Both the position numbers and the translations under genes were made by a program. This document shows positions 1-64,000 of a stretch of 64,000 bases of DNA, in pieces. The DNA comes from an uncultured Ectothiorhodospiraceae bacterium (GTDB lineage Bacteria > Pseudomonadota > Gammaproteobacteria > Nitrococcales > Nitrococcaceae). Below the pieces are notes generated by a model, which was not told the DNA's origin, made no database searches, and saw only the letters and a program-made list of their open reading frames with translations. Positions within the stretch are counted from its first letter, which is position 1, and each line of letters opens with the position of its first letter. The DNA lies in NCBI GenBank assembly GCA_913056385.1, contig CAJXND010000004.1, positions 1 through 64,000 on the forward strand. Reading direction: 5' to 3'.

Positions 1-1059
1 CTTTGCCGGGCGGCGCTGGCCGGACAGGGTGACATTGATCTGCACGAGGTCGCGGAACAGGCGGCGCCGGATGGCGGCTTCCCCACCGTGCGGTTTCCCA
101 ACCCGGAGGAGCCGGGCGCCCTCGACCGTCTCACCGAGCTTGCCGCCGAGGTCGGTGCCGAGGTGGCACTGGCCACGGACCCCGATGGTGACCGCCTGGC
201 CGTGGCCCTGCCGGATGAGCAGGGCAACTGGCATGTGCTGATGGGTGACCAGATCGGCGTGCTCATGGGCGATTACCTCATGGCCCGCCACACGGCGGCG
301 ACAGACAAGGACAGGGCCGGCGGCGGTCAACCGTTTGTCATTAACACCGTGGTGAGTTCACGCCTGCTCGGGCGAGTGGCCGCCCACTATGGCATTGACT
401 TCGAACAGACACTGACCGGTTTCAAGTGGATCTGGTATCGCGCCCTGCAACGCGAAGCCACGGGCGACCGTTTCCTCTACGCGTATGAAGACGCCATTGG
501 CTTCTGTCCCACGCGGCGGGTCCGGGACAAGGATGGCATCGCCGCGGCGGTGGTGGTGGCCGAGATGGCCCGCGATGCGCTGGCCGCGGGGACCACGCTG
601 TATGCCCGACTGCAGGCGCTTTATCAGCGGCATGGCCTGTCCGTTAACCGTCAGGTCAACATCAAGCTCACCGGCGACGGCGCCCGGGGACGGATGAACG
701 AAAAGCTGCAGGCATTGCGTGCGCATCCCCCCACGGAGATCGCCGGGCTTCAAGTCACCCGCGTCCACGACTATCAGGCCGCCGAGAGCCATCGTCCCGA
801 TGGCACTGATCCGGAACCCATTCCCCTGCCCGCCACGGACCTCATCCAGCTGGATCTTGCCGGTGTGGACAGTGCCGGATCCGGCGCCGCGGCGGGGGGC
901 TACCATGCCAGCATCCGGCCCAGCGGTACCGAGCCCAAGCTCAAGATCTATCTGGCGTACCTGGGCAGGCCCGAGAGTCCGGATCCGGCGGCAGAGGCCG
1001 CCGAGGCCGAGGAAGGGCTGGGCAGGCTGGGCGAGTCGCTGCGGGCCACCCTCGCCTAG
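1..1059 (+). CDS. Phosphomannomutase/phosphoglucomutase family protein, 5' truncated by window edge
   Basis: Frame is open from base 1 (..DGGFPTVRFPNPEEPGALD..); TDPDGDRLAVA metal-binding loop and RPSGTEPKLKIY phosphate-binding motif. Confidence 0.9.
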   Translation, partial: LCRAALAGQGDIDLHEVAEQAAPDGGFPTVRFPNPEEPGALDRLTELAAEVGAEVALATDPDGDRLAVALPDEQGNWHVLMGDQIGVLMGDYLMARHTAATDKDRAGGGQPFVINTVVSSRLLGRVAAHYGIDFEQTLTGFKWIWYRALQREATGDRFLYAYEDAIGFCPTRRVRDKDGIAAAVVVAEMARDALAAGTTLYARLQALYQRHGLSVNRQVNIKLTGDGARGRMNEKLQALRAHPPTEIAGLQVTRVHDYQAAESHRPDGTDPEPIPLPATDLIQLDLAGVDSAGSGAAAGGYHASIRPSGTEPKLKIYLAYLGRPESPDPAAEAAEAEEGLGRLGESLRATLA

Positions 1060-1080
1060 GGCGACGCCTGCGCGGGGCGG

Positions 1081-2106
1081 TCAGACGCCGTAGTAATCCC
1101 GATACCAGTCAACGAAACGCCGCACGCCTGTCTCCACCGGCGTGGTGGGCTGGTAGCCCACCGCATCGGCCAGGTCATCGGCGCTTGCCCAGGTGTCCGG
1201 GACATCGCCGGGCTGGAGCGGCAGCATTTCCATTTCCGCCTTGCGGCCAAGGCATTCCTCCAGCACGCGAATGTAATCGAGCAGCTGGACCGGCCGGTTA
1301 TTGCCGATATTGAAAATCCGCCAGGGCACGTTGCTGGTCGCCGGGTCCGGTGCGTCGCTGTCCCAGTTCGGATTGGCGGCGGCTGGCTTGTCACAGGCGC
1401 GGATGATGCCCTCGGCGATATCCCCCACGAACGTGAAGTCGCGTTGATGGTGTCCATGGTTGAACACCTGGATCGGCGCGCCGGCCAGAATTTTGCGGGT
1501 AAACAGGAAAAGGGCCATATCCGGCCGGCCCCAGGGCCCGTAGACTGTAAAGAATCGCAGTCCGGTGCAGGGCAGGCCGAACAGGTGCGCATAGCTGTGG
1601 GCCATCAGTTCGTTGGCCCGCTTGGTTGCACCGTAAATGGCCAGGGGGTGATCGGCCGGCTCATGCTCGGAGAATGGCATATGCGTATTGGCGCCGTAGA
1701 CCGAGCTGGTCGAGGCGTAGACCAGATGGCCAACGTCGGTGTGGCGACAGCCCTCGAGCACGTTCAGGAATCCGGTGACGTTGCTGTCGATGTAGGTCTG
1801 CGGGTTCTCGATGGAATAGCGTACGCCGGCCTGCGCCGCCAGATGGATGACCCGCTCGAAGCCCTCGTCGAAAACCTCCCGGATCCGGTGGCCATCCGCG
1901 AGGTCCGCTTTGCGGAAGGCAAACCGCCCCGGCACGGACGGATCGGCATCGCGCTGTGCCAGCCGCTCCAGGCGTGCCTGCTTGAGGCGGACGTCGTAGT
2001 AGTCGTTGAGGTTATCGATCCCCACGACCGTGTCACCCCGGGCGAGCAGCCGTTCGCAGGTATGATAGCCGATGAAGCCGGCGGCACCGGTGAGCAGAAT
2101 CCTCAT
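1081..2106 (-). CDS. NAD-dependent epimerase, UDP-glucuronate 4-epimerase type
   Basis: [49 protein letters not shown], YxxxK in YGATKRANE; start set at internal ATG (CAT 2104-2106). Confidence 0.88.
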
Positions 2107-2267
2107 GCCAGGAACGATACCCGGGCCCGGGATGATGGGCCAGTCCCCCGCCGGAAGCGGGGTTGTCATTGTGTTGATGGGGGCGGCATCCTTGTCGGCA
2201 AGTGTTCAGCGGATGAACACCGCGGAGCGGAACCGATGAGGCGGTTGGCGTCGAGGGAGGTCGAAGG

Positions 2268-2765
2268 ATGAAACGCTGGTATGCGGTTTACTGCAAGCCC
2301 AGGGAAGACGAGCGCGCGGAACTGCATCTCGATCGTCAGCACTTCGAGGTTTTCCGACCCAAGCACCGGGTGAGGCGCAAGCGCCAGGGCCGGATGACCA
2401 CGCTGGTTGAATCGCTCTTTCCGCGCTATCTTTTCATTCACCTCGACGACGTCGCCGAGAACTGGGCGCCCATTCGCTCGACCCGTGGCGTCGCGGGGCT
2501 GGTGCGCTGGGGCGACCGGATCCCCGCGGTTCCGGACGTGGTCGTGGACGGCCTGCAGCACCATGTCGATGAATTCGGCTGCATCCCGACACCGCCCGCC
2601 GACTACCGGGCCGGTGACCGCTTGAGGATCCTCGAAGGGCCGTTCGCCGGTCTCGAGGGCGTTTTCTACAGTCGCAAGGGAGAGGATCGCGTCATGCTGC
2701 TGCTCGAGATCATGAAGCAGCCGCAGAAGATGACGTTTCCCGAGATGGCGCTGGCGCGGGCGTGA
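2268..2765 (+). CDS. rfaH: RfaH-like transcription antiterminator (NusG paralogue)
   Basis: MKRWYAVYCKPREDERAELHLDRQ..VESLFPRYLFIHLDD..STRGVAGLVRWG..AGDRLRILEGPFAGLEGVF..; collinear with RfaH. Confidence 0.85.
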   Translation: MKRWYAVYCKPREDERAELHLDRQHFEVFRPKHRVRRKRQGRMTTLVESLFPRYLFIHLDDVAENWAPIRSTRGVAGLVRWGDRIPAVPDVVVDGLQHHVDEFGCIPTPPADYRAGDRLRILEGPFAGLEGVFYSRKGEDRVMLLLEIMKQPQKMTFPEMALARA

Positions 2766-2768
2766 GTT

Positions 2769-3926
2769 TTGAGAGTGCTCCATGTTTACCGGCGCTACTT
2801 CCCTGATGCGCCGGGCGGGACGGCCGAGGCAATCCGGCAGATCGCCCTCGTGCTTCGGGCACGGGGTGTTGAGAGCCAGGTGTTCGCGCTCTCCCCGGCC
2901 AGTGACATGGCGCCCGTCGAGCGGCCCGAGGGTCGGGTGGTGCGATCGCGATCCTGGGTGGCGCCCGCCTCATGCGATATCGGCGGAGTCGCCGCGCTTT
3001 CGCGTTTCAGGCAAGAGGCCAACCGCACCGACCTGATTCATTACCATTTTCCGTGGCCCTTTGCCGACTGCCTGCATTTCGCCATACGCCCTGAAAAGCC
3101 CTCGCTGATCACCTATCACTCCGACGTCGTGGAAAAGGGGATCCTCGGCAGATGCTATCGTCCTCTGCAGACGCGAATGCTGGCCTCCATGAGGGCGGTT
3201 GTTGCCACCTCCCCATCCTACAGACAGACCAGCCCGGCCCTGCGTCTGCTGGATTCAACCTCACCCGGCCGGGTGGAGGTGATTCCACTCGGCATATCGG
3301 AGTCGAGCTACCGGGATGACCTCGATGCAGCCGAGGGGGTCAGCCTGGAGACGTCCTTCGGGCTGACGCCTGATCGCTATTTTCTTTTCGTTGGCGCTGC
3401 GCGATCTTACAAGGGGCTGTCGGTCCTCCGAGACGCCGCTTCCGGCAGCCCGTTGCCCGTTGCCGTTGCCGGCCCGGGCACTGAACGGGAGTGCCGGCCC
3501 GATCACGGCCTGGCGGCGGGCGCCCTGAAATGCCTCGGTCAGGTCAGCGCCGCCGAGAAAATGGCACTGATCAGAGGTTGCCGCGCACTCGTGCTGCCGT
3601 CGAATCGCCGCTCCGAAGCGTTCGGAATGGTCCTGATCGAGGCGGCAATGTGTGGCAGGCCGCTGATATCCACCGAACTGGGCACCGGAACGAGCTACGT
3701 GAACATCCACGAGGAAACCGGGCTCGTCGTGCCGCCCGATGACCCGGACAGTCTTCGCAGTGCCCTGGAGAGGCTGGCATTGAAGGAGGAAGAGGCCCGT
3801 CGCATGGGCATCGCCTCGCGGCAACGCTATGAAAGGCTGTTCGCCGGGGAGCCTCTGGCGGAGGCCTACGATGCCCTTTATGAGCGGATACTGGCCGACC
3901 ATTCCGGTCATTCTGCCCATGGATAG
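2769..3926 (+). CDS. Glycosyltransferase family 4 (TTG start)
   Basis: MRVLHVYRRYFPDAPGGTAEAIRQIA; C-terminal RSEAFGMVLIEAAMCGRPLISTE E-x7-E motif. Confidence 0.85.
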   Translation: MRVLHVYRRYFPDAPGGTAEAIRQIALVLRARGVESQVFALSPASDMAPVERPEGRVVRSRSWVAPASCDIGGVAALSRFRQEANRTDLIHYHFPWPFADCLHFAIRPEKPSLITYHSDVVEKGILGRCYRPLQTRMLASMRAVVATSPSYRQTSPALRLLDSTSPGRVEVIPLGISESSYRDDLDAAEGVSLETSFGLTPDRYFLFVGAARSYKGLSVLRDAASGSPLPVAVAGPGTERECRPDHGLAAGALKCLGQVSAAEKMALIRGCRALVLPSNRRSEAFGMVLIEAAMCGRPLISTELGTGTSYVNIHEETGLVVPPDDPDSLRSALERLALKEEEARRMGIASRQRYERLFAGEPLAEAYDALYERILADHSGHSAHG

Positions 3927-4905
3927 GCCCCATGTACCCTCCCGTGTTGTTGTCACCGGTGCCACGGGCTTCATCGGGAGCGTGCTCTGCGCCGCGTTGG
4001 TCGACCATGGGTATCAGGTCACTGCCCAGTGCCGTCGGCGACCGGAACGGGATGAAGTCGTCAGCGGCGGTGCTCGATGGGTGCCGCTCGAGGTCCGGAC
4101 GGCCTCGGCCATGGACTGGCGCTCGCTCCTGGAAGACGCCGATGTCGTCATTCATCTTGCCGCCCGTGCCCATGAAGGCACGTCGGGGCAATCCCGGAGC
4201 CATCTCCGCGCGATCAATGTGGAGGCGGCCGTGTCCTTGGCGCAGCAGGCATACGAGGCCGGGATCAGGCGGTTTGTCTACCTGAGCTCGATCGGTGTTC
4301 TGGGCCGGTCCGGTCTGGCGCCACTGACGGAGACCCGTGCGCCGGCCCCGGCCGATCCGTATGCCTGGAGTAAATACGAGGCGGAAAGGGCCCTGTGGGA
4401 GGCCATTCCGGGTACTGCGATGTCCCTGACCGTCATCCGTCCGCCGCTCGTTTACGGGCCGAATGCGCCCGGCAATTTCGGCCGCCTCCTGGCCTGGACC
4501 CGCCATTGCCGGCCGCTGCCGCTGGGCGGGGTCACGGATAATGAGCGCAGTTTTGTCGGGCTGCATAACCTCGTGGATTTCATCCTTCGAGTGCTGACGC
4601 ATCCCCAGGCCGAGAACCAGGTATTCCATGTGGCCGACGAGGAAACGGTCTCAACCGCAGCGTTGCTGCAGATGCTCGCCCGTGCCGCGGGTCATGATCC
4701 GAAGCTTCTCCGCATCCCGCCGGGAATGCTGCGTGCCGGCGCACGGCTCGTCGGGCGCACAGGGAGCCTCGACCGTCTGCTCGGCTCTCTGACGGTCGAT
4801 ACCCGCAAGGCGCGGGAGATGCTCGGCTGGCGTCCGCCCCTCAGTCTTGAGGCGGGGCTGCATGACGCCGTTGCCCGGCATGTCCACAGTGAGGCGATCC
4901 CATGA
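3919..4905 (+). CDS. NAD-dependent epimerase/dehydratase (SDR family)
   Basis: VVVTGATGFIGSVLCAAL, YAWSKYEAE; start set at ATG 3919 just before the previous gene's stop. Confidence 0.85.
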   Translation: MDRPHVPSRVVVTGATGFIGSVLCAALVDHGYQVTAQCRRRPERDEVVSGGARWVPLEVRTASAMDWRSLLEDADVVIHLAARAHEGTSGQSRSHLRAINVEAAVSLAQQAYEAGIRRFVYLSSIGVLGRSGLAPLTETRAPAPADPYAWSKYEAERALWEAIPGTAMSLTVIRPPLVYGPNAPGNFGRLLAWTRHCRPLPLGGVTDNERSFVGLHNLVDFILRVLTHPQAENQVFHVADEETVSTAALLQMLARAAGHDPKLLRIPPGMLRAGARLVGRTGSLDRLLGSLTVDTRKAREMLGWRPPLSLEAGLHDAVARHVHSEAIP

Positions 4906-5474
4906 TGCGCCGAGGCGTCATCCGGGGGCTGGATTTGATCCTTGCCACGGTGGGTGGCGTCCTGCTGCTCCCGGTCTTCCTCGGCGTTCTACTGGCGGGC
5001 TTCGCGGAGACCGGTTCGCCGCTTTTCCGCCAGCGACGAGTGGGCCGGCACGAAAAAACCTTTACCCTCGTCAAATTCCGCACCATGCATCCCGGCACAC
5101 CGTCGGTCGCCACGCATCTGGCGGATCAGGCGGCCGTCACCCGCCTCGGTGCCTTCCTGCGCCGCACCAAGCTCGATGAGCTGCCCCAGCTCTGGAACGT
5201 CGTCAAAGGGGACATGAGCCTCGTCGGGCCACGACCCTGCCTGCTCGAGCAGCGGGAGCTGATCGATGCCCGCGCGGCGAGAGGCGTGTTCCGCCACCGG
5301 CCCGGCATTACCGGACTCGCCCAGATTCATGGGGTGGACATGTCCGATCCCGGAAAATTGGCTGAATGGGATGCCCGCATGCTGGCGTCTCTCTCGATAC
5401 CCGCCTATTTTCGCTACATAATGCAGACGATGACTGGCGCCGGCCGGGGCGATCGCATCCACTCAAGGGAATGA
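4902..5474 (+). CDS. Undecaprenyl-phosphate sugar transferase (PglC/WcaJ C-terminal-type)
   Basis: [62 protein letters not shown]. Confidence 0.92.
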
Positions 5475-7471
5475 GTATCGAGCGATTCACGGGAGAATCA
5501 GTGGCTGATCAGGGTTTCATTCGCCGTTTTCTGGATATGGGAAGGCCCAAGAAGCGCGTCACCATGATGATTGGCGATGCGCTGCTCATGGCCATCGTCG
5601 TCTGGGCGGCCTTTGGCCTGCGTATGGGCGATAGCTTCTCCGAGAAGTTCTACCAGTTCTGGTATCTGCATCTCCTGTTGCCGGCGCTCAGCCTGCCGCT
5701 TTTCTACTGGTCGGGCATGTACAACTCCGTCCTGCGGCACATGGGGCCCTGGGATGTCTGGTCGGTCCTGCGGGGCGTCTCGCTCTCGACGCTGGCCTTT
5801 ATCGCGCTTGTTGCGCTTGGCGGCCTGGATGCCGTTCCCCGAACCACCATCATCATCTACTGGTTGCTGGGGCTTCTGTTCGTGGGCGGAAGCCGCTTCA
5901 TGGTCCGTGCCTGGCGCCAGCAGTACGCCCGCTCGCGTGGCAATCAGGAGCCCGTGATCATCTATGGTGCCGGATCCGCCGGGCTGCAGTTGCTGAGCTC
6001 GCTCATGGCCACCGGCGAGCACATCCCGGTGGCCTTCATCGACGACAACCGGCAGCTGCATGGCACGCTGCTGCATGGCGTACCGGTGTATCCGCCGAGC
6101 GAACTGGACAAGCTGATCCGCCGCCTAGGCGCTCACTCGGTCCTCGTCGCCCTGCCCTCGGCCTCCCGTCAGCGACGCCGCGAGATCATGGCGCAGCTCG
6201 AGCGTCATCCGGTGCATGTCCGGACAATCCCCAGCATGACGGATCTGGTCACCGGGTCGGCGAGGCTCAGGGATGTTCGGGAGGTCGACATCGAGGATCT
6301 GCTCGGTCGGGATCCGGTCAATCCCGACCAGCAGCTCCTCGAGCGCTCCATCAAGGGTCGTTCGGTGATGGTGACTGGCGCCGGTGGTTCGATTGGCAGC
6401 GAGCTCTGCCGCCAGATCATCATGCTGGCGCCCCGGCGACTGGTGATATTCGAGCGTTCCGAACTGGGCCTCTACCGCATTGATCACGAACTCAGGGCGC
6501 TTGCCGAGACGCACGGCCACGACTGCGAGGTGGTTCCACTGCTCGGCTCGGTCGTCCACCGTAACCGAATGACGCATTGCATGCGCACCAATGGCGTCGA
6601 GACGGTCTACCATGCGGCGGCATACAAGCATGTTCCCCTGGTGGAATCCAACCCGCTGGAGGCGATCCGCAACAATGCCTTCGGGACCTGGCATACGGCA
6701 GTCGCCGCCCAGGATGCCGGGGTGGATACCTTTGTGCTGATCTCCACGGACAAGGCGGTGCGCCCGACCAGCATCATGGGTGCCACCAAGCGGGTGGCGG
6801 AACTCGGACTACAGGCCTTGGCCGCCGATTCGTCGCATACCGTCTTCAGCATGGTCCGCTTTGGCAATGTCCTGGGTTCCTCGGGCTCGGTGATTCCGCT
6901 TTTCCGGGACCAGATCCGCGAGGGCGGGCCGGTGACCATCACCCACCCGGAGGTGACGCGGTATTTCATGACCATTCCCGAAGCGGCCAGCCTGGTCATT
7001 CAGGCCGGTTCGCTGGCGAAAGGCGGGGAGGTCTTCGTCCTGGACATGGGAGGACCGGTCAGGATCCAGGAGCTCGCTCGGCGCATGATCCAGCTCAGTG
7101 GTTTCACTGTGCGTGACGAGGACAACCCGCTGGGTGACATCTCCATCAAGTACATCGGCCTGCGGCCCGGCGAGAAGCTCTATGAGGAGCTTCTGCTCGG
7201 GGAGAACTGTGCCGGCACGGATCATCCGATGATTCAGCGGGCGCGGGAAGAGGGTCTGACCAGCGGGCAGATCACCGACTGCCTGGAACGATTGGAGGCA
7301 GCCTGCCGGGCCCAGGATCCACATTCGGCGGAACGCATACTCGCCGAATGCGTGGTCGGGTTCGATCGGCCGGGCCTGTCCCGGGCCACCGAGGTCGACA
7401 AGCGCCGGCATCTCCGGGTTATCGCCGGCGGTGACACCCCGGGCAGCGATCAAACCGCCCCCTCCTCGTAA
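5471..7471 (+). CDS. Nucleoside-diphosphate-sugar 4,6-dehydratase/epimerase of FlaA1/WbpM/CapD type with N-terminal membrane helices
   Basis: Hydrophobic N-terminus, CoA-binding-like IYGAGSAGLQLL, VMVTGAGGSIGSELCRQI, STDKAVRPTSIMGATKR; ATGA overlap with upstream gene. Confidence 0.92.
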   Translation: MSIERFTGESVADQGFIRRFLDMGRPKKRVTMMIGDALLMAIVVWAAFGLRMGDSFSEKFYQFWYLHLLLPALSLPLFYWSGMYNSVLRHMGPWDVWSVLRGVSLSTLAFIALVALGGLDAVPRTTIIIYWLLGLLFVGGSRFMVRAWRQQYARSRGNQEPVIIYGAGSAGLQLLSSLMATGEHIPVAFIDDNRQLHGTLLHGVPVYPPSELDKLIRRLGAHSVLVALPSASRQRRREIMAQLERHPVHVRTIPSMTDLVTGSARLRDVREVDIEDLLGRDPVNPDQQLLERSIKGRSVMVTGAGGSIGSELCRQIIMLAPRRLVIFERSELGLYRIDHELRALAETHGHDCEVVPLLGSVVHRNRMTHCMRTNGVETVYHAAAYKHVPLVESNPLEAIRNNAFGTWHTAVAAQDAGVDTFVLISTDKAVRPTSIMGATKRVAELGLQALAADSSHTVFSMVRFGNVLGSSGSVIPLFRDQIREGGPVTITHPEVTRYFMTIPEAASLVIQAGSLAKGGEVFVLDMGGPVRIQELARRMIQLSGFTVRDEDNPLGDISIKYIGLRPGEKLYEELLLGENCAGTDHPMIQRAREEGLTSGQITDCLERLEAACRAQDPHSAERILAECVVGFDRPGLSRATEVDKRRHLRVIAGGDTPGSDQTAPSS

Positions 7472-7482
7472 GGGCCTGCGAC

Positions 7483-8556
7483 ATGAAACTGCTCGTCACC
7501 GGTGCCACGGGTTATATCGGCTCTCATGCAGCCCTCGAACTGCTCGACGCCGGGCACGAAGTGGTCGGCGTGGATAACCTCTCCAACAGCTCGCGGGAGT
7601 CGCTCCGACGTGTAGAGGCACTAACCGGGCGCGATGTGCCGTTTGTGCAGGCCGACATCCGCGACCGGGCGGCGATGGAGGATGTGCTCCGGGAGGGTAT
7701 CGATGCCGTCATGCACTTCGCCGGCCTCAAGGCCGTCGGCGAAAGCACTGAACAGCCGCTCGCCTACTACGAGAACAACATCGGCGGCACCCTCGCGCTC
7801 ACGCAGGCCATGGAGGCGGCCGGCGTGCGGCGCATGATCTTCAGCTCCTCGGCCACGGTCTATGGCGATCCCGCGCGGGTGCCCATCGACGAAAACACCC
7901 CCACCGGCCGGCCCTCCAACCCCTACGGTTACTCCAAGCTCATGATCGAGCAGATCCTGCGCGATCTGGCGGCAGCGGATTCGCGCTGGTCGGTGGCGCT
8001 GCTGCGCTATTTCAACCCGGTGGGCGCGCATGCCAGCGGCCAGATCGGGGAGGACCCGCAGGGCATTCCCAACAACCTCGTGCCCTACATCAGCCAGGTG
8101 GCAGTGGGCCGACGGGAGGCCCTGTCGATTTTTGGCGACGATTACCCGACACCGGATGGCACCGGCGTGCGGGATTACATCCATGTCGTGGATCTGGCCC
8201 GAGGGCATGTCCGGGCGCTGGAGTTTCTGGCGAATGCGGTGTCGGAGCGGCCGGACCAGCTGGATCAGTCGCCACAGGCCGCGGGCGCTCAGGCGTCCGC
8301 CAACTGCCATGTCTGGAACCTGGGCACCGGCCGAGGCTACTCCGTCCGTGAGGCGGTCGCGGCCTTCGAAAAGGCCTCGGGTCGCTCTGTTCCGGTGCAG
8401 GTCGCGCCCCGCCGACCCGGCGACATCGCCGAGTGCTACGCCGACCCCACACTCGCCCGCCAGCAGCTCGGCTGGCAGGCGGGACACGATCTTGACGCCA
8501 TGATGCGCGATGCCTGGCACTGGCAGCGGCAGAATCCGCAGGGGTATGAGGTGTGA
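7483..8556 (+). CDS. galE: UDP-glucose 4-epimerase
   Basis: MKLLVTGATGYIGSHAALELLDAGHEVVGVDNLSNSS, SSSATVYGDP, NPYGYSKLM. Confidence 0.95.
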   Translation: MKLLVTGATGYIGSHAALELLDAGHEVVGVDNLSNSSRESLRRVEALTGRDVPFVQADIRDRAAMEDVLREGIDAVMHFAGLKAVGESTEQPLAYYENNIGGTLALTQAMEAAGVRRMIFSSSATVYGDPARVPIDENTPTGRPSNPYGYSKLMIEQILRDLAAADSRWSVALLRYFNPVGAHASGQIGEDPQGIPNNLVPYISQVAVGRREALSIFGDDYPTPDGTGVRDYIHVVDLARGHVRALEFLANAVSERPDQLDQSPQAAGAQASANCHVWNLGTGRGYSVREAVAAFEKASGRSVPVQVAPRRPGDIAECYADPTLARQQLGWQAGHDLDAMMRDAWHWQRQNPQGYEV

Positions 8557-8709
8557 AAATTGTTGAGCTGGCCAATGCTCGGTGCCATTTAAGCGCAGCG
8601 GCAGCCGGTCGATGCCGCCCGTCTGCGCGCATTGACCGACGCAATGCCCATGGCCCGACAGGAAGCCGGGGTGGTCATGCGCCGGGCCAGGGATGCTGAG
8701 CGCTATTAA
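8553..8709 (+). pseudogene. Internally deleted Phd/YefM-type antitoxin remnant
   Basis: Frame from GTG 8553 reads VKIVELANARCHLSA (Phd-like N-terminus); another frame 8593-8709 reads AQRQPVDAARLRALTDAMPMARQEAGVVMRRARDAERY* (Phd-like C-terminus). Central part missing and the two ends are out of frame. Confidence 0.55.
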
Positions 8710-8714
8710 CGCAG

Positions 8715-8746
8715 CATGTGCCACCTTTGCTAGAATATGGCACATG
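8715..8746. promoter_or_regulatory. Perfect 9-bp inverted repeat CATGTGCCA-N14-TGGCACATG, candidate operator of the AbrB/PIN module
   Basis: Both arms read directly; spacer contains TAGAATA (-10-like). Confidence 0.6.
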
Positions 8747-8769
8747 TCAGGTTTTATGGCGTCAAACCG

Positions 8770-9084
8770 ATGACATCATCCAATAAAGAAATACAGATCG
8801 GACCTCAAGGCCGCTTGGTTATACCCGCGAAGCTCCGTCGAGAGCTGGGTATGGAATCCGGCGGCCGATTGCTCATTCGGGTTGAAGATGGGTCACTCAT
8901 CCTGGAGCCGCGGAAGGTTGTCGAGCGTCGTCTGCATGAGCGTTTTCGTCGGATTGACCCGGAGATCAGCCTTGCTGAATCCCTTGTTGCTGACCGGCGA
9001 GCAGAGGCGGCCCAGGAGGTGTCAGTCAAAGGGCTGACATCCGATGACCGATCCGGGAACGCGTCGGAAAACGCAGTAGATTGA
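8770..9084 (+). CDS. AbrB/SpoVT/MazE-type antitoxin
   Basis: IQIGPQGRLVIPAKLRRELGMESGGRLLIRVEDGSLILEPR; start set at ATG 8770 because the ORF-track start (8737) lies inside the palindrome. Confidence 0.82.
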   Translation: MTSSNKEIQIGPQGRLVIPAKLRRELGMESGGRLLIRVEDGSLILEPRKVVERRLHERFRRIDPEISLAESLVADRRAEAAQEVSVKGLTSDDRSGNASENAVD

Positions 9085-9470
9085 GCAGCAAACTCATCGT
9101 CATTGATGCATCGGCGCTCCTGGCGTATCTACAGGATGAGCCGGGTGGCTCAAGGGTTGGTGATTGTCTGGACGGGGCGCTTTTATCCAGCGTCAATCTC
9201 TCCGAAGTCATCCAAAAGGCCGCTCAATTCGGTGCTGATACCGCCGGGCTCGCGACTGATCTTGCCGAAATTGGCATTTGCCTCGAGCCCTTCACGCTTG
9301 ATCAGGCGGAGATTGCGGCTGGCTTGTGGCCAACGACGCGCAAGTTGGGGTTGTCGCTTGCCGACCGTGCCTGTTTGGCGCTGGCGATCGATTATGACGC
9401 CCAGGTTTTGACCACTGATAAGGCCTGGCGGGATTTGGACATCCGGTTGGCTGTCGAGGTGATTCGCTAG
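9081..9470 (+). CDS. PIN-domain toxin (VapC-like)
   Basis: [39 protein letters not shown] acidic residues retained; TTGA overlap with the antitoxin. Confidence 0.87.
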
Positions 9471-9471
9471 A

Positions 9472-10650
9472 ATGAAGATCCTGGTTACAGGCGGCGCCGG
9501 CTTTATCGGCTCGGCGCTGATCCGCTTTCTCCGCGCCCGGCAGCTTGCCGAGGTGGTCAACGTCGATGCGCTCACCTATGCCGGTAACCCCGAGTCTCTG
9601 CCGGGCCTCGACATGGATCCGGGCTACTGGTTTGAAAAAGTGGATATCCGCGATCGCGCCGCGCTGGAGCGGGTATTCCGGGATCATCGCCCGGATGCGG
9701 TCATGCACCTGGCGGCGGAGAGCCATGTCGACCGCTCGATCCTGGGCCCAGAGGTGTTTGTCGACACCAATGTGGTCGGCACACAGAACCTGCTCGCCGT
9801 CGCCCGTGAGTACGGGTCATCACTGGACGACCGATCGGACGGCCCCGCCGCTGCGCCCGCTGCCACAGGCCAGGCGTATCCGTTGCCCCCGGGCCCCGCC
9901 GTTGCCAGCCCCCGCGAGCGATTCCGCTTTCACCACATCTCCACCGACGAGGTCTACGGCGATCTGCCCCTAGAGGCGCCGGCCTTCACCGAGTCGACCC
10001 CCTACGCGCCGAGCTCGCCCTACGCCGCCAGCAAGGCGGCGAGCGATCATCTGGTCCGCGCCTGGCATCGCACCTACGGGCTGCCGGTGGTCGTCACCAA
10101 CTGCTCCAACAACTATGGGCCCTATCAATTCCCGGAAAAGCTCATCCCATTGATGATCCTGAACGCGATGGCCGGCAAGCCGCTGCCGCTCTACGGCGAT
10201 GGCGGCCAGATCCGTGACTGGCTGCATGTCGAGGATCATGCCGAGGCGCTATGGGTCGTGCTGCAGCGGGGTGAGGTGGGGCGGACCTACAACATCGGCG
10301 GTGATGCCGAGCGCACCAACCGGCAGGTCGTCGAAGCCATCTGCGACATGCTGGACGCGCGCCGTGGCCAGGCGGCCGGCGGGGGCTCGGGGAGCCATCG
10401 CGATCTCATTCAGTATGTCGCCGATCGACCAGGGCATGATCGGCGCTACGCCATCGACAGCCGCCGTATTCAATCGGAGCTCGGCTGGCGGCCCGCCCAC
10501 AGCTTCGAGGCCGGCCTGCGCGAGACCATCCAGTGGTACATCGACCATCCGCAGTGGGTGCAGCGCGTGCAAAGTGGCGCCTACCGCGAGTGGATCGAGG
10601 CCAACTACGCGGGACGCGAAACCACATCGGCTTCCATCGGCAGAGGCTGA
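9472..10650 (+). CDS. rfbB: dTDP-glucose 4,6-dehydratase
   Basis: [82 protein letters not shown]. Confidence 0.95.
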
Positions 10651-10708
10651 CCGCACTCGGATAACTCCGGCCGTGGGCCGCTTCTGCTTTGCAGCGGCTG
10701 AGCAAAAG

Positions 10709-10726
10709 CGTACAGTTTACTGTACG
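10709..10726. promoter_or_regulatory. Palindrome CGTACAGT-TT-ACTGTACG, candidate YefM operator
   Basis: 8-bp perfect arms, 14 bp before the antitoxin ATG; contains GTAC cores resembling the described yefM operator core TGTACA. Confidence 0.65.
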
Positions 10727-10739
10727 TAAAGGAGGCGCA

Positions 10740-10991
10740 ATGGACGCAATCAGCTACACCAAGGCGCGGGCCAATCTCGCCGGGACCATGCAGCGGGTCT
10801 GTGAGGACCATGCCCCGGTCACGATTACCCGGGGTCGGTCATCTTCCGTGGTAATGATGTCCCTCGAGGATTATGAATCCCTGCAGGAGACGGCCTTGCT
10901 CCTGCGCGCTCCGCGAAATGCCCGGCGGCTGCTCGAATCCGTTGCCGAACTGGAAGCGGGAGGTGGTAAAGAGCATCCGCTCGCGGAATGA
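10740..10991 (+). CDS. yefM: YefM-like (Phd family) antitoxin
   Basis: [60 protein letters not shown]. Confidence 0.92.
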
Positions 10992-11242
10992 AGATTCTGT
11001 TTTCCGCGAACGCCTGGGAGGATTACCTCTTCTGGCAGAGGGCGGATCGCCGGACCCTGCAACGCATCAATCGGCTCATCAAGGCAATCCAGCGAGCGCC
11101 ATTTGCCGGGCCGGGCAAGCCGGAGCCACTGCGTCACGCACTCTCCGGCTATTGGTCGCGACGGATCGATCACGAGCATCGGTTGGTCTATAAGGTGATG
11201 GATGGGACGCTGGTGATCGCTCAGCTCCGCTATCACTACTGA
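10988..11242 (+). CDS. yoeB: YoeB-like mRNA interferase toxin
   Basis: [72 protein letters not shown] overlap. Confidence 0.95.
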
Positions 11243-11253
11243 AGGGGAAGACC

Positions 11254-11808
11254 ATGGGATTCGCGCGCACGGTGACCTGCCTGATGACCATCGCGATGGG
11301 AGCCATCCTCATGACATCCACCGCCCAGGCCTACGACTGGTTCGATCACGACATGCGCCGGCTGCACTCAAGTGAGGTGGTCAACGTCAAGGAACTGGCG
11401 GCTGACGCCCCCGCGGTCCTGCTGGTGAACACCGCCAGCCACTGCGGCTTTACCGGCCAGTTCGAGGGGCTGGAGGCACTGCATCAGGAATATGCCGGCA
11501 AGGGGCTGAAGGTCATCGGTTTCTCGTCGGACTCCTTCAACCAGGAGGCTGATGACGAGGCCGCTGCCGCCGAGACCTGCTTCGTGAACTTCGGGGTGAC
11601 TTTCGACATGATGGCGACGGTGCCGGTGCGCGGCGCCAACGCCCATCCGATCTTCGCCGAAGCCGCCCGCCAGACCCGTGCCCCGCGCTGGAATTTCAAC
11701 AAGTACCTGGTCGGCCCCGACGGCGAGGTCGTCGAGGTCTTCGGCGCGTTGACCGGCCCGGACTCCCGCAAGCTGAAGCGCGCCATCGACCGGCTTCTCT
11801 CTTCATAG
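11254..11808 (+). CDS. Glutathione peroxidase family protein with N-terminal signal peptide
   Basis: NTASHCGFTGQFEGLEALHQEYAGKGLKVIGF, W..FNKYLVGPDG; hydrophobic leader ending STAQA. Confidence 0.85.
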   Translation: MGFARTVTCLMTIAMGAILMTSTAQAYDWFDHDMRRLHSSEVVNVKELAADAPAVLLVNTASHCGFTGQFEGLEALHQEYAGKGLKVIGFSSDSFNQEADDEAAAAETCFVNFGVTFDMMATVPVRGANAHPIFAEAARQTRAPRWNFNKYLVGPDGEVVEVFGALTGPDSRKLKRAIDRLLSS

Positions 11809-11865
11809 GCCGGGAGATTTCCCTTTGAGGTGAGCAATGGGATCGCTACATGGACATTGATATCA

Positions 11866-11877
11866 GATGACGTCATC
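11866..11877. promoter_or_regulatory. Palindrome GATGACGTCATC, candidate VapB operator
   Basis: Perfect 12-bp palindrome 30 bp upstream of the RHH antitoxin start. Confidence 0.5.
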
Positions 11878-11906
11878 ATATAGTCCAAAGCATCGGAGGT
11901 GTTGTC

Positions 11907-12143
11907 ATGCGAACCATCATTGATCTGCCGGATTCTCAGATCGCCGCACTGCGCGAGCTCGGCGAGCGTGACCAGGTCTCTCGCGCCGAGCTGATTCGTC
12001 GGGCTGTGGAGAGCTACATCCATGCTCATGAGCCTTCGATTAGCGATGATGCTGCCTTCGGACTATGGCGCGATCGCCAGGATGTCATCCACGGTGGTGT
12101 GGCCTATCAGCGCCGCATACGGGCGGAATGGGATGAGCGATGA
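11907..12143 (+). CDS. Ribbon-helix-helix (CopG-type) antitoxin, VapB-like
   Basis: MRTIIDLPDSQIAALRELGERDQVSRAELIRRAVESYI. Confidence 0.85.
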   Translation: MRTIIDLPDSQIAALRELGERDQVSRAELIRRAVESYIHAHEPSISDDAAFGLWRDRQDVIHGGVAYQRRIRAEWDER

Positions 12144-12514
12144 AAGCGGTATTCGATACCAATATCCTTATCGATTTTCTCTCGGGCCTAGAGGCGGCAA
12201 GAGAGGAACTCGCGCGGCATGATGTGGCACTAGTTAGCGCGATTACCTGGATGGAAGTAATGGCCGGCGCCACACCAGCCGAGGATGCCTCTCTTCGTGC
12301 TTTTCTCATGCGATTCCGGGTGCTGCCAGTCGATGAGGCGGTCATGGAGGCGGCCGTCGCAATTAGACGAGAGCAGTCCATCAAACTGCCCGATGCCATC
12401 ATCTGGGCGACCGCCCGCTGCGAATATGCCCTTCTGGTGACCCGCGACCAGCGGGCCTTTCGGGTGACGTCACCTGAGATCCGGGTTCCCTACCAGGTTC
12501 ACGATCGGGGCTAA
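12140..12514 (+). CDS. PIN-domain ribonuclease toxin (VapC family)
   Basis: AVFDTNILIDFLSG, WMEVMAGA, LPDAIIWATA, LLVTRDQRAF; ATGA overlap. Confidence 0.92.
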   Translation: MKAVFDTNILIDFLSGLEAAREELARHDVALVSAITWMEVMAGATPAEDASLRAFLMRFRVLPVDEAVMEAAVAIRREQSIKLPDAIIWATARCEYALLVTRDQRAFRVTSPEIRVPYQVHDRG

Positions 12515-12534
12515 GCCTTGCGCCCGGAGGGGTC

Positions 12535-13347
12535 ATGTTCCTTTTCACCAAACTCGTTGGTGCGCTGCTCAAGCCGCTGAGCCTGGTCGTGATGGCCCTG
12601 CTGGTCGGGCTTCTCGTGGCCGCTTTCACGCGTTGGCGGCGCAGTGGCCTCGCGCTGATCGGCGTGACGACACTGGCCCTGGCCCTGATCAGTTGGTGGC
12701 CGGTCTCGAACACGCTCATGGTCCCTTTGGAGCGGGTTTACACGCCGGTGGAGGTCAGTGCGCCCGATGGACCCGGCCGGACGCTGCCCGGGGATGTCGC
12801 GGCGATTGTCGTGCTGGGGGGTGGCGCCGTTGACGATCCCTCGCTGCCGTTGAGCGCGCAGCTGTCGTCGACCTCGCTGCAGCGGCTTATCGAGGGTATT
12901 CGGTTGTGGCGGCTGCGTCCCGATGCCCTGCTTGTGACAAGCGGGGCGCTGCCGTATGGGCGGTCCCAGGCGGAAATCGCCGCGGACCTCGCGGTGGCGC
13001 TGGGCGTGCCACGGGCGCGGATTCGCATGCTGCCGACGGCACGCAATACCGCGGAGGAGGCGGCGGCCTATGTCGATCTCATCGACACCTTGAGCGCGGA
13101 TGGAACCGGCGCCGGGTTCCGCAAGCCGGTGGTTGTAAGCTCGGCGAGCCATCTACCGCGGGCCATCGCCGAGTTCCAGAGCCAGAGTCTGGAGCCTGTC
13201 GCGGCCCCAACGGCCCACCGGGCCGCGCCCGAGCGCTTTGCCCTGCCCGGCGATTTTGCGCCGCAAGCCGATGACCTGCGCACCACCGAGGCCGCCTGGC
13301 ACGAATTCCTCGGCCGGCTTTGGGCGCGGTTGCGAGGGAGGGGATAG
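12535..13347 (+). CDS. YdcF/ElyC-like DUF218 membrane protein
   Basis: Two N-terminal TM helices; AIVVLGGGAVDDPSLPLSAQ, LLVTSGALPYG, ARNTAEEA, VVVSSASHLPRA. Confidence 0.85.
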   Translation: MFLFTKLVGALLKPLSLVVMALLVGLLVAAFTRWRRSGLALIGVTTLALALISWWPVSNTLMVPLERVYTPVEVSAPDGPGRTLPGDVAAIVVLGGGAVDDPSLPLSAQLSSTSLQRLIEGIRLWRLRPDALLVTSGALPYGRSQAEIAADLAVALGVPRARIRMLPTARNTAEEAAAYVDLIDTLSADGTGAGFRKPVVVSSASHLPRAIAEFQSQSLEPVAAPTAHRAAPERFALPGDFAPQADDLRTTEAAWHEFLGRLWARLRGRG

Positions 13348-13390
13348 GCGCCCTGCCTTTACGAAATGGGCCGGTAAAGCGCACACTGAA

Positions 13391-13398
13391 TCGTACGA
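13391..13398. promoter_or_regulatory. Short palindrome TCGTACGA, possible operator of the Phd/RelE-like module
   Basis: 8-bp palindrome with GTAC core about 24 bp upstream of GTG 13422. Confidence 0.3.
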
Positions 13399-13421
13399 AT
13401 GACAACATTCTGGAGGGCGTT

Positions 13422-13679
13422 GTGAGTGATCTCACCGCTAATGAACTGAAAACCCGTGGCGTCTCCGCGATCGAGGAGGCGTTGAAGAACGAGACCGAGG
13501 CGGTGGTTTCGGTGAGGGGAGAGCGCCGCTATGTGGTCATGGACATGACCCAGTACACCCACTTACGCGAATGCGAGCTCGAGGCAGCACTCGCGGAGTC
13601 GCGTGCAGACCGTGATGCAGGGCGCTTCGTGCGTGAGTCTGCCGACGAGCATGTGGAGCGGCTGAGCACGAAGAGATGA
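13422..13679 (+). CDS. Phd/YefM-type antitoxin (GTG start)
   Basis: VSDLTANELKTRGVSAIEEALKNETEAVVSVRGERRYVVMDMTQYTHLRECELEAALAESRAD; upstream GGAG. Confidence 0.8.
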   Translation: MSDLTANELKTRGVSAIEEALKNETEAVVSVRGERRYVVMDMTQYTHLRECELEAALAESRADRDAGRFVRESADEHVERLSTKR

Positions 13680-13960
13680 GCTATGCGCTCGTCTTTACGC
13701 AAAGCTATAACCGACGTGCTGCCAAATGGCTCAAACGGCATCCGGATCTAAAGAGCCAGTACCTCAAGACATTGAGATTGCTCGAGGTCGATCCTTTCCA
13801 TCCGTCGCTGCGACTGCATGCCTTGAGAGGGCGTCTTGAGGGGCTTCATTCGGTCTCGATCAACCTCTCTTACCGCATCACCATGGAGTTGCTGGTAACG
13901 GAGAGAGAAGTTGTGCCAGTCAATATCGGTAGCCATGACGCAGTATACCGTTCGGGCTGA
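13676..13960 (+). CDS. RelE/ParE-superfamily toxin
   Basis: YALVFTQSYNRRAAKWLKRHPDLKSQYLKTLRLLEVDPFHPSLRLHALRGRLEGLHSVSINLSYRI; ATGA overlap. Confidence 0.85.
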   Translation: MSYALVFTQSYNRRAAKWLKRHPDLKSQYLKTLRLLEVDPFHPSLRLHALRGRLEGLHSVSINLSYRITMELLVTEREVVPVNIGSHDAVYRSG

Positions 13961-13980
13961 ATCCCGCCTGGCCTGTGACC

Positions 13981-14181
13981 TCAGCGCCGAAACCACCAGA
14001 TGATCAGCGTGATCACGACGCTGACGATAATCGAGGTGGCGAGCGGGAAGTAGAACGTGAAGCCCTCCCGCCGGACGAGGATGTCGCCCGGTAGCCGACC
14101 CAGCCCCAACTTGCTGATCAGCGGCCAGAGCAGGCCGATGATCAGGATGACAAGGCCGGCGGTGATGAGGAACTTTTGCAT
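13981..14181 (-). CDS. DUF2905 small membrane protein
   Basis: MQKFLITAGLVILIIGLLWPLISKLGLGRLPGDILVRREGFTFYFPLATSIIVSVVITLIIWWFRR. Confidence 0.85.
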   Translation of the reverse strand: MQKFLITAGLVILIIGLLWPLISKLGLGRLPGDILVRREGFTFYFPLATSIIVSVVITLIIWWFRR

Positions 14182-14190
14182 CGCGGCGCT

Positions 14191-14853
14191 TTAGGCCGCC
14201 GTGAACCGCTGCACGCCGGTGTCCGTTCCCACCAGGAGTTCATCCGCGGGCCGCAGGGCGAACAGTCCATTGGTGACCACGCCGGCGATGTTGTTGAGCT
14301 GCTGTTCACGGTGAATCGGCTCTGACAGGTCCAGGGCGCGGACATCCAGGATGAGGTTGCCGTTGTCCGTGGTGAAGCCCTCGCGCAGTTCCGGGCGCCC
14401 ACCGAGGCGGACGAGCTGGCGCGCCACATGGGAGCGGGCCATGGGAATCACCTCCACCGGCAGCGGGAAGTCGCCCAGTGCGGTCACCTGCTTGCTTGCA
14501 TCGACGATGCAGATGAAGCGATCGGCGATGGCCGCGACGATTTTCTCCCGCGTGAGCGCACCGCCACCGCCCTTGATCATCTGAAGGTGCCGATTGATCT
14601 CGTCGGCCCCGTCGACATAGATCGCCAGTTCCGAGACGCTGTTGGCATCCCGGACCTCGATGCCGTGACCCCGCAATCGCTCGGCGCTGGCCTCGGAGGC
14701 CGCTACAGCGGCCTCGATTTCAATATCCGAGGCGGCCAGCGCGTCAATGAAGTGATTGACGGTGGACCCGCTGCCGACACCGATGATGGTGCCCGCCTCG
14801 ACTTTCTCGACTGCCGCTTCGGCGGCGAGACGTTTCTGCGCATCGGCGCTCAT
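14191..14853 (-). CDS. rpiA: Ribose-5-phosphate isomerase A
   Basis: [51 protein letters not shown]; start set at internal ATG. Confidence 0.95.
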
Positions 14854-14906
14854 GGCCTGGTCTCTCCTGTACACTAAAGCCTTTTAGGGCGAATTCCCGT
14901 TCTGGC

Positions 14907-16418
14907 ATGAAATCCTATCTACAACGCATCCTCACCGCGAGCGTCTATGATGTCGCGCATCAGACCCCGCTGACATCCGCCGTCAATCTCTCCCGTCGGC
15001 TCGGCAATCACGTGCTGCTCAAGCGGGAAGACATGCAGCCGGTGTTTTCGTTCAAGATCCGCGGTGCCTACAACAAGATCGCGAGCCTGACCGAGGCGCA
15101 GCGCGCAAAGGGTGTGATCTGCTCCTCGGCGGGCAACCATGCCCAGGGTGTGGCGCTATCGGCGAAGAACCTCGGCATTCGCGCCACGATCGTCATGCCC
15201 CGGACCACGCCCAGCATCAAGGTGGATGCGGTGCGCAACTTCGGCGGACGCGTGGTCCTGCACGGCGATAACTACGATGCGGCCAAGGCCCATGCCGAGA
15301 AACTCGTGGAGGAGCGGGGGCTCACCTACATCCCGCCCTACGACGATCCGGACGTCATCGCCGGCCAGGGTACCGTGGGTATGGAGATCCTCAGTCAGCA
15401 TCCGCGTCCGATCGATGCGGTCTTCGTTCCCGTCGGCGGGGGCGGGCTCATCGCCGGGATTGCGGCCTACATCAAGCAGCTTCGTCCGGATATCCGCATC
15501 ATCGCCGTGGAGCCCGAGGATGCCCCCACGCTGGAGCGTGCCATGGCCACCGGTCGGCGCGTAACGCTCGACGAGGTGGGCATTTTCGCCGATGGCGTGG
15601 CCGTCCGCCAGATCGGAGAGGAGACGTTCCGCATCTGCCGCGAGCTGGTGGACGAGTGCATGCTGGTGAGTACGGACGAAATCTGTGCCGGTATCAAGGA
15701 CATATTCGAGGATACGCGGACCGTCATGGAACCTGCCGGTGCCCTGGCCGTTGCCGGCATCAAGAAGTACGTCGAGCAGCGTGGTGTGACGGGCGAAACG
15801 CTGATCGGCATCAACTGCGGGGCCAACATGAATTTCTCGCGCCTGGCTCACGTCGCCGAGCGTGCGGAGCTTGGCGAGCATCGCGAAGCGGTGCTGGCGG
15901 TGACCATTCCCGAGCGCCCCGGCAGCTTCCGCGAGTTCTGCGAAACCATCGGCAACCGCGCGATCACGGAGTTCAATTATCGCTATGCCCACGCCGATGA
16001 GGCCCATGTTTTTGCGGGTATCGGCCTCAATGACGGGCTCGCGGAGCGTGATGAGGTGGTCGCCGCACTCGAGGCCCGGGGGTACCCGGTTCTGGATCTC
16101 ACCGAGGACGAAATGTCGAAGGTGCATGTCCGGCATATGGTCGGCGGCCGGGGCCACAACGTGGACCATGAGGTCCTCTACCATGTGCGTTTCCCGGAGC
16201 GGCCCGGGGCACTGCTCAACTTCTTGAAGCGCCTGGGACGGCGGTGGAATATCTCCTTGTTCCATTACCGTAACCACGGCGCCGATTACGGGCGGGTGCT
16301 GGTCGGCATCCAGGTGCCGCCGGATCAGCGCGGGAAGTTCGAGGCGAGCCTCGACAAGCTCGGCTACCCGTACCGGAACGAGTCGGATAACCCGGCCTAC
16401 GCGCTTTTTCTGAGCTGA
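14907..16418 (+). CDS. ilvA: Threonine ammonia-lyase, biosynthetic
   Basis: PVFSFKIRGAYNKI, SAGNHAQGVAL, PVGGGGLIAGIAAYIK, two C-terminal ACT-like regions. Confidence 0.95.
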   Translation: MKSYLQRILTASVYDVAHQTPLTSAVNLSRRLGNHVLLKREDMQPVFSFKIRGAYNKIASLTEAQRAKGVICSSAGNHAQGVALSAKNLGIRATIVMPRTTPSIKVDAVRNFGGRVVLHGDNYDAAKAHAEKLVEERGLTYIPPYDDPDVIAGQGTVGMEILSQHPRPIDAVFVPVGGGGLIAGIAAYIKQLRPDIRIIAVEPEDAPTLERAMATGRRVTLDEVGIFADGVAVRQIGEETFRICRELVDECMLVSTDEICAGIKDIFEDTRTVMEPAGALAVAGIKKYVEQRGVTGETLIGINCGANMNFSRLAHVAERAELGEHREAVLAVTIPERPGSFREFCETIGNRAITEFNYRYAHADEAHVFAGIGLNDGLAERDEVVAALEARGYPVLDLTEDEMSKVHVRHMVGGRGHNVDHEVLYHVRFPERPGALLNFLKRLGRRWNISLFHYRNHGADYGRVLVGIQVPPDQRGKFEASLDKLGYPYRNESDNPAYALFLS

Positions 16419-16486
16419 CGGGTGTTCAGCTCGGGCGTTTGTCTCGAGCCTGGCGCGGATTCGTCGGGATGTGCGCTTCTGGCCGG

Positions 16487-16837
16487 TTATTGCTCTGCGC
16501 AGCGAATGCACAGTGTGGCGGCCGGGTCGACCTCGAGGCGCTGGGGGTTGATGAATTCCCCGCATCGCAGACACTCGCCGTAACTGCCATCCTCGCAGCG
16601 TTGAAGGGCCGAGGCGATGCGCTTCAACGTGAGCCGAGCGCGTTCATCGGTCGCCTGCGCCATCGCCTGTTGTTGTAGCGCATCCATTCGCGAGAGACGC
16701 CCGACCCGGGTCTGATCAAGCTCCACCGTGGCTCGCGATACATCCCGCGTCTGCTCCAGCGCCTCGATCTCCGAGCGCATCGCCTCAAGGCGTTGCCGGA
16801 AATAGGGGATATCCGGTTGATCGAACTCATCTGACAT
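16487..16837 (-). CDS. DksA/TraR-family zinc-finger protein
   Basis: RIASALQRCEDGSYGECLRCGEFINPQRLEVDPAATLCIRCAEQ. Confidence 0.88.
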   Translation of the reverse strand: MSDEFDQPDIPYFRQRLEAMRSEIEALEQTRDVSRATVELDQTRVGRLSRMDALQQQAMAQATDERARLTLKRIASALQRCEDGSYGECLRCGEFINPQRLEVDPAATLCIRCAEQ

Positions 16838-16946
16838 CGAATCAGCCTAGCATGCGCCCCAGGGCCGGAGCCCTATTGATGCCGCGTGAGTCGTGGCTTG
16901 CCGTCCGCGGAAGCGCCTGCTCCCCCTCTCTTTCCCCCCTGCACAC

Positions 16947-17123
16947 GTTGGACAGAGTAATGCGCGACGTGATGCATAACGCGTTCAAGGGCGGTGACGC
17001 GTTAAGTCTGCGTGAAAGGTGCTGCACATCCGACTGAAGCGCTTTAACTCTGTCCATCCGTCAGACGCCGCCCGGCATTCTGGTTATGCGATACGTAAAG
17101 TGTCCATCAGCACTCTGTCCAAC
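16947..17123. repeat. 177-bp nested imperfect palindrome (MITE-like or attC-like structured element)
   Basis: Outer arms GTTGGACAGAGT (16947-16958)/ACTCTGTCCAAC (17112-17123); inner arms GCATAAC (16974-16980)/GTTATGC (17083-17089); inner stem GGGCGGTGACG (16989-16999) vs CGTCA-GACG-CCGCCC (17059-17073). Confidence 0.6.
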
Positions 17124-17357
17124 ATGCGCATAGCGCTCAAAGACCTCCCCACCTCCCGATGCTCCCCACCCCTTGCTACCGCTCGTCAGCGGCATACCGT
17201 CACTCGTCACTCCTGCGTGAATTCGCCGACGAAAGGTCGCTCGTAGCGCATTGCGTCATGTTCTTCTGGGGGCAAGTGAACCAGTGATCTAGCGCCAACC
17301 TCGCGCCGTGTTTCGTTGCCGAGGACGCCTGATCCGATCCGAGGAGTGTCACCTGGA

Positions 17358-17738
17358 ATGCTCAAATCCTTCGCAGTCCCTGGCTTGAGAGCGATCTGGC
17401 ATGGACGTCGTCCCCGACGAATGCATCCGCGACTGCTGTTTGCGGTAAGGCGGGATTTGTCCATCCTCCATGCCGCGATCTCTCTCGATGACCTGAGAAG
17501 CGCGGTCAGCAATCGGCTTGAGCTGCTGGTTGATGAGTCCATCCCGTTCGATGAGCTCTCAGTAGCCTCGACCACCAGGCACCCGACAGCCGCCTCGACC
17601 ATTCAGCCAGCGGCTGGGCCAGGAGGCGAACCGCAGATGTGTCATCTGCATGTGGGCTATGGATGGTTCCTGTCCTTTGAGTTCCGAGATGGCGAGGCTC
17701 ATGGCATCAGGCTGGAGGAGGTGCCCGTTGATGGATGA
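17358..17738 (+). CDS. HigB-like (RelE superfamily) toxin with an extended central region
   Basis: MLKSFAVPGLRAIWHG..RLLFAVRRDLSILHAAISLDDL..NRLELL..HLHVGYGWFLSFEFRDGEAHGIRLEEV matches HigB ends; about 30 extra residues in the middle; overlaps a HigA-like gene. Confidence 0.6.
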   Translation: MLKSFAVPGLRAIWHGRRPRRMHPRLLFAVRRDLSILHAAISLDDLRSAVSNRLELLVDESIPFDELSVASTTRHPTAASTIQPAAGPGGEPQMCHLHVGYGWFLSFEFRDGEAHGIRLEEVPVDG

Positions 17739-18123
17739 TCCGATGTCCAGACTCTGTCCCACAGAGCCATACGCTGCGGGCGAATCTCCATCCGCCGACC
17801 CTCGTGACCCGGCACTTGTCGATGACGCCGACGCGCCTGTTCCTCCGGGTGAGATCCTCGGAGCCAGCTTCATGCTGCCGCGGGGCCTGCTGCCAACGTC
17901 CCTGGCGCGGGCGCTGCAGGTTCCGGTAAACCGCATCACTGATATTCTCAGCGGCAAACGCCGCATCACGGCGCAAACGGCATTACTGCTGGCCACTTAT
18001 TTCGACACATCGCCCGAGTTCTGGCTGCGGCTTCAAATGGATTACGATCTCCGATGCGCGCGCCGCCGTGGGCGGATTCGAACGCATCTCCAGGCCATCC
18101 AGTCCTGCAGGTGCTCTCGCTGA
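17731..18123 (+). CDS. HigA/VapI-like HTH antitoxin
   Basis: PPGEILGASFMLPRGLLPTSLARALQVPVNRITDILSGKRRITAQTALLLATYFDTSPEFWLRLQMDYDLR; N-terminal extension; atypical Arg/Cys-rich C-terminus. Confidence 0.8.
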   Translation: MDDPMSRLCPTEPYAAGESPSADPRDPALVDDADAPVPPGEILGASFMLPRGLLPTSLARALQVPVNRITDILSGKRRITAQTALLLATYFDTSPEFWLRLQMDYDLRCARRRGRIRTHLQAIQSCRCSR

Positions 18124-18181
18124 TTTGTCCTCTCCGTTGGGTTTCTGTTAGAACTGCCCCACTACATCTAGTGGAGGACGC

Positions 18182-18454
18182 ATGAGCGCTTCGTCACCCT
18201 GCATCAGCATCTGTGAGGTCGAGAACGGTCGCTGCATCGGCTGTGGCCGCACCGAGACGGAGATCGCCGAGTGGCGCGATTATCCCGAGGAGAAACGGCT
18301 GGCGATCATGGATCGACTGGATGAGGAGGCAGCCAATGGCGGCTGGATCGATGCCGGTGCCTTCGCGCAGGATGCGAGCGCGACCCGCGATGGGGCCACG
18401 GCGTCCAACCCCCGAGAGATCCAATCCACCCGCTCTGGGACAACGAATGCCTGA
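18182..18454 (+). CDS. DUF1289 family Cys-rich protein
   Basis: SPCISICEVENGRCIGCGRTETEIAEWRDYPEEKRLAIMDRL. Confidence 0.88.
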   Translation: MSASSPCISICEVENGRCIGCGRTETEIAEWRDYPEEKRLAIMDRLDEEAANGGWIDAGAFAQDASATRDGATASNPREIQSTRSGTTNA

Positions 18455-18713
18455 GCATGAGCCCAAGCGCTGCCCACGCTGTGGCAACGGATTTGAGTGC
18501 CGGCAGGGGAGTATCCACCGGTGTCAGTGCGTGGATGTGGTGCTGACCGACGAAGTGCGGGAGACCATTGCCCACACCTACGATGATTGCCTGTGTCGTG
18601 ATTGCCTGCAGGCCCTTGCGGCGGCTGATTCAGCTGGCGATGCGGCGCGCGCCCGATCCGTCCGTCCGGAAGAAGTCCTGGCGGCACTGAACGGTCTGGC
18701 CGGGCGCCGCTAG
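18447..18713 (+). CDS. Cysteine-rich CWC-type protein
   Basis: KRCPRCGNGFECRQGSIHRCQCVDVVLTDEVRETIAHTYDDCLCRDCLQAL; overlaps the preceding gene. Confidence 0.75.
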   Translation: MPEHEPKRCPRCGNGFECRQGSIHRCQCVDVVLTDEVRETIAHTYDDCLCRDCLQALAAADSAGDAARARSVRPEEVLAALNGLAGRR

Positions 18714-18734
18714 CCGCCAGCCCCCGACTCGCCG

Positions 18735-19034
18735 TCAGGCCCGTCCCGCATCAAAATCCGTTGGCGTGTGGAAGTACTCGCTGCTGCGGGCGAATTCCTC
18801 CAGCGCGTTGCGCATCGCCTCCAGTCGCAATTCCGCGGTGCATAGTGGCTTGCATTCCTCGCATCCCGGATCGCCACAGGGCTGGCTGGCATAGAGCCAG
18901 TACTGAATGGCGCCGGCGAGCAGGCCGTCGGCAATTTCGCCAAGCTCCGCCTCCGCATCGGAATCCGCCAGGCGGTTGCCAAGCTCCACCGTCTCGCGGG
19001 CGCCTCGTTCGTAGGCATTTTCGTCTTCGGTCAT
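18735..19034 (-). CDS. Conserved-looking hypothetical protein with Cys cluster
   Basis: Open frame with coherent composition; CGDPGCEECKPLC motif. Confidence 0.5.
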   Translation of the reverse strand: MTEDENAYERGARETVELGNRLADSDAEAELGEIADGLLAGAIQYWLYASQPCGDPGCEECKPLCTAELRLEAMRNALEEFARSSEYFHTPTDFDAGRA

Positions 19035-19122
19035 GATGCGATTCTAGCAGCCGTCGCAGGCGACCGGGTTTTCTGGCTATCATGCGCCCTGGTTGCACTC
19101 AAGGACTCGGGAGACACCGCCA

Positions 19123-19671
19123 ATGAACACCGTGATCAAGGATCGAGAGGCCGCCATCGCGCAAGTGCAGGGCCTGATCCGCGATATCCCGGACTTCCCC
19201 AAGCCGGGCATCGTCTTCAAGGATATTACGCCGCTGCTCGGGGACGCCGAGGGTTTCCACCTCGCGGTCGATCTGCTGGCGGATGCCATCCAGGGACCCA
19301 CGCCGGAGTACATCGTCGGGACCGAATCACGCGGATTCATTTTCGGTGCAGCCCTGGCGTATCACCTGGGTGCCGGCTTCATCCCGGTGCGCAAACCCGG
19401 CAAGCTCCCATCGGAAGTCCATGCCTGCGAATACCAGCTCGAATACGGCACCGATGCCCTGGAAGTGCATCGCGATGCCCTGCACCAGGGCGCCAGAACC
19501 CTGATTGTCGATGACCTGCTTGCCACCGGCGGGACCGCACGCGCCACGGGTGATCTGCTGCGCCGGCTCGGCGCCGAGATGCTGGGCTACAGCTTCGTGA
19601 TCGAGCTCACCTTCCTCGCCGCCCGCGAGCACATGACCGATGCACCGGTGCATTCGCTGATTCAATATTGA
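19123..19671 (+). CDS. apt: Adenine phosphoribosyltransferase
   Basis: [62 protein letters not shown]. Confidence 0.96.
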
Positions 19672-19674
19672 AGC

Positions 19675-19731
19675 AAAATGGATAGCTGAGTATCCTTAAT
19701 CAACGATTGTGGATACTCAAAAATCCATTTT
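19675..19731. promoter_or_regulatory. Nested inverted repeats, candidate HipB operator region
   Basis: AAAATGGAT (19675-19683)/ATCCATTTT (19723-19731) enclosing GAGTATCC (19688-19695)/GGATACTC (19711-19718); TATCC/GGATA half-sites as in described HipB operators. Confidence 0.7.
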
Positions 19732-20061
19732 ATGGCCATCAGGCAAAGAGTTTACTCACCCTCTACCCGTGAGGCGGTCGAGCTGCTGGGGCGCCTTGTC
19801 CGTACGCATCGTATCGAGCGGCGCATGACCGCCTCCGATGTGTCTGAGCGGGCAGGCATCACGCGTGTCACCCTGCGGCGCATTGAAAACGGGGACCCGG
19901 GGACGGATATCGGCCTCTATTTCGAGGTCGCTACCATCGTGGGTGTGCCGCTGTTCAATGCCAGCCCGGCAGAGCTGCGACGGGCTAACCGTGAAGCTGC
20001 GGATCGACTGACGCTGTTGCCGCGTCACGCCCACTCCCCAAGAGTGGATGATGACTTCTAG
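19732..20061 (+). CDS. HipB-like HTH antitoxin
   Basis: EAVELLGRLVRTHRIERRMTASDVSERAGITRVTLRRIENGDPGTDIGLYFEVATIVGVPLF. Confidence 0.87.
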   Translation: MAIRQRVYSPSTREAVELLGRLVRTHRIERRMTASDVSERAGITRVTLRRIENGDPGTDIGLYFEVATIVGVPLFNASPAELRRANREAADRLTLLPRHAHSPRVDDDF

Positions 20062-21349
20062 CCCACGGCAGCCGGTTAGCGCCTATGTCTGGATCTGGCT
20101 GCCGGGGCGGACCGAGCCGATTGTCGCCGGGCGGCTGGATGCCCAGGCGGATATCGTCACGTTCACCTACGGGAGGCGCTACATCGCCCGCCCGGACGCG
20201 ATTCCGATTTTCCGGGATCTTCCGCTGGGGCGTGGAGTGCAGTACCCGTCAGACGGCCTCCTGATGGCCGGCTCGATTCGGGATGCCGCCCCAGATGCCT
20301 GGGGACGACGCATCATCATGGAACGTCTGGACGGATATCGGGGCGCTCATCTCGATACGGCGAGCTTCGGCGAAATCACTTATCTGCTGGAATCCGGATC
20401 AGACCGCATCGGTGCACTCGATTTCCAGCGCTCGGCGGATCAATACACGCCCCGGCTCAATTTCAATGCCGACCTCGCTGAATTAATGACAGCGGCAGAT
20501 CGAGTCGATCGGGGCATATCCCTGTCACCGGAGTTGGATCGCGCCCTGCAGCATGGGACTTCCATCGGTGGGGCACGGCCGAAAGCACTGGTCGATGATG
20601 ATTCGCAGAAGTTTGTGGCCAAGTTCAGCAGTAGCGCCGATCTTTTCAGCGTCGTTAAGGCGGAGTACATCGCCATGCGCCTGGCCGCCCTCTGTGGGCT
20701 GGACGTGGCGAAGGTCATGCTTCGGCGCGTGCTCGGTCGCGATGTCCTGTTGGTTCAGCGATTTGACCGTGTTCGCGCCACGGCTGGCTGGCAACGACGG
20801 GCGCTGGTGTCAGGGCTCACACTGTTGGGCCTCGACGAGATGCTGGCGCGCTATGCCTCCTACGAGGCACTTGCCCATGTCATCCGCGCCGGCTCGCGTG
20901 CGCCGGAGGTTGACCTGCGCGAGCTATTCGACCGACTGGTGTTCAACATCCTGATCGGCAATACCGATGATCATGCCCGCAATCACTCCGCTTTCTGGGA
21001 CGGCGAATGGCTCTCGCTGAGCCCGGCCTATGACCTCTGCCCTCAGTCGCGGGTGGGGGGCGAGGCCTCGCAGGCCATGGCGATCACCGACGATGAGCGC
21101 AGCAGTCGCCTTGCAGTCTGTCTTGCCGCCGCGCCGGTATTCAGGCTGTCGAGGCAGGATGCGCGAGGGATCATTGATGATCAGGTGCGCACAATCATCA
21201 ACCACTGGCATTCGGTGTGTGATGAGGCAGGATTGGCACCGGCGGAGCGCGCCGCACTCTGGGGCCGCCAGTTTTTCAATCCTTTCTGCATCGAGGGTCT
21301 TGAGGACGTGGCACCGGAGATTGCCGCCACCGTGCGCGCCGCGCTATAG
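20048..21349 (+). CDS. HipA-like serine/threonine kinase toxin
   Basis: SIGGARPKALV, VKAEYIAMRLAALCGL, LLVQRFDR, LFDRLVFNILIGNTDDHARNHSAFWD, LSPAYDLCP. Confidence 0.93.
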   Translation: MMTSSPRQPVSAYVWIWLPGRTEPIVAGRLDAQADIVTFTYGRRYIARPDAIPIFRDLPLGRGVQYPSDGLLMAGSIRDAAPDAWGRRIIMERLDGYRGAHLDTASFGEITYLLESGSDRIGALDFQRSADQYTPRLNFNADLAELMTAADRVDRGISLSPELDRALQHGTSIGGARPKALVDDDSQKFVAKFSSSADLFSVVKAEYIAMRLAALCGLDVAKVMLRRVLGRDVLLVQRFDRVRATAGWQRRALVSGLTLLGLDEMLARYASYEALAHVIRAGSRAPEVDLRELFDRLVFNILIGNTDDHARNHSAFWDGEWLSLSPAYDLCPQSRVGGEASQAMAITDDERSSRLAVCLAAAPVFRLSRQDARGIIDDQVRTIINHWHSVCDEAGLAPAERAALWGRQFFNPFCIEGLEDVAPEIAATVRAAL

Positions 21350-21355
21350 CGGGGG

Positions 21356-22150
21356 CTAGCGAATCAGCCGCCGGCGCGCCAGGGCGGCGCTGATCCAGTA
21401 GGTGGCGACGATATAGACAAGGATCACGCCCAGATGCAGTAGCGGCGCATCGATGCCGCCCCCGGTCATGAGCGGGCGCACCAGCATGACGACATGGGCC
21501 AATGGCAGACCCTGGGCACCGATCTGCACCGCCTCGGGCAGGCTCGACAGCGGGAAGAAGACGCCGGAGAGAAGCAGCATGGGCGTCATCACCAGCGTGA
21601 AGTAGTACAGAAAGAAATCGTAGCTGGGCGACAGGGCCGTCACGATCATGGCGATGCCGGCAAAGGCCAGTCCGGCCAGCAGGATCACCGGCAACACCAG
21701 TAGCGCCTCCGGTCCCGCGACCAGACCAAGCAGTGCGGCCACCAGAACGATGGCACTGGCGTTGATGAGTGCCTTGGTGGCCGCCCAGACGATCTCACCG
21801 AGCACCACGTCGTCCACGTTCATGGGCGCCGCGAGCATCGCCGCCCAGGTCTGCTGCTGGGTCAGTCTTGTATAGGCCGAGTACAGGGCCTCGAACGTGG
21901 CCCCGGTCATCGCCGCCGAGCACACAATGCCGCTCGCCAGGAACACCATGTAGGGCATCGACTCGACTTCGCCGACGAACTGGCCCAGCCCGTAGCCGAG
22001 GGCCAGCAGATACAACAATGGCTCGCCAAAATTCCCGAGGATCGATGGCAGCATGAGCTTGCGCCAGACGCGCAGGTTGCGCAGCCATACGGCGCTGAAG
22101 CGGAGGCTGAGCGCCGGCGGCTGGCGCAGGTGGTCGAGCACCTTCATCAA
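21356..22150 (-). CDS. ABC-2 type transporter permease (NodJ-like)
   Basis: Six predicted TM segments; LASGIVCSAAMTGATFEALYSAYTRLTQQQTWAAMLAAPM. Confidence 0.85.
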   Translation of the reverse strand: MMKVLDHLRQPPALSLRFSAVWLRNLRVWRKLMLPSILGNFGEPLLYLLALGYGLGQFVGEVESMPYMVFLASGIVCSAAMTGATFEALYSAYTRLTQQQTWAAMLAAPMNVDDVVLGEIVWAATKALINASAIVLVAALLGLVAGPEALLVLPVILLAGLAFAGIAMIVTALSPSYDFFLYYFTLVMTPMLLLSGVFFPLSSLPEAVQIGAQGLPLAHVVMLVRPLMTGGGIDAPLLHLGVILVYIVATYWISAALARRRLIR

Positions 22151-23097
22151 TCCCTCAGCTCCCGACCAGTCAGGCGCAGGAAAACATCCTCCAGGCTCGC
22201 GGGGCGATAGAGATACCCCGGTCCGATCAGTGCCTCCACCCGATCCAGTAATGAATCCCGCTCGTGTCCGTAGATCAGTACCGTCTCGCCGACAGGATCG
22301 ACACGCAGACCGTCAAGCGCCTCCCCGCCGGAGAGGCGACCCATCCACTGCAGTGCCAGATCGCCGCGGAGTTCGACGACATGCGGCTCGATATGCTGAT
22401 GGATCAGCCGCGTCGGGCTGTCGCAGGCAACGATATGACCATGATCAATGATCGCTGCCCGATCGCAGAGCCGCTCCGCTTCTTCCATGTAGTGCGTGGT
22501 CAGAAGCAGCGTGCGACCCTGCCGGCGGAGCGTATGGAGACGTTCCCAGATGTGTTGCCGCGCCTGTGGATCGAGGCCGGTGCTCGGCTCGTCCAGCGCC
22601 AGCAGTTCCGGGTCGTTGACCAGCGCGCGGGCAAGCGTCAGGCGTCGCTTCATTCCACCGGAAAGGCCCTGAATCGGCTCATCGGCGCGCTCGGTCAGCT
22701 CGGCGAACTGCAGCAGCTCCGTCATGCGGGCCTCGACCTCCCGCCGCCGGGCCCCGTAGTAGGCGCCATAGGTGATCAGGTTCTCCCGGACGCTGAAATC
22801 CGGATCCAGATTGTCGAACTGCGGCACGATCCCGGCCCGCTCGCGCATGGCCCGGGCCCGCTGCGGGATGGGCTCGCCCAGCACCGTGATCTCTCCGGCG
22901 CTGGGCGGGGTGAGGCCGAGAAGCATCCGCAGTGTGGTCGTCTTGCCCGCTCCATTGGGGCCGAGCAGGGCAAAACACTCGCCGGCCTCGATATCAAGAT
23001 CGATGCCATCGACCACATTGACTCCGCCATAACGGCGGGTCAGGCCACGGGCAACCACCGCAGGGACGCTACCCGTTTCAACCGCTGCATGCCCCAT
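22147..23097 (-). CDS. ABC transporter ATP-binding protein (NodI/DrrA-like)
   Basis: LLGPNGAGKTTTLRMLLGL, LSGGMKRRLTLARALVNDPELLALDEPSTGLDP. Confidence 0.92.
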   Translation of the reverse strand: MGHAAVETGSVPAVVARGLTRRYGGVNVVDGIDLDIEAGECFALLGPNGAGKTTTLRMLLGLTPPSAGEITVLGEPIPQRARAMRERAGIVPQFDNLDPDFSVRENLITYGAYYGARRREVEARMTELLQFAELTERADEPIQGLSGGMKRRLTLARALVNDPELLALDEPSTGLDPQARQHIWERLHTLRRQGRTLLLTTHYMEEAERLCDRAAIIDHGHIVACDSPTRLIHQHIEPHVVELRGDLALQWMGRLSGGEALDGLRVDPVGETVLIYGHERDSLLDRVEALIGPGYLYRPASLEDVFLRLTGRELRD

Positions 23098-23099
23098 GC

Positions 23100-26000
23100 T
23101 CAGGCCGGTGTCACATCCTGCTTGTGGGCGTTGTGGTCACGTGCCAGTAGCACGTAGAACGCCGGCAACACGAACAGTGTGAACACCGTGCCGATGCCAA
23201 GTCCCGTGGCGATGGTGAGACCGATGTCGAAGCGGCTGACCGCGCCGGCCCCGGTGGCAATCAGCAGCGGCACCATGGCCATGATCAGTGCCAGCGACGT
23301 CATGATGATCGGGCGCAGGCGGATGGCGGCTGCTTCCTCCACTGCCTCGCGTTTGCCGAGGCCCTTGTTCAGCTGCAGATTGTTGGCGAACTCCACGATC
23401 AAAATGCCGTTTTTCGCCACCACGCCGATCAGCGTAATCAGCCCCACCTGCGTGTAGATATTCACCGTGGCGAAGCCGAGCGTGATGAACGCAAGCGCCC
23501 CGGCGATACTCAATGGGACCGACACAAGGATGATCAGTGGATCGCGCCAGCTCTCGAACTGGGCGGCGAGGACCAGGTAAATGACCACAATGGACAGGAA
23601 GAAGGTCACCACCAGAGCGCTGCCCTGGTTGACGAACTGCCGGGACTGGCCGGTGTAGTCAACATTATAGTTAGCCGGCAGGTTCTGACTGGCCAGCTGA
23701 TCGAGATACCCCAGGGCATCACCCAGAGGAACGCCCGGCGTCGGGATGCCCTGCAGCGTCACCGAGTTGAGCTGCTGGAACTGGTTTCGTGAGCTCGGCA
23801 CCACGGAATGATTCAGTGACACTAGGCTCGACAGCGGGACCTTTTCCCCCGTCGGTGTCTCGATGTAGTAGTCCTCGAGCATCTCGGCGTTCAGGCGATA
23901 CGGCCTGTCCACCTGGGGGATGACCTTGTAACTGCGGCCATCCAGGTTGAAGCGGTTCACATAGCCGCCACCGAGCATGCTCGAGAGATTGCTGCCGAGC
24001 TCGGCCATGGTAATGCCCAGGTCCGCTGCCTTGTCCCGATCCACCTCGATGGTGGTCATTGGCCGGTCGAATTCCGTGGATTTTTTCAGAAACAGGAAGT
24101 TGCCGCTGCCCATGGCCTGGCCGATGAGCTCCGTCGCCCGGGTATCGAGGGCTTCATAGCTCGCGGAAGTCGTCAGCACGAACTGTACTGGCAGCCCGCC
24201 GCCGGACCCGGGCAGGCTGGGCGGTGGGAACACGGCGGTGTCGAAGCCGGGATTGGGCGTGAACTTCGCATTCACCTCCTGCTGAATCGCCCCGAGGCCC
24301 CGTTCCCGATCCTTGTTGGGCACCATCTTGAAACCACCGAAGACGGTATCCGGCGAGAGCCCGCCGATGATCATGAACGTCTCGCTGTACTCCGGGATGG
24401 TCTCGGCCTCGTCCTGGTAGAGTTCGGCGAATTTCGACAGGTAATCGAAGTTGGCCGTGCGCGGCGCCGAGCCCTGGAAAAATAGAATGCCTTGATCCTC
24501 GGTGGGGGCCAGCTCGCTCTGACTCATCGTGAACATGAAATAGTTGGACGCGAGGACCACAATGCCGAAGAACACCAGCACGCTCTTGGTATCGAGCAGG
24601 CTGTTGAGTACACGCTTGTATCCGCTCGCCAGGCCTTCGAAGAAGTTTTCCACGATCTTCTCGAAGCGGCCCTGGTTACCGCCGGGTTTGAGCACCTTGG
24701 AGGAGACCATCGGCGAGAACGTCAGCGCGACGATACCCGAGATCAGCACTGCGCCGGCCAGGGTAAAGGCGAATTCGCTGAACAGCGTGCCGACAAGCCC
24801 ACCCATGAACCCGATGGGGGCATAGACCGCCAGCAGGGTGGTGGTCATGGCGATGATCGGCACGGCGAGCTCCCGCGCCCCCATGATCGCCGCATCGAAG
24901 CGGCTGTGGCCTTCCTCGATATGCCGGTGAACGTTCTCAACGACGATGATGGCGTCATCCACCACCAGCCCGATGGCCAGCACCATCGAAAGCAGTGTGA
25001 GCAGGTTCAGCGAGTAGCCCAGCGCCAGCATGATGGCAGCGGCACCGATCAGCGACAGCGGCACCGCGATGGAGGGCACGATGGCCGCCCTGATCGAGCC
25101 GATGGTCAGAAAGATGACCACCAGCACGATCAGAACCGCTTCGATGATCGTCGTGAGCACCTCATCGATGGAGTCCTGGATGAACTGGCTGGCGTCGTAG
25201 GGCAGGGCGAGCTGGATGCCTTCCGGGAGCTGTCGGCGGAGGTTGGGCAACTCATCGCTGACCCGACCGGCCACTGTCAGCGGGTTCGCCCCCGGTGCCT
25301 GCTCCACGGCAATGAACACCGAAGGCTGCCCCCGATACCATGCCGCCGATGAATAGGTCTCGGAGCCGAAGTCGGTTGCCGCCACGTCATCCAGGCGAAT
25401 GATCGTGCCATCCTCCTCGCGAATGACGAGCTGACTGAACTGATCCGGATTGGATATATCGGTGGTCGCCGAGAGATTGATGCGGGTGTACGGGCCCTTC
25501 GTGTTGCCGATGCCGGCCTGGTAGTTGTTCTGCTGCAGGACCTCTCTCACCTCGGTGGCAGTGACGTTGAGGGCGGCCATCCGGTCCGGGTCAAGCCAGA
25601 TGCGCATGGCCGGCGAGCGGCCGAACACCCGCGCCTTGGCCACGCCGGGGAGGGCCTGGACCTGGGGCTGGAGCACGCGATTGACGAAGTCGGTGATCTC
25701 CGGGACCGGCACGTCCTCGCTGTAGATGGCGAGGTACATGAGCGCGGTCTGGTCACCGGTGCTCGATTCGATCACCGGGTCCTGGGATGCCGCGGGCAGC
25801 ACGTTGCGCTGACTGGCCACCTTGGCCTGGATCTCCGAGACGGCCGCGTTGGCGTCGTAGTTGAGCTCCATGTTCACTTCGATGGTGGACAGTCCCTGAC
25901 GACTCTCCGACGTCATGTAGTCGATGCCGTTGGCCTCGGCGATGGCCTGCTGTAGCGGCTGGGTGATGAAGCCCTGGATCAGCTGACTGTCCGCACCCGG

Positions 26001-26153
26001 ATAGCTCGTGGTCACGGTGACCACCGTCTTCTCCGTGGAGGGATATTCCCGCACCTCCAGCATCTCCAGCGATCGAACACCGGCGAGAAGGATCAGCAGG
26101 CTGATCACCGTCGCCAGTACCGGTCGCTGGATGAAAATATCGGTAAATTTCAT
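23100..26153 (-). CDS. RND efflux permease (HAE1/AcrB superfamily)
   Basis: MKFTDIFIQRPVLATVISLLILLAG; 1017 aa; GLVVDDAIIVVENVHRHIEEG; GVVAKNGILIVEFAN. Confidence 0.95.
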   Translation of the reverse strand: MKFTDIFIQRPVLATVISLLILLAGVRSLEMLEVREYPSTEKTVVTVTTSYPGADSQLIQGFITQPLQQAIAEANGIDYMTSESRQGLSTIEVNMELNYDANAAVSEIQAKVASQRNVLPAASQDPVIESSTGDQTALMYLAIYSEDVPVPEITDFVNRVLQPQVQALPGVAKARVFGRSPAMRIWLDPDRMAALNVTATEVREVLQQNNYQAGIGNTKGPYTRINLSATTDISNPDQFSQLVIREEDGTIIRLDDVAATDFGSETYSSAAWYRGQPSVFIAVEQAPGANPLTVAGRVSDELPNLRRQLPEGIQLALPYDASQFIQDSIDEVLTTIIEAVLIVLVVIFLTIGSIRAAIVPSIAVPLSLIGAAAIMLALGYSLNLLTLLSMVLAIGLVVDDAIIVVENVHRHIEEGHSRFDAAIMGARELAVPIIAMTTTLLAVYAPIGFMGGLVGTLFSEFAFTLAGAVLISGIVALTFSPMVSSKVLKPGGNQGRFEKIVENFFEGLASGYKRVLNSLLDTKSVLVFFGIVVLASNYFMFTMSQSELAPTEDQGILFFQGSAPRTANFDYLSKFAELYQDEAETIPEYSETFMIIGGLSPDTVFGGFKMVPNKDRERGLGAIQQEVNAKFTPNPGFDTAVFPPPSLPGSGGGLPVQFVLTTSASYEALDTRATELIGQAMGSGNFLFLKKSTEFDRPMTTIEVDRDKAADLGITMAELGSNLSSMLGGGYVNRFNLDGRSYKVIPQVDRPYRLNAEMLEDYYIETPTGEKVPLSSLVSLNHSVVPSSRNQFQQLNSVTLQGIPTPGVPLGDALGYLDQLASQNLPANYNVDYTGQSRQFVNQGSALVVTFFLSIVVIYLVLAAQFESWRDPLIILVSVPLSIAGALAFITLGFATVNIYTQVGLITLIGVVAKNGILIVEFANNLQLNKGLGKREAVEEAAAIRLRPIIMTSLALIMAMVPLLIATGAGAVSRFDIGLTIATGLGIGTVFTLFVLPAFYVLLARDHNAHKQDVTPA

Positions 26154-27247
26154 CGCCCGGTCACCTCAGCGGGATCCATCCTGACCGTTTTGTCGATCGT
26201 GACCGGCTGGCCGGGACGCACCTTGATCAGTCCGGCGGCGACCACCTGGTCCCCCTCCTTGAGTCCTTTGGTGACGGCCACTCGGCCATCCCGTATTTCG
26301 CCGGTCTGTATCTGCACCCGCTCGGTATTCATGCCCTGATCGCTCTTCTTGATCCGCAGCACGAAGTCGCCGTAGGTGTTAAAGCTGACCGCCGTCCGGG
26401 GAACCGTAAGAACGTCACGTTCGGTGGGCTCGAGCAGCGTCACCCGCGCGAACATCCCCGGCCGCAGATTGCCGTCGGCGTTGTCCAGCGTGGCCCGGAC
26501 CGGGATCGCCCGGGTCTGGTCATTGATGCCCGTATCGATGGCCGTGACCTTGCCGGTGAAGACCTGGTCGAAGGCACTGGTGCGCACCTGGATGGACTGG
26601 CCGATGGACAGATCCGGGAGGAACCGCTCCGGCATGTTGAAGTCGGCATAGATCGGATCAAGACGCCGCAGCGCGACGATATCGCTGCCCGGTGCCAGGA
26701 ACTGGCCGACGCTGACCCGGCGGAGCCCGAGAATGCCGTCGAAGGGGGCCCGAATGGTCTTCTGTCGGATCCGCGCCTGCTGGCTGTCGACCGCTGCATT
26801 AGCGCTGTCGAGTCGGGCCCGCGCCTCATCGAATTCCGACTGCGAGATCGCCCGCTGCGGCAACAGATCCGCGGAGCGCTCGAATTGAATGCGGGCGAGT
26901 TCCGCTTCACTCTGCAGGCCCTCGAGCTCTGCCCGATCCACCGATTTGTCCAGCTCGAGCAGGATTCCGCCCTGCGTGACGCGTTCACCCGAGTCGAAGT
27001 TCAGCGACTGGATGATACCGGCCACCTCGGTGCTCACCGCCACGCTGTCGACGGCGGTCAGGCTGCCGACGGCGCTCTGCTGGCCCTGCCATTTCTCGCT
27101 CTGCACCTCGGTGGCGACGACATTGGCCGCCTGCGGTCCGCCGGGCCCGCCGGCCTGCATCTGCACGAAATACTTGTAGCCGAAGATGCCCCCGAAAATT
27201 CCGCCCAGTAGCAGCAGGGCAATCAGCAAGCGGAAGAAGACTTTCAT
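26150..27247 (-). CDS. RND efflux periplasmic adaptor (MFP)
   Basis: N-terminal TM; VAVSTEVAGIIQSLNFDSGERVTQGGILLELD; IRAPFDGILGLRRVSVGQFL. Confidence 0.93.
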   Translation of the reverse strand: MKVFFRLLIALLLLGGIFGGIFGYKYFVQMQAGGPGGPQAANVVATEVQSEKWQGQQSAVGSLTAVDSVAVSTEVAGIIQSLNFDSGERVTQGGILLELDKSVDRAELEGLQSEAELARIQFERSADLLPQRAISQSEFDEARARLDSANAAVDSQQARIRQKTIRAPFDGILGLRRVSVGQFLAPGSDIVALRRLDPIYADFNMPERFLPDLSIGQSIQVRTSAFDQVFTGKVTAIDTGINDQTRAIPVRATLDNADGNLRPGMFARVTLLEPTERDVLTVPRTAVSFNTYGDFVLRIKKSDQGMNTERVQIQTGEIRDGRVAVTKGLKEGDQVVAAGLIKVRPGQPVTIDKTVRMDPAEVTGR

Positions 27248-27432
27248 GGATCGGGCCCCGTCAGTTGGATTGCACGCCGACGTGCGTCACTTGCGCCGTC
27301 CGACATTGATGCGGTTATAAAGTTGCGATTGTATCAGCGTGCAGGCGGATTTCACGGTGGCGGGATGGAGCCCTGTCAGCCGCAGCGTTACGCTGTCCAT
27401 ATGGACTCACCAAGCCTTGGGGGGAGAGACCC

Positions 27433-28275
27433 ATGTATCGGGATATCCTGGTTTATCTGAGCGATGACGGCCACGCGGCGGATCATGTTGCCTCGGCGGC
27501 GGATCTGGCGGCGTCTCATGACGCCCATCTCATCGGTCTCGCCGTGGCGGAGCCGCTGGCGGCGCATGCCGAATACCTCCCGCCGGAGGCACTGGAGCGC
27601 TACCGGGAGGCCTGGCAGACCCGCAACCGCCGGCTGGAGCAGGTCTTTCGCGAAGTCAGCGGGCATCATGGTCTCAGCATGGAGTGGCGATCGGTGGAGG
27701 ATCTGCGGGTGGATCGCAGCACGGTGGATGTCATCGCCATGCAGGCCCGGTACGCCGACCTGCTGGTGCTGGGTCAGGTGGATCCCGACCGGCCGGCGGA
27801 CCTGATTCCCGCCGATCTGCCCGGGCAGGCCGCCGTCATGGCGGGTCGCCCGGTGCTCGCACTTCCCTATGCCTGGGAGCGGCGTCCCATCGGGCGCCGG
27901 GTGATCATCGGCTGGGACGGCGAGCGTGAATCCGCCCGCACGGTCAGCGATGCGCTGCCACTGCTGCGTCGTGCCGAGAATGTCCAGGTGGTTGTGGTTG
28001 GCAGTCAGCACGGGCCGCGCGACCGCCACGGTGATCTGCCCGGTGCGGACATCGCCGCCCATCTGGCCCGTCACGGCGTGCCGGTGGAGGCCTCCAGCCA
28101 GGGGATGACCGAGATCCCGGTCGCCGACGCGCTGTTGTCCGCCGCCGCGGACAGCGATGCCGATCTGCTGGTCATGGGCGCCTATGGCCGATCGCGCTTC
28201 CGCGAGATGGTGCTCGGCGGGACGACCCGTCGCATCCTTGGCGAGATGACGCTGCCGGTGTTGATGTCGCACTGA
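27433..28275 (+). CDS. Universal stress protein family
   Basis: MYRDILVYLSDDGHAADHVASAADLAASHDAHLIGL; C-terminal DADLLVMGAYGRSRFREMVLGGTTRRILGEMTLPVLMSH. Confidence 0.9.
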   Translation: MYRDILVYLSDDGHAADHVASAADLAASHDAHLIGLAVAEPLAAHAEYLPPEALERYREAWQTRNRRLEQVFREVSGHHGLSMEWRSVEDLRVDRSTVDVIAMQARYADLLVLGQVDPDRPADLIPADLPGQAAVMAGRPVLALPYAWERRPIGRRVIIGWDGERESARTVSDALPLLRRAENVQVVVVGSQHGPRDRHGDLPGADIAAHLARHGVPVEASSQGMTEIPVADALLSAAADSDADLLVMGAYGRSRFREMVLGGTTRRILGEMTLPVLMSH

Positions 28276-28289
28276 AGGACCGCCCGCGG

Positions 28290-28937
28290 TTAGAGCGTGC
28301 TGGCGGCGGTGGAAAGGGCCAGAAAGACCAGCGCCGCGCCGGTGATGCGCTCGATCCATACGCCATGGCGCCTCAGCCAGGCCGTCGTCCCGGTGGCCGT
28401 GAGGCCAATGGCCACCAGTGCATACCAGCCCGCATCCACCACCGTCGCGGTGCCGGCGAGTAGGGTGACTTCGACCACGCCGGCGTCGGCCGATACGAAC
28501 TGACTGAACAGCGCGAGGAAGAAGAGGGCGATCTTGGGGTTGAGAAAGGCGATGGTGAAGCCGTCGCGGGCCGCGGCAATCGCGCCGGCTGGCTGCCGAC
28601 CCGCGTCCGGGCCGTGTCCGGGGTGCATCGGGCGCCCATCAGAGCTCGCCGTGCGCCCACCCCGCATGGCGCTCGCCCCCAGCCAGAGTAGATAGGCCGA
28701 TCCGGCCAGGGTGATGGCATTGAAGAGTGTCTTTTGCGAGGCGATGACCGCCGCCAGGCCGAGGGATGTCGCCAGCGCGTAACCGCCCACGCCAAGGCCG
28801 TGGCTTAATGCCGTGATCACCCCGGCGCCGCGCCCACGGCTCACGGTATTGCGGATGACAACGGCGAGGCTCGGCCCCGGTGACATGGCGCCCAGGATGC
28901 ATATCGCCAGCAGTGACAGCCATGCCGCAAACGTCAT
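28290..28937 (-). CDS. LysE/RhtB family translocator
   Basis: LLAICILGAMSPGPSLAVVIRNTVSRGRGAGVITALSHGLGVG; FLNPKIALFFLALF. Confidence 0.9.
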   Translation of the reverse strand: MTFAAWLSLLAICILGAMSPGPSLAVVIRNTVSRGRGAGVITALSHGLGVGGYALATSLGLAAVIASQKTLFNAITLAGSAYLLWLGASAMRGGRTASSDGRPMHPGHGPDAGRQPAGAIAAARDGFTIAFLNPKIALFFLALFSQFVSADAGVVEVTLLAGTATVVDAGWYALVAIGLTATGTTAWLRRHGVWIERITGAALVFLALSTAASTL

Positions 28938-28967
28938 GCGCCCCCGCCCGGCCGCTGCATGGCCGCC

Positions 28968-29345
28968 TCAGTCGCGGCTCGCCGACATGGTCAGTGATAC
29001 CGAATCGGAGAAGCGGAGGGCATGCGGCTTGTCCACCTCCACCTCGACACGGCGGGCCGCCTGGTGACCCATCACGGTCTCCACGAGATCGTTGACCAGC
29101 TTTTCGAGCAACAGGAAGCGGTTTTCCTCGACGTGCGCGATCACTTGCTTGGTGATCGTCTTGTAGTCGAGCGCCTCGGCCACTTCGTCGCCCCGCGCTG
29201 CGGATAGCGCGTCGTAGTCGATTCGGATGTTGACCACGACATCCTGCCGCTTGCGCTGCTCCTCCTCGTTGAAGCCGATGAAGGTCCGCAGCCGCAGATC
29301 CTTGATATGGATCTGCGAGAGGGGACGGGCAAGCCCCTCGCTCAT
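28968..29345 (-). CDS. folX: Dihydroneopterin triphosphate 2'-epimerase (FolX-type rather than FolB)
   Basis: [89 protein letters not shown] 29345 overlaps folE stop. Confidence 0.8.
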
Positions 29346-29908
29346 GCCGGCCGCCGACGGATCAACTGGAGGAACTCGTTGCGGGTCGACACCGACTCGC
29401 GGAAGGTGCCGAGCATCACCGAAGAGCTCATCTCGGCGTTCTGCTTGCTCACGCCGCGCATCATCATGCACATGTGCCGGGCATCCATCTGCACGGCGAC
29501 GCCCTTCGCGCCGGTGACCCGCTGCAGAGCCTCGGCGACCTCGCGGGCGAGGTTTTCCTGGATCTGCAGGCGTCGGGCGTACATATCGACGATCCGCGCG
29601 ATTTTCGACAGTCCGATCACCCGGCCGTCCGGGATATAGCCCACCTGGGCATGTCCGAAGAACGGCAGCACATGGTGTTCGCAGAGCGAGTAGAACTCGA
29701 TGTCCCGAACAATGACCATCTCGTCATTGTCGGACTCGAACATTGCCTCGTTGACCAGCTCGTCCAGGGATTGGTGATAACCCTGAGTGAGGTATTCCAT
29801 CGCCCGGGCGGCACGATAGGGTGTTTTCTCGAGACCGTCGCGATCGACGTCCTCGCCGAGGCCGCGGATGATTTGCTCGAAATGATGGTCCAGATCGGGA
29901 TTCATCAT
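29342..29908 (-). CDS. folE: GTP cyclohydrolase I
   Basis: [62 protein letters not shown]. Confidence 0.96.
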
Positions 29909-30004
29909 CGATCTCCGTTCGATTGGAAGTGCGCCGGCATATCAGCGTTGAAACGCGAATCTTACACGCGTGTGTCATGAATTCGACCGAAAAGGTGTCG
30001 ATTG

Positions 30005-32323
30005 ATGCGATTGATGGCGATAATGCGATGGCTGCCCTGGCGCTGGCTGCTGCGGCGGGCGGCCCGCTCCCAGGGGTTCCTCGATCCGCTGGCCGTGATG
30101 GCCCGCCTGCGCCGGTTCGGACAGCCCTCCGAGGTGGCCGAACCCATTGAGCTGCTCCGTGCCGGCATGATTTTCCATGCCCGCGGGCTGATCAATACGC
30201 GGGTCATTCAGCACAACCTGGACTGGGTCTGGCCCTACTGGATCGAGCAACAGTTCGACCCGACCAGTGCCGCCTTTCTGCCGCGGGCATTCAGCATCAC
30301 CCATGTCAATTTGACCCATCGCAACTGGACGGCGGTCGGCCGGCCGGACTGCGCGGCGCTGCCCATTGTCGATCCGCGGGGCCTGGTGACGCCGCTGGAT
30401 GACGGCTGGTCCCTGGATGCCTGGGTTCTGGGCGGCGACGGCGGGACGCTGTATCCATCGCGCCTGGATGACGTCGAACAGTGGCTTGATACCCGTGGTG
30501 ATGACCTTTGCGTCATCACCCGTGCCCGGGAAGGTGGACAGTGGCTGGAGAGCCGCATCCGTGTCGTGCGCAGCGGCGAACGCCTTCGCCTGGAATGCCT
30601 CTACCGGGCCGCTGCCGAGTCGGGTGGGCGGCTCGCCCTGGCATTGCGGCCCTACAATCCGGAGGGTATCAGCTTCGTTCATCGGCTGGATCAGGCGCCA
30701 CTCGATCATCAGGCCGACGGCCATGCCTGGCAGTGGCGTATCCGCAATGGCGAACCGGGAACACAGCCCGCGGTGGTGTCGTTCCGCCAGCGTCCGGATC
30801 GGGTCGACCAATCCGACTACAAAGAGGGTGATGTCGCCCTCGCTCTCGATAAACCCGGTGGACCACCGACAACCACGCGCATCGACTGTGATACCGGTCT
30901 GGTCACCGCAGCGGCGCAGTTCGAGATTCCGCCGGGGGGGGTGGCCGAGCTCAATGTCTCCGTTCCGCTCCCGGATGAGGCCGTTGCTCCCGAGGCAGAG
31001 GCATGGGCCGAGGCGCTGGCGCCGGCCGCGCGGCTGGATGTGCCTGATCCGGCCTTCCAGACGCTCTACGACACCGCGCTGCGGACGCTGCTGCTCCACT
31101 CTGTCGAGGATATCTACCCCGGGCCCTATACCTATCGGCGCTTCTGGTTCCGGGATGCTGCGTTCATCATCCATGGGCTTTTCAGTGCCGGTCTGATCGA
31201 TCGCGGCCGGCGTGCCCTGGCGCATTTCCCGTCGCGGCAGACCCGCGCCACCGGCTATTTCCACAGCCAGGAAGGGGAGTGGGACTCCAATGGTCAGGCC
31301 CTCTGGATCGTGGCCCGTTACCACGCGTTGACCGGGGAATGGCCGCCCGGGGCCAGCGCCGATGAATGGCGCCGGGTGATTCGCCGGGGCGTGCAATGGA
31401 TCGCGCGCAAGCGGTTGCCCGCGGATACCGGGCGCCCGGAGGCGGGTTTACTGCCGGCGGGTTTCAGTGCCGAGCACCTGGGCCCCAATGACTACTACTA
31501 CTGGGACGACCAGTGGGCACTGGGCGGGCTGCGCGCCGCCGCCCGGCTGATGCGCGCCGAGGATGAGAGCGACGCCGCCGACTGGATCGACCGTGAGGCC
31601 GATGATCTGGCCGCCAGTCTGCGCCGCGCCCAGGACGCTGACGAGCAGCGGCTCGGTGCGCCAATGCTGCCCGCCTCGCCGCTGCGACGCATGGACGCCG
31701 GCGCCATTGGATCGCTGGCCGCGGGCTATCCGCTACAAACGCTGGCGCCCGACGATGAGCGCCTGCTGGGCACCGTGCGCTATCTGCTCGGAGCCCATCG
31801 GGTGAATGGCGGTTTCTTCCAGGAGATGATCCACTCCGGCGTCAACGCCTATCTCACCCTGCATCTGGCCCAGATACTGCTGCGCGCCGGTGATCCGGAG
31901 GGGCTGACCCTCATCGATGCGGTGGCTTCCCTTGCCAGCCCGACCGGCCAGTGGCCGGAGGCCATCCATCCGCGCACCGGCGGTGGCTGCATGGGTGATG
32001 GCCAGCATGTCTGGGCGGCGGCAGAGTGGGTGACGATGATGCGCAATACCTTCTGCCGCGAGGAAGGCCACGGCCTGGTGCTGGGCGCCGGCATCCAGCC
32101 CCGCTGGCTGGCGGCTCGGGTACCATTCGGTTTTGGCCCGACGCCCACCGCATTCGGCCGCGTATCGGTGCAGGCGGAGCCGCTGGAAACCGGTGGTCAT
32201 CGGCTCTCCTGGGAAATTGATGGGACGGGGCCGGAATGGATCAGAATCGAGTGTCCCGGTCGGTCGGCCATGGCACTGCCGGGTGAGGCCCGCGAGGTTT
32301 ACCTGCCGGAAGAGCGCGCATGA
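30005..32323 (+). CDS. Six-hairpin glycosidase-like protein of unknown specificity (start uncertain; TTG 30002 also possible)
   Basis: About 770 aa; YTYRRFWFRDAAFIIHGLFSAGLIDRGRRAL, YFHSQEGEWDSNGQALWIVARYHALTGEWP, NDYYYWDDQWALGGLRAAARL; typical of (alpha/alpha)6 toroid enzymes. Confidence 0.65.
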   Translation: MRLMAIMRWLPWRWLLRRAARSQGFLDPLAVMARLRRFGQPSEVAEPIELLRAGMIFHARGLINTRVIQHNLDWVWPYWIEQQFDPTSAAFLPRAFSITHVNLTHRNWTAVGRPDCAALPIVDPRGLVTPLDDGWSLDAWVLGGDGGTLYPSRLDDVEQWLDTRGDDLCVITRAREGGQWLESRIRVVRSGERLRLECLYRAAAESGGRLALALRPYNPEGISFVHRLDQAPLDHQADGHAWQWRIRNGEPGTQPAVVSFRQRPDRVDQSDYKEGDVALALDKPGGPPTTTRIDCDTGLVTAAAQFEIPPGGVAELNVSVPLPDEAVAPEAEAWAEALAPAARLDVPDPAFQTLYDTALRTLLLHSVEDIYPGPYTYRRFWFRDAAFIIHGLFSAGLIDRGRRALAHFPSRQTRATGYFHSQEGEWDSNGQALWIVARYHALTGEWPPGASADEWRRVIRRGVQWIARKRLPADTGRPEAGLLPAGFSAEHLGPNDYYYWDDQWALGGLRAAARLMRAEDESDAADWIDREADDLAASLRRAQDADEQRLGAPMLPASPLRRMDAGAIGSLAAGYPLQTLAPDDERLLGTVRYLLGAHRVNGGFFQEMIHSGVNAYLTLHLAQILLRAGDPEGLTLIDAVASLASPTGQWPEAIHPRTGGGCMGDGQHVWAAAEWVTMMRNTFCREEGHGLVLGAGIQPRWLAARVPFGFGPTPTAFGRVSVQAEPLETGGHRLSWEIDGTGPEWIRIECPGRSAMALPGEAREVYLPEERA

Positions 32324-33615
32324 ACATCGTCATGATGACCAACACCTACCTGCCCCACGTGGGTGGGGTGGCCCGCTCGGTGTCCGCCTTCACGGAGGGT
32401 TACCGCGACCAGGGTCACCGGGTGCTTGTCGTGGCGCCGGTCTTTCCGGACATGCCCGCGGATGAACCCGATGTGGTGCGAATCCCCGCGCTGCAGAATT
32501 TCAATGGCAGCGACTTCTCGGTGGTTCTACCGGTACCCGGGCGGCTTGACGAGGCGCTGGATGCCTTTGAGCCCGATATCATCCACGCCCACCACCCCTT
32601 CCTGATCGGCTCCACCGCCATGCGGGTGGCCACCGAGCGGCGCTGCCCGCTCATCTTCACTCATCACACCATGTACGAGGCCTACACTCACTATGTGCCG
32701 GGTGACTCGCCGGCGCTCAAGCGCTTCGTGGTCGAGCTCTCCACCAGCTATGCCAATAGCGCCGACCGGGTGATTGCACCCAGCCAGAGCATCGCCGAGG
32801 TGCTCCGCCAGCGGGGCGTCGAGTCACCGGTCGAGGTGGTGCCCACCGGCATCGACCGCGATGCCTTTGATGCCGGTAATGGTCAGGCCCTCCGGGAGCG
32901 CGCCGGTATCGACGCAGACGCCCGCGTCATTGGTCATGTCGGCCGGCTCGCCGAGGAGAAGAACCTGGATTATCTGGCGGCAGCCATGGTCGAGGCCGCT
33001 GCCCGGGACGCGGGGATTCATTGTCTCGTGGTGGGGGAAGGGCCCGCTGCCGAGGGGATGGAGGTCCGGTTCGCCGAGGCCGGCCTGGCGGATCGCCTGC
33101 ACCGGCCGGGGGCCCTGGCCCTGCCGGCGCTGGCCGATGCCTACAGCGCGATGGATGTTTTTGCCTTCGCTTCTCACACGGAAACCCAGGGGCTGGTCCT
33201 CGCCGAGGCCATGGCGGCCGGCGTGCCCGTGGTCGCCCTCGATGCGCCAGGTGCGCGGGAAATCGTTACTGCCCATAATGGGCGTTTGCTGGCCGCCGAC
33301 GCGGAAGCCAAGGCATTTGCGGATGCGCTGCGGAGCCTGCTGGCCATCGATGGGACGGCGCGTTCGCCAATTCAGGCAGCGCTGGCGGAAACGGCAGATG
33401 CCTATTCCCTGACCCGGTGTGTTGATCGCGCCCTCGATCTCTACCGCCGGAGCCTGGCCGATACCGAGGCTCGCGGGCGCTCCCGTGACCACGCCCGCGA
33501 GGCCTGGCATGGCAACCTGCGACGCGTGCAGGCCGAATGGTCGGTGATCCGGGGCATGGCCCGGGCCGCCGGTCGCGCGCTCACCGGTGAGGGCGAGCCG
33601 GACCGCGGGGGCTGA
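32320..33615 (+). CDS. Glycosyltransferase family 4
   Basis: [100 protein letters not shown] overlap with upstream gene. Confidence 0.92.
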
Positions 33616-33671
33616 ACCCCTCGTTGCAGCGCTTGTCTTCCCTGTCACGCCCAACCAACAAGGAGAATGTC

Positions 33672-34280
33672 ATGAGCCGACTGCTCGTTCTGTACTACAG
33701 CACCTGGGGGCACGTGGAGACCATGGCCGAGGCCGTCGCCGAGGGCGCGCGCAGCGTCGACGGAATGGAAGTGGACATCAAGCGGGTGCCCGAGCTCATG
33801 CCGGAGGATGTCGCCCGGGATGCCGGCGCCAAGCTCGATCAGGCGGCGCCGGTGGCCGAGCCTGCCGAGCTCGCCGACTACGACGCGATCATCTTCGGCA
33901 CCCCCACCCGTTTCGGGAACATGGCCGCCCAGATGCGCAACTTCCTCGACCAGACCGGTGCGCTCTGGGCCGGCGGTAAGCTGATCGGCAAGGTGGGCAG
34001 CGTATTCGCCAGTACCGGCAGTCAGCACGGCGGTCAGGAGACCACCCTGACCTCCTTCCAGACAACCCTGTTCCACCACGGCATGGTCGTGGTCGGCGTG
34101 CCCTACTCCTGCAAGGCACTCACGCGCATGGACGAGGTCACCGGTGGGACGCCTTACGGTGCCACCACGCTCTCGGATGGCGACGGCAGCCGCCAGCCCA
34201 GTGCCAACGAGCTGGAAATCGCCCGCTTCCAGGGCCGTCATGTCGCCGAAATCACCGCCAGACTGGCGGGCCGGGAGTAG
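33672..34280 (+). CDS. wrbA: NAD(P)H:quinone oxidoreductase WrbA
   Basis: [78 protein letters not shown]. Confidence 0.95.
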
Positions 34281-34284
34281 GATC

Positions 34285-35244
34285 ATGGGATTGCTGGTTG
34301 ATGGTGTCTGGCACGATCAGTGGTACGACACCGACTCCACCGGGGGGCGCTTCGAGCGCCCCGATACGGTTTTCCGGAACTGGATCGATCCGGACGGCGA
34401 TCATCCGCCGGCCTCCGGGCGATACCACCTCTATGTGTCCCTGGCATGCCCCTGGGCCCACCGGACACTGATCGTCCGGCGGCTCAAGGGCCTCGAGCCG
34501 CATATCGGCGTCTCGGTGGTGCACCCCTGCATGGGCAGCGGCGGCTGGCATTTCGACGGCCGCTATCCGGGCGCCACCGGTGACGCACTGTTCGGATTCG
34601 ATTATCTGCACGAGCTCTACCAGAAGGCCGACCCCCACTACACCGGGCGGGTGACCGTGCCTGCGTTGTGGGATCGTGAGCGGGGAACGCTGGTCAGTAA
34701 TGAGTCCGCCGATCTGGTGCGCATGTTCAATCGGGCCTTCGACGGACTGCCGGGCGTTGACGCGGGGCTTGACCTCTATCCGGCAGAGAAAACGGCGGAG
34801 ATCGATACGCTCAATGAGCGGACATACCACGCGGTCAACAACGGCGTCTACAAGGCGGGTTTCGCCACGGCCCAGGGCGCCTACGAGGACGCGGTCACCG
34901 AGCTCTTCACCGCGCTTGACGAGCTGGAGGCGGTGCTCGGCGAGCAGCGGTATCTGACGGGGGGAGGCATTACCGAGGCGGACTGGCGGCTTTTCACCAC
35001 GCTGGTGCGGTTCGACGCGGTCTATGTAGGGCACTTCAAGTGCAACCTGCGGCGCATCGACGACTACCCACATCTGTCCGGATACCTGCGCGATCTCTAT
35101 CAGCAGCCCGGCATTGCCGACACGGTCAGTCTCGATCACATCAAGCGGCACTATTACACCAGCCACCCGATGATCAATCCCACCGGGGTCATCCCCGTCG
35201 GGCCATTCCTCGACCTTGATGCGCCGCATGCTCGGGGGGCGTGA
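34285..35244 (+). CDS. Glutathione S-transferase, glutathionyl-hydroquinone reductase (YqjG/ECM4) type
   Basis: [52 protein letters not shown]. Confidence 0.93.
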
Positions 35245-35257
35245 TATCGTAACGAAA

Positions 35258-35911
35258 ATGACGCATCAAGCTGCCCCCACCGCTGAACGATCCAAGGCCC
35301 GTGAGACCGGAGAGGCCCGTCTGCCAACGCGCTGGGGCGAGTTTCGCATTCATGGTTTCGAGGCCGCCAATGGCAGTGAGCATGTCGCCCTGGTGATGGG
35401 CGACCCGGCGGCATCCGATGCGCCGCTGGTGCGCGTCCACTCCGAATGCCTGACCGGTGACGCGCTCTTCAGCCAGCGCTGCGACTGCGGGCCCCAGCTG
35501 GAGGCGGCCATGCGTCGCATCGGCGAGGCCGGCGAGGGCGTCATCATCTACCTCCGTCAGGAAGGGCGCGGCATTGGCCTTTTGAACAAGATCCGCGCCT
35601 ACGGCGTGCAGGATCGCGAAGGGGCCGACACAGTCGAGGCCAACGAGGCCCTCGGTTTTGCGCCGGATGCCCGTGACTACGGCGTCGCGGCGGCCATGCT
35701 CGAGTCGCTGGGTGTCGAACGCCTGCGTCTGATGACGAATAACCCCCGCAAGGTGGCAGGCCTCGAGTCCGCCGGGGTCGCCGTGGTCGAACGATTGCCT
35801 ATCCTGGCCGGCCGCAACCCGCACAACCATGCCTATCTCGAGACCAAGGCCGCGAAGTTCGGACACCACTTCGACGAGCCGACGGATCCGCCCTCATCCG
35901 GGCGGGATTGA
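35258..35911 (+). CDS. ribA: GTP cyclohydrolase II
   Basis: [62 protein letters not shown]. Confidence 0.95.
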
Positions 35912-35999
35912 TTTGCGTCACAAACGGAACAGCGCCAGCGCTGTCGATTACCTGTAGCATTTCGATTCGCCGTATGGAGGCCGCCCGAGTGGAGGCGTC

Positions 36000-37121
36000 G
36001 TGAATCTCAAATCCTATTTGATCGCCCTTGCCGTTGCGCTGGTCCTGGCGGCGTGGATGCTCAGCGGCCAGCTCGGCACCGACGGGTCTGCCGCGCAGAC
36101 CGCGCCGGCCTCGCGCGACGTGGCGGTTATGGATGTGCAGGTGGCCCGCTTCGAGGCGAGCCGGGTCCAGCGGTATCTCGAGAATCAGGGCGAGACGCGC
36201 GCCGATCAGGACGTCGATCTCCGGGCCGAGACCGACGGTCAGGTCGCCGAGGTGCTGATCGAGGAGGGCAGCACGGTCGCCGCCGGCGATACGCTGGTGC
36301 GACTCGCGATGGGTGATCGCGATGCCCGTCGCGAGGAGGCCCGGGCCCGTGTGGCCCAGCGCGAGGCGGATTTCGAGGCGGCCCAGCGCCTCCAGGGCAA
36401 TGGTTTCCAGTCGGATATCGCCGTGCAGGAGGCTCGGGCTGCATTGCACTCGGCCCGGGCACGTCTGGCCGAGATCGAAAAGGAAATCCGCGACACCCGC
36501 ATTGCATCGCCGATCGACGGAGAGGTGGAGTCGCGCCCGGTCCAGGTGGGCGATTATCTGCGTGCGGGCGAGACGGTTGCCCGGCTGGTCGACACGGATC
36601 CGCTGATCGCCGTCGCCCATGTCGCCCAGCAGGATATCCGCAAGGTGCAGACCGGACGCGAGGCGCAGATCTCCCTGGCCACCGGTGATGAACTGAGCGG
36701 CGAGATCACCTATATCAGCAATGCCGCGGAGAGTGGTTCGCGAACCTTCCGTGTGGAGGTGCGTGCTCCCAACCCCGACCGTTTGCCCGCCGGCGTCAGC
36801 GCCACGATCCGCATCCCGCTCGATCCGGTGAGGGCGCATTTCCTCAGTCCGGCATGGCTGTCGCTGGAGGATACCGGCGAGGTCGGCGTCAAGACGGTGG
36901 ACGACCGGAACCGCGTGGTCTTCCGTCCCGTGGATATCGTCCGGGCCGAGCGTGATGGGGTCTGGGTCAGTGGACTGCCGGACCGAATCCGGCTGATCAC
37001 CGTGGGCCAAGGCTTCGTTCGCGCGGGTGAGACGGTCAATCCGGTGGAAGCGGAGGGCTCGCCGGGTCTGGCCACCGAACCGTCCGGGGGTGCCGGCATG
37101 CCAACCGTCAGCGGAGGCTGA
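36000..37121 (+). CDS. RND efflux periplasmic adaptor (MFP), GTG start
   Basis: N-terminal TM; VDLRAETDGQVAEVLIEEGSTVAAGDTLVRL; TRIASPIDGEVESRPVQVGDYLRAGE. Confidence 0.92.
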   Translation: MNLKSYLIALAVALVLAAWMLSGQLGTDGSAAQTAPASRDVAVMDVQVARFEASRVQRYLENQGETRADQDVDLRAETDGQVAEVLIEEGSTVAAGDTLVRLAMGDRDARREEARARVAQREADFEAAQRLQGNGFQSDIAVQEARAALHSARARLAEIEKEIRDTRIASPIDGEVESRPVQVGDYLRAGETVARLVDTDPLIAVAHVAQQDIRKVQTGREAQISLATGDELSGEITYISNAAESGSRTFRVEVRAPNPDRLPAGVSATIRIPLDPVRAHFLSPAWLSLEDTGEVGVKTVDDRNRVVFRPVDIVRAERDGVWVSGLPDRIRLITVGQGFVRAGETVNPVEAEGSPGLATEPSGGAGMPTVSGG

Positions 37122-37126
37122 CCGAC

Positions 37127-40100
37127 GTGCGTGCGCTGATCAACGCCGCATTCAGCCGCAGCCGATCGGTGACGCTGATCCTGCTGCTCGTGATCGGCAT
37201 GGGCGTCGTGGCCTACCAGAATATCCCCAAGGAGGCCGAGCCGGACGTCAACATCCCGGTGATCTACGTCTCCATGGCCTATGAGGGTATCTCGCCGGAG
37301 GATGCCGAACGTCTGCTGGTGCGCCCCATGGAGCGCGAGCTCTCCAGCATCGAGGGCATCAACGAGATCAAGGGCACGGCGACCGAGGGCTTCGCCTCGG
37401 TGCTGCTGGAGTTCGATGCCGGTTTCGATGCCGACCGTGCCCTTGACGATGTTCGCGAGGGCGTGGACATCGCCCGCTCCGAGTTGCCCCAGGGCGCCGA
37501 GGAACCCCGTGTCAACGAGGTCAATGTCGCCCTCTTTCCGGTGTTGACGGTCGCCCTGTCGGGGCCCGTCCCGGAGCGGGCTCTCATCGATGCCGCCGAG
37601 GGCCTGCAGGATCGGATCGAATCCCTGCCCGGCGTCCTGGAGGCCGACATCGGCGGCAATCGTGAGGAGCTCCTCGAGGTGGCGGTGGATGACCGGGTCA
37701 TGCAGACCTACGATGTCTCCTATGCCGACCTGTTCAACCTGGTCAGCCGCAACAATCGACTGATCGCCGCGGGTGCGCTGGATACCGGCGCCGGGCGTCT
37801 GTCCATCAAGGTCCCGGGCGTCATCGAGAACATGGAAGACGTCCTGAGTCTGCCGGTGAAGGTCGCCGACGACCGGGTGGTGACGTTCCAGGACGTGGCC
37901 AGCGTCCGGCGGACTTTCAAGGACCCGGATGAATTCGCCCGCATCAACGGCGAACCGGCGATCACGCTGGAGGTCTCCAAGCGCGTCGGCGCCAACATCA
38001 TCGAGGTCAACAACCAGGTCCGGGGCATTGTTGAAGGCATTCGGGCGGAGTGGCCCGAGGCCATGGAGGTGACTTACCTCCAGGATCGTTCGGAGGATAT
38101 CCGCACCATGCTGCGGGATCTCCAGAACAACGTCCTCACCGCGGTCGTCCTGGTCATGATCGTGGTGGTGGCGGCCATGGGCTGGCGCCCGGCGCTGCTG
38201 GTGGGCCTGGCGATACCGGGCGCCTTTCTCACCGGCATCCTGGCCGTGCATGCCATGGGCTACACCATGAATATCGTGGTCCTGTTCAGCCTCATCCTGG
38301 TGGTGGGCATGCTGGTGGACGCGGCCATCGTCGTGGTGGAGCTGGCCGAGCGGCGCATGACCGAGGGCTGGTCGCCGGTGGAGGCCTATCGCTACGGCGC
38401 CCAGCGCATGAGCTGGCCGATCATCGCCGCCACCGTGACCACCCTCGCGGTGTTCGTGCCGCTGCTGTTCTGGGGCGGCATCGTGGGTCAGTTCATGAAG
38501 TATCTGCCCATCACCGTGATCGTCACCCTGGCCGCCTCGCTGGCCATGGCGCTGATCTTCATCCCGGTGCTCGGCGCCTGGTTCGCCCGGCGCGACGGGA
38601 CGCAGGGCAGTCACCATCGCCGCATTCGCATCGCCGAGAGCGGCGATCTCGGCGAGCTCGACGGCTTCAGCGGTGGCTATGTCCGCTTCCTGCAGCGCGC
38701 GCTGCAGATGCCCGGAACCGTCCTGCTGCTCATGCTCGCGGTGGTGGTGGCCACCTATATCGCCTACGGCCGTTTTGGCGTGGGTGTGGAGTTTTTCCCG
38801 TCCACGGAGCCGGACTATGCGCGAATCCAGGTCCAGGCCCGGGGTGACCTCTCCGTCCACGAGAAGGATGAGCTCGTGCGCGCGGTGGAATCGCGGCTCG
38901 CCGGCTTTGACGAGGTCGGCTATGCCTATGCGCGGACCTTCGCCGACCCCACCCGCACCGGTGGCCAATCGCTGGCCCGCGACGCCATCGGCATTGTGCA
39001 GCTGGACTTTGTCGACTGGACGCAGCGTCGACCCGCTGCAGAAATCATCGAGGATATCCGCGCTGCCGTGGCGGATATTCCCGGGATTCGGGTGCAGATT
39101 ACCGAGCAGCAGCAGGGGCCGGGCCAGGCCAAGCCCGTGGAGCTGCAGGTGGCCGGACGCCCGGACCGGCTTGAGTCGGGTGTCGAAGCGCTTCGGACCC
39201 GCATGAACGAGCTTGGCGGCTTTGCCGATGTCGAGGACAACCGGCCGCTCCCCGGCATCGAGTGGTCGCTGCGCGTGGACCGGGAAAAGGCGGCCCGCTA
39301 CGGCGCCGATGTCCAGCTGGTGGGCAACGCCGTGCAACTGGTCACGAATGGCGTTCAGATCGCGGATTACCGGCCGGATGATGCCGATGACGAGGTCGAC
39401 ATCCGGGTGCGCTTCCCGGTGGAGGACCGCAGTCTCGACAGCCTCGGGCAGCTGCGGGTGCCGACGCGTTACGGCCAGGTGCCGATCAGCAACTTCGTTG
39501 AATTCGTGCCTGCTCCCAAAACCGGCACCCTGGAGCGCATCAACGGCGAGCGGGTTCTGACCATCAATGCCGATGTCGAGGCGGGTCGTCTGGTGGACGA
39601 ACGGATTCAGGCCCTGAGGACATCCCTCGCCGATGACCCGCTACCGGATGGCGTGATGGTCCAGTTCAAGGGCGAGGACGAGGATCAGCGTGAGGCCCAA
39701 TCGTTCCTTTCCACGGCGTTCGTGGTGGCCATTGCCTTGATGGGCATCATCCTGGTCACCCAGTTCAACAGCCTCTACCAGACACTGCTGGTGCTCTCCG
39801 CCATCGTTCTCTCGAGCGCCGGCGTGTTGCTCGGACTCATGCTCACCCAGCGCCCGTTCAGTATTGTCATGGGCGGTGTGGGCATGATCGCCCTCGCAGG
39901 GATCGTGGTGAACAACAATATCGTGCTCATCGATACCTACAACGCTTTGCGGGACGAGGGCACACCGGTCCCCGAAGCTATCCTGCGCACGGCGGCACAG
40001 CGTCTGCGGCCGGTGCTGCTGACCTCGGTCACCACCGTGCTCGGGCTGATGCCCATGGTGCTCAAGCTCAATGTCGATCTGGTCAACCGGAGTATCGAGT

Positions 40101-40267
40101 TCAACGCGCCCTCAACACAGTGGTGGGCCCAGCTCTCGGCCACCATTGCCGGGGGATTGAGTTTCGCCACCGTGCTGACGCTGATCCTGACACCCTGCCT
40201 GCTGATGCTGGGATACAACGTCCGTCAGTCCACGTCGCGCTGGCGCCGGCGCCTGAAACCCGCCTGA
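37127..40267 (+). CDS. RND efflux permease, GTG start
   Basis: 1046 aa; VRALINAAFSRSRSVTLILLLVIGMGVVAYQNIPKEAEPDVNIPVIYVSM; VGMLVDAAIVVVELAERR; IVVNNNIVLIDTYN. Confidence 0.94.
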   Translation: MRALINAAFSRSRSVTLILLLVIGMGVVAYQNIPKEAEPDVNIPVIYVSMAYEGISPEDAERLLVRPMERELSSIEGINEIKGTATEGFASVLLEFDAGFDADRALDDVREGVDIARSELPQGAEEPRVNEVNVALFPVLTVALSGPVPERALIDAAEGLQDRIESLPGVLEADIGGNREELLEVAVDDRVMQTYDVSYADLFNLVSRNNRLIAAGALDTGAGRLSIKVPGVIENMEDVLSLPVKVADDRVVTFQDVASVRRTFKDPDEFARINGEPAITLEVSKRVGANIIEVNNQVRGIVEGIRAEWPEAMEVTYLQDRSEDIRTMLRDLQNNVLTAVVLVMIVVVAAMGWRPALLVGLAIPGAFLTGILAVHAMGYTMNIVVLFSLILVVGMLVDAAIVVVELAERRMTEGWSPVEAYRYGAQRMSWPIIAATVTTLAVFVPLLFWGGIVGQFMKYLPITVIVTLAASLAMALIFIPVLGAWFARRDGTQGSHHRRIRIAESGDLGELDGFSGGYVRFLQRALQMPGTVLLLMLAVVVATYIAYGRFGVGVEFFPSTEPDYARIQVQARGDLSVHEKDELVRAVESRLAGFDEVGYAYARTFADPTRTGGQSLARDAIGIVQLDFVDWTQRRPAAEIIEDIRAAVADIPGIRVQITEQQQGPGQAKPVELQVAGRPDRLESGVEALRTRMNELGGFADVEDNRPLPGIEWSLRVDREKAARYGADVQLVGNAVQLVTNGVQIADYRPDDADDEVDIRVRFPVEDRSLDSLGQLRVPTRYGQVPISNFVEFVPAPKTGTLERINGERVLTINADVEAGRLVDERIQALRTSLADDPLPDGVMVQFKGEDEDQREAQSFLSTAFVVAIALMGIILVTQFNSLYQTLLVLSAIVLSSAGVLLGLMLTQRPFSIVMGGVGMIALAGIVVNNNIVLIDTYNALRDEGTPVPEAILRTAAQRLRPVLLTSVTTVLGLMPMVLKLNVDLVNRSIEFNAPSTQWWAQLSATIAGGLSFATVLTLILTPCLLMLGYNVRQSTSRWRRRLKPA

Positions 40268-40309
40268 AGGGTTATGCTGTCAGTCCCGGTTGTCGAGGGA
40301 GGGGGTTGC

Positions 40310-40909
40310 ATGGAGCTGTATACGTCACCCACATCGCCATATGCCCGTCTTGTGCGCGTGACGCTTGCCGAGAAGCAGCTGGATGAGCGGGTGACTCATC
40401 GCTTTGTCGATCCGTGGGCCTCGCCGCCGGAACTGCTGGCCGTCAACCCCACCTGTCGTGTTCCCACCCTGGTGACCACCAGCGGCCATGTCCTGACCGA
40501 GGCCAGTGTCATCGTGCTGTTCCTGGAGCGTCGGTATCCGGAGCCGCGCCTGATTCCCCGGGACGCGGTGGAGCCCGTGCATGCGCGTCTGGGTCTGGCG
40601 CTGGGCTGTCTGGACTGTGGCGCCGGCGTTATCGGCGAGCGGCGCTATGGTGATCCCGGCACGGCACTGGCCCGACGTCGCGCCGACGCATTGCAGCGTG
40701 CCGTGGAAGGCGTTGCGGCCACGGTCGAGTCGGAACGCACCGGCGACCCCGATCTGGGTGATCTGGCCGCCGCCGTCGCCCTCGACTGGGTGGCATTCCG
40801 TTTTGCGGATGAAGTGCAATGGCCGGCCCGCTTTCCGGCGGTGGCAGTCTGGCTGGAGCGTCTCCGGGAGCGCCGCTCCTTCAGCGAAACCACGCCACCG
40901 ATCACCTGA
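40310..40909 (+). CDS. Glutathione S-transferase family protein
   Basis: MELYTSPTSPYARLVRVTLAEKQL..RVPTLVTTSGHVLTEASVIVLFLERRYP. Confidence 0.88.
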   Translation: MELYTSPTSPYARLVRVTLAEKQLDERVTHRFVDPWASPPELLAVNPTCRVPTLVTTSGHVLTEASVIVLFLERRYPEPRLIPRDAVEPVHARLGLALGCLDCGAGVIGERRYGDPGTALARRRADALQRAVEGVAATVESERTGDPDLGDLAAAVALDWVAFRFADEVQWPARFPAVAVWLERLRERRSFSETTPPIT

Positions 40910-40922
40910 GGGGACGGCGCTG

Positions 40923-41615
40923 ATGTCACCACGTCGTCAGGCACTGGCTGCCGGTCTGAAGGCCGTTGCGCCCATGATGGCGGCGATTACGCCGTTCGGG
41001 GTCACGGCCGGCGTGGCCGGGCTCGATGCAGGTCTCGGTCCGGCCCTGACCATGGGCATGTCGATGATTGTCTTTGCCGGCGCCTCGCAGCTCGCCAGCA
41101 TCCAGCTGATCAATGCCGGCGCGGCGGTGCCGTTGGTGGTGCTGACCGCGCTGATCATCAACCTGCGCATGCTGATGTACAGCGCCCACCTTGCGCCCTA
41201 CTTCCGTCATCTGCCGCTGGGCTGGCGCTCGCTGATGGCCTATGTCCTCACCGATCAGGCCTATGCCCTGACCATCTCCCGGGTGATGACCGAGGACTCC
41301 GACCGATTCAATCACTGGTTCTTCCTGGGGGTGGGAATCCCGCTCTGGGTGGTCTGGCAGTTGTCCACGGCGTTCGGCTACTGGGCCGGAACGGCGATGC
41401 CGCCGGACTGGGAGCTCGGGTTTATCGTGCCGCTGATCTTTCTGGCCCTTCTGATGATGTCCATCAACAGCCGGCCCGGCGTGATTGCCGCCGTGGTGGC
41501 TGGCAGCCTGTCGGTGCTCGGGCGCGGTCTGCCCGCGGGGCTCGGTCTGACGCTGGCCGCGCTGGCGGGCATTGCCGCGGGCGTGCTCGCGGAGGGGCGT
41601 CGTGGCGGCGATTGA
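40923..41615 (+). CDS. azlC: AzlC family branched-chain amino acid exporter subunit
   Basis: AITPFGVTAGVAGLDAGL, FAGASQLASIQLINAGA, INLRMLMYSAHLAPYF, LTDQAYAL. Confidence 0.9.
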   Translation: MSPRRQALAAGLKAVAPMMAAITPFGVTAGVAGLDAGLGPALTMGMSMIVFAGASQLASIQLINAGAAVPLVVLTALIINLRMLMYSAHLAPYFRHLPLGWRSLMAYVLTDQAYALTISRVMTEDSDRFNHWFFLGVGIPLWVVWQLSTAFGYWAGTAMPPDWELGFIVPLIFLALLMMSINSRPGVIAAVVAGSLSVLGRGLPAGLGLTLAALAGIAAGVLAEGRRGGD

Positions 41616-41928
41616 TCCGCTCTGGTGGGTGGTCGGCCTGATCGGTCTGGGAACGTTCGTCTGGCGCGGCGCTTTTCTGGTCTTCGGTCGGGGTCTGCGG
41701 ATGCCCGACCTGGTGCGGCGTGGGCTCAACTACGTGCCGCCGGCGGTTTTCGCTGCGCTGGTCCTGCCGGGGCTCATGCAATGGCAGGCGGATGGAACGC
41801 TGGATACGCCCCGGCTGATTGCCGGGGCGGTGGCGGGTGCGGTGGCCTGGCGGACCCGCGGGACAATCCCCACGCTGATTGCCGGTATGGTCGTCCTGTG
41901 GAGCCTTCGCGCCCTGATGCCGGTCTAA
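41602..41928 (+). CDS. azlD: AzlD family protein (GTG start)
   Basis: WWVVGLIGLGTFVWRGAFLVF..LNYVPPAVFAALVLPGLM..GAVAWRTRGTIPTLIAGMV. Confidence 0.85.
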   Translation: MAAIDPLWWVVGLIGLGTFVWRGAFLVFGRGLRMPDLVRRGLNYVPPAVFAALVLPGLMQWQADGTLDTPRLIAGAVAGAVAWRTRGTIPTLIAGMVVLWSLRALMPV

Positions 41929-42092
41929 TGCTGGCCGGGCAGGCCATGACGGGCGGCCTGCTGGTCGGCCAGTTGCGTCCGGATACGCCGGACCATCGAT
42001 TTACAGGCGCCGGCGACGTAGGCGCTGCGAATGATTTCGGCCTGGCGAATGGCGGCATCGGTGCTCATGTTCTGGATTTGCTGAGGGCTCAT
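41925..42092 (-). CDS. Small uncharacterised protein (55 aa), divergent from LysR gene
   Basis: MSPQQIQNMSTDAAIRQAEIIRSAYVAGACKSMVRRIRTQLADQQAARHGLPGQH; amphipathic helical composition. Confidence 0.5.
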   Translation of the reverse strand: MSPQQIQNMSTDAAIRQAEIIRSAYVAGACKSMVRRIRTQLADQQAARHGLPGQH

Positions 42093-42201
42093 GGCAACCT
42101 CCCATGCGACTGTGATGTTGGGAGAAATGGTATTCTGTGCCCGAAGTGAGATAATCCGGCTTATTGGCACACAATTCATGACCTCGAGGAAAAGGTGAAC
42201 C

Positions 42202-43161
42202 ATGGATCGAGCGGCGGAGATGCACATGTTCGTGCGTGCGGTGGACAAGGGCAGCTTTTCCGCCGCCGCCCGCGATCTCGATCTCACTCCCTCGGCGGTG
42301 AGCAAGCAGATCCGCCGGCTCGAGGACCGACTTGGCGTGCGGCTTTTCAATCGCACCACACGCCGGGTCAGTCTCACCGAGGTCGGACACGCGTACTACG
42401 ATCGCTGCTCGCGGATCATCCAGGAAATCGAGGAGGCCGAGGAAGCGGTCACTGCCCTCAACGAAAACCCGCGTGGCACCCTGCGTGTGGCGGCAACGGT
42501 CGCCTTCGGCCGGGTGGAGGTGCTGCCGCGGATCCGGGATTTCCTCGAGCGGTACCCCGAGCTCAATGTGGAATTCGAACTCACTGATCGACAGGTCGAC
42601 CTGATCGAGGAAGGCATCGACGTGGCGATTCAGTGGCGGGAGCAGATGGAGGATCCCTCGTTGATCGCCCGGCGCCTGTGCGTCAATCGCCGGATCATCT
42701 GCGCCTCACCCGATTACATCGAGCGCCACGGCAAGCCCCGCACGCCCGAGGCATTGCTCGATCACAACTGCCTGACGCTCTACGAAGTGTCGCAGTTCAA
42801 CGACTGGGCCTTCGAGGATGCCGAGCAGGGGCATCGCGTGTTGCATGTCAGTGGCAACTTTCGTGCGAATACGGCGGATGCGCTCTACGAGGCCGCCCTT
42901 GCGGGGGTCGGTCTCGCCCGGCTCTCCACCTGGCTGGTCATGCCCGCCATTCGCCGGGGCGACCTGGTGCCGGTGCTGCCGCAGTATCCCCATGAGAGCT
43001 CGGCCTACTTCCTGCTCTACCCGCATCGCCGACACCTGTCACGCAAGGTTCGGGCGTTCGTCGATTTCCTCGTGGAGGTCTTCACCCCGGTCCCGCCCTG
43101 GGAGCGCGAGGGGCTGGAATTTACCGAGGCGGAATGGCAGGAACGCATCGAGCGCGGATGA
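42202..43161 (+). CDS. LysR family transcriptional regulator
   Basis: MHMFVRAVDKGSFSAAARDLDLTPSAVSKQIRRLEDRLGVRLFNRTTRRVSLTEVG. Confidence 0.95.
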   Translation: MDRAAEMHMFVRAVDKGSFSAAARDLDLTPSAVSKQIRRLEDRLGVRLFNRTTRRVSLTEVGHAYYDRCSRIIQEIEEAEEAVTALNENPRGTLRVAATVAFGRVEVLPRIRDFLERYPELNVEFELTDRQVDLIEEGIDVAIQWREQMEDPSLIARRLCVNRRIICASPDYIERHGKPRTPEALLDHNCLTLYEVSQFNDWAFEDAEQGHRVLHVSGNFRANTADALYEAALAGVGLARLSTWLVMPAIRRGDLVPVLPQYPHESSAYFLLYPHRRHLSRKVRAFVDFLVEVFTPVPPWEREGLEFTEAEWQERIERG

Positions 43162-43191
43162 CGCGAACGATCGGTGCCGGGAGCCGGAGCG

Positions 43192-43704
43192 TCAGGCTGG
43201 TGGTGCCGGTCCGTTGAGCAGGATAACGCCGATATTGAGGTAGGCGGCGAAACTCACCCAGGCCAGATAGGGCGCAAGCAGCCAGGCTGCCGGTGCATGC
43301 ACACGCCGGAAGCGCAGCATGGTCAGGGCGATCAGCACCCAGAGCACGACCAGGTTCACCAGCGCCAGGTCCGGGCGATGCCACTGGAAAAACAGAATGC
43401 TCCAGAGCCCGTTGGCACCCAGCTGGGCAACAAACGGCAGCAACACCGCCAGGCCGGCGATCAGGCCCGTGCGTCGCCAGACCTGCCACGCGGCCGCGAT
43501 CATCAGTCCGTAGAGGATCGTCCAGGCCACCGGAAAGAGCAGATCCGGCGGCGTGAGCGGCGGTTTGTCGAGGCTGGCATACCACTCCCCGGGCGGGCTG
43601 AGAATGCCACCCATCGCGGCAATGACCACCAGCAGTGTCCAGCCCCCCAGGCCGATCAGATCACGCCGTCGATGGTCCATGGGGCGCTGGCCGGCGGTTG
43701 CCAT
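43192..43704 (-). CDS. TspO/MBR family protein
   Basis: WYASLDKPPLTPPDLLFPVAWTILYGLMIAAAW, GANGLWSILFFQWHRPDLALVNLVVLW, PYLAWVSFAAYLNIGV. Confidence 0.93.
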   Translation of the reverse strand: MATAGQRPMDHRRRDLIGLGGWTLLVVIAAMGGILSPPGEWYASLDKPPLTPPDLLFPVAWTILYGLMIAAAWQVWRRTGLIAGLAVLLPFVAQLGANGLWSILFFQWHRPDLALVNLVVLWVLIALTMLRFRRVHAPAAWLLAPYLAWVSFAAYLNIGVILLNGPAPPA

Positions 43705-44147
43705 TACCAGCTCCCCGTGTTGGGCATGGAGACCCAGGGCTCCCGGGGTGGCAGTGCATCACCCTTCTGCAGCAGCTCGATGGAAATGCCGTCGGGGGAC
43801 TTCACGAAGGCCATGTGACCGTCGCGGGGCGGCCGATTGATGATGACGCCATTGTCCATCAGCCGCTGGCAGATCCCGTAGACGTCGTTCACTCGATAGG
43901 CCAGATGGCCGAAGTTGCGCCCGCCGGCGTAAGCCTCGGGATCCCAGTTGTAGGTGAGCTCCAGCATTGGCGCGCGATCATCGGAACGGGCCCGATCCAC
44001 GTCCGCCGGGGCGGCGAGGAATATCAGCGTGAACCGGCCCTTGTCACTCTCGCGTCGGCTGATTTCCTCCATGCCGAGCAGCCCGCAGTAGAACTTCAAT
44101 GACTCGTCGATATCGCTGATGCGCACCATCGTATGCAGGTACTGCAT
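43704..44147 (-). CDS. gloA: Lactoylglutathione lyase (glyoxalase I)
   Basis: MQYLHTMVRISDIDESLKFYCGLLGMEEISRRESDKGRFTLIFLAAP..LELTYNWDPEAYAGGRNFGHLAYRVNDVY. Confidence 0.93.
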   Translation of the reverse strand: MQYLHTMVRISDIDESLKFYCGLLGMEEISRRESDKGRFTLIFLAAPADVDRARSDDRAPMLELTYNWDPEAYAGGRNFGHLAYRVNDVYGICQRLMDNGVIINRPPRDGHMAFVKSPDGISIELLQKGDALPPREPWVSMPNTGSW

Positions 44148-44180
44148 GATCCCCTCCGCTCAAAACGCCATGATAGCGCC

Positions 44181-45695
44181 TCAATGGCCGGTGGTCAGCG
44201 TCCGGCGCACGGCATCGTGCCAGCCTTCGACAACGTGCTCGCGCGTGCCCCTGGAGATGGCCGGCTCGAAGCGCCGATCCAGGGCCCAACGAGACTCCAG
44301 ACGCTCCAGGGAATCGTACAGCCCGTGCTGGAGTCCTGCCAGGTAGGCGGCGCCCAAGGCAGTGGTCTCGATGATCTCCGGCCGTTCCACCGCGAGCCCG
44401 GTGAGGTCGGCCAGTCGCTGCAACAGCCAGTTGTTGGCGACCATCCCGCCATCCACGCGCAGGGTTTCCTGCGCTGTCCCGGAGTCGCCCGCCATGGCTT
44501 CCAGAAGGTCCCCTGTCTGCAGGCACACGGAATCCAGCGCCGCATGAACGAATTCGGCCACACCGGTGTTGCGCGTCAGGCCGAAAATGGCACCCCGTGC
44601 ATTCGGGTCCCACCAGGGCGCGCCCAGGCCCGTAAAAGCCGGGACGAGATAGAGCCCTTCCGCCTCCGCATCATTGGCAAGGCCCTCACTCTGAGACGCA
44701 TGCGCGATGATGCCGAGCTCGTCACGCAGCCACTGGATGGCGGCGCCGGCGATGAAGATCGCCCCCTCGAGCGCATAGGTGGGCCGGCCATTGATGCGAT
44801 ACGCCGTGGTGGTGAGCAGTCGGTTGCTGGATGGGACGGCCTGGTCGCCGGTGTTCATCAACGCGAAGCAGCCGGTGCCGTAGGTGCTCTTGATCATGCC
44901 GGGCTGGAAGCAGCACTGACCGACCACGGCGGCATGCTGATCGCCGGCAATGCCCTCGATGGGGAGTTCCGCGCCCAGTACCTCGGGATCGGTCACACCG
45001 AAGTCGGCAGCACTATCGAGCACTTCGGGCAGAACGGCAGCCGGGATGTCAAACAGCGCCAGCAGGTCCTCGTCCCAGGTCTGCCGGTGGATGTCGAAAA
45101 GCAGGGTGCGGCTGGCGTTGGTGGCGTCGGTGGCATGACTGCGGCCACCGGTCAGCTTCCACAACAGCCAGGTGTCCACCGTGCCGAAGGCGAGGCCGCC
45201 GCTTCGGGCCCGCTCCCGGGCGCCGTTCACATTCTCCAGAATCCAGGCGATCTTGGTCGCCGCGAAGTATGGGTCGAGCAGCAGGCCGGAACGCTCGGCC
45301 ACCAGCGGCTCGTGGCCCGCGGACTTCAGGGCGGCGCAGCGCTCGGCGGTACGGCGGTCCTGCCAGACAATGGCATTGTGAATGGGTTCGCCCGTGGCAC
45401 GATCCCAGAGGATGGTGGTTTCCCGCTGATTGGTGATGCCGATGGTGCGGGCATGGACCCCGGCGGCCTTGGCCGCCTTGAGGGCCCGGCGGCAGGTGTC
45501 CACCGTGGTGTTCAACAGATCCTGGGGGTCGTGTTCAACCCAGCCACTGCGCGGATAGTACTGGGGAAACTCCTCCTGGGCCGTCGCGATGATTTGGCCT
45601 TCGAGGTTGAACACGATCGCCCTTGAGCTGGTCGTGCCCTGATCAATGGCCAGGATGCCGCTGTTTTCAGCCATTCCGCTGCTCTCCTCCGTCAT
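44181..45695 (-). CDS. glpK: Glycerol kinase (start uncertain: 45695 or 45674)
   Basis: [80 protein letters not shown]. Confidence 0.96.
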
Positions 45696-45754
45696 GATTG
45701 CGCCGTTCTTCCAAACCGGTATGATCAAATCCGAGCGAAAAAAGTCAAGCTTGG

Positions 45755-45772
45755 TGTTCACAAGCGAAAACA
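45755..45772. promoter_or_regulatory. Possible GlpR half-conserved operator between glpK and glpR
   Basis: TGTTCACAAGCGAAAACA, imperfect dyad resembling the GlpR consensus. Confidence 0.3.
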
Positions 45773-45784
45773 AGGGGGAGAGCG

Positions 45785-46573
45785 GTGATCGCGGTCGATG
45801 ACGATGCCGTCGAGCTGAATCGCCGGCAGCAGGCGATGCTCAGCCTGGTCCAGGAGCAGGGCTTTGTCTCCGTCGAGGAGCTCGCGCAGCATTTCTCCGT
45901 GACCTCACAGACCATCCGGCGGGATATCAATGCCCTGTGCAGCGCCGGACTGCTGCGCCGCTACCACGGCGGGGCCGGCCTGCCGTCGAGTGTCGAGAAC
46001 ATGGCCTACCAGGCGCGGCAGATCCTGTATCCCGAGGCCAAGGAGCGCATCGGTGCGGCGATCGCGGCACGCATCCCCAATCAGGCGTCTCTCTACATGA
46101 CCCTTGGGACGACCACCGAGGCGGTGGCATCGGCGCTGCGGGACCACCGCGGCCTGCGCGTCATCACCAACAACCTCAATGTCGCCAGCATCCTGGCGGA
46201 CAACCCGGGCTGCGAAGTCATTGTTGCCGGCGGTGTGGTGCGTCACCGGGATCGCGGCATCACCGGCGAGGCAACCATTGATTTCATGAATCAGTTCAAG
46301 GTCGACTATGCGGTGATGGGGATCTCCGGCATTGAGTCGGACGGCACCCTGCTCGATTTCGACTACCGCGAGGTTCGGGTCCTCCAGGTGATCATGGACA
46401 ACGCCCGCTCCATCCTGCTCGGCGCCGACCACAGCAAGTTCGGGCGGAATGCGCTGGTTCGGGTGGGGGATCTCAGTCGCGTGACCGAGCTCTACACCGA
46501 CGCCGAGCCCCCGGCTCCCATCCGCCGGATCCTGTCCGAGAATGGTGGCCGACTGGTCGTCACCGACCCCTGA
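45785..46573 (+). CDS. glpR: DeoR family glycerol-3-phosphate regulon repressor (GTG start)
   Basis: [60 protein letters not shown]; adjacent glpK/glpD. Confidence 0.92.
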
Positions 46574-46593
46574 TTTCGCGCGGAAATGTTCGC

Positions 46594-46636
46594 TTGACTC
46601 CCCGATTGGGGATGGTATGTTTGAAATCGAACATTA
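46594..46636 (+). promoter_or_regulatory. Candidate glpD promoter overlapped by a GlpR operator
   Basis: TTGACT-16-TATGTT and dyad TATGTTTGAAATCGAACATTA (46616-46636), close to the E. coli GlpR operator pattern; additional half site ATGTTCG at 46586. Confidence 0.65.
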
Positions 46637-46684
46637 CGAAGCGGCAATATAGCCGTCGTCATTCGAAACGGAGGAGAGGCACTC

Positions 46685-48223
46685 GTGTCTTCCGAGGGTC
46701 AGCAGACGGACTTCTATGACGTTGTTGTCGTCGGCGGCGGCATCAACGGCGCGGGCATCGCCCGCGACGCGGCGGGCCGCGGTCTCCGGGTCCTGCTTGT
46801 CGAGCAGGGCGATCTCGCCAACTACACCTCCTCCGCCAGTACCAAGCTGGTACACGGCGGGCTGCGCTATCTCGAGTATTACGAATTCCGGCTCGTTCAG
46901 AAGGCCCTGAAGGAGCGGGAAGTTCTCATGGGCATCGCGCCGCACATCATCTGGCCGCTTCGTTTCGTCATGCCGCATGTCAAGGAATTGCGGCCGGCCT
47001 GGATGATCCGCATGGGCCTGTTCCTCTACGACCATCTGGGCGGGCGCAAGAAGCTGCCGGGGTCGAAGGGCATCAACCTGCAGACGCACTTCGCCGGCGC
47101 CCCGCTCAAGGACAGCCTCCGCAAGGGATTCATCTACTCCGACTGCTGGGTGCAGGATTCCCGCCTGGTGGTCCTCAACTGCATGGATGTCGAGGAGCGC
47201 GGCGGTAAGGTCCTGCCCCGCACCCGCTGCACGGGCGCCGAGCGCAGTGGTGACGACTGGCGCGTGCAGCTCACCGACACCATCAGCGGCGAGGTGCGCG
47301 ATGTTCGTTCCCGTTCGATTGTGAACGCTGCGGGTCCCTGGGTGGCCAAATTCCTCGGCAGCGCCATGCACCAGGAGGACGAGAAGGCCGAAAAGGACGT
47401 CCACCTGGTCAAGGGCAGCCACATCGTTGTGCCGAAGATGTTCGACCACGAGGACTCCTACCTCTTCCAGAACGACGACGGTCGCGTCATTTTTGCCATC
47501 CCCTACGAGCAGCACTTCACGCTCATTGGCACCACCGACGTGGCCTATGAGGGGAACCCGGCGGACGCGACGGCGAGCGACGAGGAGATCCAGTATCTCT
47601 GCGACGCGGTCAACCGCTACTTCAAGCATGGCGTTGGACCGAAGGACGTGGTCTGGACCTACTCCGGTGTCCGCGCCTTGTATGACGAGTCCGAGGAGGA
47701 GGATGTCTCGGCGGTGAGCCGCGACTACAGCCTCGAGCTTGACGACAAGGCGGCCCCGCTCCTCTCGGTGTTCGGGGGCAAGATCACCACCTATCGCACG
47801 CTGGCGCGGCAGGCAGTGGATCGCATCGCGCCCCTGCTGGATGCCAGCATCACCGACTGGACCGGTCGTTCGGCGCTGCCCGGTGGTGATATCCCCGATG
47901 GCGACTTCGACGCCTATCTCTCCGCGCTGCGCAAATCGCGGCCATGGCTGCCGGACGACATGGCATGGCGCCTGGCCCGCAACTACGGCACCTGCGTCGA
48001 GCGGATGCTGGGCGACGCCAACGCCCTGGAGGATCTTGGCGAGCATTTCGGTGCCGATCTCTACGAGGCCGAACTGCGATATCTTGCCGAGTGTGAATGG
48101 GCAATGACTTGCGAGGATGCCATCTGGCGGCGCACCAAGCTCGGCCTGATGCTCGATGCCTCGCAGCGTGAGCGGGTGGACGCCTGGTTCACCGGCCAGA
48201 ACCAGAAGAGGGCAACTGCGTAA
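46685..48223 (+). CDS. glpD: Aerobic glycerol-3-phosphate dehydrogenase (GTG start)
   Basis: YDVVVVGGGINGAGIARDAAGRGLRVLLVEQGDLANYTSSASTKLVHGGLRYLEYYEFRLVQKALKEREVL. Confidence 0.97.
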   Translation: MSSEGQQTDFYDVVVVGGGINGAGIARDAAGRGLRVLLVEQGDLANYTSSASTKLVHGGLRYLEYYEFRLVQKALKEREVLMGIAPHIIWPLRFVMPHVKELRPAWMIRMGLFLYDHLGGRKKLPGSKGINLQTHFAGAPLKDSLRKGFIYSDCWVQDSRLVVLNCMDVEERGGKVLPRTRCTGAERSGDDWRVQLTDTISGEVRDVRSRSIVNAAGPWVAKFLGSAMHQEDEKAEKDVHLVKGSHIVVPKMFDHEDSYLFQNDDGRVIFAIPYEQHFTLIGTTDVAYEGNPADATASDEEIQYLCDAVNRYFKHGVGPKDVVWTYSGVRALYDESEEEDVSAVSRDYSLELDDKAAPLLSVFGGKITTYRTLARQAVDRIAPLLDASITDWTGRSALPGGDIPDGDFDAYLSALRKSRPWLPDDMAWRLARNYGTCVERMLGDANALEDLGEHFGADLYEAELRYLAECEWAMTCEDAIWRRTKLGLMLDASQRERVDAWFTGQNQKRATA

Positions 48224-49296
48224 TGAGTCTGGTCCTTGAGGGGGTCGACCGCACCGTTGGTGGTGAGGTTTACCTGAACGATATAAACCTCACCTTCGAG
48301 CGCGGTGAGTTCAATGTGCTGCTGGGCCTGACCGAGGCTGGCAAGACCACCATGATGCGGATCATGGCGGGTCTCGAGCCGCCGAGCCGGGGAAGGGTCG
48401 TCGAGGATGGTCAGGACGTGACCCATGTGCCGGTCCGCAAGCGGTCGGTGGGCATGGTCTACCAGCAGTTCATCAACTATCCGTCGCTGAGCGTGTACGA
48501 CAACATTGCCTCACCGCTCAAGCTGGCGGGGTTTTCCAAGTCGGAAATCGATCGCCTGGTGCGCACCGAGGCCGAGCGGCTGGGCATTGATCACCTCATC
48601 GATCGCCTGCCGTCGGAACTCTCCGGCGGTCAGCAGCAGCGCTGTGCGATGGCCCGGGCGCTGGTCCGTGATGCCAAGCTGGTGCTGCTGGACGAGCCGC
48701 TGGTCAATCTCGATTACAAGCTGCGCGAGGGCCTGCGTTCCGAGTTGCGCTCACTATTCGCGGACCGGGATACGGTGGTGGTCTATGCCACCACGGAACC
48801 CGAGGAGGCGCTGGTGCTGGGCGGTAACACAACGGTCCTGCACGAGGGCCGCGTCATTCAGAATGGCGTCACCGCCCAGTGCTACCGCCACCCGGCGAAC
48901 ACCACGGTGACCCAGGTGTTTGCCGACCCGCCCATGAATCTCATGCCGGTGGAGATTGCCGACGGCCAGATCAAGGCGGAAGGCCTGCTGAGCGCACCAC
49001 TGCCCGAGCACATGAAGGATTTGGCACCGGGCCACTACACGCTCGGCATCCGGCCGCACCACCTGTTCGTGACCGCCGGCGAGGGACGAATCGGACTGCG
49101 CGGAACGGTCGAGGTCGCCGAAATCGCCGGATCCGTCACCTACGTCCACCTCGAGGTCAACGGCCGGGACTGGGTGATCGAGGAGCGCGGCGTTCATCAG
49201 GTCCACCCTGGCGAGCGCTTCGAACTGTTCATGGATTTGACCCGGGCATACGCCTTTGACAGCGCGGACCAGTTGGCGGCCGCGCCGCACAGCTAA
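48223..49296 (+). CDS. glpS: ABC transporter ATP-binding protein, GlpS-like
   Basis: Walker A GLTEAGKTT, LSGGQQQRCAMARAL, LVLLDEPL; H-loop region reads YATTEPEEAL (His absent). Confidence 0.88.
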   Translation: MSLVLEGVDRTVGGEVYLNDINLTFERGEFNVLLGLTEAGKTTMMRIMAGLEPPSRGRVVEDGQDVTHVPVRKRSVGMVYQQFINYPSLSVYDNIASPLKLAGFSKSEIDRLVRTEAERLGIDHLIDRLPSELSGGQQQRCAMARALVRDAKLVLLDEPLVNLDYKLREGLRSELRSLFADRDTVVVYATTEPEEALVLGGNTTVLHEGRVIQNGVTAQCYRHPANTTVTQVFADPPMNLMPVEIADGQIKAEGLLSAPLPEHMKDLAPGHYTLGIRPHHLFVTAGEGRIGLRGTVEVAEIAGSVTYVHLEVNGRDWVIEERGVHQVHPGERFELFMDLTRAYAFDSADQLAAAPHS

Positions 49297-49309
49297 TGCG
49301 GATGACAAC

Positions 49310-50401
49310 ATGGCGCGAATAGAACTCAACAATCTGGCGCATCAGTACGCCCCTGGCGGTGATTACGCCCTGCAGCCCATGCAGCATGTCTGGGAGGATG
49401 GCGGTGCCTACGCGCTGCTGGGACCGTCCGGCTGTGGCAAGACGACCCTGCTGAACATCATTTCGGGGCTGCTGCAGCCCTCCGAGGGACGGGTCATGTT
49501 CGGTGACCGCGACGTCACCACACTGGCCCCGGAGCAGCGCAACATCGGTCAGGTTTTCCAGTTTCCGGTCATCTACGACACGATGAGCGTTTTCGACAAC
49601 CTCGCCTTCCCGCTGCGTAACCGTAAGCTGGGTGAGGATTACGTGGCGCGGCGTGTCACCCACATCGCGACCATGCTCGGCCTGGATGGCGTGCTGAAGC
49701 GGCGCGCCAATAACCTCACCGCCGATGCCAAGCAGAAGATCTCGCTGGGCCGCGGGCTGGTCCGTGAGGACGTCGCCGCGGTGCTCTTCGATGAGCCGCT
49801 CACGGTGATCGACCCGCATCTGAAATGGCAGCTGCGGCGCAAGCTGCGCGAGGTCCATGAGCAGCTCAACCTCACCCTGGTGTATGTGACCCACGATCAG
49901 ACCGAGGCGCTCACGTTTGCCGACAAGGTGGTGGTGATGCTGGCCGGACAGGTGTTGCAGGTTGGCACCCCGCAGGACCTGTTCGAGCGCCCGGCGCACA
50001 CCTTTGTGGGTTATTTCATTGGCAGCCCGGGCATGAACTTCTTTGACTGTCAGGTCGAGGGCAGCGAGGCGATCGTCGACGGCGAGCGTATTCCGGTGGA
50101 TCCGGCCATGGCAGAGGCCGCACGCCGTGCCGGCGGCCTGCTGCAGCTTGGCATTCGCCCGGGCCTGATACGCCCCGCCGAGGATGGCGAGCCGGGGCAC
50201 ACCATCAAGGTGGATACGGTTGAGGATCTGGGTGACTACGAGCTGGTCACCGGTCACCTCGGCCAGCACAAGCTGCATGTCCGCCTTGAGGCATCCGAGA
50301 AGATCAGTGGCGACGGACTGCGGGTGGTGTTCCCCAAGGAGAACGCCCTGCTGTATTCCGACGACCGGCTGGTCGGCCAGGGGGAGAAGAACGGTGGATA
50401 A
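49310..50401 (+). CDS. glpT: ABC transporter ATP-binding protein, GlpT-like
   Basis: Walker A GPSGCGKTT, AVLFDEPL, YVTHDQTEAL; signature region reads NLTADAKQKISLGRGL. Confidence 0.88.
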   Translation: MARIELNNLAHQYAPGGDYALQPMQHVWEDGGAYALLGPSGCGKTTLLNIISGLLQPSEGRVMFGDRDVTTLAPEQRNIGQVFQFPVIYDTMSVFDNLAFPLRNRKLGEDYVARRVTHIATMLGLDGVLKRRANNLTADAKQKISLGRGLVREDVAAVLFDEPLTVIDPHLKWQLRRKLREVHEQLNLTLVYVTHDQTEALTFADKVVVMLAGQVLQVGTPQDLFERPAHTFVGYFIGSPGMNFFDCQVEGSEAIVDGERIPVDPAMAEAARRAGGLLQLGIRPGLIRPAEDGEPGHTIKVDTVEDLGDYELVTGHLGQHKLHVRLEASEKISGDGLRVVFPKENALLYSDDRLVGQGEKNGG

Positions 50402-51260
50402 ACGCGAATATCAATGGGCCTGGCTGATGGTGCTGCCGGTGGTGCTGGTGGTGGCCTTCAGCGCCATCATGCCGCTGATGACCGTGGTCAACTACTCGTT
50501 GCAGGACATCTTCGGGCCCGATTCCCGGTTCTTTGTGGGCACCGAGTGGTTCAAGGAAGTCCTTCGTGACCCGGCCCTGCATGGCGCCCTGTTCCGCCAG
50601 ATCATCTTCTCGGGCGCCGTCCTGCTCATTCAGATACCGCTCGGGATTGCGCTCGCGCTCTGCCTGCCCAAGAAGGGCCCATGGGTATCGGTGTCGCTGG
50701 TGCTGCTGGCGCTGCCGCTGCTTGTGCCGTGGAACGTGGTCGGCACGATCTGGCAGGTGTTTGCGCGCCCCGATGTGGGCCTGGCCGGTGTGTTTCTCAA
50801 TAGCATTGGCCTCGACTACAACTACACCGGCGACGCAATCGACGCCTGGGTGACCGTGCTGATCATGGATGTCTGGCACTGGACGTCGCTGGTCATCCTG
50901 CTTTGCTACGCCGGCCTGCAGGCCATTCCGGATGCCTTCTATCAGGCGGCGCGCATTGACGGCGCCTCGCGCTGGGCGGTGTTCCGGTATATCGAGCTGC
51001 CCAAGTTAAAGGGCGTGTTGCTGATCGCAATCCTGCTGCGCTTCATCTTCAGCTTCCGCATTTATGCCGAGCCGTTTGTGCTGACCGGCGGCGGCCCCGG
51101 CAATGCGACCACGTTCCTGAGTCAGCGTCTGACCACCATGGCCGTGGGCCAGTTCGACCTGGGGCCGGCTGCGGCGTTCTCGCTGATCTACTTCCTGATC
51201 ATCCTGCTGTTCAGCTACGTGTTCTATCTGACCATTCTCAACATGGACCGGGAGGGTTAA
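50394..51260 (+). CDS. glpP: Glycerol ABC transporter permease GlpP-like (GTG start)
   Basis: MalF-type permease; EAA-like DAFYQAARIDGASRWAVFRYIELPKL. Confidence 0.87.
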   Translation: MDKREYQWAWLMVLPVVLVVAFSAIMPLMTVVNYSLQDIFGPDSRFFVGTEWFKEVLRDPALHGALFRQIIFSGAVLLIQIPLGIALALCLPKKGPWVSVSLVLLALPLLVPWNVVGTIWQVFARPDVGLAGVFLNSIGLDYNYTGDAIDAWVTVLIMDVWHWTSLVILLCYAGLQAIPDAFYQAARIDGASRWAVFRYIELPKLKGVLLIAILLRFIFSFRIYAEPFVLTGGGPGNATTFLSQRLTTMAVGQFDLGPAAAFSLIYFLIILLFSYVFYLTILNMDREG

Positions 51261-51263
51261 GCC

Positions 51264-52067
51264 GTGGGTTCCAATCGCCGCTATATCTTCCTGGGGCTGT
51301 GGCTGGTCTTTTTGATGCTGCCGATCTACTGGCTGCTGATGATGTCGCTAAAGACCAACCAGGAGATTCTGTCGACCTTTTCGCTCTGGCCGCAGAACCT
51401 GACGGTCGACAACTATGTGAAGATCTTCACCGATGCCACGTGGTATCCGGGGTACATCAACTCCACGTTGTACGTGGTGCTGAACGTGGTGATCTCGCTC
51501 ACGGTGGCCCTGCCGGCCGCCTATGCGTTCTCGCGCTACAAGTTCCTGGGCGACAAGCACCTCTTTTTCTGGCTGCTCACCAATATCATGGCGCCGCCTG
51601 CGGTGTTCCTGCTGCCGTTCTTTGAGCTCTACAACAGCGTCGGACTCTACGACACCCACATTGCCGTGGCGCTTGCGCACACCCTGTTCACCGTGCCGCT
51701 GGCCGTGTGGATTCTGGAGGGCTTCATGTCCGGTGTGCCCAAGGAGATTGACGAGACCGCCTATCTCGATGGCTATTCGTGGCCACGGTTCTTCCTGACG
51801 ATTTTCCTGCCCCTGATCCGCTCGGGCGTGGGTGTGACCGCGTTCTTCTGCTTCATGTTCTCGTGGGTCGAGTTGCTCATTGCGCGGACGATTACCTCCA
51901 CCGAGGCAAAGCCGATTGCCGTCACGATGACGCGCACAGTGGGTGCCTCGGGGCTTGACTGGGGCCTGCTCGCCACCGCCGGCGTGCTCACGCTGGTGCC
52001 GGGTGCGCTGGTGATCTGGTTTGTGCGCAAGCACATCGCCCGCGGCTTCGCGCTGGGCCGGGTGTGA
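51264..52067 (+). CDS. glpQ: Glycerol ABC transporter permease GlpQ-like (GTG start)
   Basis: MalG-type permease; KEIDETAYLDGYSWPRFFLTIFLPLIRSGVGV. Confidence 0.87.
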   Translation: MGSNRRYIFLGLWLVFLMLPIYWLLMMSLKTNQEILSTFSLWPQNLTVDNYVKIFTDATWYPGYINSTLYVVLNVVISLTVALPAAYAFSRYKFLGDKHLFFWLLTNIMAPPAVFLLPFFELYNSVGLYDTHIAVALAHTLFTVPLAVWILEGFMSGVPKEIDETAYLDGYSWPRFFLTIFLPLIRSGVGVTAFFCFMFSWVELLIARTITSTEAKPIAVTMTRTVGASGLDWGLLATAGVLTLVPGALVIWFVRKHIARGFALGRV

Positions 52068-52083
52068 TCGGAGTAATGACACG

Positions 52084-52380
52084 ATGAACGAAGGATTCAC
52101 ATTCAACCTTGCCTGGATGGCGTGGACGCAGCCCGTCGCCATCTTCTTTGTCGCGATCGCCCTGATGCTGGTGGTGTTTGGCGTACTGCAGTTCGTCATG
52201 CCCACTTACGAGCGGCGCGGCTTTCTGCCGGTGCCCACCACGCGTGGTGACCGGCTATTCATGAGCCTGCTGGGCTCGGCATATATCCATCTCATCTGGC
52301 TGGCGTTTTCGGACGCGAGTCTTTTGATTGCCTCAGGCATTTCCATCGTCTATGCGGTGGTCATGCTGCGTTGGGGCTGA
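52084..52380 (+). CDS. DUF2160 small membrane protein
   Basis: MNEGFTFNLAWMAWTQPVAIFFVAIALMLVVFGVLQFVMPTYERRGFLPVPTTRGDRLFMSLLGSAYIHLIWLAF; position in the glp ABC operon. Confidence 0.85.
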   Translation: MNEGFTFNLAWMAWTQPVAIFFVAIALMLVVFGVLQFVMPTYERRGFLPVPTTRGDRLFMSLLGSAYIHLIWLAFSDASLLIASGISIVYAVVMLRWG

Positions 52381-52494
52381 CCGGCTTGCGGGTGCTGCGG
52401 TATCCGCATGGCATGAACCGGGCAAGCGCCGGATGGGCCGGTGCCACTGCCCATGGGTAACGGGATCTAGGATCCCCTCCAGGAGGAGAAAGCA

Positions 52495-54240
<1,746 letters not shown>

Positions 54241-54269
54241 TCCGGACTCATCTCCTCATCCGGAACTTC

Positions 54270-54297
54270 AGGGGGCCTTCGGGCCCCCTTCTTTTTG
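54270..54297 (+). terminator. Rho-independent terminator after the glp operon
   Basis: AGGGGGCC-TTCG-GGCCCCCT followed by TCTTTTT. Confidence 0.9.
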
Positions 54298-54367
54298 TCC
54301 ATCGCTTGATCCACCCCCCGGGGGGAGGGGTATCCTGCTTGCACAGTCGAATGCAGTGGTGACCCGG

Positions 54368-56884
54368 ATGAGTGCAGAAACCCTCGATATTGAAATAACC
54401 GGTCTGACCTGCGGCAGTTGCGTGCGCCGCACCGAGGACGTGCTGAAGGGCGTGGACGGCGTGGAAGATGCACAGGTCAATCTCGCTACGGGCCGGGCGC
54501 ATCTCCGCCCTGCACCCCGGGCCGAGCAGACGGTTCTGCTGGCCGAGCTGGCAGCGGCGCTGGATAAGGCTGGCTATCCGCCGGCGCGAGAGACCCTGAC
54601 GCTGGCGCTGACGGGCGTCACCTGCGGTGGGTGTGTGAGTCGCGTGGAACGGGCCCTCGCCAGCGTGCCCGGCGTGACCGAGGCCAGCGTCAACCTGGGG
54701 CTCAGTCAGGCCCGGGTGACCGTGTTGAGTGGCACGGCAGCGCGCGCGGATCTGGTGGCGGCGGTGGAACAGGCCGGCTACGGTGTCGAGAAAAGCGCAG
54801 GCGACGGCGCCGACGCCGGGGAGGAAGGGGCCTCCGCGCAGGCTCGTGAGCGCGAGACACTGCGCCGCCAGATGCTCACCGCGGCCGCCTTCACGCTTCC
54901 GCTCGTCATCATCGCAATGGGGCGACATCTGCCCGGTGGCCATGCCCTGTTCACGCAGTGGCTGCCCGAACGCGCATGGATCGCGATCGAGTTCCTGCTG
55001 GCCACGCCCGTCGTGTTCTGGGCCGGGCGCGGCTTCTTTGAGCGCGGCTGGAAGGAAATGCGCCACCTCGCCCCGGCCATGAGCAGTCTGGTCATGATCG
55101 GTGCCGGTGCCGCCTATCTCTATTCCCTGCTGGTGTTGCTGGCACCGGGGATCTTCCCCGAAGGCACCGCCGGCAGCTACTTTGAGGCGTCCGGGGTCAT
55201 CATCACCCTGATCCTGGTGGGTCGCTATCTCGAGCAGATCGCGCGTGGCCGCACCTCGGAGGCCATCCGCCGGCTGCTGCAGCTCCAGTCACGCACCGCC
55301 CGCGTGATGCGCGGGGACGAGCCCGTGGAAGTGGCCATTGAGGACGTTGCCGTGGATGACCGGGTGCTGGTGCGCCCCGGTGAGCGCATCCCGGTGGACG
55401 GCGTGGTGCTCGAGGGCGGCTCGCGCGTCGATGAATCCATGATCACCGGCGAGCCCGTGCCGGTGGGGAAGGCCGAGGGCGACGAGCTGGCCACGGGCAC
55501 CGTCAATGGCCAGGGCTCCCTGGTGTTTCGCGCCACGCGGGTTGGCGGGAATACGGTCCTGGCGCAGATCATTGGCATGGTCGAAAAGGCGCAGGCCGAA
55601 AAACCGCCCATTCAGGCACTGGCTGACCGCATCGCGGGCATTTTTGTGCCGATCGTGCTGGTGGTGGCACTGATTACCGGCGCCATCTGGCTTGCCATTG
55701 GGCCCGATCCGGTGCTCTCGTACGCCTTCGTGGCCACCGTGAGTGTCCTGCTGATCGCCTGTCCCTGTGCCATGGGGCTGGCTACCCCAACCGCCGTCAT
55801 GGTCGCGACCGGCAAGGGCGCCGAAAACGGCATGCTGATGCGTCGCGGCTCGGCGCTCGAGGCCCTGGCCAGGGCGGACACCGTGGTGCTGGACAAGACC
55901 GGTACGCTCACCGTCGGCCGCCCGCAGCTCACCAACCTCGAAGTGGCGAGCGGCTCCGAGGACGAAACCCTCACCCTGGTGGCCGCGGTGGAACAGCACA
56001 GCGAGCATCCGCTTGCCCTCGCCATTGTCGAGGCGGCGCATGAACGCGGCATCAATATCCCCGCCGCCAGCGACTTTCAGTCGGTGACCGGCTACGGCGT
56101 CGAGGCGCAGGTGAACGGCCACTATGTGCATGTGGGCGCCGCCCACTACATGGAGTGGCTGGGCGTGGCCACCGACGCCGTTGCCGATACCGTTGATGAA
56201 CTGGCGGCGGCCGCCCGCACCACGCTCTATGCGGCCGTCGATGGCCAGCTGCTGGGCGTGCTGGGTATTGCCGACCCGCCCCGTGCGGAGGCCGCCGCCG
56301 TTGTGGGCGCACTCCGGACGCTGGGCTTGCGGGTGGCCATGGTCACCGGCGACCAGGCGGCAACGGCCAATGCGCTTGCGGCGCAGTTGGGCATTGACGA
56401 GGTCATGGCCGGTGTCCGGCCGGACGGCAAGGCCCGCGAGGTGGAGCGCCTGCAGGCCGAGGGGCATCGCGTGGCCTTTGTGGGCGATGGCATCAACGAT
56501 GCACCGGCCCTTGCGCGTGCCGATGTGGGCGTGGCCATTGGCACGGGCACCGATGTGGCCATCGAGGCCGGTGATGCGGTGCTTATGCGGCCTGATCTGA
56601 ACGGGTTGCTGGATGCGATTGACCTGGCGCGCCGCGCCCACCGCACCATCCAGGGCAACTTCGTGTGGGCCTATGGCTACAATGTGCTGCTGATACCGGT
56701 CGCCGCCGGGCTGCTGTATCCGCTGACGGGTTGGCTGCTCAACCCGATGGCCGCCGCTGCGGCCATGAGTCTGTCGAGCCTGTTTGTGCTCAGTAATTCA
56801 CTGCGGTTGCGGCGCTTTCGCCCCCGCCGCACTCGCCAGGAGGGAGCCAATGGCCGATCCAACCCACTGCCAGCTCGCGCTTGA
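54368..56884 (+). CDS. copA: Cu(+)-translocating P1B-type ATPase with two N-terminal HMA domains
   Basis: [11 protein letters not shown] and [11 protein letters not shown] metal-binding motifs; [38 protein letters not shown]. Confidence 0.95.
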
Positions 56885-57143
56885 CCCCAACGTCCGTGAG
56901 GCGGCCCGGCGCCGTCTTGCCTCGGTACGGGGGCATGTCGAGGGCATCGTGCGGATGCTGGAGCGCGAGGATGTCTACTGCGTTGATGTGCTGCGTCAGC
57001 TAAAGGCGGTTGACGGCGCGCTCTCGAAAGTGGGCGATGCCGTGCTGCGCAGTCATTTGCATCACCATGTGACCAGCGCCCGCGAGCGCGGTGACGCCGA
57101 TGAAATCGTCGACGAGCTGATGGAGATCCTCAAGTACCGCTGA
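56850..57143 (+). CDS. CsoR/RcnR/FrmR family metal-sensing repressor
   Basis: [57 protein letters not shown]; overlaps copA. Confidence 0.88.
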
Positions 57144-57178
57144 CCCGCCCCGCTCTGGCGTGGGCGGGCCTACGGCGG

Positions 57179-59893
57179 TCAGCCCCCGCCGTCACTCGCG
57201 GTCAGCGGCAGACTCACCCGAATGATGTCACGCTCTTCGGCGTCGACCTGCTCCGTAAACCCGAGCTGTCGGCAAAGCGCCAGCATGGGCTGGTTTTCGC
57301 GCAGCACGTCGCCGTCGATCTCCTTGATGCCGCGGCGACGGGCGTAGTCGATCACATGCTCCATGAGGATTCGGCCCAGGCCCTGGCGGGTCAGGTCGTT
57401 GCGCACAATGATCGAGTACTCGGCCTTTTCGTTGTCGGGATCGGCGTGGATATGCACCGCGCCATACAGCTCCGCCTCGCCCGGCACCTTGTCGGGATCG
57501 GTAATGATGAGCGCCATTTCGCGGTTGTAGTCGATCTGGGTAAAGCGCGCCGCCGCCATGTGGCTGAGCTGTTTCATCGGGGCAAAAAACCGCAGCCGGA
57601 TTTGCTCGGGCGTGAGATGCGCAAAGGCCCGGTGCAGGGCCGGTTCGTCCTCCGGGAGGATGGGCCGCAGCAAATACTGCTGGCCGTCATCGGCAGTGAC
57701 CGTTGTCTCCAGATCACGCGGATAGGGCCGGATGGCAAGCCGCTTCGACCCCTGGCCGTTCTCGCCAATGCGCACGCGCGCATCCAGTGCCACCACGCCG
57801 TCGGGTGAGGCAAGCAGCGGATTGATGTCGAGCTCCTTGACGCGCGAAAGGTCGGCGGCGATCTGTGCAATGCGCATCAGGGTAAGGTCGATGGCATCCA
57901 GATCCGCCGGCTTGCGGTCGCGGTAGCCCTGCAGCTGGCGGTAGACCCGGGTGCGGGTCACCATCTCGCGCGCCAGTTTGAGATTGAGCGGCGGCAGGCC
58001 CAGCGCTTGATCCTTGATGACCTCTACGGCCGTGCCGCCCTGGCCAAACAGCACCACCGGGCCGAACTGCTCGTCGTCGGTAAACCCGGCGATCAGCTCC
58101 CAGGACCCGGCACGCTTGACCATGGGCTGTACGCTGAAGCCCTGAAGATCGGCCGTGGGATAGGTGTCGGCCAAACGCCGCTGCATGGCCTCGGCTGCAT
58201 TGCGAACCGCCTCGGCGTTTTCAAGGTCGAGGACCACTCCGCCCACATCGCTTTTGTGGGTGATGTCCTTCGAGAGGATTTTAATGGCCGCGGGATAGCC
58301 CAGCCGTTCGGCTGCCTCGGCAGCGCTGTCCGGGTCTTCCGCCACTTCCGTGGGGACAACCTCGACGCCATAGGCGGCCAGCAGCTGTTTGGCCTCGGGT
58401 TCGCTCAGGATCTCGCGCCCCTCGGCAGCCGCGGCCTCGACCAGCTGATGGGCGGTGGCGTAGTCGGGGGTAAAGATCCCCGGAACGGAGGGCGGGGTCT
58501 CGAGCAGCTGCTCCTGGCTCTTGCGATACGCCACCAGATGCATGAAGGCCCGTACCGCGCCCTCGGGCGTGGTGTAGCTGGGAATCCCGGCCTCTGCAAA
58601 CCGCCGCCGCGCCTCCTGCGCGGTGTGCTCGCCGACCCAGCAGGTAAACAGCGACTGCTGCCTGCCGCCCCGGCGCCGGCGCTGGTATTCGGCAATCACC
58701 GCCTCGGTGGCATCCATGCTGTCGGCCACCGCCGTGGGGCAGTTCAGCACCAGCATGGCATCGGCTTCGGGGTTGTCCGCCAGCACATTGATGGCATCGG
58801 CATAGCGCTTGCCGGGGGCATCCCCGATGATGTCCACGGGATTGCCATGCGACCAGGTGGGCGGGAGGACCTGATCCAGTGCCTCGAGTGTTGCCTCGGG
58901 CAGCTCGGCCAGATGCCCGCCCTGGCCGATCAGCGCATCGGTGGCCAGAACGCCGATGCCGCCGCCATTGGTCAGAATGGACAGGCGATCTCCGGCCGGT
59001 GGCTCGGTGGTTGCCAGAGTCTCGACCGCGGCAAACAGCTCGCCGAGCGTGTCCACACGCAACATGCCGGCGCGGCGGAAGGCGGTGTCGTAGACCGAGT
59101 CGGAGCCGGCCAGCGCGCCGGTATGCGATGCAGCGGCCTTGGCGCTGGCCGCATGGCGGCCGGCCTTGACCACGATCACCGGCTTCATGCGTGCGGCCGC
59201 GCGGGCCGCCGACATGAACTTGCGCGCATCGGTAATGGCCTCCACATACAGCAGGATGGCGCGGGTGTTGGGGTCGTTGGCGAGATAGTCGAGCGTGTCG
59301 CCAAAATCAACATCGGCCATGTCGCCCAGCGAAATCATGTGCGAAAAACCGATTCCGCGCCGCTCGGCCCAGTCCAGCACCGAGGTCACGATGGCGCCCG
59401 ACTGGGTCACAAAGGCAATTCGGCCCTTGGGTGGCGCCAGATGCGAAAAGCTGGCATTAACGCCGGCGCCCGGTACCAGAATACCCAGGCAATTGGGGCC
59501 GATGATGCGCGTGAGATGCGGCCGGGCCGCGTCGAGCATTTCCTGGCGCAGCGCCATGCCCGCGGCGTCATTGCCCTCGCCAAAGCCGGCGGTAATGACC
59601 ACGACCCCGCGGGTGCCGGCCTGCGCCAGTTGATCAACGATGCCGGGGACGGTGTTGGGTGGCGTGCACACAATGGCCAGGTCGGGCGTGACCGGCAGCG
59701 CGCTGATGTCGGAGTAGCAGAGCACCCCTTCGATCGCCCGATGCTTGGGGTTGACCGGCATGATGGGGCCGTCAAAACCGGCATTGAAAAGATTGCGGGC
59801 CACCACGGCGCCAACCGATCCCGGCCGCCGGCTGGCACCGATGAGCGCGATGGAGCGTGGCTTGAAAAGGGCGTCGAGGTTGCGGACCGTCAT
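57179..59893 (-). CDS. Bifunctional NDP-forming acyl-CoA synthetase-like / GNAT protein (Pat/PatZ-type acetyltransferase)
   Basis: LFKPRSIALIGASRRPGSVGAVVARNL; ATP-grasp EAKQLLAAYGVEVVPTEVA; C-terminal GNAT DLTRQGLGRILMEHVIDYARRRGI. Confidence 0.92.
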   Translation of the reverse strand: MTVRNLDALFKPRSIALIGASRRPGSVGAVVARNLFNAGFDGPIMPVNPKHRAIEGVLCYSDISALPVTPDLAIVCTPPNTVPGIVDQLAQAGTRGVVVITAGFGEGNDAAGMALRQEMLDAARPHLTRIIGPNCLGILVPGAGVNASFSHLAPPKGRIAFVTQSGAIVTSVLDWAERRGIGFSHMISLGDMADVDFGDTLDYLANDPNTRAILLYVEAITDARKFMSAARAAARMKPVIVVKAGRHAASAKAAASHTGALAGSDSVYDTAFRRAGMLRVDTLGELFAAVETLATTEPPAGDRLSILTNGGGIGVLATDALIGQGGHLAELPEATLEALDQVLPPTWSHGNPVDIIGDAPGKRYADAINVLADNPEADAMLVLNCPTAVADSMDATEAVIAEYQRRRRGGRQQSLFTCWVGEHTAQEARRRFAEAGIPSYTTPEGAVRAFMHLVAYRKSQEQLLETPPSVPGIFTPDYATAHQLVEAAAAEGREILSEPEAKQLLAAYGVEVVPTEVAEDPDSAAEAAERLGYPAAIKILSKDITHKSDVGGVVLDLENAEAVRNAAEAMQRRLADTYPTADLQGFSVQPMVKRAGSWELIAGFTDDEQFGPVVLFGQGGTAVEVIKDQALGLPPLNLKLAREMVTRTRVYRQLQGYRDRKPADLDAIDLTLMRIAQIAADLSRVKELDINPLLASPDGVVALDARVRIGENGQGSKRLAIRPYPRDLETTVTADDGQQYLLRPILPEDEPALHRAFAHLTPEQIRLRFFAPMKQLSHMAAARFTQIDYNREMALIITDPDKVPGEAELYGAVHIHADPDNEKAEYSIIVRNDLTRQGLGRILMEHVIDYARRRGIKEIDGDVLRENQPMLALCRQLGFTEQVDAEERDIIRVSLPLTASDGGG

Positions 59894-59971
59894 GGCGGCG
59901 CTCCTTGAGGCAGTTCATGTTGCTATGCAACATTCTAGCGCAGTTATTCGACGCTTTTGTGACCCCCGGGA

Positions 59972-60904
59972 CTAGCCGCCATGGCTGGCCAGCATGGTCA
60001 GGACCAGCGGCAGGGTCACGGCGGCAAGCGCGGTCTGGACCGTCAGAATGCCAGCCAGCAAGCCGTGATCACCGCCCATCTGGCGGGCGAGGATGTAAGC
60101 GGATGTGGCGGTGGGCAGCGCGGCAAAGACGACCAGTACCTGCGTCTCGAGTGGGTTCAGTCCCACCGCGCCGGCGGCCGCCCAGGCGATGGCCGGCAGC
60201 GCGAGCAGCTTGAGCAGGCTCCCGAGCGCAATGGCCAGCGTGTCGCTCCGCATCCGGCCAATGTGAAGCCCGGCACCCACGCTCATCAAACCCAGGGGTA
60301 CGGCGGCACTGCCCGCGGTGTCGAGTCCGGTTGCAAGCCAGGGATGCAGACCGATGCCGCTGAGATTCAGTGCAAGGCCTGCGCCGCAACCAATGATGAG
60401 CGGGTTGCCGGCCAGGCTGAGCAGTATCCGCCCCGGACTCTGTCTGGCGCCCGCATGGCGTGCCAGTACCAGCACGCAGGCCACGTTGATTAGCGGGACC
60501 ATCAGGGCGATCGTGAGCGCGGTCACAGCCATCGCCCCCTCGCCGAATACCGTGAGAACCACGGCAATGCCCAGGTAGGTATTGAAGCGGATGCCACCCT
60601 GGTAGAGCGAGCTGAAGGCCGGCCCGCTCAGCCGCAGCAAAGGGCGCAGCAGATAGGCCAGCACGCTGCCCGCCCCCAGGGTAAGGGCGGCGGCCGTCAG
60701 CATGGGCGGGATGCGTGCGGCGTCAAGGGCGGCCGTGCCGAGCCCCTCGATGAGTAGCGCCGGAAACAGCACAAAGTAGATGAAACGCTCGAGCTGCGGC
60801 CAGAAACCGGGGCCCGGGAAGTCGATGCCGGCAAGCAGCCGGCCAACCAGGATCAGGCCGAATAGCGGCAGCAGGGCCGAGAGGATGGGCAGGGGATCGC
60901 TCAA
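59972..60904 (-). CDS. AEC family transporter
   Basis: Multiple TM helices; GLILVGRLLAG..; ALPTATSAYILARQMGGDHGLLAGILTVQTALAAVTLPLVL. Confidence 0.88.
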   Translation of the reverse strand: MSDPLPILSALLPLFGLILVGRLLAGIDFPGPGFWPQLERFIYFVLFPALLIEGLGTAALDAARIPPMLTAAALTLGAGSVLAYLLRPLLRLSGPAFSSLYQGGIRFNTYLGIAVVLTVFGEGAMAVTALTIALMVPLINVACVLVLARHAGARQSPGRILLSLAGNPLIIGCGAGLALNLSGIGLHPWLATGLDTAGSAAVPLGLMSVGAGLHIGRMRSDTLAIALGSLLKLLALPAIAWAAAGAVGLNPLETQVLVVFAALPTATSAYILARQMGGDHGLLAGILTVQTALAAVTLPLVLTMLASHGG

Positions 60905-60934
60905 ACGCGGGGGCTCCGATGCCGGATTACAGGA

Positions 60935-62020
60935 TTACAACGGGGGATTATGCCAGTCCTGCGCGTTACCTTCTGCCTCTGCCGACTGCTCCGCTAACCC
61001 CGAGAGCTGCACGCCGAGCAGACGCACGGCCCGGTGCAGACGGTGTGCAAAGAGGCATTGATGGACCGCCTCGGCCAGCGGCTCGAAGCGATCGGTGGCC
61101 GCCGTCAGGCTGCGCGAGCGGGTATGCGTGGTGAAGTCGCGGTAGCGCAGCTTGACGGTCACCGTGCGCGCGGTGAGCCCACGCTCGACCAGTCGGCCAT
61201 GGACCTCGGTCAGCATCGCGCGCGCCTCGTGATCAAGCCGCCCACTGCTGCGGCAGTCCTGCTGGAAGGTTCGTTCGCGGCCGATGGACTTGCGGATCCG
61301 CTCGGTCTCGACCGGACGCTCGTCTTCGGCGTGTGCGGCGCGCTGTAGCGACAGGGCGTGGCGCGGGCTGAACACCGCCTGAAGGCGCACCAGCGGCATC
61401 GCGGCCAGATCACCGATCGTGGCAATGTCGAGCTCGGCCAGCCGCTCGGCGGTACGCGGCCCCACGCCATGGAGGGTGCGCACGGGCAGTGGCCAGACCC
61501 GAGCGGGCACATCCGCATGGGTGAGCCGGGTCAGGCCATCGGGTTTTTCGAGGTCGGAGGCGATCTTGGCCAGCAGCCGGTTGGGTCCGATGCCCACCGA
61601 TGCCACCAGGTCGGTATCAGCCAGAATCGCGGCCTTGAGGGCGCGTCCGATGGCAAGGGGTTGGTCTGCATCGGGACGGTGGCTGATGTCGAGATAGGCC
61701 TCATCCAGCCCCACCGCCTGGAGGCGCTCGCTCACCCCGCGCAAATGCGCATGAATCCGCTGGGACGCGGCCCGATAGGCGGCGAAGTCGACAGGCAGGA
61801 AGACGGCATCGGGGCAGAGCCGGGCCGCCGTGCGCAGGGGCATGCCTGAATGGATGCCAAAAACGCGTGCCTCGTAGGTGGCAGTCGAGACCACGCCACG
61901 CTGCGACGGATCGCCGCGGCCGCCCACCACAAGCGGCTGGCCGATGAGATCGGGGCGCTTGCGCCGTTCAACGGCGGCAAAAAAGGCGTCCATGTCGACG
62001 TGCATGATCACGCGCGACAC
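60935..62020 (-). CDS. dinB: DNA polymerase IV
   Basis: IMHVDMDAFFAAVERRKRPDLIGQPLVVGG, GVVSTATYEARVFGIHSGMPL, GLDEAYLDIS, VASVGIGPNRLLAKIASDLEKPDGLT. Confidence 0.96.
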   Translation of the reverse strand: MSRVIMHVDMDAFFAAVERRKRPDLIGQPLVVGGRGDPSQRGVVSTATYEARVFGIHSGMPLRTAARLCPDAVFLPVDFAAYRAASQRIHAHLRGVSERLQAVGLDEAYLDISHRPDADQPLAIGRALKAAILADTDLVASVGIGPNRLLAKIASDLEKPDGLTRLTHADVPARVWPLPVRTLHGVGPRTAERLAELDIATIGDLAAMPLVRLQAVFSPRHALSLQRAAHAEDERPVETERIRKSIGRERTFQQDCRSSGRLDHEARAMLTEVHGRLVERGLTARTVTVKLRYRDFTTHTRSRSLTAATDRFEPLAEAVHQCLFAHRLHRAVRLLGVQLSGLAEQSAEAEGNAQDWHNPPL

Positions 62021-62036
62021 GACGGCTGCCTGCTAC

Positions 62037-63409
<1,373 letters not shown>

Positions 63410-63413
<4 letters not shown>

Positions 63414-64000
63414 AACGCCTCCTCCCACGACCGGCTGAGGTGCATGGCGGCGTTGATGAGCCCCACCATGCTGTAGGTCTGGGGGAAGTTGCCCCACAGC
63501 TCGCCCGTCCCGGTATTCAGATCCTCCGAGAGCAGGCCGAGTTTCGTGCGGTGGGCAAGCATTTTCTCGAACAGCTCCCGGGCCTCGTCGGCGCGGCCGA
63601 TGGCCTGAAGCGCATCGATGAACCAGAACGTGCAGATATTGAAGGCGTTTTCGGGGTAGCCGAAGTCGTCTTCGGCGGCGTAGCGGAACAGCTGATCGCC
63701 GCGCCGCAGCTGTTGCTCGATCGCGTTGACCGTGCCCACGAAGCGCGGATCGTCGGCGGCCAGGAAGCCGAGCTCGTGCAACAGCAGCAGGCTGGCATCC
63801 ATCGTGTTGCCGCCAAAGGTCTCGGTGAAGGCGCCCAGTTCGTCGTTCCAGGCCTTGCGGCTGATGGTGGCGTGCATGTCGGCGGCCTGATCGCGCCAGC
63901 GCCGCGCATCGGCATCGAGCCCCAGGCGCTCGGCAATGCGGCGCAGCCGATCGCAGGCCGCCCAGCACATCATGGCTGAATAGGTGTGGATGCGCGCCCG
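63410..64000 (-). CDS. Glycoside hydrolase family 15 protein, 5' truncated by window edge
   Basis: MCWAACDRLRRIAERLGL..WNDELGAFTETFGGNTMDASLLLLHELGFL..LFRY..NICTFWFIDALQAIGR..LLSEDLNTGTGELWGNFPQTYSMVGLINAAMHL; frame open to base 64000. Confidence 0.88.

Follow-up and report, generated by a model that had tools for sequence, protein, structure and literature searches.

A long inverted repeat upstream of a higBA-like pair, a probable member of a low-copy family of MITE-like hairpin elements in Spiribacter

The window, a 64,000-nucleotide stretch of DNA analysed as a whole, lies within a 1.95-Mb draft genome of 86 contigs whose genus we have taken as Spiribacter. A gap of about 520 bp separates a DksA/TraR-type gene on the minus strand from a higB-higA pair on the plus strand, and a long inverted-repeat element occupies this gap (Table 1). 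The element contains only short mechanical ORFs and no recognisable gene. Downstream of it, the first-pass annotation had recognised a HigBA-like pair. This identification is confirmed by HigA, which scores above its family cut-off, with a weak match of HigB that falls under the Pfam cut-off.

Four toxin-antitoxin-like pairs are found inside 10 kb of the window, higBA (17358-18123) among them. The others are a VapBC-like pair of RHH and PIN proteins (11907-12511), a pair of Phd/YefM-like and YafQ-like proteins for which both matches are weak (13320-13957), and a pair of HTH and HipA-like proteins (19732-21346). Directly upstream of the last pair is a compact inverted repeat (19675-19731) with 27-nt arms, 81% pairing and 3-nt spacing, which is perhaps the operator of that pair or a terminator.

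Table 1. Positions of the inverted-repeat element, its arms and the flanking genes in the window
Feature	Position	Strand	Remarks
DksA/TraR-type zinc-finger gene	16487..16837	-	PF01258 over cut-off
Whole inverted-repeat element	16929..17143	.	Best-estimate extent, exact ends not fixed; from gapped arm alignment, arm score against 300 shuffles
Left arm	16929..17026	+	Approximate ends; holds GTTGGACAGAGT (outer, 16947-16958), GCATAAC (middle, 16974-16980) and GGGCGGTGACG (inner, 16989-16999)
177-nt core of the first-pass annotation	16947..17123	+	RNA fold -70.1 kcal/mol, z -4.19
Right arm	17035..17143	-	Approximate ends; holds ACTCTGTCC (third occurrence of the repeated word, 17047-17055), CGTCAGACGCCGCCC (inner, 17059-17073), GTTATGC (middle, 17083-17089) and ACTCTGTCCAAC (outer, 17112-17123)
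higB-like toxin gene, first downstream of the element	17358..17738	+	PF05015 E 0.0011, below Pfam cut-off; orthologues in genus
higA antitoxin gene	17731..18123	+	TIGR02607 82 bits, cut-off 47.7; start is an ATG overlapping the higB stop

The gap had been described as holding a 177-bp nested imperfect palindrome built of three pairs of complementary arms. Direct reading of the sequence confirmed the position of every arm and of a third occurrence of the repeated word (Table 1), and a fourth near-copy with one mismatch, GTGGGACAGAGT, is present at 17751-17762 on the minus strand. The palindrome exists as described except in its extent, the true inverted repeat being longer than 177 bp. The ungapped outer arms reach 19 nt at 89% (16940-16958 and 17112-17130). 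The gapped arm-to-arm alignment has 71 matching positions in arms of about 100 nt, which enclose a loop of 8 nt. Its arm-pairing score was 55.5 against a composition-matched mean of 26.7, and none of 300 shuffles equalled it. Folding of both strands had been proposed as a check. The plus-strand RNA of the 177-nt core folded better than all of 200 shuffles, and the minus strand was near average (RNA z about -1, DNA z -1.7). Fold controls from 110 intergenic 200-nt stretches of the genus had a mean z of -0.58, with 3 of them below -4, so that the element stands in the tail of this distribution.

Similar gapped arm scores were obtained for a dozen other stretches of the GC-rich 64 kb, and one further arm pair of the same strict score lies inside the dksA-like gene of the window. 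The palindrome alone is therefore only moderately unusual and we make no strong claim from it. These scores elsewhere in the window speak for a chance palindrome in non-coding DNA, but the fold z of -4.19 argues against this explanation. The higBA gap is also the site of the top-scoring long-range inverted repeat in 240 kb of another Spiribacter genome, G009, and in 160 kb of a third, G012, and related elements exist at other loci. These comparative results make a chance palindrome very unlikely, and it is they, rather than the palindrome itself, that make the case convincing.

By sequence, the region is single-copy. The BLAST search that had been suggested as a check for dispersed copies was run with a 271-bp region against the window genome and 58 relatives, and its sole extra result was a weak match located in the syntenic gap of G009. 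The motif GACGNANTRCGTC was not enriched in the genome. Against Rfam covariance models, the window region had no match with E of 5 or lower and 12 related loci had none with E of 0.5 or lower, and identity with a known structured RNA was rejected for this reason. A plasmid search with the window element and with a second element of the same genome (C77, see below) gave no match, nor did a phage search with the C77 element. Pattern matches in IMG/VR came one per contig, never as an inverted pair, and look like chance.

We then compared the gap among 14 Spiribacter species genomes, in which the window genome is numbered G000. The order of the dksA-like gene and higBA is conserved in G009, G013, G012, G001, G006, G007 and G004. 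In G003 the two lie at two contig ends and are likely adjacent. The gap palindrome is strong in G009 (fold z -7.4 on the plus and -4.9 on the minus strand), G013 (-4.4/-4.7) and G012 (-4.4/-5.7), moderate in G003, and weak or non-significant in G001, G004, G006 and G007. In G005, higBA is found at another place and a strong palindrome is still upstream of it; the palindrome tracks higBA, not dksA. G002 has no higBA at the site, and its dksA-like/DUF1289 gap (L085:1376-2034) contains instead a tandem array of five 129-bp units, in each of which there are nested inverted repeats together with a GTAGGACAGAGC stretch resembling the window arm. Upstream of HigA homologues from outside the genus, no palindromic element of the window's kind could be recognised. 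Between species the gap palindromes are barely alignable, mostly at chance level, the clearest exceptions being the pairs window-G009, G013-G012 and G012-G001.

That the palindrome so often lies upstream of higBA is easier to reconcile with a maintained feature than with random insertion. The main rival to a mobile element is a selected, locus-bound hairpin that would control higBA as a structured leader, an antisense RNA or a DNA cruciform, its pairing being kept while the sequence drifts. Consistent with such a hairpin, the palindrome is strong upstream of higBA in the window, G009, G013, G012 and G005, accompanies the relocated higBA of G005 and was not found in G002, where higBA is absent, and in the window the fold of the plus strand is clearly superior to that of the minus strand. 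However, the better-folding strand varies among species, the higBA gaps of four species have a weak or non-significant palindrome, no Rfam model matches, and related elements are present at unrelated loci without higBA. The arm mismatches are unbiased by strand, and the lack of a consistent G-U bias mildly favours a role as DNA over one as a one-strand RNA. We consider a control hairpin or RNA of higBA rather unlikely.

The comparison with G009 raised another alternative. The window left arm (16947-16975) fits the right arm of the G009 element (L084) more closely than it fits the left one, as though an exchange of the element or of its arms had taken place. When the elements are aligned over their whole length, the score is likewise higher in opposite orientation (z 8.3-9.6 vs. 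5.0-5.4). An invertible segment could give this result, as could arms homogenised by recombination between inverted repeats (gene conversion or template switching), which would stay alike without selection or mobility. But the inner part of the two elements aligns in neither orientation, so a true inversion is not shown, and whole-element inversion was not upheld for the inner part. Symmetric arms alone can give an orientation signal, and copies at other loci are left unexplained by recombination. This explanation appears improbable to us.

Elements related to the window copy, 152-347 bp long (about 150-350 bp), are found elsewhere than in the higBA gap. With GACGCRTGGGCTAA, from the arms of the G003 and G005 copies, as query, inverted pairs were retrieved at other loci. 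One of them is a second element in the window's own genome (G000:C77:1829-2073); with an arm pairing z of 12.6 and a fold z of about -10.6, it is the strongest of all the hairpins observed. It adjoins a Phd/PIN toxin-antitoxin pair, with a second PIN toxin nearby, and is closer to the G003 copies than to the window copy. The C77 contig is short and belongs to a draft assembly whose contamination is estimated at 3%, so this element may be of lateral origin or misbinned. G003 has about five elements (at C40, C76, C116, C21 and C89), G005 three loci and one lone arm (three or four elements), and G006 and G009 two each. The G005 element at clpB (L211) has a degenerate right arm and an inner run of about ten tandem CCATACG-type units. 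The census covered about 829 kb of G000, 1.2 Mb of G006, 240 kb of G009 and 160 kb of G012.

Two copies were found without any sequence query. An inverted-repeat scan of spacers gave the second G009 copy, between gcvH and the phosphomannomutase gene, pmm (L197:11472-11623). It is of the window's arm type and aligns with the G009 higBA copy (z 7.9, or 14.8 with extended ends). The G006 copy upstream of clpB was found by inspecting orthologous spacers; it matches an arm profile weakly (E 0.0095 in a 28-kb search). Arm profile R1 gave no match to the window copy.

Arm pairing is far above that of shuffles in the window, G009, G013, G012, G005, C76 and C40 of G003, and C77. By eye, many copies have in common a motif resembling GTnACCCCCTTTTTGG in the outer part, an arm box specific to the lineage and, further in, words such as ACGTAA and GCGTTAC. 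ACTCCGTC is found in 6 of 17 elements against 0.13 expected. The window copy has only part of the common features, and its place in the family depends chiefly on how closely it resembles the two G009 copies.

Orthologous junctions were compared for presence or absence of the element. The pmm junction is filled in G009 (after gcvH) and in G005 (after tpx), where the element is contained in roughly 300-450 bp of extra DNA; at the G009 junction this DNA exceeds the hairpin in length. The same junction is empty in G001, G002, G006, G012 and G013, the genes overlapping or lying within a few tens of bases. At the clpB junction, G005 and G006 carry an element, and inspection of G000, G001, G002, G009, G011 and G012 revealed none. 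This filled/empty pattern is of the kind that a mobile element leaves, and loss from an older state could also account for it at each site. Because some species have an element at a site where others have none, it resembles small mobile DNA rather than an integron site or a known RNA.

Copies at different loci of the same genome are alike (median alignment z 11.3, 94% above 4), whereas copies at the same locus in different genomes mostly are not (median z 1.8, 17% above 4). The likeness within genomes owes something to ascertainment, since it was by sequence that the G003, G005 and C77 copies had been retrieved. Pairs found without sequence are nevertheless also alike, with z 14.8 for the G009 higBA and pmm copies and 12.9 for the G006 higBA and clpB copies. 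The exception is G000, where the window copy and C77 are dissimilar.

Taken together, the palindrome appears to be one copy of a low-copy Spiribacter family of non-coding, MITE-like mobile elements of about 150-350 bp, probably an old resident upstream of higBA; we put the probability of this reading at about 0.58. The elements are dispersed in several genomes and carry no recognisable gene. The hairpin family is real and, as far as the tools used show, undescribed. In the first paper on a Spiribacter genome, compact spacers and islands rich in toxin-antitoxin genes are mentioned, and searching it by terms brought up nothing on repeats of this sort (PMC3832224). In kind the family is ordinary, being small, palindromic and probably mobile DNA; what sets it apart is that it occupies the higBA gap again and again and that its arms differ between species.

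Apart from two long, imperfect inverted arms, which can pair into a single large hairpin, an element contains little. The arms are most likely the target of an enzyme supplied in trans, by which the element is moved or copied into short gaps between genes. What this enzyme recognises may be the paired ends or else the hairpin, in cruciform or single-stranded DNA. Movement would then be by transposition, the higBA gap would be a preferred or long-retained site, and the likeness within a genome would reflect recent spread or exchange between copies. The low copy number and the difference between the window copy and C77 count against this reading. A broader proposal can be made only tentatively, and we hold it doubtful. 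It describes a genus-wide mobile hairpin family that keeps its pairing and a short end motif while, among the copies of each genome, arm sequence is replaced lineage by lineage, in a concerted turnover that perhaps tracks a changing recognition protein. The higBA gap would be its preferred home site, refilled or maintained in most species.

The species are salt-water bacteria, and the genomes that host the family are small. Hairpins of 150-350 bp that recur beside toxin-antitoxin genes, and between genes that abut in relatives, are either small parasites that persist or regulatory structures that are maintained. With copies alike within a genome and different between species, the family offers a small system in which the renewal or retention of long inverted repeats can be tested.

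Among known systems, the integron attC site had been proposed at this locus from the layout of the inner boxes. An attC site, or the relic of a cassette with a toxin-antitoxin pair, would fit the long imperfect hairpin, the GCATAAC/GTTATGC boxes and the adjacent toxin-antitoxin pair, which the C77 element has as well. The boxes, however, are in the wrong order, RYYYAAC ... GTTRRRY at 40-200 nt being found on neither strand of any element tested, and copies also adjoin housekeeping genes (gcvH-pmm, clpB). No integrase had been noticed in the first-pass annotation, and an IntI (TIGR02249) above cut-off was found in none of the 14 genomes, which as drafts do not make this absolute. Integrase-type matches reached only the XerC/XerD level, and the same matches were found in all control genomes. 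By box order and IntI, an attC site was rejected, and we give this origin next to no weight. The family resembles attC sites in its long imperfect hairpin, kept structure, variable sequence and nearness to toxin-antitoxin genes, and differs from them in its box order, in the absence of an IntI above cut-off, in its larger size and in having no cassette array.

REPs (REPINs, GTAG-/CGTC-tagged repeats) are 20-40 bp long and of high copy number, and some species also have moderately abundant long-TIR families (PMC3116915, PMC3733652). The Spiribacter elements are likewise short palindromic intergenic DNA, probably mobilised in trans. At 150-350 bp and 1-5 per genome they differ from the smaller and usually numerous REPs, and membership of that class was rejected by size and copy number.

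Bacterial MITEs are the nearest comparison. The outer arms had been likened to the terminal inverted repeats of a MITE, and this holds in kind, since related elements with long inverted repeats are dispersed, a second one is in the same genome and junctions are empty in other species; a MITE in the strict sense is unproven. The family differs from bacterial MITEs in arms that span almost the whole element, in species-specific arm sequence and in very low copy number. As in the first-pass annotation, no target-site duplication was recognised by eye, the species being too divergent to fix exact ends, and no partner transposase with such ends came up in an unsystematic search. Several dispersed copies exist for the family, the window copy being alone by sequence in its own genome. 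With bacterial MITEs the elements share a length of a few hundred bp (under about 600 bp) without a transposase or other recognisable gene, terminal inverted repeats, intergenic dispersal and empty orthologous sites.
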